Assembly (NCBI GenBank): GCA_950059285.1
Contig: CATLTV010000008.1
Span: 1 to 55,523 of the forward strand
Direction: 5' to 3'
DNA length: 55,523 bases
From: an uncultured Pseudomonadota bacterium
GTDB lineage: Bacteria > Myxococcota_A > Bradymonadia > Bradymonadales > Bradymonadaceae
The notes under the pieces were generated by a model that worked only from the letters and a program-made list of their open reading frames with translations, ran no database searches and had not been told where the DNA came from. Positions 1-55,523 of the stretch are shown piece after piece (the stretch's first letter is position 1; every line of letters begins with the position of its first letter). The position numbers and the translations under genes are program-made.

Positions 1-1521
1 CCTTCCTTGAGTTTGCTCCAACATGAGGAGCTGTTGATCGATCGCTTTGAACTCCTTTATCAGGAGGACTTCAGTGATCTGCTGGAGCAGCTCGTTGAGG
101 ATGCGCACGAGATCTCTCCTGAAACCACAATCAACACGCATGTGACACATATGGAGGACCCCTGGGACTTTGAACAGGTCTACCAGACATTGCACTCCTT
201 TGCGCGAAATTACCCCTTTAATGTGGAAGAAGAGGACTACATCCTTCACATCACCACAGGTACACACGTCGCGCAGATCTGCTGCTTTCTTTTAGCCGAG
301 TCCCATCACATCCCTGCTCGTCTGATTCAAACCTCTCCCCCAGGTCGTGATCCATACAAGCAAGGACGCTATCGTATGATCGATCTCGACCTCTCGCGTT
401 ATGATCAAATCTTTGCGCGCTTTGCTCAGGAACAGCGTGAGGCGATCTCTTTTTTGAAGGAAGGCGTTGAGACCAAAAACAAGGCGTTCAACTACCTGAT
501 TGAGCAGATTGAACGCGTCGCCATTGCATCACACGATCCAATCCTGCTCACAGGTCCCACTGGCGCAGGGAAGACGCAGCTTGCCCGACGCATCTACGAT
601 CTGAAAAAATCCCGTCGACAGGTGGGAGGGCGTTTCGTGGAGGTCAACTGTGCAACACTTCGCGGCGATGCGGCGATGTCCACTCTGTTTGGTCACGTCA
701 AGGGCGCGTATACAGGGGCTATCAGTAGTCGAGAGGGGTTGTTACGAGCTGCCGATGGTGGCGTGCTCTTTCTTGATGAAATTGGAGAGCTTGGTCTTGA
801 TGAGCAGGCCATGCTGCTACGTGCTGTGGAGTCGGGTCGGTTCATGCCTGTGGGCTCGGATCACGAGGTCGAGAGCGATTTTCAACTCCTGGCAGGTACA
901 AACCGTGACCTCTATGAGTGCGTGGATGAAGGCACCTTCAGAGAGGACTTGCTTGCTCGCATTAACCTCTGGAGCTTTGAGCTTCCTGGCTTGCGTGATC
1001 GTCTGGAGGATCTTGAGCCAAATATTGATTATGAGCTTGAAAAGTTTGCAGTTCGGCGTGGAAATCGCGTGGGGATGAACCTTGAGGCGCGCAAGAAATA
1101 TCTTGAATTCACAATGGGGCCACAGGCATCCTGGAGAGGTAACTTCAGAGATCTTAACGCCAGTATGACGAGGATGGCGACGCTCGCAAGAGGGGGTCGC
1201 ATTAATGAGGATGATGTAGACGAGGAGCTTCAACGCCTTCAGATCATGTGGCAAACAAAAGCCCCGCTGACTGGTCCCGAAAAGTTTTTGCAAAAGTTAA
1301 TTGGTGAGCAACATTGTCAAGATCTTGATCGTTTTGATCGTGTACAACTGATAGACGTCGTGGATGCCTGTCGTCATTGCAGCTCTCTATCTGCTGCGGG
1401 TCGGTTGTTATTTGCTGCTTCCCGCGAGAAGAAAAAGAGTAGCAACGATTCAGACCGATTACGTAAGTATCTGGCAAAGTTCGATATTACATTTCAACAG
1501 ATCAAGGACATGGAGGAGTGA
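1..1521 (+). CDS. rtcR: RtcR-family sigma-54-dependent transcriptional activator (5' partial)
   Basis: RtcR proteins activate sigma-54 transcription of RNA-repair genes (rtcB ligase, rtcA cyclase) after their N-terminal CARF domain senses damaged RNA. The reading frame is open to base 1 and the first codons (P-S-L-S-L-L-Q-H-E-E) match the interior of RtcR, so the start and roughly 30-40 residues lie left of the window; the TTG at 7 is not a real start. Visible are the CARF signature (EDYILHITTGTHVAQICC, RLIQTSPP), Walker A GPTGAGKT, the sigma-54 contact loop GAYTGA, Walker B GGVLFLDEIGEL, and the family's C-terminal extension with a putative DNA-binding helix region (SLSAAGRLLF). The usual targets rtcBA are not seen here and may lie upstream. 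The downstream gene overlaps by one base. Identification is strong. Confidence 0.93.
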   Translation, partial: PSLSLLQHEELLIDRFELLYQEDFSDLLEQLVEDAHEISPETTINTHVTHMEDPWDFEQVYQTLHSFARNYPFNVEEEDYILHITTGTHVAQICCFLLAESHHIPARLIQTSPPGRDPYKQGRYRMIDLDLSRYDQIFARFAQEQREAISFLKEGVETKNKAFNYLIEQIERVAIASHDPILLTGPTGAGKTQLARRIYDLKKSRRQVGGRFVEVNCATLRGDAAMSTLFGHVKGAYTGAISSREGLLRAADGGVLFLDEIGELGLDEQAMLLRAVESGRFMPVGSDHEVESDFQLLAGTNRDLYECVDEGTFREDLLARINLWSFELPGLRDRLEDLEPNIDYELEKFAVRRGNRVGMNLEARKKYLEFTMGPQASWRGNFRDLNASMTRMATLARGGRINEDDVDEELQRLQIMWQTKAPLTGPEKFLQKLIGEQHCQDLDRFDRVQLIDVVDACRHCSSLSAAGRLLFAASREKKKSSNDSDRLRKYLAKFDITFQQIKDMEE

Positions 1522-2435
1522 TGGATCACCCCACCCACACACAACATCGTGAGGTTATACTCGCTGCGCCAGGAAATGAGGAGCTGGCCACATTGCTCGC
1601 AGAGGAAGGTCATGACCTCGTCAAAGTCGAACTGCGCCAGTTTCCAGATGGCGAGAGTTATATCCGTATTCATGGCGACTTGAAGGATCGTGACGTCACA
1701 ATTGTCTGCACACTCCATCGCCCCGACAGGGTTTTTCTTCAACTTGCCTTGCTCGCCCATACTGCGCGCGATCTTGGTGCAAAAACGCTGTGCCTCGTGG
1801 CTCCATACCTTTCTTATATGCGTCAGGATGAGCGGTTTCATGCTGGCGAGGCTGTGACGTCAAGCTATCTTGCGATGATGTTCTCACAGTGGTTTGATGA
1901 GTTAATCACTGTTGATCCGCATCTGCATCGCTGGAAGAGCCTTGATGAGATTTATGCGATCCCCACCTACCATGTCAGCGCAGCACCTTCGATCACGCGC
2001 TGGGTCAGTCAGGAGGTCAAGCAACCTCTGATTGTGGGGCCAGACAGCGAGAGTGAACAGTGGGCAAGCGCTCTGGCAAGCGCACTTGGTGTGCCTTATG
2101 TCGTGCTTGAGAAGGTACGCCAGGGCGATCGTGATGTGCAGGTTTCAGGTGAGATTCTCACGGATCGTGAGGCTTATCAGCCCGTGCTCGTGGATGATAT
2201 CATCTCCACAGGTCGCACCATGGTTGAGGCGATTCATTTGCTCAAAGAGCAGGGTTTTGAGAGCCCCATATGCATCGCCATCCACGCGGTCTTCTCCGAT
2301 GATGCAGAGCAGCACATCTTGCAGGCAGGAGGTCAATGTCTTGTGACGTGTAACACCATTGAGCACACCACAAACCGCATCAATGTTTGGCAGGAAGTTG
2401 TGTCTTGCTGGAAGGAACGTCCTGCAAGGTGTTGA
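1521..2435 (+). CDS. ribose-phosphate pyrophosphokinase-like protein (short PRPP synthetase)
   Basis: PRPP synthetases transfer pyrophosphate from ATP to ribose-5-phosphate. This 304-residue protein shows RQFPDGE near residue 35, the APYLSYMRQDERF ATP-region motif near 95, DPHLHR near 130 and the PRPP-binding loop VDDIISTGRT near 210. It resembles the short, archaeal-like class more than the housekeeping bacterial Prs, because the loop after RQD and the DPH motif differ from the DLHA-type sequences; this class call is by eye. ATG 1521 is preferred over GTG 1518 because GGAGG lies 4-5 nt upstream. Its A is also the last base of the rtcR stop (TGATG), so translation is probably coupled. The link to RtcR suggests a nucleotide- or ribose-salvage job tied to RNA damage, which is inference. 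Confidence 0.85.
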   Translation: MDHPTHTQHREVILAAPGNEELATLLAEEGHDLVKVELRQFPDGESYIRIHGDLKDRDVTIVCTLHRPDRVFLQLALLAHTARDLGAKTLCLVAPYLSYMRQDERFHAGEAVTSSYLAMMFSQWFDELITVDPHLHRWKSLDEIYAIPTYHVSAAPSITRWVSQEVKQPLIVGPDSESEQWASALASALGVPYVVLEKVRQGDRDVQVSGEILTDREAYQPVLVDDIISTGRTMVEAIHLLKEQGFESPICIAIHAVFSDDAEQHILQAGGQCLVTCNTIEHTTNRINVWQEVVSCWKERPARC

Positions 2436-2461
2436 TTCTCAAGAGGTTTCTGGTGACTCGT

Positions 2462-2646
2462 TGCACCAGTCTCGCTCATGTGTTGGGCACAACAACTTGA
2501 CATGGCTTTTAACTTCGTCATCCCCACAAACATGCGAGGGCTCGCAGGTGAACTCACCTGCGAGCCCTCGCGGGTTTCAAAGGCATTCATCAAAGGATGT
2601 TCGCCTTGTGTGGCGTGGAGCTCAACACATGAGCGAGACTGGTGCA
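2462..2646. repeat. 185-bp nested inverted-repeat element (MITE/REP-like)
   Basis: Outer arms of 24 bp at 2462-2485 and 2623-2646 are perfect reverse complements. They are nearly concentric with a central palindrome at 2534-2571 (18 bp each side, 2 nt apart). The stretches between arms and centre do not pair well. No target-site duplication is evident at the outer edges. It fills the convergent gap between the PRPP synthetase-like gene and the HAD gene, so it may terminate transcription both ways, or be a small non-autonomous palindromic element. Confidence 0.75.
2534..2571. terminator. central 18-bp hairpin, probable bidirectional terminator
   Basis: GCGAGGGCTCGCAGGTGA is followed two bases later by its exact reverse complement. 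It sits about 100 bp from both convergent stop codons. There is no clear T-tract, so termination is inferred from position and stem strength. Confidence 0.55.
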
Positions 2647-2670
2647 GTGAACCTCGGTGTGGGCGGTGCG

Positions 2671-3543
2671 CTACATGGAGAGTGCGAGGTTCTTGAGGAT
2701 GAAATGAGGAGGGGCAAAGGATGACTTTTCAAATTGAATGGTAGTGTGCAGACCTGTCTGCACGAGCGCCGCGTACAGGTTGGCCTGGCGAGCGCCTTGA
2801 ATATCTGTGGCAAGCTGGTCACCGATCATGACCGCGGAGGATGGATCTTTGATACCAAGTCGTTGCAGACCTTCTTCAAAGATCATCGGTGCAGGTTTTC
2901 CAAGAATCTCAAAGGAGGGTTCAAGCGAAGGATAACGCTGCTCCAGGATGGTTTGAATCATGGCCGCGATGCTGCCTGCGGTGATGCCAAAGCTGTCTTC
3001 TGTCTTGGGGTAGATAAGATCAGGGTTGGGGAGCACAAGGTGCGGCAAGGCGTGATGTGTGTCTACATGACGAATGATCGCAGAGACGATGTCTTCAAGA
3101 TCCTGATGGAGTGTGGCTGATGTCAACTCACACAGGAACACGGCTTCAATGGTTTTGCTTGTGGCTGGATTGACAAGTGTCGCGCCAGATTCTTTGATGT
3201 AATCAAGCGCATTGCCCTCACCAAGAGCGACGACAGGTTTTCCTGTGAGGTTGTGTTGTTTGACAAAGCTCAGGATCAGGCTGCTTGATGTGATGACACG
3301 GGACTGGTCGATGGGGAGTCCAAGTTGTTGATAGTGTGCAGTGGCCGTCTTGATGGATCGCGAGGCATCATTGGTGATGACCATATAAGGGTAGCTGATG
3401 TCATTGAGGTGTATGATCAGCTCTTTTGCGCCAGGAATAGCACCATTGCTGCGCACCAGGACACCGTAAGCATCAAATAGAATCGCATCAAAGCGCTCAA
3501 TCAGATCGAGGATGGAGGTTTTTTCAGGGTTGTGGTGTGTCAT
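2671..3543 (-). CDS. HAD-superfamily subfamily IIA hydrolase (NagD-like) with altered catalytic motif
   Basis: This 290-residue protein has the class-IIA HAD layout of NagD-type sugar/nucleotide phosphatases: motif I ILFDAYGVLV near the N-terminus, motif II VITND (about residue 55), GKPAPMIF carrying the motif III Lys, and motif IV MIGDQLATDIQGA. The cap domain lies between motifs II and III. Motif I reads D-A-Y where most phosphatases have DxD, so the usual general acid/base is Tyr; activity could be changed, although some HAD subfamilies differ here. ATG 3543 is chosen; an upstream TTG at 3567 would add eight residues. It is convergent with the PRPP synthetase-like gene and divergent from the kinase at 3697. 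The substrate cannot be deduced. Confidence 0.8.
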   Translation of the reverse strand: MTHHNPEKTSILDLIERFDAILFDAYGVLVRSNGAIPGAKELIIHLNDISYPYMVITNDASRSIKTATAHYQQLGLPIDQSRVITSSSLILSFVKQHNLTGKPVVALGEGNALDYIKESGATLVNPATSKTIEAVFLCELTSATLHQDLEDIVSAIIRHVDTHHALPHLVLPNPDLIYPKTEDSFGITAGSIAAMIQTILEQRYPSLEPSFEILGKPAPMIFEEGLQRLGIKDPSSAVMIGDQLATDIQGARQANLYAALVQTGLHTTIQFEKSSFAPPHFILKNLALSM

Positions 3544-3696
3544 AAACTCGTGGTGTGTAGGGGGCAATTAAGAGGCGAACGGGTGCAACTTATAGGAAAA
3601 GAAGACTCGACGAAATACCTGAGAGACTGGTATGTGGGAGGATGTGTATCAGGGTAATACATCTAAATTTTGTGGTGAGAGCAGGAGGATTGCGAG

Positions 3697-4761
3697 ATGG
3701 CGAAGCGATCAATGAAACAACCTGGTGAGATTATCCAGGGCCGTTACCGTATTGAAGAGATGATCGGCGCAGGTGCATTTGCAGAGGTGTACAAGGGGCT
3801 TGACCTCACCTTGAATCGTGATGTTGCCATCAAAATGATGAAGTTGGCTGTACCGATTGGTCAGCCTGGCTTTGATCAGGAGGCAATCCGACAGGATATG
3901 ATGAGCCGCTTTTTACGTGAAGCGAGGTTGGTATCACGGCTGCGCATGGAGTCGACTGTGACGCTCTTTGACTTTGGTGCGGAAGAGGGCGGAGACATGT
4001 TCATGGTGCTTGAGTATGTCGATGGTTTGACCTTGAGAGAGTATGTCTCATCGTATGGTGCCATGGAGCCAGAGCGTGTTGCACGCATCCTAAGGCAAGC
4101 GCTAATTTCGCTGCATGAGGCGCACAGTTACACACTCCTGCACCGAGACATTAAACCTGAAAACCTGATGATATTTGAGTACCTTGGTGTGCCCGATCAG
4201 GTGCGTCTTGTGGACTTTGGTATTGCAAAAGCGTTGCAAGAAGGAAAGAGCGCGGCGACAGCAGCAGGGATGTTAGTGGGGACACCACGTTACATTCCCC
4301 CGGAGCGCGTCACGCTCAATGAGCTTTATCCCGCAAGTGATGTCTATAGTTTGGGGGCGGTCGCGTATTATTTGCTCTGCGGTGAGGAGATCTACAAGGA
4401 TGTTGTGGGCGGTGCGATGATGATCCTGCAAGCACAAATCTCGGAACAGAATGTGGAGTTGCCTGAAGGAGCGTTTGTCCCGGAAGGGCTGAGGGTCATT
4501 GTGAACAAGATGTTGTCCAAGGACCTTGCACACCGATACTCGCAGGCGTTTGAAGTCATTGCAGATCTGGATACATTCTTGTTCCTGCAAGCGAACAGGC
4601 GATACAATGTGTCTCAGGAGCTGCCGATGGTGCCCGTGAGCCCTGTGATCGATCCCATGGATCATGACACGGGTGATTCCGAGCGACTTGCTCGTGTGGA
4701 GGAGGAGCCTGATTATGCGCCCACGGAGGTTGTTGAAGTTGACCCCGATATGTTTGATTAA
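3697..4761 (+). CDS. Hanks-type serine/threonine protein kinase, soluble
   Basis: Eukaryote-like protein kinase of 354 residues. In order: Gly-rich loop IGAGAFAEVYKG (about 24-35), the VAIK lysine (about 50), catalytic loop HRDIKPENL (about 150), DFGIAKAL (about 175) and the activation/P+1 segment GTPRYIPPE (about 192). All catalytic residues are present. The last 70 or so residues are acidic and of low complexity (DHDTGDSE, EEEPDYAPTE), with no transmembrane helix, unlike many bacterial PknB kinases, so it is probably cytoplasmic. A good ribosome site (GGAGGA) precedes ATG 3697. Nothing in the sequence identifies targets; the next genes encode exported lipoproteins. Confidence 0.95.
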   Translation: MAKRSMKQPGEIIQGRYRIEEMIGAGAFAEVYKGLDLTLNRDVAIKMMKLAVPIGQPGFDQEAIRQDMMSRFLREARLVSRLRMESTVTLFDFGAEEGGDMFMVLEYVDGLTLREYVSSYGAMEPERVARILRQALISLHEAHSYTLLHRDIKPENLMIFEYLGVPDQVRLVDFGIAKALQEGKSAATAAGMLVGTPRYIPPERVTLNELYPASDVYSLGAVAYYLLCGEEIYKDVVGGAMMILQAQISEQNVELPEGAFVPEGLRVIVNKMLSKDLAHRYSQAFEVIADLDTFLFLQANRRYNVSQELPMVPVSPVIDPMDHDTGDSERLARVEEEPDYAPTEVVEVDPDMFD

Positions 4762-4829
4762 GGTATCGTAACCGTTTACAATGTGAGGCAGGAATTTTTC
4801 CAGGTCACAATTTCAAGTTGAGAGTATGT

Positions 4830-5852
4830 ATGGATCGCCAGAATGTATGTGTGTTGATGTTGTTGTTGAGTGTCGGCTGTGGTGGTGGCAATGAACCCGC
4901 GAGCGTGGAGGATATGGGTACGACTGGTGGTATGACCACACAGGATATGCAGACCACAAACCCCCTGCCTCAAAATGATCTTGGCATAACGCCTACGCAA
5001 GACCTGGGGACAACTCCTGGACCTGGCGTGGATCAGGGAACAGAGCCCGTGGATCAGGGTTCTGATCCACAGGATCAGGGTGGCACGGACATGACCGGGG
5101 AAGATATGCCTGGTGACATGACAGAGATGGATCAGGGCGAAGATCAGGGTTCTGGCGAACCGATGTGTGGTAATGGTGTGTTGGAACCTGGCGAGTTGTG
5201 TGATGGCGACTGCCCGATGTCATGCGATGATGGCAACGCCTGCACCGAGGATATTGCGGCTGGTTCTGCCAATACCTGTAATCTTGTGTGTTCTCATATG
5301 GATATGGGGCTTGCGTGTGGTGCAGATGATGGATGTTGCCCAGCAGGTTGTGGCCAGGATGAGGATGTAGATTGTCAGATTGATCTGGCAGATCTGGATT
5401 GTCGAGACCCATCCACATGGCCCACACAGTGGAAGCAACGTGAAGATGAGTTGTTCGCCGAGGTGAATCTTCGTCGCACGATGGGTGGCAACTGCGGTGC
5501 GGACATGCACCCGATGGCAGCGCCTCTGGTGATGAATGACGCGCTGCGAGAAGCAGCGCGCTGTCATGCTCTGGATATGGCAGTTCGCGATTACTTTGGA
5601 GGCCGCTCTCCCGAGGATGAGAGCGCGCTCGATCGTGCTGTAAACGCAGGTTACATGGGTGCAATTAGCATTGGTCAGGACATCAGTACACGTGCAGAAG
5701 TTGTGATGATGGTGGACAACTGGCTCACCATTCAGGGCAACTGCAATCATATTTTGAACGCACGTTATGATGATTCTGGCGTGGGATATGTGGAGAGTAG
5801 CTCAAGTATGTATCCTCGCTACTGGGTACAAGTGGTTGCAGACAAGCCCTAG
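4830..5852 (+). CDS. exported lipoprotein with Asp/Gly/Gln-rich linker, Cys-rich module and CAP (SCP-like) domain
   Basis: A signal peptide ends in the lipobox LSVGC, so the mature protein is lipid-anchored. A linker of about 100 residues made of DMG, DQG and DMT units follows, typical of surface lipoproteins in Bradymonadia-like bacteria. Then comes the module CGNGVLEPGELCDG...CDDGNACTED (Myxococcus-type cysteine repeat), and a C-terminal CAP domain with ARCHALDMAVRDYF and a closing GVGYVESS/YWVQVVADKP. CAP domains are secreted, disulfide-stabilised folds with diverse roles. ATG 4830 gives the cleanest signal peptide; TTG 4818 is the alternative. The downstream gene encodes a diverged copy of the same architecture. 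Confidence 0.85.
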   Translation: MDRQNVCVLMLLLSVGCGGGNEPASVEDMGTTGGMTTQDMQTTNPLPQNDLGITPTQDLGTTPGPGVDQGTEPVDQGSDPQDQGGTDMTGEDMPGDMTEMDQGEDQGSGEPMCGNGVLEPGELCDGDCPMSCDDGNACTEDIAAGSANTCNLVCSHMDMGLACGADDGCCPAGCGQDEDVDCQIDLADLDCRDPSTWPTQWKQREDELFAEVNLRRTMGGNCGADMHPMAAPLVMNDALREAARCHALDMAVRDYFGGRSPEDESALDRAVNAGYMGAISIGQDISTRAEVVMMVDNWLTIQGNCNHILNARYDDSGVGYVESSSSMYPRYWVQVVADKP

Positions 5853-5872
5853 CCAAACAAGAGGTGAATCAA

Positions 5873-6841
5873 GTGAGATTCAAGCACTCAATTATAGTGT
5901 TTTCCTTTGCGTTGGGGTGCAACTTCCAGGATCTGGAGCTGGATCGTCAAGGTATGGACGACATGGGTTCAGAGGTTGAACAGGACATGCTTGTCGCGGA
6001 TATGTCGCGTGATGACATGTTTGTTCCTGATGATCTTGGCGGGAACGTGCCACAAGACATGACCATCCTTGATATGATGACTCCTCAGGATCAGGGAGGA
6101 ATGGACATGCCTCAGGACATGCTGGATGATTTAACGGAGATGGATCAGGGCTCTGGTGATCCCATGTGTGGCAACGGTGTACTTGAGGCAGGAGAGTTGT
6201 GTGATGGCAACTGCCCCACCTCATGCGATGATGGAAACATGTGCACCCGAGACATCAGAGCAGGAGATGCCTCTACATGTGATGCTATTTGCACCAATCC
6301 TCCCATAAGCGCTTGCACCAACGATGATGGATGTTGTCCTTCTGGTTGTACATCAAGCAATGACAATGACTGTGCTCCCGTGGCGATTGACTGCACCAAT
6401 GAGGCGACCTGGCCTGCTGCATGGAAGTCCACCGCAAGCGGAGTGAAACCCGATCTCGACTCGGTCCAGACCAGGGGATCATGCAATGGTCAGAGCTACC
6501 CGCCGCGTCCGGTGCTTGCCCGAAATGATCAGCTTGATCAGGTGGCGCGTTGTGTGACCGCTTGGATGGAAGGGCAAGATAGACCTTCCGCTCAGCAGGT
6601 CGTCAACCAGATGGTCGCCGACCTCAACAACACGTCGTACACTGGTAATGGTGTGTCTGCACAGGTACTTGTATCACAATCATCGAACCTTGCCTCCACA
6701 CGCAATCTTGTGGTGGGAAGTGATGGTAACTGTCAGGTTTTGTTGGATAATAAATGGTTGGATGTGGGGATTGCGTACACTGACATGGCGACAGGTTCCA
6801 GTGGAAACCATGTGATTGTGGTGATCCTGGGGGCCAGGTAA
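5873..6841 (+). CDS. exported lipoprotein, tandem paralogue with degenerate CAP-like domain
   Basis: Same architecture as the gene 20 bp upstream: signal peptide with lipobox FALGC, DMG/DQG linker, cysteine module CGNGVLEAGELCDG with CDDGNMCTRD and DDGCCPSGC, then a C-terminal domain. That domain keeps the outline (DATWPAAW-like entry, RNDQLDQVARC, a late DVGIAYTDM stretch) but has lost the HALDMA and YWVQ signatures, so it is a decayed or re-purposed CAP domain. GTG 5873 is preferred because GAGG lies 8 nt upstream; GTG 5864 overlaps that ribosome site. Its stop is only four bases from the stop of the convergent flavoprotein gene. Confidence 0.78.
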   Translation: MRFKHSIIVFSFALGCNFQDLELDRQGMDDMGSEVEQDMLVADMSRDDMFVPDDLGGNVPQDMTILDMMTPQDQGGMDMPQDMLDDLTEMDQGSGDPMCGNGVLEAGELCDGNCPTSCDDGNMCTRDIRAGDASTCDAICTNPPISACTNDDGCCPSGCTSSNDNDCAPVAIDCTNEATWPAAWKSTASGVKPDLDSVQTRGSCNGQSYPPRPVLARNDQLDQVARCVTAWMEGQDRPSAQQVVNQMVADLNNTSYTGNGVSAQVLVSQSSNLASTRNLVVGSDGNCQVLLDNKWLDVGIAYTDMATGSSGNHVIVVILGAR

Positions 6842-6845
6842 GAGC

Positions 6846-7955
6846 TCATTCACGTGAGTATTTTGAGTCATCGGGATCTTCTTCCCAGATGAACGGGGGA
6901 GTACGATGAACAGCTCTCAGTTGGTGTCGATTTACAAGAAGTTGTGCTGCACGAAGTCCAGATAAAAACGCCCCCTCGACCCGTCCACCCATGAGCCAGT
7001 CTCCACAGATGACAATGGAGTGAGACGGGTCAATTGTTTCAGTGGGCGGGACCTGTGCATCGGAGTCTGGTCGTGCGTACCTCCATCGGTGCGCTCGTCG
7101 AAAGAGGGGATCTGGGAGTTGATCGGGGAAGAGCTTGGAGAATGCATCAAAGAGGACGGGGTCTATGTCTTTGGGTGTTTTTTCAAGGTGCTCTGATGCC
7201 CATGATGGTGTGCTGTGTACGGTCCAGGACGCGTATTTATGTGAGCGTTGGGGTTTTGATGCATTGTTTGCGACCCATGAGATGGGCGAGTTCTTGATGT
7301 TCACAAAGGCCGCGTCAAACGATGGTGTGAAGTTTGGGTGGAACATATAGGTTGCAGTCCAGCAAGGGAGCATGGGGCTTTGCTTTGCAAGATGGGTCAG
7401 GGGGGATGTGAACGCCAGTGTGTCAAGGATGTCTGCTGCTTGTGGTGCAGGCATGTTGATGATCACCGAATCAAAGCCCTTATGTTCCTGTCTTGGGCTT
7501 GCTTCATGCGTTGCGGTCGTGACCGAGAATGTATTGGATGTGGGCTCAATGGCGAGTGCTGTGACGCGATGTAAATTCAGGATGGTGAGTTTTTTTGCGA
7601 GGTATTCGGCAACGCGGTTCATGTGCGGAGTGCCAACCCAGCGTGTGTGTGCATGGTCAGGTGCCATGTCATGCGTGCCATCTTCATGAAAGATCATCAA
7701 CCTTGGGTTCCAGGGGCTGACAAGATCTTGTGTGTGCCACTGTTGGGTGAATGTTTTAAACAGAGGGTGGTGAGCTGTGAAGTATTGTGCGCCATAATCG
7801 ATATGGAGAGGAGGGTTGTGAATGCGTCGTGAGGCGATTCTTCCGCCTGGATAGTAGCCCTTGTCAAAGATCGTGACCTTTGCACCATGTGCGATGAGTT
7901 TATGTGCTGCGCTGAGACCGCCGAATCCTGCGCCTAAAATGGCAACCGAGTGCAT
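6846..7955 (-). CDS. renalase-like FAD/NAD(P)-dependent amine oxidoreductase
   Basis: The N-terminal Rossmann motif VAILGAGFGGLSAA, the acidic end of beta-2 (IFDKG) and GGRIASRR identify a glutathione-reductase-type FAD fold of the renalase/amine-oxidase group (COG3380-like by eye). The C-terminal FAD motif is ICGDWLMGGRVEGAFLSG, matching GD(W)-GGRVEGA in this family. Length 369 residues from ATG 7955, which directly precedes the beta-alpha-beta; the longer frame to 8033 adds an unconserved tail. Bacterial renalase-like proteins oxidise aberrant dihydronicotinamides, but the substrate here is not established. It is convergent with the lipoprotein gene, with only four bases between stops, so the two transcripts must overlap. 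Confidence 0.85.
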   Translation of the reverse strand: MHSVAILGAGFGGLSAAHKLIAHGAKVTIFDKGYYPGGRIASRRIHNPPLHIDYGAQYFTAHHPLFKTFTQQWHTQDLVSPWNPRLMIFHEDGTHDMAPDHAHTRWVGTPHMNRVAEYLAKKLTILNLHRVTALAIEPTSNTFSVTTATHEASPRQEHKGFDSVIINMPAPQAADILDTLAFTSPLTHLAKQSPMLPCWTATYMFHPNFTPSFDAAFVNIKNSPISWVANNASKPQRSHKYASWTVHSTPSWASEHLEKTPKDIDPVLFDAFSKLFPDQLPDPLFRRAHRWRYARPDSDAQVPPTETIDPSHSIVICGDWLMGGRVEGAFLSGLRAAQLLVNRHQLRAVHRTPPFIWEEDPDDSKYSRE

Positions 7956-8161
7956 GTGAGAACCTGTGGTGTAGTGTGTTGTATAAGAGGGAGCGGATGG
8001 GGAGAGGTTGAATGTGAGATGAGCAGAGTACACAGTGTGGTGCAGATGAGGTTAAAAGCAAAAAGAGCATTCAGCTAGAAATATGTTGTATAGCTGAGGG
8101 GTTCTCTGTAGGAGTGGGAGTGTGTGCGTGAGGTCTTTGCAGGATGAAGAGGCAAGATACA

Positions 8162-8701
8162 ATGAAGATGACATCCAAACAGATGATGTGGTGTGTGGCG
8201 GCGGCCTTGACAACAGGAGGTGTTGTTGAAGGCGAGGCGTTAAAACAGGCTCATAAAAAGGGTGATGTGTGTGGCGTGGTAGATATCCCTGTACAGTTTT
8301 CGAAGGGAGCTGCGTTAACACGTGAAGGTGCACTCAAGACATCAAGTGGCTATGAGGTGCAAATCGATCAGGTCAGCATGAACCCATGTACTGTGGGGGT
8401 ATGCATGGAGAGTGAACAGGAGAACCTCCACCAGGAGGTCAGCCTTGAGAGCGGTGCGGTGCAGACCATGAGGTTGAGCGGCGTGGAGCTCAAGGGTAGG
8501 GTCTTTGATCGCAGCAATAAAAAGTGTCGATTGCCCTGTGAAGGTGTTGTGATTGAGGGGAGCTTACCTGTGGATGTGTTGGTCAAGAAGACACGTCGAG
8601 CAATCCCCAACAAACCATGGAAGAGCGAGGAGATCGTGACCGTGGATTATGAGATTCCCGCAGAAGTGTTTGACAGCATTGACTGGAGCAAGCTGGGATA
8701 G
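8162..8701 (+). CDS. hypothetical exported protein
   Basis: I do not recognise a family. A signal-peptide-like N-terminus (MKMTSKQMMWCVAAALTTGG) is followed by about 150 residues with four or five Cys (CGVVD, PCTVGVC, KKCRLPC), suggesting a disulfide-bonded periplasmic or outer protein. ATG 8162 has AAGAGG 9 nt upstream and gives the better signal sequence; ATG 8144 would add six residues. It is transcribed divergently from the renalase-like gene. Confidence 0.6.
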   Translation: MKMTSKQMMWCVAAALTTGGVVEGEALKQAHKKGDVCGVVDIPVQFSKGAALTREGALKTSSGYEVQIDQVSMNPCTVGVCMESEQENLHQEVSLESGAVQTMRLSGVELKGRVFDRSNKKCRLPCEGVVIEGSLPVDVLVKKTRRAIPNKPWKSEEIVTVDYEIPAEVFDSIDWSKLG

Positions 8702-8818
8702 AAAGTTCTTTGGTTTACAAAGTCCATGTCAATAGTGCACGATGGTGAGGTGTCGTGAAGGCAATACCTATAAGAGGTGTTGTTGTTTCTCCTTAGGATT
8801 GTGGAAGGTGTGGTAAGC

Positions 8819-9343
8819 ATGTCAACCAAACATATTGATCGATCGGATCTCGTTGAATGGGCCAATCATGAACATGTACATTTAAGTAAGTTGTTTGATG
8901 ATTTGCGCCAGACCTTTAATGACATGGCTCAGGGAGAGCTTGAGGGGGATGCACTACAGGAGGCATTGAGCGTGGCGCTTGATGATCTTGATGGTGCGCT
9001 TGAAGATATGCTTGAGCACTTCAATGAAGAGGAAGAGGTTTACTTCCAGGCGATTGAGCAGCGCTTTCCTCAGTATGCATCACAGATTGATGCACTTGTC
9101 TGTGCTCACGAAGAAATATGTAAGAAAATCAGGACATTGCAGCAGTGTGTGCGTGAGTATGAGCAGCCCATGAAGGGTGGCTACAAGGAGCTCAGCGCGC
9201 GGTTGATCGCTCTTGTGAACAGCCTCGCCTTGGCGGTGGAGCGCCATAACAAGGAAGAGCAGGATGTCTTTGAGGGAGCGCTCAAGCATTTGAGCGTCGA
9301 CGAGCAGATCGCATTGCTTGAGCAAAAGCAGGCGCTCGGTTAA
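8819..9343 (+). CDS. hemerythrin/HHE-domain protein
   Basis: A 174-residue all-helical protein with the His/Glu pattern of HHE cation-binding or hemerythrin-like domains: EHVHLSKLFDDL (about residue 18), EHFNEEEEVYF (about 64), AHEEI (about 95) and VERHNKEEQDVFEG (about 140). Such proteins bind a di-iron centre and act in oxygen, NO or iron handling. ATG 8819 is used because the hemerythrin helix begins soon after; the upstream TTG adds a hydrophobic stretch with no clear ribosome site. The acetyltransferase gene follows after 15 bp, so the two are probably cotranscribed. Confidence 0.82.
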   Translation: MSTKHIDRSDLVEWANHEHVHLSKLFDDLRQTFNDMAQGELEGDALQEALSVALDDLDGALEDMLEHFNEEEEVYFQAIEQRFPQYASQIDALVCAHEEICKKIRTLQQCVREYEQPMKGGYKELSARLIALVNSLALAVERHNKEEQDVFEGALKHLSVDEQIALLEQKQALG

Positions 9344-9358
9344 GGGGGAGGAGACAAG

Positions 9359-9832
9359 ATGCACACCGAGCAGGTGATCATTGATACGCCTGGCCCTGAT
9401 GATAGCGAAGGGCTGGCGCAGTTATTCTACGAAGATATGAAGGGGTTGGGGCTGGACACAGGTCTGGATGCGCAGAGGAGTCTTGCTCGCTTGGTTGTGC
9501 AAGGTGCATCGAGCAAAGAGCCTGACTGTGTCTGTTGGGTTGCTCGAGATGCGCAGGAGGTGATTGGTGTCATCCTTGCGAACTTCAACTGGTCGCCCAA
9601 GTTTGGTGGACGTTCTCTGTGGATTGAGAGCTTGTTTGTCACGCACTCTGCCCGTCGACGTGGTGTGGGGCGTTTGTTGGTCGAGCAGCTGCTTGACTGG
9701 GCTGAAGATCACGAGATCAAGGGGGGTGATATTGAGGCCTACAGGGGAAACACACCAGCGGGTGTGCTCTACCGTAGCCTTGGTTTTCACCGTCTTGGGC
9801 GGGAGCGATTTGCCTATACTCTTGAGGTATAG
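9359..9832 (+). CDS. GNAT-family N-acetyltransferase
   Basis: A 157-residue single-domain GNAT. Motif A SLFVTHSARRRGVGRLLVEQLL (about 88-108) contains the acetyl-CoA pyrophosphate loop R-R-x-G-V-G-R; the following GGDIEAYRGNTPAGVLYRSLGF is the typical beta5-alpha4 segment. ATG 9359 has an excellent ribosome site (GGAGGA). The acceptor is unknown. It follows the hemerythrin gene in an apparent two-gene operon; no functional link is obvious. Confidence 0.9.
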   Translation: MHTEQVIIDTPGPDDSEGLAQLFYEDMKGLGLDTGLDAQRSLARLVVQGASSKEPDCVCWVARDAQEVIGVILANFNWSPKFGGRSLWIESLFVTHSARRRGVGRLLVEQLLDWAEDHEIKGGDIEAYRGNTPAGVLYRSLGFHRLGRERFAYTLEV

Positions 9833-10158
9833 ATGCACCTTCCTGGGGGAGTATAACATCCAAAAATTTAGGTTGGGGATGCGCAAGCAGATTTTAGGGC
9901 TTGTGTAATATCTGCATTGAGATGTAGGGTCGCAGCGCGTCTGTGTGCTCAGCAGAAGTCATGTTTCAGTGATGTGTTTTCGTTTGTTGAGTGTAGTTCT
10001 TGAGCATGGTACTGGTATGAAAGTTGATTTTGTACACAGAGCATGTATGGTTCTGGACGCGTTGTGTATCTGAGATTGTGTCTCTGGGTATGCAGCACAG
10101 AAGACAAAACGTTAGGACTTTAGTTAAAGAACAATAATATAAGGAAACGGTTAGACTC
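9833..10158. other. non-coding leader region before nuoE
   Basis: About 325 bp with no credible gene; it should carry the terminator of the acetyltransferase gene and the promoter of nuoEF. No strong hairpin is visible. A weak hexamer pair TTAGGA (10112) and TAATAT (10135), 17 bp apart, lies just before the start codon, but it is too poor to call with confidence. Confidence 0.5.
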
Positions 10159-10770
10159 ATGTCACAAGAAGAATCGGGCTTGAAGTTTTCCGAGGAAGCA
10201 GAGCGTCAGTTTCAGGATATCATCAGTCGATATCCCATTTTCCCGGCGAACAAAATCGATCCCAAGACAGGTGAAGAAGAGAAGAAGGACCAGAGGCTTG
10301 CGGCCTTGTTGCCAGCGCTTCTTCTTGCTCAGGGTGAGTTTGGTTATGTCTCGATTGAGGTGATGGATTACATCGCTCAGCGTCTGAACCTTGAGCCTGC
10401 AAAAGTGTATAGCACAGCCACGTTCTACACGATGTACAACAAGCAGCCTGTGGGTAAGTGCCACGTTCAGGTGTGTACCACGTTGAGTTGTGCGCTTCGT
10501 GGCGGTTATGAGCTGATGGAGTACCTTGAGGACAAATTTGGTATTCGCGTGGGAGAGACCAGCGCTGATGGCAAGTGGACCTTGAGTGAGGTGGAGTGTC
10601 TGGCGAGCTGTGGTACCGCACCCATGTTTCAGGCGACCTTCTCCGACGGAGAGATTGAGTATTACGAAGATCTTGATATGAGCCAGCCCCAGAAAGTTGA
10701 GGCTGTGTTGGCTCAAATCAACAGGCGCCTTGAAGGACTTCGTACGCCAAAAGAGATGCATGACGCTTGA
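10159..10770 (+). CDS. nuoE: NADH-quinone oxidoreductase subunit E (24 kDa, 2Fe-2S)
   Basis: Complex I peripheral-arm subunit carrying the N1a [2Fe-2S] cluster. The four ligands appear as CTTLSC (about 113-118) and CLASC (about 153-157), with spacing right for the thioredoxin-like NuoE fold; ATFYTMYNKQPVGK is the conserved segment before the first pair. The 203-residue length is slightly above the usual 160-180 because of a charged N-terminal extension (DPKTGEEEKKD). NuoF follows after about 97 bp, then a terminator. The usual nuoD before and nuoG after are absent. NuoE-F pairs also serve hydrogenases and formate dehydrogenases, but the nuoJ-N genes next door favour complex I. Confidence 0.95.
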   Translation: MSQEESGLKFSEEAERQFQDIISRYPIFPANKIDPKTGEEEKKDQRLAALLPALLLAQGEFGYVSIEVMDYIAQRLNLEPAKVYSTATFYTMYNKQPVGKCHVQVCTTLSCALRGGYELMEYLEDKFGIRVGETSADGKWTLSEVECLASCGTAPMFQATFSDGEIEYYEDLDMSQPQKVEAVLAQINRRLEGLRTPKEMHDA

Positions 10771-10867
10771 GGTGTCATGTCGAGAAGGTTTTGTAGAAAT
10801 CAGAACGTCTTAAGCGGCTCATCAATGGCGAGCAGTGGAGCTGCAACGAGCAGGATTAGAGTGTGAC

Positions 10868-12175
10868 ATGGAAGAGAAATTTTTAAGCCGTAACTTTGAG
10901 ATCGAGAAAGCGTATAATCTGGATATCTTTGAGGAGCATGGAGGGTACAGCACCCTCAGCAAGGCATTCTCAATGGATACAGATACGATCATCTCAGAGA
11001 TGAAGAAGTCCAACCTCAGAGGTCGTGGTGGTGCGGGTTTCCCCACAGGTGTGAAGTGGAGCTTCATGCCCAGGGACTCTGACAAGGAGAAGTACCTTGT
11101 GATCAACGCGGATGAAGGCGAGCCTGGAACATTCAAGGATCGCTACATCATGGAGCTTGATCCACACAGGCTTATTGAAGGTTGCGTCATCACTGCGTAC
11201 ACGCTCGGCTTGAGAACAGGCTATATCTTTGTGCGTGGTGAATTGCAGCATGCGATCAGAAGGCTTGAGCGTGCGATCAAGCAGGCTTATGAAAAAGGTC
11301 ACCTCGGCAAAAATATTCATGGCAAGGGTTTTGACTTTGACCTCTACGTCCACTCCAGCGCAGGTGCTTACATCTGTGGTGAGGAGACAGGTCTTATTGA
11401 AGGTCTTGAGGGCAAGCCTGGTCAGCCAAGGATGAAGCCTCCATTCCCTGCGATTGTGGGCGTGTTTGGTCACCCCACGCTGGTGAACAACGTGGAGACG
11501 ATCGCATCTGTGCCGTTCATTATTGAGCGCGGCGGCGACTTCTGGGCAAGCCTTGGTATTGAGAAGAACGGTGGTCCAAAGTTGTTTGGTCTCTCGGGTA
11601 TGATCAAGAAGCCAGGCGTGTACGAAGCTCCTTGTGGTATCACTGTGCGTGAGCTGCTTGAGCGCTTTGGCGGTGGTATGCTGGATGGTAGTGATCTCAA
11701 GGCATTTATTCCTGGTGGATCATCCTGCGCAATCCTCAAGCCTGATGCACTGGATGCACAGATGGGGATTGAGACCATGCGAGAAGCAGGGAGTTCAATG
11801 GGTACAGGTTGTGTGACCTTTATCGACCACACCACCTGTATGGTTCGTCTTGCGACACGTCTTGCGCACTTCTACCACCACGAGTCCTGTGGTCAGTGTA
11901 CCCCATGTCGTGAGGGTACGGGTTGGGCGTACAAGGTGATCAACTCCATTGAGGCTGGCCGAGGTCGTCCAGAGGAGCTTGAGTTGTTGCTGGATATCTG
12001 TGATAGCATTCAAGGCAACACGATCTGTGCTCATGGTGACTCGCTGGCGATCCCAGTGCGTAGTTACATCAAGACGTTCACAGAAGAGTTTGAAGATCAC
12101 ATCAAACATCAACGTTGCCCCTTCAAGCCATGGCGCACAGGGAAGAGCAAGTCAAAGGTCTCTTCCGCCGCGTGA
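10868..12175 (+). CDS. nuoF: NADH-quinone oxidoreductase subunit F (51 kDa, NADH/FMN)
   Basis: NADH-oxidising subunit of complex I. GRGGAGFPTGVKW (NADH/FMN glycine-rich loop), NADEGEPGTFKDR, GAYICGEETGLIEGLEG and the N3 [4Fe-4S] ligands SCGQCTPCREGT plus a later ICAHG cysteine are all present. At 435 residues it is a standard-length NuoF. ATG 10868 matches normal N-termini; a GTG at 10835 would add eleven residues. A stem-loop with T-tract at 12203-12245 ends this transcript, so nuoEF is separate from nuoJKLMN even though they are neighbours. Confidence 0.96.
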   Translation: MEEKFLSRNFEIEKAYNLDIFEEHGGYSTLSKAFSMDTDTIISEMKKSNLRGRGGAGFPTGVKWSFMPRDSDKEKYLVINADEGEPGTFKDRYIMELDPHRLIEGCVITAYTLGLRTGYIFVRGELQHAIRRLERAIKQAYEKGHLGKNIHGKGFDFDLYVHSSAGAYICGEETGLIEGLEGKPGQPRMKPPFPAIVGVFGHPTLVNNVETIASVPFIIERGGDFWASLGIEKNGGPKLFGLSGMIKKPGVYEAPCGITVRELLERFGGGMLDGSDLKAFIPGGSSCAILKPDALDAQMGIETMREAGSSMGTGCVTFIDHTTCMVRLATRLAHFYHHESCGQCTPCREGTGWAYKVINSIEAGRGRPEELELLLDICDSIQGNTICAHGDSLAIPVRSYIKTFTEEFEDHIKHQRCPFKPWRTGKSKSKVSSAA

Positions 12176-12202
12176 TGTGTTGATTTCTAAAGGGTTAGAA
12201 TG

Positions 12203-12245
12203 ACGCTCCCTGCTTCGTGTTATATGAAAAGGGGAGTGTTTTTTT
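12203..12245 (+). terminator. intrinsic terminator after nuoF
   Basis: Arms ACGCTCCC (12203-12210) and GGGAGTGT (12232-12239) pair with one G-T wobble around a 21-nt loop, followed at once by seven T. It lies 28 bp past the nuoF stop and splits the nuo genes into two transcription units. Confidence 0.7.
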
Positions 12246-12518
12246 AGGTCAGCTACGGAATCTTTGTGTAAATGAACACAATCGGTGGTTGAAGTTATAA
12301 AGATGTGTTGATAGAGAGTTCGCGTGGAGTTTGTGTCTTTGTTGCCCTGTGTGGGGTGGCGGATACAAGGTCTCATTAAAGCCTGGAGCAGTGGCGAAGG
12401 GTTTTGACACTAAGACGTTTACGAGCAGCATTGTGGCGACATGGCTCACTGGAGAGTCTGTGTGGGCAATGTGCATTAATAAACCAGTCACGATGGGATG
12501 ACATCGGAGGCAGAGGCA
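12246..12518 (+). promoter_or_regulatory. probable promoter region of nuoJKLMN
   Basis: Because a terminator precedes it and the next start is at 12519, this 273-bp stretch should contain the nuoJ promoter. The best hexamer pair seen is TTGAAG (12289-12294) and TAGAGA (12312-12317) with a 17-bp spacer, a moderate match only. No gene is seen here. Confidence 0.35.
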
Positions 12519-13349
12519 ATGGGTTTTTGGGAATCCCTATTTTTTTGGATTTTCGCGTTTGGAGCAGTTCTTTCAAGTGTAGCAGTGGTTGCGATGCGCA
12601 ACCCGCTGTACAGTGCTCTCGCGCTAGTTCTGGACTTTTTCTTCTTCGCAGGACTTTACGGGCTGTTGTCCGCGCACCTTATGGCGATTACGCAGGTGTT
12701 GGTGTATGCGGGGGCGATCATGGTGCTGTTCCTGTTCATTATCATGTTGTTGAACTTGCGTGATGACGAGCTGGGCCAGTTTGAGTTCAGGATCCATCAC
12801 CTGATAAGTGCAGGGGCGATCGGCGGCTTGTTGTTCTTTGTGGCGACAGCGATCACCCCGCTTGTGGATATGGATAAGGTCTCGGCAGATCGTGAAGAGC
12901 AGGCCAAGGCGTATGAGGCAAGCCTCAAGACCTACGAGAATAATCTTGCACAGGTTGAAGGTGAAACTGACGAGAAGGTCAAAGCTGAAAAGTTGAAGAA
13001 ACTTGAGGCGAGTAAGCCTGCGATGACGCTTCAGAGCCGCACAGCGATCAAGGGTCCTCTGTACGCTGATTTGAACGAGAGTGGTCTTGAGCGTGTTTGG
13101 CAAGAGCGTTTGGCACGTCATGAGTCAGGCCAGACAGCGATCAACCAGGGCAAGTGGTCACGTTTTGACAAGAGCACACCGATGGTGTTGCCCGAGAGCC
13201 TGTCTGGAGATGACAGGGCGAGCTTCGGGACCATTGAGCCCATGAGTATCTTGATTGTGAACCGCTTTGTGGTGCCATTTGAGCTTACAGCGCTGCTGTT
13301 GCTGGCTGCCATTGTTGGTGCGGTCATCATTGCCAAGAGACGCTTGTAG
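12519..13349 (+). CDS. nuoJ: NADH-quinone oxidoreductase subunit J with large hydrophilic insertion
   Basis: Membrane subunit of complex I. TM1-TM3 with the conserved VLVYAGAIMVLFLF, TM4 (LISAGAIGGLLFFVATAI) and TM5 (FVVPFELTALLLLAAIVG) are intact. Between TM4 and TM5, at about residues 117-235 (12870-13221), is a charged stretch of roughly 115 residues with a coiled-coil-like start (REEQAKAYEASLKTYENN, EKVKAEKLKKLEA), whereas the family loop is about 15-25 residues. The total is 276 residues against the usual 165-185. ATG 12519 is chosen because GGAGG lies 8 nt upstream, rather than ATG 12498. The reading frame runs through the insertion without stops, so it is probably a genuine protein segment. 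Confidence 0.92.
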   Translation: MGFWESLFFWIFAFGAVLSSVAVVAMRNPLYSALALVLDFFFFAGLYGLLSAHLMAITQVLVYAGAIMVLFLFIIMLLNLRDDELGQFEFRIHHLISAGAIGGLLFFVATAITPLVDMDKVSADREEQAKAYEASLKTYENNLAQVEGETDEKVKAEKLKKLEASKPAMTLQSRTAIKGPLYADLNESGLERVWQERLARHESGQTAINQGKWSRFDKSTPMVLPESLSGDDRASFGTIEPMSILIVNRFVVPFELTALLLLAAIVGAVIIAKRRL

Positions 13350-13429
13350 AAATTATCGGTGCATACATCGACAGGAATTAATGGAGAGGCCACGTTCGGC
13401 CTCACTAAACATAGAAGGGCATTGAGAAC

Positions 13430-13738
13430 ATGTTCGAACCTACATTGACACATTATCTGATACTCGCCGCGATCACATTCTGCATAGGTGTGTTTGGCGT
13501 CATGGTAAGGCGTAACGCGATCACCTTGTTTATGTGTGTGGAGCTGATGTTGAACTCGGTCAACCTGACCTTCATCACCTTCAGTAAATATCGCGTGGAT
13601 ATGGATGGCCATATTTTCGGGTTCTTTGTGATGGCTGTTGCTGCGGCTGAGGCTGCGGTGGGTCTTGCTATCATTCTGCACCTGTTCAGGCACAAGCGCA
13701 GTGTGGATGTGGAAAGGGCGGATGCTCTTCAACTCTAA
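13430..13738 (+). CDS. nuoK: NADH-quinone oxidoreductase subunit K
   Basis: Standard 102-residue, three-helix NuoK. The conserved glutamates sit in CVELMLNSVNL (TM2) and AAAEAAVGLAIIL (TM3), both in the proton-translocation path. AGAAGGG lies before ATG 13430. It follows nuoJ by 80 bp in the nuoJKLMN group. Confidence 0.95.
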   Translation: MFEPTLTHYLILAAITFCIGVFGVMVRRNAITLFMCVELMLNSVNLTFITFSKYRVDMDGHIFGFFVMAVAAAEAAVGLAIILHLFRHKRSVDVERADALQL

Positions 13739-13885
13739 GAGAAGGTGGTGTCAACGTTTGAGTTAGGCACCACAAGACAGGATAACGAAGTGACAGCTTT
13801 TATGCTCTGATTCGACGTCATGAGTCAGGGTGTTAAAAGTGTAAGAATCATTACTTAATACATGATGTAGCAAAGGCTTGCTGGC

Positions 13886-16051
13886 ATGCTCTATCAAGAT
13901 CAGTTTTACTACCTCGGCCTAATCGTCCTGATGCCTCTTATTGGGGCTCTCATTAACGGGATTATAGGTGCAAAACTTCCGCGCAAATTCGTGGACGTTA
14001 TTGCGTGTGGCTCAATTTTAATGTCGTTTTTCTTCTCCTTGATCAGTATCAAGGCGTTGGTCGAAAATGCGACCCATGTGAAGAACGCCGAAGGGGTGGT
14101 GGAGACGGTTTATGGCCACCTGTCCTATACTGCGTATCACTGGATCTACGCAGGTGACTTTGGTGTGGACCTGGCGTTTATGTTGGATCCGCTGACATCA
14201 CTGTTGCTGTTGTTGATTACAGGGGTTGGTTTCCTGATTCACCTGTACTCCGTGGGGTACATGGCTGATGATCCCTCCAAGTGGCGTTATTTCTCCTACT
14301 TGAACTTGTTCTGCTTCGCGATGCTGTTGCTCGTGCTTGGTAAGAACATGCTCGTGACCTTCATCGGTTGGGAGGGCGTGGGTCTTTGTAGTTACCTGTT
14401 GATTGGTTTCTGGTACACCGACGACGAGAAGGCTGCTGCTGGTCAGAAGGCGTTCATCGTGAACAGGGTGGGTGACTTTGCGTTCCTTGTGGGAATGTTC
14501 ATCCTCTACTATGAGACTCAGACACTTGATTACATCCAGCTCAAGGAATTTGCGACCAACGCTGCATTGATTCAGCAGATCGCTCCTGTGGCGTGGTTGA
14601 TTGTCCTCTTCATGTTTATCGGTTGTACTGGTAAATCTGCTCAGATTCCTCTCTATGTTTGGCTTCCAGACGCGATGGCAGGTCCTACGCCTGTGTCCGC
14701 TCTGATTCACGCCGCAACCATGGTGACCTCTGGAGTGTTCTTGCTCTCAAGGTTGAACTGGCTTGTGACCATTAGTTACGAAGTGATGGCTGTGATTGCC
14801 TGGGTTGGTGCGTTGACTGCGTTCTTTGCTGCAACCATTGCGATTACACAGAATGATATCAAGAAAGTGCTCGCGTACTCCACCGTGTCTCAGCTTGGCT
14901 ACATGTTCCTTGCTGTGGGTGTGGGAAGCTTTACTGCAGCTGTCTTCCACCTGATGACACACGCATTCTTCAAGGCATTGATGTTCCTTGGTTCTGGTAG
15001 TGTGATTCACGCCATGCACCACGAGCAGGATATGCGCAAGATGGGTGGTCTCAAGAAGTATATGCCCGTAACCTCCAAGACATTCCTCGTGGGTTGTTTG
15101 GCTATTTCAGGTTTCCCTCTGTTCAGCGGTTTCTTCTCCAAGGATGCAATCCTCTGGGGTGCGCTTTCCAATACACACGTCCTCGGCGTGGTGGGTGCTC
15201 AGGAGCAGATTGGTGACATCACCGTGATGCGTGGCGAACCCTCTGCAGTAGCGCAGATTCTGACCACAAAACCTCTTGAGCTTATTTCTGCGGGTGGTCC
15301 TGTGGATGTGAACTGGCTGGTACAGATTACTTCCTGGGGGACATTCATCCTCGCCGTGATCACTGCTGGTATGACAGCGTTCTACATGTTCCGCTTGTAC
15401 TTTATGACATTTGAGGGTGAGTGCCGTGCAGATGAGCACACCAAAGCGCACCTCCATGAGTCACCTGTGTCCATGACAATTCCCCTGACCGTGTTGGCAG
15501 TGCTCTCATTGCTCGGTGGTCTCACGGGTTGGCCTCACTTCATCGTGCATGGTTTGCACTTCCCACCAGAAGGTTTTGGTCTGTTCTTTGAACACTGGTT
15601 CTCCGAGCTCTTCCAGGTGACTAATGACTACAGGATCTTGACTCGCTTTGGCGCGCATGCCTATGGCTGGGAAGCTGTCGCGACCGTGTCCGGCTTGATT
15701 GCAGGTCTCAGTGGTATCGGTCTGTCCTGGTACATGTATATGAAGAATCCCGAGATTCCTGGTCTTATTCAGGAGAGGATCAAGGCGCTTCACGGATTCG
15801 TGCAGCAGAAATACAAGGTCGACGAGTTCTATGGCTTTGTGTTCGTAAAAGGATCAATCAAGTCTGGTGAAGGTATGACGTTCTTTGACAAGTACATCCT
15901 TGATGGTGTGCTTGTGAACGGAGCGGCTGCGCTGATGGCGACGGCAGGACGTATCTTGCGTCACTTGCAGAGCGGTAATGTGCAGCGTTATGCAACATAT
16001 ATCACGCTAGGTGTGGTGTTGGCGCTTGTCGCGCTGATGCTCAGAATGTAA
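13886..16051 (+). CDS. nuoL: NADH-quinone oxidoreductase subunit L (antiporter-like)
   Basis: Antiporter-like proton-pumping subunit. GWEGVGLCSYLLIGFWY holds the key TM5 Glu, and CTGKSAQIPLYVWLPDAM followed by GPTPVSALIHAATMVTSG is the TM7-TM8 signature with the conserved Lys. The C-terminal helices and lateral-arm region are present. At 721 residues it is longer than the 613 of E. coli; some of the extra length is a polar loop at about 435-470 (QEQIGDITVMRGEPSAVAQ), before the next helix. It lies 147 bp after nuoK. Confidence 0.96.
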   Translation: MLYQDQFYYLGLIVLMPLIGALINGIIGAKLPRKFVDVIACGSILMSFFFSLISIKALVENATHVKNAEGVVETVYGHLSYTAYHWIYAGDFGVDLAFMLDPLTSLLLLLITGVGFLIHLYSVGYMADDPSKWRYFSYLNLFCFAMLLLVLGKNMLVTFIGWEGVGLCSYLLIGFWYTDDEKAAAGQKAFIVNRVGDFAFLVGMFILYYETQTLDYIQLKEFATNAALIQQIAPVAWLIVLFMFIGCTGKSAQIPLYVWLPDAMAGPTPVSALIHAATMVTSGVFLLSRLNWLVTISYEVMAVIAWVGALTAFFAATIAITQNDIKKVLAYSTVSQLGYMFLAVGVGSFTAAVFHLMTHAFFKALMFLGSGSVIHAMHHEQDMRKMGGLKKYMPVTSKTFLVGCLAISGFPLFSGFFSKDAILWGALSNTHVLGVVGAQEQIGDITVMRGEPSAVAQILTTKPLELISAGGPVDVNWLVQITSWGTFILAVITAGMTAFYMFRLYFMTFEGECRADEHTKAHLHESPVSMTIPLTVLAVLSLLGGLTGWPHFIVHGLHFPPEGFGLFFEHWFSELFQVTNDYRILTRFGAHAYGWEAVATVSGLIAGLSGIGLSWYMYMKNPEIPGLIQERIKALHGFVQQKYKVDEFYGFVFVKGSIKSGEGMTFFDKYILDGVLVNGAAALMATAGRILRHLQSGNVQRYATYITLGVVLALVALMLRM

Positions 16052-16057
16052 AGAGAG

Positions 16058-16079
16058 GCACCCTCGCTTCAGAGGGTGT
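16058..16079 (+). terminator. small stem-loop between nuoL and nuoM
   Basis: CACCCTC and GAGGGTG (7 bp) around a six-base loop, just after the nuoL stop, followed by TTCTATT. It may be an mRNA-processing or attenuating hairpin rather than a full terminator, because nuoM and nuoN follow on the same strand. Confidence 0.4.
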
Positions 16080-16180
16080 TCTATTGAAAGTAAGTTAGAG
16101 TCTGGTTTGGGTTCGGCATCTGAAGACTTCGCCAATGGCCCAAACTGTTTGATAAACCTCAAGCAAGAGAACTTGACACA

Positions 16181-17998
16181 ATGCTAGAAGCAATGGGTCT
16201 GACGACATTGTTCTCCTCCTTCTTGGCGCTTGGTGCGCCGCTCACAGAGGCAGGTACGTTTCCATGGTTATCCGTGGTGACATTTGCTCCGCTCCTTGGT
16301 GTGATTGCATTGATGCTTATGCCAAAAGAGCAGGACCAAGCGGCACGGACAACTGCGCTGATCTTTACGATTGGCACATTCATTATCAGCTTGGGGGTCA
16401 TGGTATTCTTTGATCCTCAGATGACCTTGCTCCGAGGAGCTCCGTTCACCTTCCAGATGGTGGAAGGGCCAGTGAACTGGATCCCCATGTTGGGTATTCA
16501 TTATGCACTGGGTGTGGACGGGATCAGTCTCTGGCTCATCATGTTGACGACGTTTCTGATGCCGATCGTGATCCTGTCGACCTATTCGGCGGTGGGCAAG
16601 CACGTGAAGGAGTACATGATCTGTCTTCTGTTGCTTGAGACGGCGATGTTGGGCGCGTTGGTTTCCCTGGATGTATTCTTGTTTTACATCTTCTGGGAGA
16701 TGATGCTTATCCCGATGTACTTCATTATTGGTATCTGGGGTGGCGAGGATCGTATCCAGGCGGCGGTGAAGTTCTTCATCTACACGCTTGTAGGTTCCTT
16801 GTTGATGTTGATTGCCATTTTGTATGTGTACTTCAAGGTGGGTGCGCAGACAGGTGAATACAGCTTCCTGTTTGCTGATTTGGCTGCGGTGCAGTTGAGT
16901 TACAACGAACAAATCTGGCTGTTTTTGGCTTTTGCGCTGGCGTTTGCTATCAAGGTTCCTCTTTTCCCATTCCATACATGGCTTCCACTTGCTCACGTGC
17001 AGGCTCCCACAGCTGGTTCTGTGGTTCTCGCTGGTGTGATGCTGAAGATGGGTACATATGGTTTGCTTCGCTATGCATTCCCTCTGTTCCCTGACGCATT
17101 CAAGGTGTTTGCCCCTTATATCGCAGTGCTTGCAGTGGTTGGTATTATCTATGGCGCAATCGTCGCCATGGTGCAGCCTGATGTGAAGAAAATTGTGGCC
17201 TACAGTTCAGTGAGTCACCTTGGTTTCTGTGTGCTTGGTCTTGTCGCAATGACACCACAGGCATTGCAGGGCGGTCTCTTCATTATGCTTGCTCACGGTA
17301 TTGCAACAGGCGGCTTGTTCCTTGCGGTTGGTATCCTTTATGAGCGCCGTCACACCAAGAAGATCGCAGCGTTTGGTGGTGTGGCCAAGTCCATGCCCGT
17401 ATTCTCTGCCTTGTTCATGGTTATCGTGATGGCAAGTGTGGGGCTTCCTGGTTTGAACGGTTTTGTGGGTGAATTCCTGACATTGATTGGTTCATCCAGA
17501 AGTCACTTCCTGTACTTCAACAAGCCAATTACTGCGCAGTCCGTGCGTAATGCTGAAACAGGCGAGCTTGGATGGGCATGGCTTGAGAACACAACAATGC
17601 CATCACCTGACTCCTTGCAGCATGTTGGTCCTGAGATTACTGCAATCATCCTCACTGCAGTGGCGACACTCGGTGTGATTTTTGCCGCAGCTTACCTCCT
17701 CTGGATGTGGCGCCGTGTGATGTTTGGTCCTCTTGATAAGGAAGAGAACAAGCAGCTCAAGGATCTGAACGCTCGTGAGTTGACTTACATGATCCCCATG
17801 GTCTTGATGGCAGTCTTTATGGGCGTGTTCCCTAACTTCTTCCTGAGCCGTATGGAGCCCGCAGTTCATCAGTTCTTGACCTACATGGACCAAAATATCA
17901 CCACTGCAAAGGGTGTGGTTCGTGTGGAGGGTATGGATGCACAGGTGCTGCCCAAAGGCCCCATGATTTCATCAGACAAGGAAGAGGAAGCTCACTAA
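16181..17998 (+). CDS. nuoM: NADH-quinone oxidoreductase subunit M (antiporter-like)
   Basis: Antiporter-like complex I subunit. IFWEMMLIPMYFIIGIWGG (TM5 Glu), FAIKVPLFPFHTWLPLAHVQAPTAGSVVLAG and VKKIVAYSSVSHLGF are diagnostic. Length 605 residues; E. coli has 509. Extra polar sequence occurs between the GLNGFVGEF helix and the next, at about 445-475 (KPITAQSVRNAETGELGWAW), and at the C-terminus (KGVVRVEGMDAQVLPKG). The first 40 residues are a normal TM1 region. It lies 129 bp after nuoL. Confidence 0.96.
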   Translation: MLEAMGLTTLFSSFLALGAPLTEAGTFPWLSVVTFAPLLGVIALMLMPKEQDQAARTTALIFTIGTFIISLGVMVFFDPQMTLLRGAPFTFQMVEGPVNWIPMLGIHYALGVDGISLWLIMLTTFLMPIVILSTYSAVGKHVKEYMICLLLLETAMLGALVSLDVFLFYIFWEMMLIPMYFIIGIWGGEDRIQAAVKFFIYTLVGSLLMLIAILYVYFKVGAQTGEYSFLFADLAAVQLSYNEQIWLFLAFALAFAIKVPLFPFHTWLPLAHVQAPTAGSVVLAGVMLKMGTYGLLRYAFPLFPDAFKVFAPYIAVLAVVGIIYGAIVAMVQPDVKKIVAYSSVSHLGFCVLGLVAMTPQALQGGLFIMLAHGIATGGLFLAVGILYERRHTKKIAAFGGVAKSMPVFSALFMVIVMASVGLPGLNGFVGEFLTLIGSSRSHFLYFNKPITAQSVRNAETGELGWAWLENTTMPSPDSLQHVGPEITAIILTAVATLGVIFAAAYLLWMWRRVMFGPLDKEENKQLKDLNARELTYMIPMVLMAVFMGVFPNFFLSRMEPAVHQFLTYMDQNITTAKGVVRVEGMDAQVLPKGPMISSDKEEEAH

Positions 17999-18020
17999 GT
18001 TTGACAGGCTTCTTCACTGG

Positions 18021-18048
18021 AGGTGGTGTGTTACAAACCACACCACCT
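18021..18048 (+). terminator. stem-loop between nuoM and nuoN
   Basis: AGGTGGTGTG (18021-18030) and CACACCACCT (18039-18048) form a perfect 10-bp stem around an 8-nt loop, followed by CTCATTCTT. It may lower nuoN expression or stabilise the upstream mRNA. It also makes the GTG at 18023 an unlikely start for nuoN. Confidence 0.5.
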
Positions 18049-18124
18049 CTCATTCTTAAGAAACAAAGAGGCTCTTCATCACAGCGAAGAAGGGCGTGAC
18101 TCAAGATACGAGAGAGAGAGCGAC

Positions 18125-19825
18125 ATGCTGTCCAACCTCCTGATAACCCAATTTTCTACGTTGGCCTTGCTGACACCACCAGTTGCTGCTGAGTACATGG
18201 CGTTGGTTCCAGGTGCTATCGTGTCTGTGCTGGCCTTGATTATCATCCTGGTGGATTCTTTCCACCGTCCTGGCACACGACGAGATTACCTGGCTTACTT
18301 TAGCGCCATTGGGCTCGCTCTTGCTGGTTTTAGCGCGTACGTCCTGTGGGATAACACGCTTGCAGGGCCTGTATTTAATGGCATGCTCTATCTTGATAAG
18401 TTTGGCTTGTTCTTCGCCATTCTGGCCTGCCTTGCAGGTGGTCTTGCTGTGTTGCAGGCTCCCTCTTACATGAGGTTGGTGAGAATGGATCGTGGTGAGT
18501 ACTACATGTTGGTGCTCTTCAGCGTGGCTGGCGCGATCTTTATGGCGAATGCTGCTGATATGCTGACCTTGTTCATCGCGCTCGAAGTGATGTCCATTCC
18601 TGTATACTGCCTCGCGGGTTATCTCCGTCGCGATGGGCGAAGTGCAGAAGCTGCCTTGAAGTACTTTATCCTCGGAGCCTTCTCCGCAGGTCTTATGCTT
18701 TATGGCATCTCCCTTATTTACGGTGTGACAGGCACAACTAGCCTTGAGTTCATCGGCCGTAATCTTTCCATTATCATTCACGATCCAGACCCCGCAGGCG
18801 CGCTTGCAAGTGGCAACCTGATCACCGTGGGTATGCTGCTCATCTTCAGTGGCTTTGCATTCAAGATTGCTGCAGTGCCATTCCATATCTGGACTCCTGA
18901 TGTCTACACAGGCAGCCCCGCTCCTGCAGTGGGTTACATGTCTACAGCGGTGAAGGCTGGCGCAATTGCTGCCATGCTCCGCGTGTTGTTGATTGCCTTT
19001 GAGGATCCTGTCCTCCGCGGCGGTTTCAATGGATTTGGTTGGCTTGATGTGGTCTTCTTCTGTGCTGCTGCAAGTATGGTGCTTGGTAACGTTGTTGCCA
19101 TCATGCAAAAGAACGTCAAGAGGATGTTGGCATACTCAAGTATCGCACACGCAGGATACCTTTTGGTTGGCGTGGCCGCCTCCTCTGCATCGCCCGAGTT
19201 CTTCCTCCATCATGACACTGTGTTGTTCTACCTTGCGACCTACACCGCAGGTACTGTGGGTGCATTTGGCGTGCTCAGTATCCTTGGTAAGAATGGTCGT
19301 CCAGTGGAGACTTACGACGACCTTGCAGGGCTTGGGCTCAAGTACCCTGTGGCTGGCGTGTTGATGGGTCTGTTCATGTTCTCCAGTGCAGGTGTTCCTC
19401 CATTTGGTGGCTTTGTGGGTAAGCTTTACATCTTTAGTTCGGCAGTACAGGTGGGCAACACCACAGGTGAGTTCTCCTTTATTGGTCTTGCTCTTGTGGG
19501 TGTGTTGAGCAGCGTCGCAGGCGCTTACTATTACCTCAAGGTGCTTGTGTCGATGTACATGAAGAAGGCTGATGAGAAAGCTGATACTGAGATGGTCATG
19601 ACAAGCTCTGCAAAAGTGTCTCTGTTTGCTTCTGCACTGCTGACTCTTGCTCTGGGGATCTTCCCTGGCTTTGCTATCGAGATGGCGCGTGAGAGTATGG
19701 TCGACTTCCAAGGACCTTCTGCCACAACACAGAAGGTGCAGGAACAAGGCCGTCAGCAACTTGAAGAGATGCGTCAGAAAGAGGCATCCTCAAGAGTGGT
19801 TGCAGATGGAGTGCCACAGGGTTAA
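18125..19825 (+). CDS. nuoN: NADH-quinone oxidoreductase subunit N (antiporter-like)
   Basis: Third antiporter-like subunit. IALEVMSIPVYCLAGYLR has the TM5 Glu; SAEAALKYFILGAFSAGLMLYG, FKIAAVPFHIWTPDVYTGSPAP and VKRMLAYSSIAHAGYLL are typical of NuoN. Length 566 residues; C-terminal residues after about 540 are a charged tail (QEQGRQQLEEMRQKEASS) not usual for NuoN. ATG 18125 follows a GAGAGAG ribosome-site-like run and begins just before TM1; the frame is open upstream to 18023, but that start lies in a hairpin. This is the last nuo gene here; no nuoA-D, G, H or I is present. Confidence 0.95.
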   Translation: MLSNLLITQFSTLALLTPPVAAEYMALVPGAIVSVLALIIILVDSFHRPGTRRDYLAYFSAIGLALAGFSAYVLWDNTLAGPVFNGMLYLDKFGLFFAILACLAGGLAVLQAPSYMRLVRMDRGEYYMLVLFSVAGAIFMANAADMLTLFIALEVMSIPVYCLAGYLRRDGRSAEAALKYFILGAFSAGLMLYGISLIYGVTGTTSLEFIGRNLSIIIHDPDPAGALASGNLITVGMLLIFSGFAFKIAAVPFHIWTPDVYTGSPAPAVGYMSTAVKAGAIAAMLRVLLIAFEDPVLRGGFNGFGWLDVVFFCAAASMVLGNVVAIMQKNVKRMLAYSSIAHAGYLLVGVAASSASPEFFLHHDTVLFYLATYTAGTVGAFGVLSILGKNGRPVETYDDLAGLGLKYPVAGVLMGLFMFSSAGVPPFGGFVGKLYIFSSAVQVGNTTGEFSFIGLALVGVLSSVAGAYYYLKVLVSMYMKKADEKADTEMVMTSSAKVSLFASALLTLALGIFPGFAIEMARESMVDFQGPSATTQKVQEQGRQQLEEMRQKEASSRVVADGVPQG

Positions 19826-20037
19826 GGTTATCTCATAATGTGTTCTTGGTTTTTGATTCCAAGAAGATAGTGTGAACACAGGTCATATTCTTGACCCTCT
19901 TCACAGGGCGTGTTATCTCAGATGTAGTGGGGCAACACGCCTTTATATTATAAACTTACTCAAAATACTCCCTCAGGCATCTGAGTTTCTTGACGAGGGG
20001 GTATCATGTTTTGATGGACACCAAGGAGCAGTGACAC

Positions 20038-20916
20038 ATGGCTCACACCATTCTGGTTGCAGATGATAGCAAAACCATTCGCAAGATTGTTGAGATGGCG
20101 CTCAAGGCTTCTCCTTTCGAAATTATTGAAGCTTCAAGCGCACGTTCGACCATGGAGGCAATCCAGAGAGGTCCTGATGTGATCCTGTTGGATTACTTCA
20201 TGCCCGATGGAAGTGGCTATGAGATTTGTCGCGCACTCAAGGGGAATCCATCCACACGTCATATCCCTATCGTGATGATGGGCGGTACGTTCAAAAATTT
20301 TGATGAGAATCTTGCTCGTCAATCAGGCGCAGATGGCGTGATCAAGAAGCCTTTCGTGGTGGATGATCTCCTTCGTGAACTCGAAAGCGCCATGGCGGGT
20401 GGTTCACAACAGGCAGCTCCAGCACCCGTGGCAGCAACACCAAGTGCGCCAGCACCTCCCCCCAATCCGTTCTCCGCAGCAGGTGGACGCGCAGGCACCA
20501 GCTCTCCTGGTCGCCCCAGCACACCTCCTCGTCCGACTCCTCCAACGCAGGGGTCTCAGCCTCGTATTCCTACACCTGTGCCTCAGCAAAGGAATACAAC
20601 CCCTCCTCAAGCAAATTCTCAACCAAGCATCGATCCAGGTCGTCCAGTGGCAGGAGCTCCTGCTGCTGCACCTCAACCAGGTGTGGATAAGGCCGAGCTT
20701 GAGTCGATGATTCGTAGCGAGGTTCAACGCGCCGTGCGTGAGGAACTTCCTGGGTTGCTCCGCAACGTGATGGGAGATCTCTTCCAGCAAAAGATCCTTC
20801 CACGCCTTGTCAAACACAGCGAGGAGCGTGTGAATACCATGTTGAATGAACAACTCGCTCGCCGCGTCCAGGAACAGGTACGCGTAGAGCTTGAGCAGCT
20901 GCTTCGCGAGGACTAA
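20038..20916 (+). CDS. receiver-domain protein with Pro/Ala-rich linker and helical C-terminus
   Basis: Residues 1-120 are a CheY-like receiver: acidic pair ADDS, phospho-acceptor Asp in ILLDYFMPDGSGYE (about 53), and the lysine IKKPF (about 103). The Thr/Ser site reads MMGGTF rather than the usual T/S-A, so switching may be modified. Residues 125-215 are a low-complexity Pro/Ala/Gln/Ser linker. Residues 220-292 are a charged amphipathic helical region (EEL/QRAVREEL, LARRVQEQVRVELEQLL), likely for oligomerisation. There is no DNA-binding domain, so it is probably a scaffold-type regulator. The layout recalls RomR/FrzS-type polarity proteins of Myxococcus; that is an analogy, not a homology call. 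A terminator follows. Confidence 0.85.
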   Translation: MAHTILVADDSKTIRKIVEMALKASPFEIIEASSARSTMEAIQRGPDVILLDYFMPDGSGYEICRALKGNPSTRHIPIVMMGGTFKNFDENLARQSGADGVIKKPFVVDDLLRELESAMAGGSQQAAPAPVAATPSAPAPPPNPFSAAGGRAGTSSPGRPSTPPRPTPPTQGSQPRIPTPVPQQRNTTPPQANSQPSIDPGRPVAGAPAAAPQPGVDKAELESMIRSEVQRAVREELPGLLRNVMGDLFQQKILPRLVKHSEERVNTMLNEQLARRVQEQVRVELEQLLRED

Positions 20917-20949
20917 TCCTCTCTTTCTTTGTGTAGCTTGCTCTGTCCA

Positions 20950-20990
20950 AAGTCCATTTCCACAGAACTCTCTGTGGAGTGGGCTTTTTT
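20950..20990 (+). terminator. intrinsic terminator after the receiver gene
   Basis: An imperfect stem of AAGTCC...TTCCACAGA with TCTGTGGAG...GGGCTT around an ACTC loop, then TTTTTT. It starts 34 bp past the stop codon at 20914. Confidence 0.75.
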
Positions 20991-20995
20991 ATTTG

Positions 20996-21025
20996 TTGAC
21001 GCATGGTGCCAAGGCTCGCTACACA
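20996..21025 (+). promoter_or_regulatory. possible sigma-70-type promoter of valS
   Basis: TTGACG (20996-21001) and TACACA (21020-21025) with an 18-bp spacer, directly after the previous terminator and about 150 bp before the valS start. The -10 is a weak match. Confidence 0.35.
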
Positions 21026-21175
21026 CGTTGTATTTGTCACTATCATGGCTTTGATCGGGACGCTCCTGATGCTATGACAGTGATTCTCTCTGGTGACGGA
21101 CATTTGTCATGTGCGCCGCTTTATTCTGTATACCTGGGCTTGATGTAAAAGCCCTGCTCTTTGGAGGATGATATC

Positions 21176-24034
21176 ATGAAGATCGATCAGACATATAACC
21201 CTGTTGAGGTTGAGTCTGGATGGTATGAGTTCTGGATTAACAAAGGCCTTTTCAAGGCAAATGAACACTCAGATAAACCCCCTTATACGATCGTGATTCC
21301 TCCTCCCAATGTGACGGGCTCACTGCACATGGGCCATGCGTTGTTTGTGACCTTACAGGACATCTTGATTCGCTGGAAGCGTATGCAAGGTTATGAGGCG
21401 CTCTGGTTGCCAGGGACTGACCACGCAGGGATTGCCACACAGGTTGTGGTTGAGCGCTTGCTGGAGAAAGAGGGCACAACGCGTCAGGAGATTGGTCGTG
21501 AGGCTTTCCTTGAGCGCGTGTGGCAGTGGAAGGAACAGTCTGGTGGGCGTATCATCGAGCAGCTCAAGCGCCTAGGCGCTTCGTGTGACTGGGAACGTGA
21601 ACGCTTCACCATGGATCAGGGACTCTCCGATGCTGTGACCACGATCTTCGTCAAGATGTATGAAGATGGCTTGATCTATCGTGGCGACCGAATGGTAAAC
21701 TGGGATCCAGTCTCTCAAACGGTGGTGTCAGACCTTGAGGTTCTGACCTCCAAAGAGGGCGAGCGTGGTAAGTTCTGGCATTTGCGTTACCCGCTTGCTG
21801 ATGGATCGGGTCATATCATTGTGGCGACAACTCGTCCTGAGACCATGTTGGGCGATACTGCCGTGGCGGTTCATCCTGAGGATGAACGTTACAAGGATCT
21901 TATTGGCAAAATGATCAAGCTTCCGCTCGTGGACAGATTGATTCCTATCATTGCTGATGAAGAGCTTCCCGATCCTGAAAAGGGTTCTGGTGCTGTGAAG
22001 GTGACGCCTGCACATGATCCAAACGATTACGCATGTGGTCAGCGCCATGATCTGCCCATGATTCAGGTCATTGGCCTGGATGCCACGATGATGGCCTCCA
22101 CATGTCCTGAAGATTTTGCTGGTCTTGATCGTTACGAGGCCAGAAAACTGGTGGTCCAAAAGTTTGATGAGCTTGGTCTCTTGAAAGAGACAGAAGAGAT
22201 CACCTACTTCCCAGGAAGAAGCGAGCGTAGCAACACCATTGTTGAGCCACTTGTGTTGAAGCAATGGTTTGTCAAAGGTGAGCCTCTTGCCAAACCTGCC
22301 ATTGAGGCTGTGGAGTCTGGTCAGACCAAAATTGTGCCTGGTTTGTGGAAGAAGACATATGACCACTTCATGTACAACATCCGCGACTGGTGTATCAGCC
22401 GTCAGATCTGGTGGGGGCATCAAATCCCTGCCTGGTATGGTCCTGATGATACAATTTTTGTGGCTCGTAATGAGCAAGAAGCGCTTGAAAAGGCCGAGGC
22501 TCATTATGGTAAAAGCGTGGAGCTGACGCGCGATTCGGATGTGCTTGATACATGGTTCTCAAGTGGCTTGTGGCCATTCTCCACACTGGGGTGGCCCGAA
22601 AAGACTGACGCGCTTGAGAAGTTCTACCCAACACAGGTGCTCGAGACGGGCTCTGACATCCTCTTCTTCTGGGTTGCCCGTATGATGATGATGGGCATTT
22701 ACGCCATGGGCAAACCTCCATTCTCTGATGTGTACCTCCACTCCATGGTCCGCGATGAGAACGGCAACAAGATGAGTAAGGTCAAGGGGAACGTGATTGA
22801 TCCTCTTCACATGGTGTATGGCGCGAAGAAGAGCGATCTTGATTCGGATATGCACCGTGAACTCATCAAGAAGATCAAGAAAGACAAGCTCAAGATCGTG
22901 GATGAAGAAGGTGCAGAGGTTGATGGCATTCCTTCTCAGGGGGCTGATGCGTTGCGCTTTACGCTCGCTGTGCTCGCTGTCCAGGCCAATGACATCAAGC
23001 TAAACATCAACCGCATGGAAGGCTACCGCGCGTTCCTGAACAAGCTGTGGAATGCATCCAAGTTTGCGTTGATGAACATGGATGGTTTTGAGCCTGCTGC
23101 TTACAGTGCCTATTCGTCCGAGTGGTCTGACGCCAGCCAGATGCCCTTTGTAAAAGAGGATCTCAGCCTTGCAGATCGTTGGATTCTTGGACGCCTTGAG
23201 CATATTGTCGGTGAGGTGACCTCTGCTCTTGATGACTACAAGTTCAATGATGCCGCTCAGGGGCTTTACCACTTTGTGTGGCATGAGCTTTGTGACTGGT
23301 ACATCGAGCTGACCAAGTCCACGCTGTACTCCGAAGGTGAGGAGCATCGTAAGGCCAAGGCTGCAACGCGTGCGACGCTCTCGTACGCGCTTGATGTGTC
23401 CTTGCGCTTGTTGCACCCCATCGTGCCGTTTATCACTGAGGACATTTGGCAGTCGATGCCTCTTGCAGAGGACCGTCCCGAGAGCATCATGGTTGCAGCA
23501 TGGCCTGTTTCACAGCCCATGCTCAAGGAGTTTGACTACGCAACAGAGTCAATGTCCTGTGCAATTGATGTAATCTCTGCCATTCGTAACATCCGTGGTG
23601 AAACCAACATCAAGCCAAGCACTCGTATTGCTCGCGTGGACCTCGTGGTCCAGAGCAAGGATGTGAGAAAGCAGCTTGAGGACACCATGGAGTACCTCTC
23701 TGCGATTGCTCGCTTTGATGCTGCTGATATCCTCTCTCCTGAAGAGGCTGATGCGCGTCAGGAGACCGTGGCGACCGCAGTGGTGCGTGGCATTGAGATC
23801 AGAATCCCTCTCAAGGGATTGATCGATGTGGCCGAGGAGCAAGAGCGTCTTGGTCGTGAGATCGAGCGTATTGAAAAGGACATTGCCTTTGTGAGCAAGA
23901 AGCTGAACAACGAGAAGTTTGTGCAAAAAGCCCCCGAAGCAATTGTCAACAAGGAGCGCGCCAAACTTGCTCAGTTTGAGCAAGCCAAGGAGGCTCTCCT
24001 CAAGAGTTTGACCGAGCTTGAGAAGCTTGCCTGA
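21176..24034 (+). CDS. valS: valyl-tRNA synthetase
   Basis: Class Ia aminoacyl-tRNA synthetase that charges tRNA-Val. N-terminal YNPVEVESGWYEFW, the HIGH-type motif PPPNVTGSLHMGHAL, the editing-domain region (VATTRPETMLGDTAVAV), the KMSKS-type motif NGNKMSKVKGNVIDPL and a C-terminal coiled coil (EEQERLGREIERIEKD) are all present, so it is complete at 952 residues. ATG 21176 has TTGGAGG 8 nt upstream; the in-frame TTG 21161 is inside that ribosome site. I see no T-box-like leader. The loop after the KMSKS motif (KKSDLDSDMHRELIKKIKKD) is longer than usual. Confidence 0.97.
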   Translation: MKIDQTYNPVEVESGWYEFWINKGLFKANEHSDKPPYTIVIPPPNVTGSLHMGHALFVTLQDILIRWKRMQGYEALWLPGTDHAGIATQVVVERLLEKEGTTRQEIGREAFLERVWQWKEQSGGRIIEQLKRLGASCDWERERFTMDQGLSDAVTTIFVKMYEDGLIYRGDRMVNWDPVSQTVVSDLEVLTSKEGERGKFWHLRYPLADGSGHIIVATTRPETMLGDTAVAVHPEDERYKDLIGKMIKLPLVDRLIPIIADEELPDPEKGSGAVKVTPAHDPNDYACGQRHDLPMIQVIGLDATMMASTCPEDFAGLDRYEARKLVVQKFDELGLLKETEEITYFPGRSERSNTIVEPLVLKQWFVKGEPLAKPAIEAVESGQTKIVPGLWKKTYDHFMYNIRDWCISRQIWWGHQIPAWYGPDDTIFVARNEQEALEKAEAHYGKSVELTRDSDVLDTWFSSGLWPFSTLGWPEKTDALEKFYPTQVLETGSDILFFWVARMMMMGIYAMGKPPFSDVYLHSMVRDENGNKMSKVKGNVIDPLHMVYGAKKSDLDSDMHRELIKKIKKDKLKIVDEEGAEVDGIPSQGADALRFTLAVLAVQANDIKLNINRMEGYRAFLNKLWNASKFALMNMDGFEPAAYSAYSSEWSDASQMPFVKEDLSLADRWILGRLEHIVGEVTSALDDYKFNDAAQGLYHFVWHELCDWYIELTKSTLYSEGEEHRKAKAATRATLSYALDVSLRLLHPIVPFITEDIWQSMPLAEDRPESIMVAAWPVSQPMLKEFDYATESMSCAIDVISAIRNIRGETNIKPSTRIARVDLVVQSKDVRKQLEDTMEYLSAIARFDAADILSPEEADARQETVATAVVRGIEIRIPLKGLIDVAEEQERLGREIERIEKDIAFVSKKLNNEKFVQKAPEAIVNKERAKLAQFEQAKEALLKSLTELEKLA

Positions 24035-24054
24035 GTCAAGCTAAAATGAACGCA

Positions 24055-24116
24055 CAAGAGAGGCGCAAGTCTATCCTTTTTTACGCGTAAAAAAGGATAG
24101 ACTTGCGCCTCTCTTG
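24055..24116. terminator. 62-bp perfect palindrome after valS
   Basis: Thirty-one bases (from CAAGAGAGGCGCAAG to TTTTTTACG) are followed with no spacer by their exact reverse complement; the centre reads TTTACGCGTAAA. As RNA it forms an extremely stable hairpin, 20 bp past the valS stop, so it probably ends or protects the valS mRNA. There is no T-tract beyond it. Confidence 0.75.
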
Positions 24117-24137
24117 ATCTGAGGTATGAATAAAGAG

Positions 24138-24239
24138 GGCTGCTTTATGGTTATGTTGAGCAGGTGCCTTGTGAATCACTGTGTGGCGATGTGGTAATCT
24201 CATGCAGGTTTAGTTAGAGTGATTCACAGGCTGCTTTAG
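24138..24239. repeat. nested direct and inverted repeats upstream of the metalloprotease gene
   Basis: A direct repeat GGCTGCTTTA (about 24138-24148 and 24229-24238) flanks an inverted repeat GTGAATCACT (24171-24180) and AGTGATTCAC (24218-24227). The layout suggests an operator or a small structured RNA in the leader of the gene at 24284; no protein is coded here. Confidence 0.5.
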
Positions 24240-24283
24240 GTAGTCTGCTTTGTTTAGTTGATCTTCTCCAGTGTCTCGAAGCT

Positions 24284-25117
24284 ATGGCATCACGACAACA
24301 AACCCTGTGGGACTGGGCATCAGAGAGTGCTCAGTACAACGTCGAAGAGATTCGACCCAAAGTAAAAGGGAAGCTTGCCCTCGGTGAACTTCCTGCTGCG
24401 CCTGCGCGAGAAATGTTTGACATGATTCGCAAGGCACGCGAGCTGCACCTTGGACTGGAAGGGTACTTGGGCAAGATCAACCTGTCGCTGACCAACAATC
24501 GACGACGCATGTTGACGGTCAAGCTCAAGCGAGAGGCCAAAACCAGAGCACCTTATTACGAGCTTCGTCTCCATCACATGTTTCTTGGCTGTGGTGAAGA
24601 GGTCATGGCCCAACTTGTAGGGTTTATCCGCGGAGAGGATGCCGCTCGTCAGCAAATTCAGAGATTTATCCAGCGCAACAGAGAGGCGATTTCCCATGAT
24701 GTGGAGCATGCGGACCTCAATGATCTTGGTCAGTTCCATGATCTTGAATGGCTGATGAAGAAGGCTTCAGACCTGTTGCAGAACGACCCCGAACTGGAGG
24801 GGATCAAGATCACCTGGGGAAGAAAGGGGAAGGGCAAGCGTAGCATTCGTCTGGGGAGCTATGATTTTGAGCAGCGTCTGGTAAGAATACATCCTTCTCT
24901 TGATCAGCGCTGGGTTCCAGGCTTTTTTATTGAATATATTATTTATCACGAGCTCTTACATGCGCTCTATCCACCTGTGGATGATGGTTCTGGACGTCGA
25001 GACGTGCACACCAAGGAATTTCGACAGATGGAAGAGCTTTATCCTCATTACAAGGAAGCTCTGGCGTGGGAAGCTCAACACATTCACTTGCTCTTACAAT
25101 CTCAACATGATGAGTAA
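24284..25117 (+). CDS. SprT/WLM-like zinc metalloprotease domain protein
   Basis: A 277-residue cytoplasmic protein (no signal peptide). Zinc motif HELLH in YIIYHELLHALYPP at about residue 225, followed 20 or so residues later by DVHTKEFRQMEELYPHY, where the His can be the third ligand, as in SprT-like and YgjP-like metallopeptidases. N-terminal residues 30-150 are basic and helical (RRRMLTVKLKRE). The substrate is unknown; SprT-related proteins often handle DNA-protein crosslinks, which is only a family expectation. The next gene starts 10 bp after the stop, so they may be cotranscribed. Confidence 0.78.
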   Translation: MASRQQTLWDWASESAQYNVEEIRPKVKGKLALGELPAAPAREMFDMIRKARELHLGLEGYLGKINLSLTNNRRRMLTVKLKREAKTRAPYYELRLHHMFLGCGEEVMAQLVGFIRGEDAARQQIQRFIQRNREAISHDVEHADLNDLGQFHDLEWLMKKASDLLQNDPELEGIKITWGRKGKGKRSIRLGSYDFEQRLVRIHPSLDQRWVPGFFIEYIIYHELLHALYPPVDDGSGRRDVHTKEFRQMEELYPHYKEALAWEAQHIHLLLQSQHDE

Positions 25118-25126
25118 AAAGGTAAC

Positions 25127-26884
25127 ATGATCTCCAGACAACAATTTTCCTGTGTGACGGTGTCCCTGTGTGTCCTGATGTGTTTGATTCAGGCATGTGA
25201 TCACAAACAAAAACAACCTCACAAAACAACACCTGTCACGCCTGTGGATGCTGCCTCCGATATAACCGACAGCACCACGACAGACACAACACAGAACGGG
25301 GCTGCGACACTTGAGGTCAAGGACGTTGGACCATCAGCACCTTCTATCTTTGTGCTCAATGGGATGAAAGGTTACACCGAACCATGTGGCTGTACACTTG
25401 ATGTGATGGCTGGTGGCATCGATCGTATCGCAGGTTACATTGAAAAGCGTCAGAGTATGGCCACGTCAAGCTTCGTGATTGATGGTGGTAATATCTGGTT
25501 TGAAGCACCTACCATTCGTGAAAGTCGCGTTCAGCAGGAAAAGCTCAAGGCATCACTGCTGGCCAGGGCCTACAAGGATCTTGGCGTAGGCTTTACTGTG
25601 CCTGGGCCAAATGATTTTGCTCTGGGCGCAGACTTCTTTCAGGAATTGACCACAAAAGCCCAGATGACTCCCGTTGCTGCGAACCTGACAATCAAGGGTG
25701 AGCCCTTGAAAGGGACCTTTAGCAAGGAACTTGACGGGGTCAAGGTGGGGTTTGTAGGCGTGGTAGATCCTGCACTCTTTACAGAGGTTGCTGATGTCAA
25801 GGCGACCGAGGCGTTGGATGCCTTGAAGGCAGGTGTGAAGGCCCTTGAGGATGATGGTGCTTCCGTTATTGTGTTTGTATTTCAGGGGGATATGCCTGAG
25901 GCTAAGGAGCTTGTGAACAAGGTTCCCGAGGTGGACTTTGTGCTTGCAAGTTACAAGGTTGAGGAGACGGACCGCGTCGATGCTCTGGAGCACGCTTCTG
26001 CAATGCAGGTGTTTGATCAGGGGCGCTACGTGGGTGTATTAAAGCTGTATCCCAAGGGGGAGGCGTCGGATCGATTTGAGAATGCACGCACTGGTAGTAA
26101 GTCCGAGCTTGAGAGTGTGCAGCGTCAGATCGCGTATGTGAATGCGAATATCAATAAGCTACCTCCTGCTGCTCCAGGTGAGGAGTCACCCATGCTTGCA
26201 AGGCTCAGGCAACGCCTTGAGAGCTTGAAAGAAGAGGAGCAGAAGATTAAGCACGCTGCGGTGGAAGTGCCCGAGAAGGGCAATGCGTTCATCTGGCAGG
26301 CTGTGCGTATGGATGAGGGGTATCCCGAGGATGCCGAGATCAAAAAGGCCAAGGAAGAGCTAAACCATGAGATCAAGCGTGTGAACGCCAGTCAGGATTT
26401 CGAGCTTGTTCCTGCCATTGATGGACAGGCATTTTATGTGGGCAACAACCAGTGCAAGACATGCCATGCCGAGGCTTACTCATTTTGGGAGAAGACCAAT
26501 CATGGCAGCGCCTTGCATACGCTTGAAGAGAAGGGCAAGGAGTTTGATCAGACCTGTGTGAGTTGTCACGTGGTTGGATTTGAAAAGCCTGGCGGCAGCG
26601 TGCTTGGCAAGCTTGAGTATGAAGTGGAGCTTGGTGATCAGGGCTACAAGGTGCAGAAGGATCTGAAGAATGTGGGCTGTGAGAACTGCCACGGCCCTGG
26701 CTCGTTCCATGTGGAAGCGGCTCTCTTTGGTAAGAAGGGAGATCCCAAGCAGTGGATTAATAACGTGATTGATGAACGCACCTGTATGGAGTCCTGCCAC
26801 GTACAGGAACACTCACCACGATTCAATTTTGATGTGTATGTCAAACAGATCACAGGTGAAGGTCATCAACGAAAAGTGGATTAA
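25127..26884 (+). CDS. lipoprotein: 5'-nucleotidase/metallophosphoesterase-like domain fused to multihaem cytochrome c
   Basis: A signal peptide with lipobox LIQAC is followed by a linker and a UshA-like phosphoesterase region. EPCGCTLDVMAGGIDRIAGYI near residue 90 is the CGC...GG-IDR feature of this group, with VIDGGN and GPNDFALGADFF downstream. Residues 320-420 are helical/coiled coil (KSELESVQRQIAYVN). The C-terminal 140 residues hold CKTCH, CVSCH, CENCH and TCMESCH, the last with three residues between the cysteines (CX3CH). It is thus a tri- or tetrahaem periplasmic cytochrome needing the cytochrome c maturation machinery. It probably sits on the periplasmic face of a membrane. The neighbours do not reveal its electron partner. 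Confidence 0.85.
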   Translation: MISRQQFSCVTVSLCVLMCLIQACDHKQKQPHKTTPVTPVDAASDITDSTTTDTTQNGAATLEVKDVGPSAPSIFVLNGMKGYTEPCGCTLDVMAGGIDRIAGYIEKRQSMATSSFVIDGGNIWFEAPTIRESRVQQEKLKASLLARAYKDLGVGFTVPGPNDFALGADFFQELTTKAQMTPVAANLTIKGEPLKGTFSKELDGVKVGFVGVVDPALFTEVADVKATEALDALKAGVKALEDDGASVIVFVFQGDMPEAKELVNKVPEVDFVLASYKVEETDRVDALEHASAMQVFDQGRYVGVLKLYPKGEASDRFENARTGSKSELESVQRQIAYVNANINKLPPAAPGEESPMLARLRQRLESLKEEEQKIKHAAVEVPEKGNAFIWQAVRMDEGYPEDAEIKKAKEELNHEIKRVNASQDFELVPAIDGQAFYVGNNQCKTCHAEAYSFWEKTNHGSALHTLEEKGKEFDQTCVSCHVVGFEKPGGSVLGKLEYEVELGDQGYKVQKDLKNVGCENCHGPGSFHVEAALFGKKGDPKQWINNVIDERTCMESCHVQEHSPRFNFDVYVKQITGEGHQRKVD

Positions 26885-26954
26885 CGATGAATGGAGCGTG
26901 TGTTACACTCTGGAGGAGGGTAATACGCGCTCAAAATCACATGATTTTTCTTGG

Positions 26955-26992
26955 TGGTTCTGTTCATTCCATGATAGGACTTAACAGAACCA
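26955..26992 (+). terminator. stem-loop after the cytochrome gene
   Basis: TGGTTCTGTT (26955-26964) pairs perfectly with AACAGAACCA (26983-26992) around 18 nt; a T-rich run begins about 9 nt later. It lies about 70 bp past the stop. Confidence 0.5.
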
Positions 26993-27056
26993 GTTCGCCT
27001 TTTTCTTGTTGAGAAAGAACCTTGTTTTGAACCACGGGTGAGAGAAGGATATCTCC

Positions 27057-28736
27057 ATGCTCAGGAAGTTTTTGAACCTCTTTAAACATGATGACGCGCA
27101 AGCTCAGGGTGAGCTTGAGGGGAGTTATCTTGACTACCTGTTGAGTCATGTTGAGGAAGGGGTCTCACAAGAGTTGCAGGTGTGTCAGACACATGACCCC
27201 CTGTTGCTGGTTATCACGACGACCTTGCGCGTGGCCATGCCTGGAGCATGGAGCGATCTGATCACAAGGCCCATCGTTGATCCCAATCAGGTCGCCATGG
27301 TGCGTAGTACACCGCCTCCGCCACCTGCAAGCTCCAAAATACCTCCGCCTCCACCCCCCGGGGCAAGTATGGAGGAAGATCCTCAACGCGCAGATGACAC
27401 CAAGGAACTTCCTGTGGATGAGCTTCTGATTGAAGAAGCCATCGCAGAAGACGTGGAAACTGTTGAAGAGCAACGTCCACGCACTGAAGAACTCGATATT
27501 GATGCCGAGCTTCTGGATGAGGACTCCGATCTGATCGAGGAGATTTCAACGCCACAACGCTCCGTTGCTCATGACGCAACTGGTGAGTTCAAGCCTCTGA
27601 AGAGCGCTCCAGCACCTTCCGAGGATGATGAGGACGATCTTCCTCGTTTGGATAATCGTGAAGTGCTCCAGGCGGGTCGTGTCTTCCTCGGGATGTTGAT
27701 TGAGAACGACAGGCTTCCCCTTGAGCTTCAGCTTGGTCTTGAAGAGCTTGGGCTCTCTCGTGACCTGTTGATGGGTCAACACCTTGGCGAGAAGAACCTT
27801 GAGCAGAAAGCGCAGCAGCTGCTTCGTATCGTCGAGCGTAAGTTCAGCGAAGGGCAGTTCAGTCAAGCTCGTATCTTGCTTCAGCTCTTCCAGACCGATC
27901 GTGCGACACGTGTACGCAACGACCGAAACATCTTCTACGAAGATATGATTCAGCGCCTGGGCATTCGACGTCGCCATCCTGTGGCGGATGACTTGCTCGA
28001 AGAATACAAGCAGCTTGAGCTGTCGGATGAGCCTCTGGAGTCACTCTCTACCTGGCTTGATCACAAGATCTTTATCAAGTTCCACCTCTTCTGTCGTCGT
28101 ACTCAGGAAGTCGAACGTTGGACTGCGCTTGCGGACCAGTTTGAACAACCTGGTGGCAAGGACCTTCTGTTGCGTTACCTTCCGCCCAAGCGCTGGAGGC
28201 CATTCTTCAATCAACTTCAGGAAGATGGACAGCCTCTTAAAAACAGTGCAGCAAGGCATGAAGGCGGAGATCTCGTATCGCTTGTGTCCAGGCATATTCA
28301 CTCGGATACACTCTCCACATATGTGGTGAATCACATTCGAACCTGCTACTTTGTGCTGCGTGCGGTAGGTGATACCGGGCTTGAAAAGTATCTGGATACA
28401 TTCTTCAACTGGACTGAATCCTCTTTGAACTACAATGCAACACTCTTCTTGCCCGAGCTCTACAGGCGCTCCATGGGTGAGACGGATTTGATGCGCACAA
28501 TCTTTGTCGATCTGTACTCACGTCATCTTCGTGGAGCTGCTGAGGCATGGCTTGAAAAGCTCACAGAGCAAGATATTCGCGATGCGATGGAGAAAGCCTC
28601 CAAGACCCTTCAGGGATGCAACCTCAATGATGTGCCTCCTGGAAACTATGACCTTGGTGGTTTCATCTTCGATGCTCTGTTTGACGTGACCTATCCCACA
28701 CCAGAGTTTGCATTCAAGGTACACAGGTTGACCTGA
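27057..28736 (+). CDS. large acidic protein of unknown function
   Basis: I do not recognise a domain. It has 559 residues: an N-terminal 80-residue head (MLRKFLNLFKHDD), a Pro-rich stretch PPPPPASSKIPPPPPP (about 86-101), an acidic linker to about 205 rich in Glu/Asp (ELLIEEAIAEDVETVEEQ), and a helical C-terminal domain of about 350 residues with LPPKRWRPFFNQL and RSMGETDLMRTIFVDLYS. No signal peptide or membrane helix is seen. GAGAGAAGGA precedes ATG 27057. It is convergent with the two-component operon and is followed by the longest perfect hairpin in the window. Confidence 0.85.
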   Translation: MLRKFLNLFKHDDAQAQGELEGSYLDYLLSHVEEGVSQELQVCQTHDPLLLVITTTLRVAMPGAWSDLITRPIVDPNQVAMVRSTPPPPPASSKIPPPPPPGASMEEDPQRADDTKELPVDELLIEEAIAEDVETVEEQRPRTEELDIDAELLDEDSDLIEEISTPQRSVAHDATGEFKPLKSAPAPSEDDEDDLPRLDNREVLQAGRVFLGMLIENDRLPLELQLGLEELGLSRDLLMGQHLGEKNLEQKAQQLLRIVERKFSEGQFSQARILLQLFQTDRATRVRNDRNIFYEDMIQRLGIRRRHPVADDLLEEYKQLELSDEPLESLSTWLDHKIFIKFHLFCRRTQEVERWTALADQFEQPGGKDLLLRYLPPKRWRPFFNQLQEDGQPLKNSAARHEGGDLVSLVSRHIHSDTLSTYVVNHIRTCYFVLRAVGDTGLEKYLDTFFNWTESSLNYNATLFLPELYRRSMGETDLMRTIFVDLYSRHLRGAAEAWLEKLTEQDIRDAMEKASKTLQGCNLNDVPPGNYDLGGFIFDALFDVTYPTPEFAFKVHRLT

Positions 28737-28744
28737 GGTCAACC

Positions 28745-28829
28745 TGACGACAATGCACCTGACGACAAAAGGGGCGACCTGTTGCGCAGCAACAGGTCGC
28801 CCCTTTTGTCGTCAGGTGCATTGTCGTCA
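28745..28829. terminator. 85-nt hairpin with 41-bp perfect stem between convergent genes
   Basis: Arms 28745-28785 and 28789-28829 are exact reverse complements with the three-base loop GCA. The right arm includes the stop codon of the response-regulator gene (28827-28829), and the left arm begins 8 bp after the stop of the acidic-protein gene. The motif ACCTGACGACA occurs twice in the left arm region. It should end transcription from both directions; no T-tract is needed for such a stem to block or protect RNA. Confidence 0.8.
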
Positions 28830-30227
28830 ATCAAATTTAACCTTGTCCAGATCATAATCCTTGAGCTTGTAGAGCAGGGCTCTATGGCTGATCTCAAGCA
28901 AACGTGCGGCCTGACTTCGGTTCCCCTTGGTCTTCTCCAGCGCGCGTCGGATGAGGATGCGTTCTAGCATGAGCGTCATCTTCTTGATGGATTGCTCATC
29001 TGATTGAAAAAGCTGGTGAATTTCGTCGGTGCTCTCACGTATTTTGTCGGGTAATACGCTCAGTTCAATGTGTGAACCCATCGACAGCACAGCGCCTCTT
29101 TCAATGGCGTTTTGCAATTCTCTGACGTTACCTGGCCATGAGTATGACTTGAGGCTCTTGAGCGCATCTTTTGTGAGCCCCTCAATTGAGGTGCCTTGTT
29201 TTGCGTTCTGCACGCCAATGAAGTGATCTATCAGCAAGTCGAGATCATCGATCCTCTCACGGAGAGAGGGGAGCTTGATGTTAATGACGTTGAGGCGATA
29301 GAAGAGATCCTCGCGAAACAAGCCTTGCTCCACGCGTTCATGCAGGTCGTGCAAGCTGGCAGCAATGATGCGTACATCGATCTTTGAGGAGTGATTTGCG
29401 CCCACACGACGCACCTCTTCTTCCTGGATGACTCGGAGTAATTTAACCTGTGTGGCCATGGGAAGTTCGGCGATTTCGTCGAGAAAGAGGGTGCCCTTGT
29501 GAGCCTCTTCAAAGAGACCTGCCTTGTCCTGAGAGGCATCGGTGAACGCGCCTTTTTTGTGTCCAAAGAGCTCGCTCTCGATGAGGGTTTCAGGAATTGC
29601 GCCGCAGTTCACAGCGATCCATGGTCCATCCTTTCTTGGCGACAGGTTGTGGATGGCCCGTGCAACAAGTTCCTTGCCCGTGCCGCTCTCTCCGCTCAAC
29701 AGTACAGTGGAGCGGACTGTGGCGACGCGTTTCACCAGCTCAAATATCTTCTTCATCGCATCGCTTTGGCCAATGATGCCTGCAAATGCTCTGGATGAGT
29801 CATCGTGCTGTACAGCAACGCGGAGCGTCTCGTTTTCTTTCTGGAGTTTGAGCCTCTCACTTGCTTTGAGCACTGTGAGCAAGACTTCATCGCGTGAAAA
29901 TGGCTTGTCAAAGTAATCGTATGCGCCGCGTTTAATCGCTTCAATGGCGAGCTTTTTACTGCCAAACGCGCTCATGATGAGGACCGTGGTGTCCAGTCCT
30001 CTCTTACGGATTTCATCAAGCAGTGTGAGCCCATCGATGTTTGGCATCTTGACGTCGCAAATGACCATGTTGTGTTTGCGCGCAAGCAGAGCCTTGAGCC
30101 CCTCTTCACCATCAGCAGCAAGATCGACCTGATAGCCTTCCTTGCGCAGATACATGCTGAGAATTGTGCGGATGTCTTCTTCGTCATCAATGACGAGGAT
30201 GGAAATGCTCTGTGTCATGGTGTCCAT
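28827..30227 (-). CDS. NtrC-family sigma-54-dependent response regulator
   Basis: Receiver domain with VIDDEEDIR, phospho-Asp in VICDVKMPNIDG (about 57) and DKPF; AAA+ domain with Walker A GESGTGKE, GAFTDA in place of the usual GAFTGA, and Walker B GGTLFLDEIAEL; C-terminal Fis-type HTH (NRSQAARLLEISHRALLYKL). All 466 residues are intact. GAFTDA occurs in other active members, so function is probable. It is the last gene of a minus-strand group after the histidine kinase (53 bp) and prepilin peptidase, suggesting control of sigma-54 type IV pilus or secretion genes, as PilR does. The stop codon lies inside the 41-bp hairpin. Confidence 0.96.
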   Translation of the reverse strand: MDTMTQSISILVIDDEEDIRTILSMYLRKEGYQVDLAADGEEGLKALLARKHNMVICDVKMPNIDGLTLLDEIRKRGLDTTVLIMSAFGSKKLAIEAIKRGAYDYFDKPFSRDEVLLTVLKASERLKLQKENETLRVAVQHDDSSRAFAGIIGQSDAMKKIFELVKRVATVRSTVLLSGESGTGKELVARAIHNLSPRKDGPWIAVNCGAIPETLIESELFGHKKGAFTDASQDKAGLFEEAHKGTLFLDEIAELPMATQVKLLRVIQEEEVRRVGANHSSKIDVRIIAASLHDLHERVEQGLFREDLFYRLNVINIKLPSLRERIDDLDLLIDHFIGVQNAKQGTSIEGLTKDALKSLKSYSWPGNVRELQNAIERGAVLSMGSHIELSVLPDKIRESTDEIHQLFQSDEQSIKKMTLMLERILIRRALEKTKGNRSQAARLLEISHRALLYKLKDYDLDKVKFD

Positions 30228-30280
30228 GGTGTGAAGAGTTGAGCGTATAGTAGCGTTAGACCTTATTGACTTTACATTAT

Positions 30281-31843
30281 CTAAGGTTTCTGTGAAGGGG
30301 TCGGCGTAAGCTTTTGGGACTTTTGCGGCTTTGAGAGCGCAAAGGTGAGCTTGAAGCAGGCTCCTCCAAATTCGGGGTGATGCCCATGTTCAAGTTCAAT
30401 ACTACCATGCATGCGCTGCATGATCCTGAGTGAAATGGCTAGCCCCAAACCTGTCCCTTTGCCAGGGTCCTTGGTCGTATAAAAAGGATCAAAGATACGA
30501 TGTAGGTGCGCATCATCAATGCCAGGTCCATTGTCTATAAATCGTAGCTCAAGAGCATCGGCCTCATGGTTCACGCGGTGTTGAATCGTGTAGGTCCTGT
30601 CATGTTGTGACTGCTCGTGGAGCGCATCCGATGCGTTGATAATCAGGTTTAGCAGCACCTGAAGTGTTTGAGACGGATTTCCGTAAACCTCGGGTGTGCT
30701 TCTGTCCAAGGTGTTGATTATGCTGATATCTTTGGTCTTCCCTGTGGTGTTTGCTAGCTCAATGGCTTCTGACATACAGGTGTGTAGATCAAACATGGAG
30801 AGCTTAAATTCTTCTTCGGTATCGCTCCTGCTGTAGTCCAGCAACTCGCGTATAATACGTTGAATGCGATCAACTTGCTTGCAGATGCGAGAGGCGAGCA
30901 TCTGGACTTCTTCAGGGGACATATCATCATCCTGAAGAAGCTCGGCGTAACCATATACTGCAGCCAGCGGGTTCCCCACCTCGTGCGCCACGCCCGCAGC
31001 GAGTTGTCCGATGCTCGCCAATTTTTCAGAATGAATGAGTGATTGTTGTGTGGAGATCAACTCCTGGTTTGCGTTGGCAAGCTGATGCACCTGATCAAGC
31101 AATTGCTTACGTTGCTGTGTAAGTTGTTGCAGCATGATGTTGAACTGCTCAGCGAGGCGTCCAAACTCGTTGGGAGAGATGACCGATACAGGGCTTGCGA
31201 AGTCTCCCTGGGAAGCTCTTTCCGTGGCCACTCCGAGCGTTTTGAGTGGTCGAATGACGAGGAATGTGAAAACCGCATAGCCCAGCACAAGAAGCAAGGT
31301 CAGCGTGAGCAGTGAGAAGAGGTACGAGCTTGTTCGGGCAAGCTGAATACTTGATTCCACACTTCTCAGGTCTGTGGCGAGGATAATCTGCCCCTGATGA
31401 CTGCGAAGAGATGTGAACAGGTAGGTGGTGTGTCCCAGTGTATATGTTCTGGTTGTGACAGGATCTCGTGGTGAGTTTGTCTTGATGAACTCCATCCCGA
31501 GGTCTTCCAACTCACCCTGGTGTGATGCAAAAAGCTTGTGGCCATCGGCAGGCTTCCAGCCGACGAAGTCAATGCCTGAATCCTGTGCGTGTTTGGGGAG
31601 ATAGGCGAGGATTTGCTCCGTGTTCTGTGCTGGGAGGAGCTCGACGAGCAAGGTGGCGTGGCTTAATGCGCGCTCCTTGGCCTGCTTCAGGAGCTCTCGT
31701 TGCGTAATCTTTAGCGTAATATTCGAGATGAGTAGGAGCGCGCCAAGGAGCAAGATGACCGCAGGGAGGAGGACCTGTGTACGGATGCCTCCTGGAATGT
31801 GTGCGTGGTGTGTTTTGGTCTTCTGCTCTTTGAGCAGGGGCAT
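30281..31843 (-). CDS. two-component sensor histidine kinase, NtrB/ZraS-like
   Basis: A cytoplasmic start leads to TM1 (TQVLLPAVILLLGALLLISN), then a periplasmic sensor of about 110 residues, TM2 (YLFSLLTLTLLLVLGYAVF), a HAMP linker, a coiled coil, the H-box GVAHEVGNPLAAVYGYAELL, the N-box LNLIINASDAL and the ATP-binding DNGPGID and GTGLGLAIS motifs. Length 520 residues from ATG 31843; TTG 31861 is an alternative. It precedes the NtrC-type regulator by 53 bp in the same direction, so they form a cognate pair. The upstream gene is a prepilin peptidase 51 bp away (33 bp with TTG 31861). The signal sensed is unknown. Confidence 0.94.
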   Translation of the reverse strand: MPLLKEQKTKTHHAHIPGGIRTQVLLPAVILLLGALLLISNITLKITQRELLKQAKERALSHATLLVELLPAQNTEQILAYLPKHAQDSGIDFVGWKPADGHKLFASHQGELEDLGMEFIKTNSPRDPVTTRTYTLGHTTYLFTSLRSHQGQIILATDLRSVESSIQLARTSSYLFSLLTLTLLLVLGYAVFTFLVIRPLKTLGVATERASQGDFASPVSVISPNEFGRLAEQFNIMLQQLTQQRKQLLDQVHQLANANQELISTQQSLIHSEKLASIGQLAAGVAHEVGNPLAAVYGYAELLQDDDMSPEEVQMLASRICKQVDRIQRIIRELLDYSRSDTEEEFKLSMFDLHTCMSEAIELANTTGKTKDISIINTLDRSTPEVYGNPSQTLQVLLNLIINASDALHEQSQHDRTYTIQHRVNHEADALELRFIDNGPGIDDAHLHRIFDPFYTTKDPGKGTGLGLAISLRIMQRMHGSIELEHGHHPEFGGACFKLTFALSKPQKSQKLTPTPSQKP

Positions 31844-31894
31844 GTCATCTTGCGTGTTCAATGTAATCTGTGTCCTGACAGGTTGAGCGATGGA

Positions 31895-32929
31895 TTAATA
31901 AATGTACATGTACAGCATGGAGATGGTGTCAGGAAGAAAGGGGCCAAAGAAGAAGTGTTCAAGGCCAGCAAGCACGATAAATGGGCCAAAAGGGATGGCT
32001 GCTCCAAACTCTTCATCATCATCTTCTTCATCCTCTTTGGATGTAGCATCCTCGTCTTTTTCGAGGTCTGTTGCAGCGTCATCGTTCAGGGGCTTATCTT
32101 CCTCATGTTGTTCAGCGTCATCGTGTGATGCAACAGGATCTTCGTCGAGGACTTCCTTGGCGTCCTTGACAAAGTTAATACCGAGTACAGTGGTGAGTCC
32201 TGCTGCCATGAGTCCCTGAATACTTGCAGCAAAGAAGATAAAGAGCAGGGCGGGCCAACCTAACCATGCGCCCATCATTGCCATCAATGTGACGTCGCCC
32301 CCGCCCATGCCTGGAACTCCTCGTAATAAAAGATAAATCAGGAAGATGGCGATGATGCTGACCGCCCCAAAGAGTGCGCCCATAAAGCTAATGGTGGGCG
32401 TGATGGGGGGCCAGAGATGCAACAGCTCTTGTGTGGAAAACAGGTAACCTATCACCCATGGACTTGCCAACCCAAGTAAGATCCCCGGGATGGATAAGGA
32501 GTGTGGAATGATAAACAACTCCAGGTCGATGAATGCGATGGAGACCGAGAGCGCGATAAAGGTAAAGTACATGAAGAATGGGATGAAGAGCTGTTGCATG
32601 TCGAGCATGGCCCAGTGCGACACACCATGGAGCATGGGTGTGGCGAGCTTTGCCCACAACAGCGCCGATAGGAGCCCCACAAGCGCTTCTACTGCGGCGT
32701 AGCGTCCACTGATTGGGGTTTTGCAGTGCCTGCACTGTGCGCCAAGCGCAATCCAGGAGACAATGGGGATGTTGTCATACCATGCGATGGAGTTTGAGCA
32801 GGTTGGACACTTGCTTCCTGGAAAGACCACAGACTCACCGCGAGGCACACGGTGGATGACCACGTTAAGGAAACTCCCGATAATGGAGCCAAATACAAAG
32901 GCAAAGAGCACGGAGACGAGGAGGAACAT
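31895..32929 (-). CDS. pilD: prepilin peptidase / N-methyltransferase (type IV leader peptidase)
   Basis: PilD cleaves type IV prepilin and pseudopilin leaders at the inner membrane and methylates the new N-terminus. GSIIGSFLNVVIHRVPRGES starts the protein, two CxxC pairs (CPTCSN and CRHCK) form the zinc site, and both catalytic Asp motifs are present: IDLELFIIP and GMGGGDVTLM. Several membrane helices run through the protein. Before the last helix (PFIVLAGLEHFFFG) there is an acidic insertion of about 50 residues (ASHDDAEQHEEDKPLN...SKEDEEDDDEEFG), which is unusual. It begins a minus-strand group with the histidine kinase and NtrC-type regulator. The acidic segment interrupts the usual TM7-TM8 loop. 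Confidence 0.94.
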   Translation of the reverse strand: MFLLVSVLFAFVFGSIIGSFLNVVIHRVPRGESVVFPGSKCPTCSNSIAWYDNIPIVSWIALGAQCRHCKTPISGRYAAVEALVGLLSALLWAKLATPMLHGVSHWAMLDMQQLFIPFFMYFTFIALSVSIAFIDLELFIIPHSLSIPGILLGLASPWVIGYLFSTQELLHLWPPITPTISFMGALFGAVSIIAIFLIYLLLRGVPGMGGGDVTLMAMMGAWLGWPALLFIFFAASIQGLMAAGLTTVLGINFVKDAKEVLDEDPVASHDDAEQHEEDKPLNDDAATDLEKDEDATSKEDEEDDDEEFGAAIPFGPFIVLAGLEHFFFGPFLPDTISMLYMYIY

Positions 32930-32988
32930 GTGGACTTCTCAGTGATAGAATATCTTTTGATATGTGAATGATCTTGAAGTGACTTCTT

Positions 32989-33013
32989 AAAGCGTCACGT
33001 CGTGGGACGCTTT
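32989..33013 (-). terminator. small hairpin between the four-helix protein and pilD
   Basis: AAAGCGTC (32989-32996) and GACGCTTT (33006-33013) form an 8-bp stem with a 9-nt loop. On the minus strand it lies past the stop of the upstream membrane protein gene; the T-tract is short, so termination is weakly supported. Confidence 0.4.
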
Positions 33014-33061
33014 GATGGCGCAATTGCTTCAGGGAGCGTTCTCACTAGAGTATGCAGCAGA

Positions 33062-33183
33062 GGGCGAGGTTGGAGAAAGAAAAAATTCACTCAAGTGGTC
33101 TGATCTGCCTCATCAACCCGAGTTTCTTCATCACGCGTCACCGCCTTATCCCTCCTGGATTTTTTCTTTCTCCAACCTCGCCC
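33062..33183. repeat. inverted copy of a gene's 3' coding end (25-bp arms, 72-nt loop)
   Basis: Bases 33062-33086 are the exact reverse complement of 33159-33183. The right arm is coding sequence for the C-terminal RGWRKKKS part of the minus-strand membrane protein gene; the left arm lies just past its stop codon at 33091-33093. The mRNA 3' end would fold back onto its own coding sequence. Confidence 0.85.
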
Positions 33184-33711
33184 GAACCACACGAGGTGCG
33201 CGATGAGGACCACATCACTCAGGATGAGTAGACCTGATGCGATGAGGAGTGAGGGCTGGAGTGCGCGCGTTTCTAGTGCATCTTTGATCCATATTTCCTG
33301 TGGTTGCGCGCGATCATAGAGCAGGAAGGCAAGTCCAAGGCTCATGGCCAAATAAGTGAATGCGCTCAGATACTTGATGATGCTTCTCTGGTAGGTCCAC
33401 GCCTCCATGTATAGCCATTTCCAGAGCCAGATGATGAACCATGCGAGGAAGACCATCCAGACGGACCACTCCGTGCGGTGTTGAAAGGCAAACAGGCAGG
33501 TGCATAACAGGGAGAAACCAATGGGAATGGTCATGGCCCAACCAAATGGAGTCAGGCTGATGCGACCTGGCAGGACGCGCTCCTTGATCGGCGGAGCATG
33601 TGAGTCCTTTTGACCAAGAACAACGCGTGGGAGTTCCTGTGAGGTGAGGGTGTCTTCGCCGTCCTCTGGTTCGCCTTGGCGAGGAGTCTGTGTGGTGTCC
33701 GTATCGGTCAT
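33091..33711 (-). CDS. hypothetical four-helix membrane protein
   Basis: I do not recognise a family. Residues 1-50 are polar and acidic (EPEDGEDTLTSQE), then four membrane helices follow: GWAMTIPIGFSLLCTCLFAF, WMVFLAWFIIWLWKWLYM, YLSAFTYLAMSLGLAFLLYD and LLIASGLLILSDVVLIAHLV. A basic, then acidic C-terminal tail (RGWRKKKSRRDKAVTRDEE) follows. Its last coding bases form one arm of a 25-bp inverted repeat with the 3' flank. It is upstream of pilD on the same strand and divergent from kamA. Confidence 0.72.
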   Translation of the reverse strand: MTDTDTTQTPRQGEPEDGEDTLTSQELPRVVLGQKDSHAPPIKERVLPGRISLTPFGWAMTIPIGFSLLCTCLFAFQHRTEWSVWMVFLAWFIIWLWKWLYMEAWTYQRSIIKYLSAFTYLAMSLGLAFLLYDRAQPQEIWIKDALETRALQPSLLIASGLLILSDVVLIAHLVWFGRGWRKKKSRRDKAVTRDEETRVDEADQTT

Positions 33712-33939
33712 GGCGAGCTGGCCTGAGTATGTATCAGGAGTGAGGAGGGGAGTGCATCATCGTATGCGAGGCGGGAACCTTACATGAGTTGAGGTAAGGT
33801 TTCAAAAGGAATCACGGCCTGTGTGTGGTGCAGTTCAGGTGTGGTGTTGTCTACAAGTTGTGCTATGTGGTGAGGCCGATGAGAGGAGAATCCTCGTGAA
33901 GATTGACTGCGTATGCTTGTGTGAGATGGAGTGAGTTCG

Positions 33940-35130
33940 ATGTATTTTCAGGCATCAGAAGACGATTTTAAGCCACAAAAACCACTGGACTTTGGCACGT
34001 CCAGTTATGCTTTGCGCCCTGCGATGTACGATGATGTGACGCAGGAGCAATGGGCGGACTGGCGATGGCAGCATCGTCATCGCATACGCAAGCTTGATGA
34101 TTTGAAGGCCTGTTTTGAGCTGACAGATCAGGAGGTTGAGGCGTTTGTCAGGAGCGAGGATTCCTTTCGCGTGGCGATCACGCCTCATTATGCAGCGCTG
34201 ATGAATCGTCAAGATCCCGCATGTCCGTTGAGGTTGCAGGCCGTGCCTCAGGAAGGGGAGTTGACCACATATAACTTTGAGCTTGAAGACCCCTTGGGAG
34301 AAGAGGCTCATATGCCCGTGACAGGGATCACGCATCGTTATCCTGACCGCGTCTTGTTTTATGTAAGCCATCACTGCCCCGTGTATTGTCGACATTGCAC
34401 GCGAAAGAGAAAGGTGAGTGACCCCAACACCACAGCATCACGAGCGCAGCTTGAGTCGGGGCTTGATTACATTCGCCGCACGACCTCTGTGCGTGATGTG
34501 TTGTTGTCAGGAGGCGATCCGTTGACACTTTCGGATGAGCGGCTTGGTGAATTGCTCAAGGAACTCAGGGCGATCAAGCATGTGGAGGTCATCAGGTTAG
34601 GTACGAGGAACCCCGTAACATTGCCCCAGCGCATCACGCCTGAACTGTGTCAGCTCATCAAAGACTTTGGCCCTGTCTATGTCCACACACATTTCAATCA
34701 CCCTGATGAACTTAATGCCGACGCGCTCGCCGCGTTACAGATGTTGCAGCGCGCAGGAGCAGTGCTCGGCAATCAGATGGTGTTGCTCAAGGGCGTGAAC
34801 GATAGCAAGGAGGTTGTGTTCACGTTAAACAGGAAGCTTTTGTATGCAGGATGCCGACCCTATTACATGTTGCAGTGTGATATGGCGCAGGGGATTACGC
34901 ACTTGCGTACACCATTGCGTAAGGGTTTGGAAATTATGGCTTATTTGAGGGGGCGTATCGGTGGTATGGGTGTGCCTCACTTTGTCGTTGACCTTCCTGG
35001 CGGTGGTGGAAAGATCGAGCTTTTACCCGAATATTTGGAGCGCACGTATGATGGTCCTGATGGAGAGGTTCTTGTGTTCAAGAACTGGTCAGGGGAGCGC
35101 TTTGAATTTGTGGATGCCGGGGAGAAATGA
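33940..35130 (+). CDS. kamA: lysine 2,3-aminomutase (KamA-family radical SAM)
   Basis: A PLP-, SAM- and [4Fe-4S]-dependent aminomutase that shifts an alpha-amino group to beta. The cluster motif HHCPVYCRHCTRKR (CxxxCxxC) is at about residue 145, and the PLP-binding lysine is in DLPGGGGKIELLP near residue 350; LLSGGDPLTL is the SAM-site GGD. Its 396 residues match KamA, which covers lysine 2,3-aminomutase and relatives such as EF-P beta-lysylation EpmB; the C-terminal region is complete and includes an ELLPEY stretch, so I favour the classical KamA side, not proven. ATG 33940 has GGAG 8 nt upstream. No lysine-fermentation or epmA gene is nearby. Confidence 0.93.
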   Translation: MYFQASEDDFKPQKPLDFGTSSYALRPAMYDDVTQEQWADWRWQHRHRIRKLDDLKACFELTDQEVEAFVRSEDSFRVAITPHYAALMNRQDPACPLRLQAVPQEGELTTYNFELEDPLGEEAHMPVTGITHRYPDRVLFYVSHHCPVYCRHCTRKRKVSDPNTTASRAQLESGLDYIRRTTSVRDVLLSGGDPLTLSDERLGELLKELRAIKHVEVIRLGTRNPVTLPQRITPELCQLIKDFGPVYVHTHFNHPDELNADALAALQMLQRAGAVLGNQMVLLKGVNDSKEVVFTLNRKLLYAGCRPYYMLQCDMAQGITHLRTPLRKGLEIMAYLRGRIGGMGVPHFVVDLPGGGGKIELLPEYLERTYDGPDGEVLVFKNWSGERFEFVDAGEK

Positions 35131-35158
35131 CACGTGTTTGAGGTGTTTATGCCTCACT

Positions 35159-35186
35159 ATTGATAAGTTTTATCATCAATTTTTTC
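35159..35186 (+). terminator. possible terminator after kamA
   Basis: ATTGATAAG...TTTATCATCAAT is an imperfect AT-rich stem, followed by TTTTTT. It lies about 30 bp past the stop. The stem is weak. Confidence 0.4.
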
Positions 35187-35300
35187 ACAATTGCGTTGTT
35201 TGAGCGATGTGGCATGTGATCTGCTTTAATGCATATTGATGTGCAGATGTCATGTGATACAATTGAGCGAACGCTTTTATGTATAAAATTGAGAGGATTG

Positions 35301-37469
35301 ATGATGGATGGTCAAAGACGACAGTGGGCTTTTCGCGGTGTGATGAGTGTGGTGTGTGCATCGCTCTTGTTTGGTTGTAACTCAGCCGAGGTCACGCAGC
35401 CGACCACAGAGACAGGTGATGTGCATGACGAACATGCATTTTTGAACCTGGGGACGCGTGCCGAGATCGAGCAACAGATTGCTGCTGGTGATGTGGAGAT
35501 GCGCCCTGGCTTTGAGTTCAGAGGTGTGATGTTGCATATTACAAGCTTTGAGCGCTTTAACCTTGAGATTTCGTATGAGCGCCCTGATGGCACACGCTCC
35601 GACTTCTTTGCTGTGGAGCCTGATGAGCCTGAGTATCCATTTGCCAACGCGACAGCTATTTTGCCCGAGCCCGCCGTGGCGATCTGGATCAGGGTTGTTG
35701 AGGGGCAGCAGTCCATCGAATTCTTGGCCTCAAGGTTTTTCCATGAAGTTCCAGAGGGTGGTGTACTCGACATTCATATGGACGATTATGATCCTGCTTA
35801 TGAGGTTGACGATGGTCTTGCTGAAGCCACGACCGAGTCAGGTTTCTTGACGCTCAGTCAGGGGCTAGCAGGGCGTTACATTCCTTCCGATGCGGCGCTT
35901 TCGGGTGGGCGTAACGCCACACATCGTTATGAGAGCGCACCAAACTGGAGTCCTTCTGCCTGTAGTGGTTCATTCCGCCCTGGCACGCGTGATCTTGCCG
36001 AGTATCTCGTACGCGAGTTTAACGCCACGCACTATGGTGGGTACTCCTGTCGTCAGAACACTGCAAATGCATCCAAGATGAGTGTGCATGGCACAGGACA
36101 CGCGTTTGATTTGCACTACAATCGTGTGGGTGGTGATGCTGATAATAACCTTGGCGATCCGACCGCAAACTGGTTGATTGCAAACGCGGCGCAGACAGGT
36201 GTTCAGCTTGTTATCTGGGACCGCACAAGTTGGTCGGTGTCGCGTAAAACACACCGTCAGTATGGTGGACCACACCCGCATGATGATCACCTTCACATCG
36301 AGGTCACAAGCGCTGCTGCTCAACGCAACGCACCTTTTTATAGAGATCCGAGCGTGGCGACAGATCCTGCGCCAGGTAGCTCCAGTAACAGTGGCGGCGG
36401 ATCAGGTTTGAGCAGTGGTGGTCAGAGCATGCTTGGTGGAAACCTTGGCTCTGAAGGGGTGACTTGTATGAGTTCTACGCTTGGCCGTCGTGTGGCAGCA
36501 GGCACCTGTGTGCAGATGTCGTATCAGAAGTACGGTGGTCGTTGTAACTGGGCGCAGTGTTCCTCTTCAGGTTACTGGGTCCGTGCAGGATCTTCATGTT
36601 CAGGTGTGGCCGAGGCGAACTCTGTGTGCGGAGGTCAGAACCTTCTGGCTGGCTCGGGTGACTCTGGTTCAGGTACTGGAGGTGGTTCGACCAGCAGGAG
36701 CTGTAACAGTCAGACACTTGGTCGCGAAGTTCCTGATGGAACCTGTGTTCAGGTCAACTATGAGAGCTCCTCCTGTTCACGATGTGGGTGGTTCACATGC
36801 TCAGATGGTGCCTGGATGTGCACCTCCGAGTCTTCCTGTTCAGCAGGTTCCAAGAATGCTCACGCCGAGTGTGGTAGCACCGAGCCTGATCCTGAGGACA
36901 AGGAGGTCGACGGCGAGGAGATTGGACGAGGACGTTTGACGTATTATTACATCGCGTATGAGGGCGATTACAGTGGCTCAAAGACTGTGTCTGTGAAGGA
37001 TTGCTCAGGCACAGAACTCACCAAGGTTTCGCAGGCATTTTACGATGCGTTGAAGCTTGAGGGGACAGGCAAGCTTGAGGATGAGCGTGTGCTTAACGTG
37101 GGCTCAAGCAACTCTTGTTTCGAGGTGTTATCCGACGAGTTCAAGTGGGGCAAAGGAAACAGGAACAATGCGCTTGAGCCGATGCGTTCGGTCGCCATGC
37201 AGCAGAATTTGTATGTGTCTTTTGGTGAAACGCTTTATGTCAGCGAGCTTGACGGTGTTGTGATTCCTTCCATTGATGGCATTGAAGGGTTTACACACGA
37301 TGGTTGTGTTCGCGTGGATGATGTGGGCGGTGCGATCACTGACTTTGATATGGACTTCTTTGCAGGCACCAAAAAGGCATTTGAAGCAGTGGATGCCTTG
37401 CTTCCTTCAAATACACGTGTCCTGATGTATGGTCAGGCCAATAGTAAATGTGCGTATCTCAAGCGTTAG
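35301..37469 (+). CDS. exported multidomain lipoprotein: M15-like peptidase, two Cys-rich repeats, 3D domain
   Basis: Lipobox LLFGC follows a signal peptide starting MMDGQRRQWAFRGVMSVVC. Residues about 55-190 are an unassigned beta-rich region. About 200-340 looks like a D-Ala-D-Ala carboxypeptidase M15-type domain, with zinc ligands in SVHGTGHAFDLHY and DDHLHIEVTS. After a Gly/Ser linker come two similar cysteine-rich repeats (TLGRRVAAGTCVQMSY and TLGREVPDGTCVQVNY). The C-terminus has a 3D-type domain as in MltA: CVRVDDVGGAITDFDMDFF. It probably binds or trims peptidoglycan from the outer membrane or periplasm. ATG 35301 and 35304 are both possible after GAGAGG; the longer frame to 35229 has no good signal peptide. 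Confidence 0.85.
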   Translation: MMDGQRRQWAFRGVMSVVCASLLFGCNSAEVTQPTTETGDVHDEHAFLNLGTRAEIEQQIAAGDVEMRPGFEFRGVMLHITSFERFNLEISYERPDGTRSDFFAVEPDEPEYPFANATAILPEPAVAIWIRVVEGQQSIEFLASRFFHEVPEGGVLDIHMDDYDPAYEVDDGLAEATTESGFLTLSQGLAGRYIPSDAALSGGRNATHRYESAPNWSPSACSGSFRPGTRDLAEYLVREFNATHYGGYSCRQNTANASKMSVHGTGHAFDLHYNRVGGDADNNLGDPTANWLIANAAQTGVQLVIWDRTSWSVSRKTHRQYGGPHPHDDHLHIEVTSAAAQRNAPFYRDPSVATDPAPGSSSNSGGGSGLSSGGQSMLGGNLGSEGVTCMSSTLGRRVAAGTCVQMSYQKYGGRCNWAQCSSSGYWVRAGSSCSGVAEANSVCGGQNLLAGSGDSGSGTGGGSTSRSCNSQTLGREVPDGTCVQVNYESSSCSRCGWFTCSDGAWMCTSESSCSAGSKNAHAECGSTEPDPEDKEVDGEEIGRGRLTYYYIAYEGDYSGSKTVSVKDCSGTELTKVSQAFYDALKLEGTGKLEDERVLNVGSSNSCFEVLSDEFKWGKGNRNNALEPMRSVAMQQNLYVSFGETLYVSELDGVVIPSIDGIEGFTHDGCVRVDDVGGAITDFDMDFFAGTKKAFEAVDALLPSNTRVLMYGQANSKCAYLKR

Positions 37470-37532
37470 AGCGTAATAAAGAAAGAGTTGTTGGGAAAAG
37501 CTCCTTCTCCATCACGCTCTAATTGACACAAG

Positions 37533-37587
37533 AGATCTGAAAAAAGGCGGCTTTTCCTCACAGGAAAAGCCGCCTTTTTTCAGGTCT
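37533..37587. terminator. hairpin with T-tracts between convergent genes
   Basis: A perfect 19-bp core (37540-37558 and 37562-37580), extended to about 26 bp with one wobble, encloses a CAC loop and has A6/T6 at its edges, so it works as a classical intrinsic terminator in either direction. The right arm reaches the stop codon of the minus-strand gene at 37580. Confidence 0.88.
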
Positions 37588-37888
37588 TTTGTTGACGACC
37601 TCGATCGATGTCAACGAGCCAGCCAAACTGTCCCACCACTTCTTCCATGATGTATTCAAGGACGATGGTGTTGGTGTGGTGAATGAATGCAACAGGGATA
37701 AAATCACGAAGAGCGCCCTGATCAGGGCGCTCTTCTGCGATATGACGTGGAGTCCACTCGACTTCAAGCCCCTCAATGTGGGGCAAGAGCTCCTCCAAAA
37801 AGAGGAGCACGTCGTGATATATGTGTGTGGGTTGACGTCGATCGATCTGAATGCACCATGTGCGTTCAGGATCAATCTTCATCGCCAT
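37580..37888 (-). CDS. small hypothetical protein overlapping the helical-repeat gene
   Basis: A 102-residue protein of unknown family, with a mixed alpha/beta profile (DPERTWCIQIDRR, HDVLLFLEELLPHIEGLEVEW, NTIVLEYIMEEVVGQFGWLV). The chosen frame is coded better than the overlapping antisense/other-frame reading at 37558-37875, which is Ser/Leu-rich and looks spurious. It overlaps the upstream gene's 3' end by 17 bp (stop at 37872); ATG 37888 and 37882 are both usable. The overlap suggests translational coupling and a shared function. Confidence 0.7.
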   Translation of the reverse strand: MAMKIDPERTWCIQIDRRQPTHIYHDVLLFLEELLPHIEGLEVEWTPRHIAEERPDQGALRDFIPVAFIHHTNTIVLEYIMEEVVGQFGWLVDIDRGRQQKT

Positions 37889-38984
37889 CTTCAAGTTCCT
37901 CAGCGAGCTCCATGTTCAATTCTTCAATGGTGGGCATCTCGCCATTTTCACGACGATCAAGGCGTTCTTTGGCCCACTCTCTCAGGCTCTTTGCCTTGTC
38001 ATCAAGGCTTTGCTTGAGGAAGTCCATGCCCTTGTATTTCTCACCAAGGATGTAAGCGCGCTTACGGACAGCGGTGTCAGGCAAGTCTGCTGCCTTGCGG
38101 AGCAAGGCGAGGCGAGGCTTGTCATCAAGCTCTTCCCACTTCTCATCGAGGAGATCGAGCGCGCCACTGGCGACCTGATCACCACCATAGCCACGCACGG
38201 TGTTGGGCTTGAGGAGACGCTTGAGGAGCTCATGGGGATCGCGCCCCAGACGAGCAAGCCAGATGACAGAGCGACGACGTACGTTGCCAGGAAGGAAGCG
38301 AATCGAGAGACGATCCTGCTCCTGTGCGCTCGTCTCAAGTGGGTGTTCAAACTCACCACGAGGGAACGGAATGGGGTTATCCACAACGATCTGGCAGACC
38401 TCACGTTTGAGGCTCTTGCTCAGGCAGTTCAGGCTCATGAGATGATCAAAGATGTCTTTGCCCTGTGCGCCAATGGCTTCCTTGGCAGTCAGGATCATCA
38501 GGATCAGCTCGATGGCTTCTGTGCGCTGCACATCGGGGTGTGAGAAGACGCCTTCACATGCTGGAAGCACGTGCTCAAGATCTTCAATGTAGGAGTCGGT
38601 CAAGCGCGGCAACCAGATGAGGCCGCGACGCAGGCCGAGGTAATCTTCGCGTTTGAGGAAGTTGTTCTTACTCAACCAGGCGGTCAGTGAGAACAGGCCA
38701 GGTCCAGGTTCCTGACCCTGATCAAGGTGCATGTTGATCTGCAACACGGCGTGGCAAAGCTTTTCTTTGACAGGCTTGGAGATCCCCGAGGCATGGATTA
38801 CGCGTTGCGCAAACAAGCCAAGGTAGTAGGGGTATTGCAGGTAGCGCCAGAGGCGTTCTTCTGCATTGGTTCCCAGGGGAAAGTCCGTGCTCTCGGTGAG
38901 TGCGGCCATGGCCATCTCGGAGAGGCGTGGGATCTCTTCATCTGTTGCATCGAGGTGCTTTTTTAGGAATGTTGATGTGTCCAA
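37872..38984 (-). CDS. helical-repeat (HEAT/ARM-like) protein of unknown function
   Basis: A 370-residue, all-helical protein. Repeat-like helical pairs include LRKAADLPDTAVRKRAYILG and LARLGRDPHELLKRLLKP; the acidic tail is LAEELEDGDED. No catalytic motif or signal peptide is seen, so it is probably a cytoplasmic scaffold. TTG 38984 is chosen because CTGGAG lies about 9 nt upstream; the frame extends to another TTG at 39017. The next gene down overlaps it. There is no family name I can support. Confidence 0.75.
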   Translation of the reverse strand: MDTSTFLKKHLDATDEEIPRLSEMAMAALTESTDFPLGTNAEERLWRYLQYPYYLGLFAQRVIHASGISKPVKEKLCHAVLQINMHLDQGQEPGPGLFSLTAWLSKNNFLKREDYLGLRRGLIWLPRLTDSYIEDLEHVLPACEGVFSHPDVQRTEAIELILMILTAKEAIGAQGKDIFDHLMSLNCLSKSLKREVCQIVVDNPIPFPRGEFEHPLETSAQEQDRLSIRFLPGNVRRRSVIWLARLGRDPHELLKRLLKPNTVRGYGGDQVASGALDLLDEKWEELDDKPRLALLRKAADLPDTAVRKRAYILGEKYKGMDFLKQSLDDKAKSLREWAKERLDRRENGEMPTIEELNMELAEELEDGDED

Positions 38985-39344
38985 AAGTTTTATCTCCAGG
39001 GTTGAGCAGCGAGGCAAACTCAGGTGTCTTGGAACTTTTATGTGCGACCATTACTCTGTAATTCTATCTCCTGACATGTGAGTGTCAGAAGTAGGTTGCA
39101 ATGGCGTTGCTTTGTTTCTACATAAGGTGTTGGCCTTGGGCCTGATTCCAAATTAGAAGCAGTATAGCAAAACTACCTGCTGTTTCAGGCCCCTGAGCAA
39201 TATGCGCACATATCACGAGATGAGAATGTTGACAACAAGAGTCCGCTACTTTGCGTGGTGTTTAAGTTTTTGAATACCAAAGTTATTTTTGTTGTTCTTG
39301 GTGTGTGAAAATAATTTTTTCAGTCTCTCCTACAGGAGTTTATC
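38985..39344. other. divergent intergenic region
   Basis: A 360-bp non-coding gap between the divergent genes at 38984 and 39345. It holds a nested stem (GGGCCTGA 39138-39145 with TCAGGCCC 39185-39192, and AGCAG with CTGCT inside), a TTGACA at 39229 without a good -10, and AT-rich sequence before the plus-strand start. Promoters for both genes should be here but are not identified. Confidence 0.5.
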
Positions 39345-40136
39345 ATGTCATCAGAGTCCCCCAAACCACCTACCGCAGAGCCCGAAATCGCAGAAGTAGG
39401 GGTGATTGCTCGTGCAGAAGCTGAACGACGTAAGAAGGGTTTGATCAAGTTATTTGCTGGCCTTGCCATCACTGCACTCGTCCTTGGTGGCATGGTGCTA
39501 CTTGGTCAGCAGGGCTACCTTGGGCCAACCATGGAGGTTGAAGAGGAAGAAAAAGAAAACCTCGATGAAACCAACGATCCTCAGTGTCGTGCAATGATTG
39601 ATGACGTCACAACCTTTGGCGAGCAGTTCAAGAAACAAAACGCAAAAAAAATCGAACCCGTACTTTCGGAAGACCCCGAAAAAGTTAAAGCCGCACGTGC
39701 TGCGCTCGGAGAACTCCGCGAGGAGCTTGAAGGCTTGCGCATCAAGTCAGAGGCTGCAAATCTTCGCTATGATAACTCACGCAAGGAGTTGCGCGACTTC
39801 TTCAAGTTTGTCGACACGGAACTTCGCCTCGTGGATCTTCGCGGTGAGTATCAGCTGCAAAAGCTTGAGGCCGAGGCCAAGGGTGAGACCTGGGAGGAGC
39901 CTTCTCCAAAGTCCAGAGGAAAGATCATCGGTAAGAAAAAGAAAGAGCGCGCCAATCGTAGCCCTGAGCAAAAACGCGATGACGCCATTATTGCCGTATA
40001 CGACGCGTTTAACACCTTCCGAGTCTGGCACACTGCGAGCGCGCACCCTTGTGGTGCAGCCGACGAAGGCGAGACGCCGTGGGTGCCAAAAGATGAGCCT
40101 GCACCTGCTGCAAAGGCTGTGACTCCAGCGCAATAG
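39345..40136 (+). CDS. single-span membrane protein with coiled-coil region
   Basis: A 263-residue protein of unknown family. After a short cytoplasmic head, one membrane helix (LIKLFAGLAITALVLGGMVLL, about 33-53) is followed by an acidic and then helical segment (PEKVKAARAALGELREELEG, NLRYDNSRKELRDFFKFVDTEL) that looks like a coiled coil, then a basic region (GKIIGKKKKERANR) and a Pro/Ala tail. It could be an inner-membrane anchored periplasmic or cytoplasmic adaptor; orientation is not clear. The ribosome site ACAGGAG precedes ATG 39345. A 31-bp hairpin follows. Confidence 0.75.
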   Translation: MSSESPKPPTAEPEIAEVGVIARAEAERRKKGLIKLFAGLAITALVLGGMVLLGQQGYLGPTMEVEEEEKENLDETNDPQCRAMIDDVTTFGEQFKKQNAKKIEPVLSEDPEKVKAARAALGELREELEGLRIKSEAANLRYDNSRKELRDFFKFVDTELRLVDLRGEYQLQKLEAEAKGETWEEPSPKSRGKIIGKKKKERANRSPEQKRDDAIIAVYDAFNTFRVWHTASAHPCGAADEGETPWVPKDEPAPAAKAVTPAQ

Positions 40137-40166
40137 GTGCGCAGAGTTTGACCTGTGTTTTTTCAC

Positions 40167-40230
40167 GCAAAGAGCGCGGGCAGGAGGAGCATATTTTACA
40201 AAATATGCTCCTCCTGCCCGCGCTCTTTGC
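40167..40230. terminator. 64-nt hairpin with 31-bp perfect stem
   Basis: Arms 40167-40197 and 40200-40230 are exact reverse complements separated by the two bases AC. It lies 30 bp past the stop of the upstream plus-strand gene and before another plus-strand gene, so here it separates tandem, not convergent, genes. There is no T-tract. Confidence 0.75.
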
Positions 40231-40325
40231 ATCTCTGGACCTCAAAATGTATCCTGCCTCCAGTGAGCATGCATATCGTTCGTGACCCTCTGTGTGAGTC
40301 TGTCTTGTTTATACATCCGTCCTCA

Positions 40326-42407
40326 ATGAAACCTCTTGTGATCGCATCGTTGGTTGCCTTGTTGTCTTCCTGCCAACGGTGTGACGACGATGAGCAGCTC
40401 ACTCCTGATATGTCTGTGCGTGACATGCAAGATGCAGGTGAGGACCTCTCTACTGAGATTGATCTGGCTGTCATGGAGCCAATCTGCGTGCCTGGTGCGC
40501 TGGTAGACTGTTTGAGGGAAAACACACCAGAGATTAACGTCTGCTCACAGGATGGTTTTTCTGTTGAGCCAGCTTCATGTCCTGCCTCTCAGGTGTGTCG
40601 CGAAGGTGCATGTGTCCCCGTGCAATGTATTCCAGGCTCGCGTCGCTGTACTCCTGGTGTGGCCGCAGAGGATGCCTCACCTGAGCAGTGTGATGAAGCT
40701 GGTGACTCATACCTGCCGCTCTCAGCATGCACTGGTGGTGGGCGTTGTGAAGAGGGTTACTGTCTTGATCGTTGTGAAGTTGCTCGTCTGAATAAGAGTT
40801 ATATTGGGTGTGAGTACTGGGCTGTGGAGCTTGAGAACCACCTTTTATACGATGGCGACATTGCGGACGACCGGTTGCCTCCTTTTGGCGTTGTGCTCGC
40901 CAATACCTCGGAGACATACGACGCCTATATTACAGTCTACGAGGACGACGATACGATCGCCTCGGCAATTCCAGAGCGTATTGTCGGGCTTGATCGCGCT
41001 GATCCATCGCTTGTGCCCGAGACCGTGGTGTCGGATGTGGTGGACCCACAGGGTAACCAACTCTTTCAGATCGATGGTCCTGTGAAGGATATCGTCTTGC
41101 CACGTGGCTCGTTGATGACCTTGTTGCTTCCTCACAAACGTATCCCCTTTGGTGAAAGTTCCATCGGGCGTTTTGGGTACAAGGTGACCTCCAATCAACC
41201 TGTGGTTGCGTATCAGTTCAACCCGCTGTGTTGTAATTATAACACCACCAATGATGCGAGCTTGCTGATCCCCGAGAGCGCGTTGACCATGGATTATATG
41301 TTCCTTGGTTATGCTGTATTTGCAGGTACATCGCAGTCAAGACTTGAGGACCCATGGTCGTCCACGCTGACCGTGGTGGCGACCGAGCCTGATACGGTGG
41401 TGGAGGTGCAGCTTCCTACGCCAAAAGGTGTGGACAGACCTTACTCGGAGCTTTTTTACCCCGAGGTTATCAATGACAACTCAAGACGCATCACGGGGCC
41501 TGATGCACAGGGCAAGCTCTCGGTGACGCTTGATGCATTTGAGGTTTTAAACCTCGGCGCGACAGGTGTCTCGCCCGTGGAGGATCTTACGGGTGCTCGT
41601 ATCAAGGCGACCTCTCCTGTGGCTGTGTTTAGCGGGCACTCATGCGCGTATGTTCCTTATACACTTGGGTTTTGTGATCACATTGAGTCGCAGCTCTTTC
41701 CTCTTGAAACCTGGGGGCGCCGCTTTGTTCTCGCCCCATTAAAGCGTCGTAACGAGGTGGATCCTCCTGGCTCGACACGTGAGGCAACCTACTGGAAGTT
41801 TGTCGCCCGTGAGGATGATACCCGCATCTTGCTCGGTCAGGATATCTCGCATGGTCCTCAGGGCACATTGCGTCCTGCGGATGAAGGTGTGCCATCTTGT
41901 GTTGACTTTAGCAGTGATCCTACGCTTGGTGTGATTGCGCTTGATGCAGGGCAAACCTGTGAGATTGGCACACGAAGTATGCTGCTTGCGCAATCCAATA
42001 ATCCCATCAGTGTGGGCGCATTTTTGTCAGGTCAGGACTCCGTATATCAGGACGCTCAACCTGGCGATCGTGCAGGTGATCCTGCGTTCTTTTTTGTGCC
42101 TCCCGAGGAACAGTACCGCATCTCGTATACATTCTTGACGCCCAGGACATACTACCAAAACTACATCACGGTCACGATGCAGCCAGGGTTTGGTGTGACA
42201 CTCAACGGGCAAGATCTTAACCTTCAAGATTATGACTATGAAACGCTTGAAGAGGAGGGCCTTGTGCGTGCTCACATTCCTGTGGAGGAGGGGCCACAAC
42301 GCATCTCCTCACTCGTGCCATTTGGTCTCGTGGTTTATGGCTACGATGATTACGTCTCATACGCATATACAGGGGGCTTGAACTTGACAAAGCTATCCGA
42401 GCTGTAG
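40326..42407 (+). CDS. IgGFc-binding-like surface lipoprotein
   Basis: A 693-residue exported protein with lipobox ALLSSC, a short DM-rich linker (TPDMSVRDMQDAGEDLST), cysteine modules (CVPGALVDC, CREGACVPVQC), and then a large beta domain. SSIGRFGYKVTSNQPVVAYQF, SSTLTVVATEPDTVVEV, IKATSPVAVFSGHSCAYVP and HIESQLFPLETWGRRFVLAP match the IgGFc-binding N-terminal type domain common in Myxococcota adhesion-like proteins. The domain name comes from vertebrate FCGBP; a role in adhesion or carbohydrate/protein binding is inference. ATG 40326 gives the shortest signal peptide; no strong ribosome site is visible. The longer frame to 40155 overlaps the hairpin. Confidence 0.85.
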   Translation: MKPLVIASLVALLSSCQRCDDDEQLTPDMSVRDMQDAGEDLSTEIDLAVMEPICVPGALVDCLRENTPEINVCSQDGFSVEPASCPASQVCREGACVPVQCIPGSRRCTPGVAAEDASPEQCDEAGDSYLPLSACTGGGRCEEGYCLDRCEVARLNKSYIGCEYWAVELENHLLYDGDIADDRLPPFGVVLANTSETYDAYITVYEDDDTIASAIPERIVGLDRADPSLVPETVVSDVVDPQGNQLFQIDGPVKDIVLPRGSLMTLLLPHKRIPFGESSIGRFGYKVTSNQPVVAYQFNPLCCNYNTTNDASLLIPESALTMDYMFLGYAVFAGTSQSRLEDPWSSTLTVVATEPDTVVEVQLPTPKGVDRPYSELFYPEVINDNSRRITGPDAQGKLSVTLDAFEVLNLGATGVSPVEDLTGARIKATSPVAVFSGHSCAYVPYTLGFCDHIESQLFPLETWGRRFVLAPLKRRNEVDPPGSTREATYWKFVAREDDTRILLGQDISHGPQGTLRPADEGVPSCVDFSSDPTLGVIALDAGQTCEIGTRSMLLAQSNNPISVGAFLSGQDSVYQDAQPGDRAGDPAFFFVPPEEQYRISYTFLTPRTYYQNYITVTMQPGFGVTLNGQDLNLQDYDYETLEEEGLVRAHIPVEEGPQRISSLVPFGLVVYGYDDYVSYAYTGGLNLTKLSEL

Positions 42408-42455
42408 CTCAAGGTTACAATCACCGACCTCTGGTCATGGGAATAAAACAACATC

Positions 42456-42502
42456 CAACACCACTTGGGAGGGGCCAGCCCAAGTTGTTGCAATGGTTTT
42501 TC
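42456..42502 (+). terminator. intrinsic terminator after the IgGFc-like gene
   Basis: CAACACCACTTGGG and CCCAAGTTGTTG pair with a short bulge around an AGGGGCCAG loop, then CAATGGTTTTT. It lies about 50 bp past the stop. Confidence 0.6.
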
Positions 42503-42616
42503 CTTGCTCGCCTTGACAGGCTCTCCAATTTCTAGCAGGTTGCGCGCGCTCTGACGCGGCGCGCCATGCATGCGCACAAGTGCGATTTTCTGAGATACAC
42601 AGGCAAGTAGATCAAC

Positions 42617-45600
42617 GTGACTGAAACAGGAACTACAATAGATGGGCGTTTTGAGCTGGAGATCGAGCTCGGACGAGGTGGAATGGGAGAGGTGTGGCGC
42701 TCAAGGCAGATGCCTCTGGGGCGCCATGTCGCGTTGAAGTTGCTGCGTGAGGAGTACTCCACACTCGGTCACTTGCGTCGTCGATTTGCGCGCGAAGCAC
42801 GCGCTGCTGCTCGCCTGAACCATGAAAACATCGCGGCTGTGTATGACTTTGGTCAAGACTCTCAGGGCAGCATGTTCATCGCCATGGAGTACATCGAAGG
42901 CCCTCACCTTGGTCATGCGATCAAGTACGGTTTGAGCATACGTCAAATTGTTGAGATCGCTTACCGATTGCTCGATGCGCTGGCGCATGCCCACGCTCGA
43001 GGTGTGGTGCACAGGGATTTGAAACCCGAGAATATCCTGTTAAAAAATGCGCACTTGCCTGCGTCGACAGGAGACCCCAAGATCGTGGACTTCGGGATCG
43101 CAACCTTGCGTGATGAGCGTCAGGATGTGCGCGAAACCAATCATGATCAGGTCGTGGGAACGCCTCTTTATATGAGTCCCGAACAGGCAAGCGGCGAGCG
43201 TCAACTCACTCCACGCACGGACATTTACTCGTTGGGGATGATTCTTTACGAACTCATCGCGGGTGTACATCCCTTTGAACATACTGACTCATTGAAGGTG
43301 ATGTCTGATCAGGTCAATCGACCTCTGCCCACGCTCAAACCTCGTGTGGGTCTTGCGATGCCAGAAGGGCTTGAGTTTATTATCCTCAAGGCGCTGGCAA
43401 AATCATCCGCTGATCGATGGCGTTCTGCGGCCTTTATGCGCTCCGCGATTGAACCGATTCGCTTGATCACGCTGCAAGATGAACGTTGGGCGGCGCTCCC
43501 CGAGTCAGCGGCATCGTTTCAGGCTGGCGAGGATTATTATCCTCCCACAGAAATCTCCAGCCATACGCCTGTGACCTCCTCGGGTGAGGATGCCAAGGCA
43601 ACCTCCATTGAGCGTCCTTCTCGTCGTAATCAGGATACGCTCAGGGAACAGGTTCTCAACGTACAGCGACAGCGCGAACAGGATGCGATTGAGATTGATG
43701 ATATGGACATCGCCATGATCGAGCCTGTGTCATCGGCTTCCATCAGTGGTGTGCTCCCGCTTCATTCTCCGCTCTCCATGCGTCATGTGCCCTTTGTGGG
43801 GCGTCATATGGAGTGTGATGAGTTGCTTGTCAGAAGTCATTCTGTTCAGAGCCTTCTTCAGGGGCAAATTGTGCTGCTTGATGGTGAGGCTGGTGTGGGT
43901 AAGACACGCCTTGCGATGTGGCTCAAGGAGACTCTCGAGGAGCAAGGCACATACCGTGGTCACATTGGCGTCTTTACCCGAGGTACAGGAAACGCGCTTG
44001 TTGGACTTCAGGAAGTGTTTGAGAGCCTGCTCAGAACCCGAGGTCTTGCTCGTCAGGAGCTTGAGTCCCATGTGCGAGAGCGTATGCTCCAGTGGGGCGG
44101 TACACCCTCTGAGGATGATGTTCAGGCGATTGCTGACTTCCTGCGTCCACGCCAGTCTGAAGGGCGCGGCGCAGACTCGATTACACGTATTGAACGCATC
44201 TCCAACGCCCAACTTTATGCGCTGCTTGTGCGACTGCTTGAGATGGCCTCTCTGACACAACCTCGCCTTTTGGTGCTTGATGATATTCAGTGGGCTGGTG
44301 AGGAAGTTGTTGATTTTCTTGATTATTTGATTGTTGAGATGCGTCTTCGTGCGATGCCTGTGTACGTCGTTGCTACCGTGCGCCAGGAAGATCTTGCGCA
44401 TGCTCCTGACCTGTCAAAGAAGATACGACACCTGAACCGTTATACGGACGGACCTTTTGTGCACATGAGCATCGATCGCATGAGCAGAGAGGATGGCAAG
44501 GCGTTGTTAAACAACATTGTGCCACTTGACCGCAAGCTCGCTGAGATCTTGTGGGAGCGTGGCGCGGGCAATCCGCTGCATCTGATCTTGCTTGTACGTT
44601 ATATGGTTCAGCAAGGCACACTTAAACATGGTGATGATGGTAGCTGGCACGCTGTGGATCTCAAGGCTGTGCGTGATGCTGTGCCTCCTGGCCTTGCAGA
44701 ACTTTTCAAGATCAGGTTGGAGCAGCTTGAGGAGAGGCACCACTCGGGGAGTCGTCTCAAGAACCTCCTGATTCGTAGCGCCATCCTGGGTCGTCGCTTT
44801 TCCTATGATGTGTTGTATGAGCTTTGCCTGCTTGAGAACAACGAGCGTCTGCTTGAAAACCTGGATGAGGACTTTGATTTTCTGCTCTCCGAAGGGTTTA
44901 TCACCGAGGTCGTGGGGCGTGGTGAGGAGTGGTACACCTTTGGTCATGGGTTAATGCGAGATGTCTTGCTTGAGGATGGTGTTGGACCTGCCAAGCGCAA
45001 ACGTTTGCATCGTCTGGCCGCCGAATCGATGATCTCATTGTATGACGAGCAGGCCGTGCACTACGCATCTCAGATCGCATCGCACTGGCACGCTGCAAAG
45101 CAATTAACCGAGGCGATCGAGTGGCTCTGGCGAGCTTCACAAATGGCTCGCCGTGCGTTTCGTCAGCGCGATGCTTTGAGCGGGTATATTGTGTGTTCTC
45201 GTTGGATGGAGCAGCGTCTTGGTCTGACAAAAAAAGAGCGCAATAAACCACAGCTTATCTTTGATTTTGAGCGCTTCAGGAAGGCCAAAGTAAGTCGAAG
45301 CCGTTACTTGCGTACGCTGGTGTATGCGGGAGATTTGCACGAGGGACTTGGCGGGTTCAGGGATGCCGAGCGCATTTATCGACGTGTGGTCAAGATGTGT
45401 GGCAAGCCCTCGGCGGAGATGCCTGTTGAGATCCTCGTACCTCTGTGTCAGGCATGGCTTGGACTTGGTCATATTGCCTGGCAACGCGGTGACTTTACCG
45501 CAGCAGACTGGGCATTCAGGCGCGTTCATGATGTGCTTACTGGAGAGGACTTTGCGCATGACATTGCCAATGCTGCGCTGCGAGGTCTTGCGCGCGTGGC

Positions 45601-46456
45601 GTGGCTGCGTGGTGAGTACGATGAGGCGACCTCTCTGGCGACGAGCGCTTATGAGAACGCGATCAAGCATGAGGATGACGAGAGTCAGGCGGAGAGCTTG
45701 TGGATTCTTGGTGAGGTCGCTCGCATGGTCGCGATGCAATCCGAGGCGCAGCGTTATTTTGAGGAGAGTCTGGAGATTTATCAGACGATTCAAAATCCGA
45801 CGGGTATTGCCAAAATCCTTTTGAGCCAGGCTCAGTTAGCAAGGTATAATAAGAACTTTGAGGTGGCCAAGAGCTTCTATCAAAAGGCCCTCAAGGAGTA
45901 TGGCGCGCTGGGTGACAGGCGAGGTCAGGGATTGTGCTGGAATGGGCTTGGTGAGAGCGCTCGTTTTGAGGGGCTCTTTGAGGATGCGCGTGGTTTTTAC
46001 CAACGCGCGCTGAAGTTCTTTGAAGGAATTGGCGCACAGTACGATGTCGCTGTGACCTGTACAAACCTTGGGTTGTTGTTCTTGAGGCAGCGTAATCTTG
46101 AAGCCGCCGAGCAGTACTTGCACACCGCCCACAACCTCGTGACCGAGAAGGACTATCCCTATCTTGTGGCGGGCATTGGTTATAACCTCGCGTTGGTGAT
46201 GATGATGCGTGGTCGCGAAGATGAGGCGATGGAGATTCTTGATCCTGTGTGGAGCATGAATGAGAGAATCCCCATGAGCGATCTCGACTTTGCTGAACCT
46301 CTTGAGCAACTTGGTGCGTTACGCGCACGTGAGGGGAGCAGTCAGGAGGCAACACAGCTTTGGAACAGGGCGCGCACCATTTATGAGGAGCTTGATCTCA
46401 AGCAAGATCTGGAGCGACTTGAGCAGATGCTCAAGTCGGTGGAACATCACGAGTGA
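42617..46456 (+). CDS. PknK-like serine/threonine kinase with AAA/NACHT-like ATPase and TPR repeats
   Basis: A 1279-residue signalling protein. Residues 10-280 are a Hanks kinase: ELGRGGMGEVWRS, VALKLL, HRDLKPENILL, DFGIA and GTPLYMSPEQ. After a linker, about 395-750 is an AAA/STAND-type ATPase like the adenylate-cyclase-associated ATPase in PknK: FVGRHMECDELL, Walker A DGEAGVGKTRLA and Walker B LLVLDDIQWAGEE, with GNPLHLILLVRYM later. The C-terminal 400 residues are TPR repeats (YDEATSLATSAYENA, RYFEESLEIYQTIQ, GLCWNGLGESARFEG). Start is GTG 42617. No membrane helix is seen. Such proteins integrate a protein-protein signal through TPRs; the target is unknown. It ends 13 bp before a large hairpin. 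Confidence 0.93.
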   Translation: MTETGTTIDGRFELEIELGRGGMGEVWRSRQMPLGRHVALKLLREEYSTLGHLRRRFAREARAAARLNHENIAAVYDFGQDSQGSMFIAMEYIEGPHLGHAIKYGLSIRQIVEIAYRLLDALAHAHARGVVHRDLKPENILLKNAHLPASTGDPKIVDFGIATLRDERQDVRETNHDQVVGTPLYMSPEQASGERQLTPRTDIYSLGMILYELIAGVHPFEHTDSLKVMSDQVNRPLPTLKPRVGLAMPEGLEFIILKALAKSSADRWRSAAFMRSAIEPIRLITLQDERWAALPESAASFQAGEDYYPPTEISSHTPVTSSGEDAKATSIERPSRRNQDTLREQVLNVQRQREQDAIEIDDMDIAMIEPVSSASISGVLPLHSPLSMRHVPFVGRHMECDELLVRSHSVQSLLQGQIVLLDGEAGVGKTRLAMWLKETLEEQGTYRGHIGVFTRGTGNALVGLQEVFESLLRTRGLARQELESHVRERMLQWGGTPSEDDVQAIADFLRPRQSEGRGADSITRIERISNAQLYALLVRLLEMASLTQPRLLVLDDIQWAGEEVVDFLDYLIVEMRLRAMPVYVVATVRQEDLAHAPDLSKKIRHLNRYTDGPFVHMSIDRMSREDGKALLNNIVPLDRKLAEILWERGAGNPLHLILLVRYMVQQGTLKHGDDGSWHAVDLKAVRDAVPPGLAELFKIRLEQLEERHHSGSRLKNLLIRSAILGRRFSYDVLYELCLLENNERLLENLDEDFDFLLSEGFITEVVGRGEEWYTFGHGLMRDVLLEDGVGPAKRKRLHRLAAESMISLYDEQAVHYASQIASHWHAAKQLTEAIEWLWRASQMARRAFRQRDALSGYIVCSRWMEQRLGLTKKERNKPQLIFDFERFRKAKVSRSRYLRTLVYAGDLHEGLGGFRDAERIYRRVVKMCGKPSAEMPVEILVPLCQAWLGLGHIAWQRGDFTAADWAFRRVHDVLTGEDFAHDIANAALRGLARVAWLRGEYDEATSLATSAYENAIKHEDDESQAESLWILGEVARMVAMQSEAQRYFEESLEIYQTIQNPTGIAKILLSQAQLARYNKNFEVAKSFYQKALKEYGALGDRRGQGLCWNGLGESARFEGLFEDARGFYQRALKFFEGIGAQYDVAVTCTNLGLLFLRQRNLEAAEQYLHTAHNLVTEKDYPYLVAGIGYNLALVMMMRGREDEAMEILDPVWSMNERIPMSDLDFAEPLEQLGALRAREGSSQEATQLWNRARTIYEELDLKQDLERLEQMLKSVEHHE

Positions 46457-46468
46457 ATGTTCCTGAGA

Positions 46469-46545
46469 CGACAAAAGCAAGAGGCGCGAGGGGGCGGCAA
46501 TTTACGCAGTAAATTGCCGCCCCCTCGCGCCTCTTGCTTTTGTCG
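46469..46545. terminator. 77-nt hairpin with 37-bp perfect stem between convergent genes
   Basis: Arms 46469-46505 and 46509-46545 are exact reverse complements with a GCA loop and a TTTAC/GTAAA centre. It lies between the kinase stop (46456) and the minus-strand stop (46555), so it serves both transcripts. Confidence 0.82.
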
Positions 46546-46554
46546 GTTTGGGCC

Positions 46555-46974
46555 TTAAGCGTTTTGCTTAAAGATCCTGCGAATGCCAGTCAATGCGCGG
46601 TAGAGGCTTGCGTCAAGAAGAGTGCCTGCATGGCCCACAAGGCCAAGGTAAAAGCGTTCACCTTCAATAAAAAAGGAGCGTACTGTCACAGTGTCGCGCT
46701 CGCCCATGGGGACAACCTGTCCAAGCTCTTCGACGACCTCGTTGCGAGTGTTGCGATCGAGGCATTTTGCGAGCATGGGGGCGTACGCGGCAAGCGCTTC
46801 GCTTTCTTCCGTATGGCCTGCTTTTGCGAGGACCAGACCGTTGGATGCGCTCAGTGTGAAGTTGCGCAGTCCGTGAAGTTTCAGGACATGTTCAAGTTGG
46901 TGTGTGATGGCTTTGTAGGCTTCTTCGCTGCGCGTTGAGCGACGTTCTTTTACAAGAAATGGCATACTGCTCAT
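46555..46974 (-). CDS. small protein, possibly roadblock/LC7-like
   Basis: A 139-residue protein with an alpha/beta profile close to roadblock domains: a long N-terminal helix (EEAYKAITHQLEHVLKLHG), a strand pair NFTLSASNGLVLAKAG, a helix ALAAYAPMLA, and strands RDTVTVRSFFIEGERFYLGLVG, then helix ASLYRALTGIRRIF. Roadblock proteins often act with small GTPases (MglB-MglA) in Myxococcota; this link is an inference from shape only. ATG 46974 has GAGAGG 6 nt upstream, better than ATG 46989. It is convergent with the PknK-like gene. Confidence 0.65.
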   Translation of the reverse strand: MSSMPFLVKERRSTRSEEAYKAITHQLEHVLKLHGLRNFTLSASNGLVLAKAGHTEESEALAAYAPMLAKCLDRNTRNEVVEELGQVVPMGERDTVTVRSFFIEGERFYLGLVGHAGTLLDASLYRALTGIRRIFKQNA

Positions 46975-47337
46975 GATGTACCTCTCCATGGTAAATGTGA
47001 CTTGGCTATCATTAATTTTGTGGTCGACTTCGTCAAGAAGCAGACAATGAGCATCATCTTTGATTTCTGTCAGGTCGCAAGTTTTTATTCAAGATTACAA
47101 TATGTTGTGCATGTAGGTGGGTGTGCTGAAATGTGATTCAAAGTGGGCAGTAGATCCTTTTTAAGTGCGGTGCGTATACATAAGAGAAACTTCTATGGTC
47201 GGCATGTGTATGGGTGTGGCAAGATAGAGATTCAGAGTGAGAACATGGTTTAAAACTTTGCGCGGAAATTTCTCTTATCTCCGTCTGGGTGAGAGCGTTT
47301 CGGGCGTTGCTTGATAAAATGTGGTGGAGCGTTTTGT
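46975..47337. other. non-coding divergent region
   Basis: A 363-bp gap between the divergent genes at 46974 and 47338. Apart from AT-rich sequence near 47040-47110 (TACAAT at 47096 without a good -35), no structure or gene is seen. Confidence 0.45.
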
Positions 47338-50300
47338 ATGTCAAAGTGGTCTGGTGTTGTGTCCGTATGGATGATGTGTGTGTTGGGAGTGCTTCTCTCG
47401 TCGAGTTCTGCGTTTGCGCAGGGACGAGATGTATATGTGCCAGGAGAGCTTGAGCCCTGGGTAGACTGGGTGATGGCATCGCATACAGAGTTACAGTGTA
47501 GCAAAATTGCAGCTGCCTTTGTGTGTGAATGGCCAGGTTCCTTATCGCTCCAGGTGGATCACACAGAGGGGCGTTTTGAGCTTGATGTGTTTACACAGCG
47601 TGATGGCGAGCTCGTCGAGTTGCCAGGAGGCAAGAGGCACTGGCCACAGGGAGTGACCGTCAACGGTGCTCCTGTGGTGGTGATGAGCGGGAGTGATGAG
47701 CAAACACCGATGGTCACGCTTCCAAAGGGGAAGTCACGTATCGCTGGGCGATTTCAGTGGGCGACAGCGCCAGAGGTCATCAAGCTTCCTGGTGACATTG
47801 CTCGCGTCGATTTGACGTTGCTGGGTAATCGTGTGGATTGGCCACGCATTGACGATTCGGGGCAACTCTTTGTCAAGGAAGCAAGTAGCAAGAGCGTGGG
47901 GGAAGCAGATACGATTCGTGCAGCCGTGTACAGGCATGTTGCAGACCAGATCCCGATGGAGATTACGACACTCCTTGAGCTTAATGTGGCAGGGCGAGCG
48001 CGTGAGGTTTCACTGGGGCAACCGTTGGTCCCTGATGCTCGACCTGTGGCTGTATCTGGAGCTTTGCCTGTGCAAATTGGTGCAAACGGTGAGGTGAAAG
48101 TGTATGTGCGTCCAGGGACGTATCAGGTTGAAATTAAATCGTATTTGGACAGGCCTGTGGACCAAATTAAGGTCCCTGAAAAGACGCAAGCGTTTTTTGA
48201 TCCTGTAGAATACTGGGTCTGGACCTCTGACGAATCGCTCAGGTCTGTGGAGCTTGGTGGTTTATTGGCGATTGATCCATCACGTACAACATTGCCCAAA
48301 AAGTGGCAGAGTAAGGCTGCGTTTGTGGCGAGGCCCAAGGAGGCGTTGACGCTCAATGAGACGCGTCGTGGCGAGCCTGAACAGCCACCCAATCAGATCA
48401 ATTTGCATCGCAAGCTCTGGCTTGATCTTGATGGCGGCGGGTTCACGATCAAGGACAGCATTCATGGCACAATGCATCAGGATTGGCGTTTGAATTATAT
48501 GTCCGAGGGAGGAAAGCTCGGGCGCGTTGTGGTGACCCCGGAGATGGAGTCCTTGCTGATTACCAAGGATGTGAGCAAGGGGGATGTGTTGGGGGTAGAG
48601 GTTCGCGACTCTGAGCTCAAGCTTGAGGCCGAGATCAGACTTGATGACATGGCGAGCACGGAGTTTTTGGCTGTGGGGTGGGATCATGATGTGCACAAGC
48701 TTGATGCGGAGCTTGCGATGCCTCCTGGTTGGTCCGTGTTTGCGGCACAAGGCGTGGATGAGATGAGCGGCACATGGGTGGACTCGTGGGATTTATTTGA
48801 GTTTTTCGTGGTGTTGATGATTGCCTTTGTGATGGGCAAGTTGTTTGGCTGGCACTGGGGTGTAATCTCTGCGCTGGCGCTTGTGCTCTCACATGGTGAA
48901 GTCAACGCACCACGCTATGTGTGGTTCCACATTGTGGCGGTGTTGGCGCTCTTGCGTGTGCTCCCTGACAAGTTATGGCTCAAGATTCCTGCCTGGGTCT
49001 ATCTGGGCGTGTCTCTGATTGTGCTTGTGTCAGGATATGGCAGCTATGCGCACCAGCAAATTCGCAGTGGTTTGCATCCTCAAATCAACAAGGTCACCAG
49101 TTATAACCCATCCAAGTCTGCGAACTTCTTCAACGATAGCTTTGTCGAGGAGGAGCGCTCCGTGCAGCGGCTTGCCAAACCGATGGATGTGCTGTCTTCA
49201 GCAGATAGTATCCCAAAGGTTGATGGTGAGATGTTGGGTGGAAAACGTAAGGGGAGCTGGGGGGCTTACCAGCAAATTCAACAGCAGATCGATCCAGGCG
49301 AGGTGGTACAGACGGGGCCTGGTCTGCCCAACTGGTCGTGGAACACATGGGGTATGGGGTGGAATGGTCCAGTTGCCAAGGATCAGCGTATCAAGTTGTG
49401 GCTTATTTCTCCCAAATTAAACTTGTTATTCAATGTATTAAGCGTGCTTTGCTTCTTGCTGATGGGGCTAGTTGTTTTTGCTCCAGGCATTTTTGCTCCA
49501 GGAAAGAAGGTGAGCGTGGATGTGTTCAAGTTATTGAAAAGATTGCTTGTTACGTCACTTGTGTTGGTGCCTGTGGGGATGATGTCCTCGTTTGTGGTCA
49601 TGCCCACGCAGGAGGTATTTGCTCAGGGGCCATCTGCTGAAGTGCTGCAAGAGCTGGAGAATCGTCTGGTAAGCGCGGACAAGTGTAAGGGGGTCTGTGT
49701 CTCTGTTCCGATCATGGAGCTTGAGCTTGATGAGGAGGGGCAACTTGTGATGCGTGCGGAGGTTCACGCACAGCGTCAGGCGGCGTGGGCGATACCTGGT
49801 CCTGCCAACTTGTTAAGCCTTCAATCCGTGGTGCTTGATGGTGGTGGTCAGGATGTGGCTTTACGCCGAGATGCCAAGGGGCTTGTGTATGTGAGAATTC
49901 CCGAGGGTCGACATTCGCTCGAGGTCCGAGGTGTGCTTAATGTGCAAAATGTTTTGACGCTTCAACTTGATCCCGAGCACCGTCCACATCAGGTGAAGAT
50001 CAGCGCGCCTGCCTGGGGTGTGGATGGCATCGATGAGTTTGGCCGTCCTGACGCTTCACTTCAGCTCTCTCGTCAGGAGGTGCGAAAGGAGGAGTCAGGT
50101 GATAGCGGCACAGAGCAGGCATCTCAGGAGCTGCCACCCTGGTATCAGGTGGAGCGTACACTTTTGCTTGGGCTGCCATGGCAAACGCGCACGGTGGTGA
50201 CACGCGAAGATACGGAGCGTCCACAACTGGTCAAGATTCCCTTGCTTGAGGGTGAGGCGATCATCACAGATGGTGTGCGTGTGGAAGGCAAAGAAGCGCT

Positions 50301-51720
50301 GGTAAACTTCGCGCGCGGAGAGAATAGAGTGGTGTACATCAGCGAGCTTTCCATTCCCATGGCAGAAGGTGGAAGTGAGGCTGTGTTCAAGCTCACCGCA
50401 CCTGAAGGCAAGCCATGGAGCGAGGTCTGGTGGCTTGAGTGTAGCCGTATCTGGAGCTGTGAACACGAGGGTCTTGTTCCCAAGAAAACGGTTGTAAACC
50501 AGATATTTCAACCGATCTGGTATCCATGGCCAGGGGAGTCGTTGACAATCAAGGTGAGCAAGCCAACGGCGGCAATTGGTGAGAAATCCACGGTGACCGA
50601 CGTGAATTACGTGATTGAGCCTGGCAAGCGTCGTTTGATGGCGACGTTAAGCATGAAAGTTCGTGCATCTCAGGGGGATTGGCAGCGTGTGACGTTGCCC
50701 GAGGGGGCCGAGCTTCAGAGTGTGATGATCAATCAGGACAAGAGAAGTATTCGACCCGAGGGTAATGTCGTCTCATTGCCCATTACGCCTGGTGAACAGA
50801 CCTTTGAACTCAAGTGGATACAACCCTGGGAGCGCAAGGTATTTGAAGAGTTTCCTGCAGTTGATATTGGCAGTGAGGCGGTCAATGTGAACATGACAAT
50901 GAGGCTTGATTCCTCACGCTGGTTGCTCTGGACTGTGGGACCTGACTGGGGGCCTGCGGTGCTGTTCTGGAGTCACATGGTGTTACTTGTGTTGCTTGCG
51001 TTGTTGCTTGGGCGTTTGAAGCAGCTTCCATTGAAGACCTATCAATGGTTGTTGCTTGTGCTCGGCATGTCTCAAATGCCACTGATTGCGATGATTCCTG
51101 TGGTGGCATGGTTTGCGATGTTTGTCTGGCGCAAGGAGAAGCCCATTGAACACGCTGCGTTGTTCAACTTGTATCAGCTGTTCAGTATTTTTTGGACACT
51201 TGTGGCGATGGCCGTGTTGTATGCTGCGGTGCACTCAAACCTGCTGTTTGATGTGGATATGCAGGTTCAAGGTAATGGTTCATACAACACGATGTTGAGT
51301 TGGTATGTGGATCGTTCAGCGAGCACGTTGCCTGGCGCAGGTGTATTGAGCTTGCCGTTGTTTGTCTGGCGAGTGGCGATGTTCTTGTGGGTGTTGTGGA
51401 TTGTGAGCAGCCTTGTGAAGTGGTTGCCATGGGCGTGGCATGCCCTGAGTGATGAGCAACTCTGGAAATCAATGAGCGTGTCCTACAAGGGCAACGCCAG
51501 CTCAGAGGGGCAAGAGCATGTTGCAACGCCTCAGTCTGGTGCATCACATACAGGCGGCGTCGAGACACAACCTCACGTACCGCAGCAGGAACAGCCTGTT
51601 GCAGGGGTGAGCGAGTTGACGCAGGGCGTGGCCTCTCAGGTCAGTGATGAGGATGGTTCTGTGGAGGGCGTCGAACCCGAGGATAGCTCAGGTGATGACA
51701 GCAATTCTCAAGATAGATGA
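47338..51720 (+). CDS. 1460-residue exported membrane protein with an internal duplication
   Basis: I do not recognise a family. A signal peptide ending SSSAFAQG leads to a periplasmic beta-rich half with cysteines at 54 and 63, then a cluster of helices (FFVVLMIAFVMGKLFGW to YLGVSLIVLVSGYGSYA, about 490-580). A further helix pair is at about 700-760 (LFNVLSVLCFLLMGLVVF, LVTSLVLVPVGMMSSFVV). A second beta half begins at about 775 and repeats the first: paired Cys (DKCKGVC), then a strand-rich run and VRIPEGRHSLEVRG, like MVTLPKGKSRIAGRF in the first half. The C-terminus has four more helices and an acidic tail (EGVEPEDSSGDDSNSQ). ATG 47338 has GGTGGAG upstream. It may be a transport or envelope-assembly factor. 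Confidence 0.82.
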   Translation: MSKWSGVVSVWMMCVLGVLLSSSSAFAQGRDVYVPGELEPWVDWVMASHTELQCSKIAAAFVCEWPGSLSLQVDHTEGRFELDVFTQRDGELVELPGGKRHWPQGVTVNGAPVVVMSGSDEQTPMVTLPKGKSRIAGRFQWATAPEVIKLPGDIARVDLTLLGNRVDWPRIDDSGQLFVKEASSKSVGEADTIRAAVYRHVADQIPMEITTLLELNVAGRAREVSLGQPLVPDARPVAVSGALPVQIGANGEVKVYVRPGTYQVEIKSYLDRPVDQIKVPEKTQAFFDPVEYWVWTSDESLRSVELGGLLAIDPSRTTLPKKWQSKAAFVARPKEALTLNETRRGEPEQPPNQINLHRKLWLDLDGGGFTIKDSIHGTMHQDWRLNYMSEGGKLGRVVVTPEMESLLITKDVSKGDVLGVEVRDSELKLEAEIRLDDMASTEFLAVGWDHDVHKLDAELAMPPGWSVFAAQGVDEMSGTWVDSWDLFEFFVVLMIAFVMGKLFGWHWGVISALALVLSHGEVNAPRYVWFHIVAVLALLRVLPDKLWLKIPAWVYLGVSLIVLVSGYGSYAHQQIRSGLHPQINKVTSYNPSKSANFFNDSFVEEERSVQRLAKPMDVLSSADSIPKVDGEMLGGKRKGSWGAYQQIQQQIDPGEVVQTGPGLPNWSWNTWGMGWNGPVAKDQRIKLWLISPKLNLLFNVLSVLCFLLMGLVVFAPGIFAPGKKVSVDVFKLLKRLLVTSLVLVPVGMMSSFVVMPTQEVFAQGPSAEVLQELENRLVSADKCKGVCVSVPIMELELDEEGQLVMRAEVHAQRQAAWAIPGPANLLSLQSVVLDGGGQDVALRRDAKGLVYVRIPEGRHSLEVRGVLNVQNVLTLQLDPEHRPHQVKISAPAWGVDGIDEFGRPDASLQLSRQEVRKEESGDSGTEQASQELPPWYQVERTLLLGLPWQTRTVVTREDTERPQLVKIPLLEGEAIITDGVRVEGKEALVNFARGENRVVYISELSIPMAEGGSEAVFKLTAPEGKPWSEVWWLECSRIWSCEHEGLVPKKTVVNQIFQPIWYPWPGESLTIKVSKPTAAIGEKSTVTDVNYVIEPGKRRLMATLSMKVRASQGDWQRVTLPEGAELQSVMINQDKRSIRPEGNVVSLPITPGEQTFELKWIQPWERKVFEEFPAVDIGSEAVNVNMTMRLDSSRWLLWTVGPDWGPAVLFWSHMVLLVLLALLLGRLKQLPLKTYQWLLLVLGMSQMPLIAMIPVVAWFAMFVWRKEKPIEHAALFNLYQLFSIFWTLVAMAVLYAAVHSNLLFDVDMQVQGNGSYNTMLSWYVDRSASTLPGAGVLSLPLFVWRVAMFLWVLWIVSSLVKWLPWAWHALSDEQLWKSMSVSYKGNASSEGQEHVATPQSGASHTGGVETQPHVPQQEQPVAGVSELTQGVASQVSDEDGSVEGVEPEDSSGDDSNSQDR

Positions 51721-52863
51721 AGGACTTATCCAGGATGGCATCAGCGCAAGTTTAAGGCGCGCAGTGTGGAAGACATAGTCTTTCCAGTGCGCCTTGACAT
51801 AGGAGAAGTGAGAGAAGGTCTGTTTCTTTCCTCTCCAGCGCGTGTCAAAGTGTTCCCACAGAGCATCCAGCGCGCTTTCGTAGCGCTCTGGATGCTCTTC
51901 TATATAGGACACAAGGGCCTGTGCCACAGGATAATAGGACCAGTGCCAGCGCTCCTCGATGTAGGTATGTTCGCCAAGCATTTCAGGACCAGTAAAGGGT
52001 TGGAAGAATCCATGCGTCAGGGCGTTTTGACTCATCCAGACGTATTCATCATGAAGCTCTCTCTCTTCCATGAACCTGCGAGGGTTCAGGCCATAGAGAT
52101 CAAACTCGGTGCCCCAGTGATGGCGAGATATGCCAGGAGCGCTTGATGCGGTGAGGATCTCACGTTGGCGCTCATCTTTGGTGAGGTGATCGTTCCAGCA
52201 GCGTTGATGTCGAGTATTTTTGGGCTTCCATGAGACGCCAGGTGTAAACCCGCATTTTTCAGCCGCCTGATTGGAGACGAGGTTAAAGGAGCGAGGATGT
52301 TTGAAGTAAAACTTTCTGTACCAGATATAGGCCTGTCCTGCGGCGTCACGGTAGTGTGACTGGCTGAACATGTGCGCGACTTCCTTGCGAAATTGCGAGC
52401 TTTTTTCATATTTTTTGGCGACCTTTTCCATGGTGTGTTTGCTTTGACGATACTTATCGCCATAGTTCAGGATGAGGTCGTTATCGGGGAGGGCTGCATC
52501 GGCAACGAGCTGGCCAAACATACAGTCGCGTTGTGAGATGGCCTCCTGAATCGCTGTTTTGGGCGGTTCCTGTTGTCCAACGAGCCAGGCGTGGAGGTAG
52601 TCGGGATCCTGTGTGGAGAGCTCCCAGATGGCGTCTTTCCACAGCGCCTTGCGCGCGAGTAGCTTCTTCTCATCAAACTTCAGGCAGCCTTCAGTCGTGC
52701 CGAGGTTGTGTTTTGCAAAGATGTGCTCGGCAAGAGCCTCTCCCTTGAGCTGTGGTGCTTCTTCCGTTGGTGTGGTTTCTTTCTGTTCCTGTGCCCACGC
52801 GGGATGAGGCATGAGTGACAGGGCAACGAGAGCGCAGAGCGTCGTGATGTGGTGTTTGGACAT
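51688..52863 (-). CDS. VanY-type D-alanyl-D-alanine carboxypeptidase family protein
   Basis: A signal peptide ending HPAWAQE precedes a 360-residue mature protein. The M15B core is in the second half: SRHHWGTEFDLYGLNP (zinc His and Asp) and ERWHWSYYP (catalytic Glu and third His). The N-terminal 150 residues are an unassigned helical region (NLGTTEGCLKFDEKKLL). It should trim the terminal D-Ala from peptidoglycan stem peptides in the periplasm. ATG 52863 is chosen; the frame extends to 53061 without a signal-like start. The last 33 bp overlap the 3' end of the opposite-strand membrane-protein gene. Confidence 0.88.
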   Translation of the reverse strand: MSKHHITTLCALVALSLMPHPAWAQEQKETTPTEEAPQLKGEALAEHIFAKHNLGTTEGCLKFDEKKLLARKALWKDAIWELSTQDPDYLHAWLVGQQEPPKTAIQEAISQRDCMFGQLVADAALPDNDLILNYGDKYRQSKHTMEKVAKKYEKSSQFRKEVAHMFSQSHYRDAAGQAYIWYRKFYFKHPRSFNLVSNQAAEKCGFTPGVSWKPKNTRHQRCWNDHLTKDERQREILTASSAPGISRHHWGTEFDLYGLNPRRFMEERELHDEYVWMSQNALTHGFFQPFTGPEMLGEHTYIEERWHWSYYPVAQALVSYIEEHPERYESALDALWEHFDTRWRGKKQTFSHFSYVKAHWKDYVFHTARLKLALMPSWISPSSILRIAVIT

Positions 52864-52953
52864 GGGAGTTGCTAGGATGAGAGGACAGGTTGATTGTTGG
52901 CATGTCATAAAACAAGCGCCAGCCATAGTATGCAAAGCATGAGAGGAAGTACA

Positions 52954-53877
52954 ATGAAGATTAGGTCGTTGTGGTTGGTGTGTGGTGTGGTCAGCGCTCT
53001 GATGTGTGTGTGCAAGGTTGATGTTGAGGCCAAGCCCCCCCAGAAGCTCTTTGATGAGCATGAGCAGGGCGCCACGGATGGAGAGGTTGAGCCTACGATC
53101 ACGATTCGTTCAGGACAGGGGAGTGTGAGTGGTTCGACGACGGGCGCGAGCATGGGAAAGAGCATCAAGCCTGTGATTTACAAGCATGGTACGATGAGGC
53201 TCGTGGAGGCCAAGGTTGGAGGTCGTAATGTCTTGTTTTTATTGGATACAGGGGCAAGTTACACCACGCTCACACCATGGTTTGCAAAGCTCATCGGTGC
53301 CACGCCATCAAAGGATGCGCCAAGCGCATCGTTCAAGACCGCCAATGGTGTGCTGGATGCACCCTTTGGCACGGTGTCATCCTTCAAGCTTGGTGGGGTG
53401 GAGCTTGGTCCTGTGACGTTCTCCCTGTGTGAGAGTTGTGGTGAGCAAAACCTGGATGGCTTTGATGACAGCAAGCGCAAGGTCGTGGGTTTGCTTGGTA
53501 TGAATGTGTTGGGCCGCCATGCCGTATCGATGGAGGGGGATCATCTTGAGTTAAGGATCGGGAGTGAGCACCAGAATCAGAGCGCTGATGTGCGTCCCTG
53601 GATCGAGCTTTCCTCGGTGGATGCTGCAGGTCCCGTACAGATGCACGCTGGCAAGACCTTTTCCAAGATCAAGGTCAAGTTGAAGAACAAGAGCAAGCAT
53701 ACGCTCAGGAGCATCACCATGCTCATGTTCTGTCGCACCAATGAGGGCGTGCAGCAACTTGAGTTTACCTTTGATAACTGGAAGGCAGGTTCCACGATTA
53801 CAAAGACAGTGGCGATGAATTCAAAGAGGCCAAGTTGTATTCGCTCAGGCTTTGATGTGCTGGACGCAAGATGGTAG
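52954..53877 (+). CDS. retropepsin-like aspartic protease, exported
   Basis: A signal peptide (MKIRSLWLVCGVVSALMCVC, cleavage near VEA-KP) is followed by a low-complexity stretch and a single aspartic-protease domain, with catalytic VLFLLDTGASYTTLTP at about residue 102 and the later VVGLLGMNVLGRHAVSM flap/hydrophobic-Gly region. It is of the clan AA retropepsin type, active as a dimer. The 90-residue C-terminus (FSKIKVKLKNKSKHTLRSITM) is beta-rich and unassigned. ATG 52954 follows GAGAGG. It is divergent from the VanY-type gene by 90 bp, so they may share a regulatory region. The stop codon lies within the left arm of a 34-bp hairpin. Confidence 0.85.
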   Translation: MKIRSLWLVCGVVSALMCVCKVDVEAKPPQKLFDEHEQGATDGEVEPTITIRSGQGSVSGSTTGASMGKSIKPVIYKHGTMRLVEAKVGGRNVLFLLDTGASYTTLTPWFAKLIGATPSKDAPSASFKTANGVLDAPFGTVSSFKLGGVELGPVTFSLCESCGEQNLDGFDDSKRKVVGLLGMNVLGRHAVSMEGDHLELRIGSEHQNQSADVRPWIELSSVDAAGPVQMHAGKTFSKIKVKLKNKSKHTLRSITMLMFCRTNEGVQQLEFTFDNWKAGSTITKTVAMNSKRPSCIRSGFDVLDARW

Positions 53878-53931
53878 CAGGAGGGGCAGGTTTTACATGT
53901 AAAACCTGCCCCTCCTGCTACCATCTTGCGT
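53864..53931. terminator. 68-bp perfect palindrome between convergent genes
   Basis: The 34 bases from 53864 are followed with no spacer by their exact reverse complement; the centre is TTTTACATGTAAAA. The left arm contains the last coding codons and the TAG stop (53875-53877) of the protease gene; the right arm ends 20 bp before the stop of the cold-shock gene. Confidence 0.82.
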
Positions 53932-53950
53932 TCACTTTTATGTGAGGCGA

Positions 53951-54652
53951 TCAGTCCTCAAAGGGGAGGGCTACGTTGATCGCTTTGGGGTATTTTTTGC
54001 CATCATTGCCGCCGTACTGAAAATCGACAGGAATGATTTCACCAGGCACATAGGAGGGGAGTTTTGAGCGAAGCTCATCGTCTACAATGTTGGCGATATG
54101 GAAGAAGAACTTTTGCTCATCATCATTCTGGATAAAGCCAAATCCCTTATCCGTGAAGTACGCGATAATGCGTCCTTCCATGTCCTCGCCGATCTGAAGT
54201 TCTTCATCAAAATCAGGGCGATCAAGGCGATCGATGGCCTCATCAATGGCGAAGAATTGATAGGTGCAATCCTCGTGGATACGCAGGCCCATGAGTTTGG
54301 TGTGTTGATGACGGCGTTCAAACAGGAAGGCGAGACATGCGCCCATGGCGACGAGTAGACCGCCACCGTCGAGTGTTTCCTGATCGATCTCGATGTAAAG
54401 CGCCTTCATGACGATGCCACGCTTTGACACCTGCGCGAATGTCTCCATCTCGTCGAGGTTATCAAGGCTCTGTGTGATGTGTACGCCGAGGTTAACGTGT
54501 GCGTACACGTGCTCAAAACGTGTAATGGAGAAGTCGAGGCCGTATTGCTTTTCAAAGCGCTCTTCACGCTCTACGCGGCCGCCCGCTCCCTCTATATGAT
54601 TGATAAGTGCTTGAACGAGGCTCGGTTGCGAGGTGTGCTGTCCCTTGTTCAT
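53951..54652 (-). CDS. cold-shock-domain protein with unknown N-terminal domain
   Basis: The C-terminal 75 residues are a cold-shock domain: MEGRIIAYFTDKGFGFIQND is the KGFGFI RNP-1-type motif, and FFFHIANIVDDE is the second nucleic-acid-binding motif; YVPGEIIPVDFQYGGNDGKK closes it. The first 155 residues are an alpha/beta domain I cannot place (HVYAHVNLGVHITQSLD, RGIVMKALYIEID, LLVAMGACLAFLFERR, RIHEDCTYQFFAIDEA). The protein probably binds RNA or ssDNA. ATG 54652 has CAGGAG 9 nt upstream, so the longer frame to 54721 is rejected. The domain pair is unusual. Confidence 0.82.
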   Translation of the reverse strand: MNKGQHTSQPSLVQALINHIEGAGGRVEREERFEKQYGLDFSITRFEHVYAHVNLGVHITQSLDNLDEMETFAQVSKRGIVMKALYIEIDQETLDGGGLLVAMGACLAFLFERRHQHTKLMGLRIHEDCTYQFFAIDEAIDRLDRPDFDEELQIGEDMEGRIIAYFTDKGFGFIQNDDEQKFFFHIANIVDDELRSKLPSYVPGEIIPVDFQYGGNDGKKYPKAINVALPFED

Positions 54653-55066
54653 GATCAAAGGCTCCTGAATATAAATCTTTAGTTTTGAAGTATAATGAAA
54701 TAGTGAGAGACACTTCCCCATCCATCATCATTTTTAAGGAGAAGCAGCTCATGGTGCGCTGATATATCAATATGATCCATAAGTGACATACGAGTCATCT
54801 TACCAGAAAGATCACCTTGCTGATATCTTAGATAAGCATCGGAGTAAAGCTAAGTGGTTTTTAATTGTTACTCCCCGCCTTTCTTACACTACACATCACA
54901 GCTTTTATTGGTCAACTGTGGTTGACAAATAAAACGGCTTGCTCTTAGTCGGGTTGGTGTGGAAGTTTTCGCGATTAGGTTATGTTGTAATGGTACAGTT
55001 GTGACCTGCTTGATGTCATCCAGGATCGTGTTTCAAATCTCAAATCAACCAAGGCTTACGTTACTC
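54653..55066. other. divergent intergenic region with an AT-rich operator-like palindrome
   Basis: A 414-bp gap between divergent genes. A 14-bp inverted repeat with one mismatch (54903-54916 and 54921-54934, TTTTATTGGTCAAC/GTTGACAAATAAAA, four-base centre TGTG) may be an operator. TTGACA (54922-54927) lies inside it but has no clear -10 at the right distance. No gene is seen. Confidence 0.5.
54903..54934. promoter_or_regulatory. candidate operator palindrome
   Basis: A 14-bp inverted repeat around TGTG with one mismatched pair (54910/54927). Its right arm overlaps a TTGACA hexamer. It is the only strong dyad in the region between the divergent cold-shock and membrane-protein genes. Confidence 0.45.
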
Positions 55067-55444
55067 ATGGACTCACACGAAGACGCTCGTCTGGAAGCGC
55101 ATCGAGCCATTGCTCGAGAGACGCATATCTCAACTCAGCGCGCTTATGCCTTTGGTGGTCTTGGCGCTGTGCTGGTGGTTGCCTTGCTCATGCTCTTTGC
55201 GTGGTGGAGTGGGCACCTCACATCTCCTGTGCCTTATGTGCTGAGCATCATGTTGTTTTTTGTGACGCTCTTTTTTGCAAAGCGCGCCATCGACACGCAC
55301 CTTTTCAAGCTGGCCTCCAGGTTGGATGCGTATTGCCAGAGCAATAACATTGAGTTTAGCGTCATGATCCACTACTTTGCCGATCGCGACTACACCATGC
55401 TCACTGCGTTGTTGGATCGACGGGCACAAAAATCGTCCAGTTAG
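55067..55444 (+). CDS. small two-helix membrane protein
   Basis: A 125-residue protein of unknown family. ATG 55067 leads to an acidic/His-rich head (MDSHEDARLEAHRAIARE), then two adjacent membrane helices (YAFGGLGAVLVVALLMLFAW and VPYVLSIMLFFVTLFFAKRA), then a cytoplasmic-looking tail (LDAYCQSNNIEFSVMIHYF). The frame is open upstream to 54959, but that extension lacks a signal and has no ribosome site. The stop is 79 bp before the right edge of the window. Confidence 0.6.
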   Translation: MDSHEDARLEAHRAIARETHISTQRAYAFGGLGAVLVVALLMLFAWWSGHLTSPVPYVLSIMLFFVTLFFAKRAIDTHLFKLASRLDAYCQSNNIEFSVMIHYFADRDYTMLTALLDRRAQKSSS

Positions 55445-55523
55445 ATCACTTATTATGTTGTGGTCCACACTGGCATACAGCAGTTAAAACAATTGTGTAC
55501 GGGAGCTGACTGGTCTGAAGGAG

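Follow-up and report, generated by a model that had tools for sequence, protein, structure and literature searches.

An aspartic protease gene in the 55,523-nt stretch of DNA analysed here (the window) ends inside a long perfect palindrome, which raises the question of how the last codons of a gene come to be mirrored base for base beyond its stop codon, and whether the structure is better regarded as a transcription terminator or as an inverted duplication. The palindrome is as the earlier note described it, a 68-bp sequence with no spacer whose arms are exact reverse complements across an apex of TACATGTA (Table 1). The last 14 nt of the open reading frame at 52894-53877(+), including its TAG stop codon (ACGCAAGATGGTAG), lie in the left arm, as that note also claimed, and the outer part of the right arm (53918-53931) is the exact reverse complement of this gene end. 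RNA from 53850-53950 folds at -70.2 kcal/mol (z = -11.9) and the 68-mer as DNA at -41.6 kcal/mol (z = -16.3). The 68-bp sequence occurs once in its own genome; neither the locus nor the shared palindrome cores described below were matched in plasmid and viral collections, and no Rfam family matched the window above its gathering score.

Table 1. Features of the window discussed in the text, with positions counted from its first nucleotide.
Feature	Position	Strand	Description and basis
Protease gene	52894..53877	+	Retropepsin-like aspartyl protease; Asp_protease_2, PF13650, E 1.6e-17; start codon uncertain
Palindrome at protease gene end	53864..53931	.	Perfect, 34+34 bp, spacer 0; direct sequence analysis, fold energies
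Same palindrome, extended	53861..53934	.	37+37, through one G.T position; direct sequence analysis
Coding part of left arm	53864..53877	+	Last 14 nt of protease gene (..A R W stop); putative source arm; C-terminus conserved in relatives
Mirror of protease gene end	53918..53931	-	Putatively derived arm; absent in all relatives checked
Convergent gene	53951..54721	-	C-terminal cold-shock-like domain, PF00313; start uncertain (54658 or 54721)
Palindrome	24055..24116	.	31+31, loop 0; after valyl-tRNA synthetase gene
Palindrome	28745..28829	.	41+41, loop 3 (GCA); convergent junction; holds stop codon of minus-strand gene
Palindrome	37528..37592	.	31+31 with 2 mismatches; convergent junction
Palindrome	40167..40230	.	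31+31, loop 2; codirectional junction
Palindrome	46469..46545	.	37+37, loop 3 (GCA); convergent junction
Shorter palindrome	2534..2571	.	18+18; convergent junction

Which arm came first can be approached, as the earlier note proposed, through the 3' end of the protease gene in related genomes. Whole-match identity to homologues in family relatives is just 32-43%, yet their last residues align with the ..DARW* found here (DATW*, SVRW*, EGRW*, AGRW*, SPTW*, EGFWR*, EGYWR* and AEWGR*), the coding arm thus being conserved as ..RW* or ..TW*; neither the mirror arm nor any long palindrome is present at this position in any of the family relatives checked, and a general collection of genome contigs yielded no relatives of the protease. 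The convergent neighbour, whose match to the cold-shock domain (26.8 bits) is just below the Pfam cut-off of 27 and whose stop codon sits 19 nt beyond the right arm, is kept beside the protease in four of these genomes (G002, G014, G016 and G018), where the two stop codons are separated by 14, 2, 16 and 15 nt respectively, as against 73 nt here. The conserved C-terminus, the missing mirror and the shorter gaps together point to a coding arm that is ancestral and a mirror arm that was gained in this lineage, in a comparison with relatives that are of family level at the closest. We note that the cold-shock-like protein ends ..LPFED* and is missing the C-terminal tail of about five residues that the four syntenic relatives carry (LPEDHQTNGR*, for example); the junction looks as though it had been rebuilt.

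The palindrome is not a peculiarity of the protease gene. The same kind of structure stands at most well-spaced convergent gene ends, beside unrelated genes, and that note had overlooked six more such palindromes and one short one in the window, nearly all at gene ends, and hundreds in the genome. A 17-bp near-palindrome with one mismatch at 51860-51898 lies inside coding sequence and is unlike this gene-end class. A sample of 1,255,523 bases (1.26 Mb) in 61 pieces from this genome of 6.65 Mb contains 205 palindromes with a score of at least 20 and 170 with at least 25, and dinucleotide-shuffled copies of the sample contain none with an arm or score of at least 13, so that chance is excluded; scaled by proportion, the whole genome would hold about 1,100. 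The arms of the 205 are up to 41 bp long (median 32 bp), a similar stem length recurring throughout the genome; the loops are mostly of 0-4 nt, and 187 palindromes are free of mismatches, there being 23 mismatches in 6,347 bp of arm.

Their placement follows the ends of genes. With gene calls from a simple hexamer model made for this analysis, which leaves the counts per junction approximate, palindromes are found at 74 of the 98 convergent junctions with a gap of at least 40 nt (76%), at 99 of 443 codirectional junctions (22%) and at 10 of 134 divergent ones (7%). Most often a palindrome starts 0-25 nt beyond a stop codon, none is within 10 nt of a gene start, and only five of the 205 are inside coding sequence. 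Overlap into a coding sequence extends up to about 20 nt and once to 33 nt, the deepest case being the palindrome at L192 11648-11723. Some of the overlapped C-termini are lysine- or serine-rich and resemble the generic outer arm, so the palindrome may have supplied those gene ends rather than copied them.

Since the genome is a draft of 441 contigs, fold-back chimeras introduced during assembly or library preparation have to be considered. Sixteen of 40 contig starts lie in sequence resembling a palindrome core, against a background of 5%, and the remnant of an Illumina adapter (CTACACGACGCTCTTCCGATCT) stands at the start of one contig (L199, G000:C28, 1-22). A fold-back read, however, would mirror its flank too and would not join a different gene, whereas these palindromes run on without a break to a distinct gene on each side and have flanks that differ from one side to the other; almost all are intergenic and specific to 3' ends, they have composition and apex motifs in common, and contig breaks are the expected effect of real long palindromes on short-read assembly. 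We regard an artefact as extremely improbable. Because many contigs begin in a palindrome-like core, the assembly probably breaks at long palindromes, which makes their count too low. An assembler k-mer limit was also considered as the cause of the 85-nt ceiling on length, and was set aside as palindromes with zero and with odd loops reach similar maximum lengths.

The class is absent from the sampled family relatives and, among the genomes searched, is restricted to this one. Sequence amounting to about 0.70 Mb, drawn from every one of the 20 other genomes of the same family and from some of the same order and class, has no palindrome above score 18, and only ordinary terminators with stems of 13-18 bp are seen in it; loci of diverse bacteria, about 0.98 Mb in total, contain two palindromes of at least 20 and none of at least 25. 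A covariance model, R1, built from 18 palindromes with that at 53864-53931 left out of training, recovers the latter with an E value of 3.4e-14 and, in searches of 57 genomes of the class and 235 of the phylum, matched this genome alone, with limited candidates scored per genome. The nearest named lineages, as judged by valyl-tRNA synthetase, are a Lujinxingiaceae MAG (62% identity) and a Myxococcales MAG (61%), which places this bacterium in the Myxococcota as a Bradymonadaceae-like member. No description of a bacterial genome carrying gene-end palindromes like these was found in the open-licence literature, an absence that is not proof.

The base composition of the arms suggests a function. 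Averaged over the 150 palindromes with arms of at least 28 bp, the left arm runs from the apex outwards through about 7 AT-rich positions and about 9 G-rich ones and is then A-rich to its end, the G-rich core lying 8-16 nt from the AT apex, and the outer right arm is T-rich; the longest run of T in the 3' arm is at least four in 135 of 200 palindromes, compared to 63 of 200 after shuffling. Such a composition is that of a bidirectional intrinsic terminator whose A- and T-tracts have been drawn into the stem. The class as a whole resembles bidirectional Rho-independent terminators in its position soon after stop codons at gene 3' ends, its enrichment at convergent junctions, its short loop, and its G+C-rich core preceded by an A-rich left side and followed by a T-rich right side, but differs from them in having a stem of about 64 nt in total (median arm 32 bp), a spacer that is often zero and almost no mismatches, with the A- and T-tracts buried in the stem. 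Hairpin-length medians from Term-seq are 20-35 nt, and the criteria of TransTermHP limit the stem-loop to 59 nt (PMC12207403).

The palindrome at the protease gene is a less typical member. A consensus terminator scan calls no terminator at 53864-53931, and its 3' side (..GCTACCATCTTGCGTTCACTTTTATG) lacks a clean U-tract immediately after the hairpin, having only a TTTT 5-8 nt past the palindrome, and what follows the core has been copied from coding sequence; we count both the missing U-tract and the missing call against the explanation that we prefer. The earlier note had contrasted an inverted duplication with a terminator, and its duplication finds support in the derived mirror arm at this locus; the contrast itself does not survive, since the class has a terminator-like design. 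A better reading is that the two go together, these being palindromic terminators with arms seemingly copied from each other.

The apices are far from random. Among about 45 three-base loops, 36 are C(GCA)G, C(GAA)G or their complements, and 25 of the 54 zero-loop centres are GCTAGC or ACATGT. C(GNA)G loops form unusually stable DNA hairpins, and codirectional palindromes display no preference of the sense strand for GNA loops such as a signal at the RNA level would produce. A structural or protein-binding role in DNA unrelated to termination, such as a cruciform or a nucleoid or segregation site, would be in keeping with loops of 0-4 nt and perfect arms, which favour cruciform extrusion, and with the DNA fold energy of the 68-mer given above. 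However, the palindromes are placed according to gene 3' ends and T-tract composition, and not to spacing or a conserved binding sequence, and we consider such a role very unlikely.

Comparison among the palindromes is informative as to how the arms evolve. They fall into families with a common inner core and outer arms that are unrelated between loci and yet perfectly mirrored at each; the core GGGGCGGCCATTTGAC..GTCAAATGGCCGCCCC, for example, is found with several different outer arms. Cores are shared by a part of the palindromes, most of which are without long similarity to each other, and the repeated cores and apex motifs imply that many have shared ancestry or are under strong selection, rather than each having arisen from a random flank. 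Near-identical whole copies, such as the pairs C23:4524/8571 and C4:23624/24681, vary mainly by symmetric pairs of changes (e.g. CGTTG..CAACG versus CATTG..CAATG). Across core-sharing pairs the outer arms differ by 736 symmetric and 8 one-sided changes, a count that is partly circular because every member is itself a palindrome, and the evidential weight is therefore placed on the near-identical copies. Directly outside the arms, complementarity drops to 22-30%, which is background; the edges are thus sharp, and we reject the idea that these are the remains of longer, decayed palindromes that reached past the present arms.

Similar copies also lie close together, with 7 found within 5 kb where 0.47 are expected (p about 2e-4) and with unrelated flanks where tested. 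Three related palindromes are present in 3.3 kb at L179 (13763-13817, 16277-16353 and 16916-16984), one of them with a symmetric insertion in both arms when compared with the other two. Inner cores common to unrelated loci, near-identical units a few kb apart with unrelated flanks and the net lengthening of the protease/cold-shock junction could all be accounted for by a dispersed palindromic element, REP- or MITE-like, that spreads among gene ends and brings its own mirror symmetry with it. REP/RAYT palindromes (PMC2817692) are likewise numerous, extragenic, near gene ends and alike in part of their cores; in contrast, the stems here are much longer and form no uniform repeat family. Transposition by RAYT/Y1 enzymes is not supported, as the 95%-complete genome has no match to the Y1/RAYT transposase (PF01797), which is found in 17 of 21 family genomes searched. 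Moreover, target-site duplications are not above shifted controls, units with the same core differ in outer arms that are each perfectly mirrored, most palindromes lack long similarity, and at 53864-53931 the outer left arm consists of conserved coding sequence of the host. We judge a mobile palindrome, the second rival to arm copying, improbable.

The main rival is pure selection, whereby very stable bidirectional terminators or 3' hairpins would be built and maintained by point mutation and compensatory change. The terminator-like placement and composition fit this, the non-random apices are as expected from selection for stable loops, and terminators of Bacillus cereus have been documented to evolve by compensation (PMC5381666). 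Ordinary terminators, however, do so in two quick steps with G.U intermediates (PMC5381666), and such intermediates are almost absent from the palindromes here, as are mismatched states generally in the 6,347 bp of arm. Also against selection alone are the sharp arm edges and the 14 nt of conserved coding sequence mirrored at 53864-53931 with no U-tract produced, and stems of 13-18 bp suffice in genomes of the same family. Codirectional palindromes are perfect in 96% of cases and convergent ones in 85%; because the former, with only one direction to terminate, are just as perfect, we prefer arm copying to a need for bidirectionality, and consider selection alone to be unlikely. Taking the identical cores with different mirrored outer arms, the sharp edges and the clustering of similar copies together, we favour arm-to-arm copying acting on bidirectional intrinsic terminators.

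We therefore propose, as a reading that we place slightly on the probable side, that this class of hyper-elongated symmetric gene-end hairpins serves as bidirectional intrinsic terminators or as 3'-end protectors, with arms lengthened and kept perfect by fold-back copying. Transcribed from either side, such a palindrome would give one and the same hairpin of about 32 bp; its core would be G+C-rich, and its lower stem would be formed by pairing of the A-rich and T-rich tracts that an ordinary bidirectional terminator has. At the DNA level, a nascent strand would fold at the core hairpin, copy one flank as its reverse complement onto the other side, and then return to its template, and such fold-back (template-switch) synthesis would both lengthen the stem and keep its arms perfect; at 53864-53931 the final 14 nt of the protease gene would have been part of the copied flank.

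Precedents for such copying exist. In Escherichia coli, template switching makes imperfect palindromes perfect (PMC7202029). A role for it in the origin and upkeep of RNA hairpins has also been proposed, in which stable loops prime the fold-back synthesis (PMC8794818). The features attributed to template-switch or quasipalindrome correction (the Ripley model; PMC7202029, PMC8794818), namely inverted copies of flanks, homogenised arms, sharp boundaries and symmetric multi-base changes, are all seen here, as is, in the family-level comparison at the protease locus, one arm that appears ancestral and another that is its reverse-complement copy. Whereas such events are known as sporadic hotspots or isolated cases, here they would shape hundreds of gene ends. 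Another parallel is presented by the palindromes of Nematomorpha mitochondria (PMC6649704), which are also numerous, long, mismatch-free, confined to one lineage and in some instances cover conserved coding sequence, and for which arm conversion has been proposed (PMC6649704); these lie inside mitochondrial genes, and those described here at bacterial gene ends with terminator-like composition.

What might have set off such a process in one genome was sought among its genes. Loss of Rho would force reliance on strong intrinsic terminators and loss of SbcD would confer tolerance of palindromes, and losses of RNase III or of exonuclease VII were considered as well; none of the four losses is supported as a simple cause, as Rho, SbcD, RNase III and the ExoVII subunit XseA are all encoded. 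The presence of SbcD and XseA, the expected suppressors of long palindromes or template switching, counts against our proposal. It is possible, if short of probable, that in this lineage an active and self-reinforcing process copies flank onto flank, and occasionally whole palindromes to nearby gene ends, such that most well-spaced convergent ends become perfect palindromes of about 65-75 bp in spite of SbcD, ExoVII and RNase III.

If this last reading is correct, terminators would evolve by arm copying and not by point compensation. RNA stems might originate and keep their pairing through slow compensatory mutation or through single template-switch events, and about a thousand near-flawless stems at defined positions, absent from relatives, make this open question testable by comparison of strains. 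These palindromes extend terminator-like architecture beyond the length limits of standard prediction, and raise the question of how a cell encoding SbcD tolerates them. Long palindromes would also explain breaks in this assembly, and contigs that start at position 1 inside a palindrome-like core include L027, L178, L186, L188, L203 and L209.
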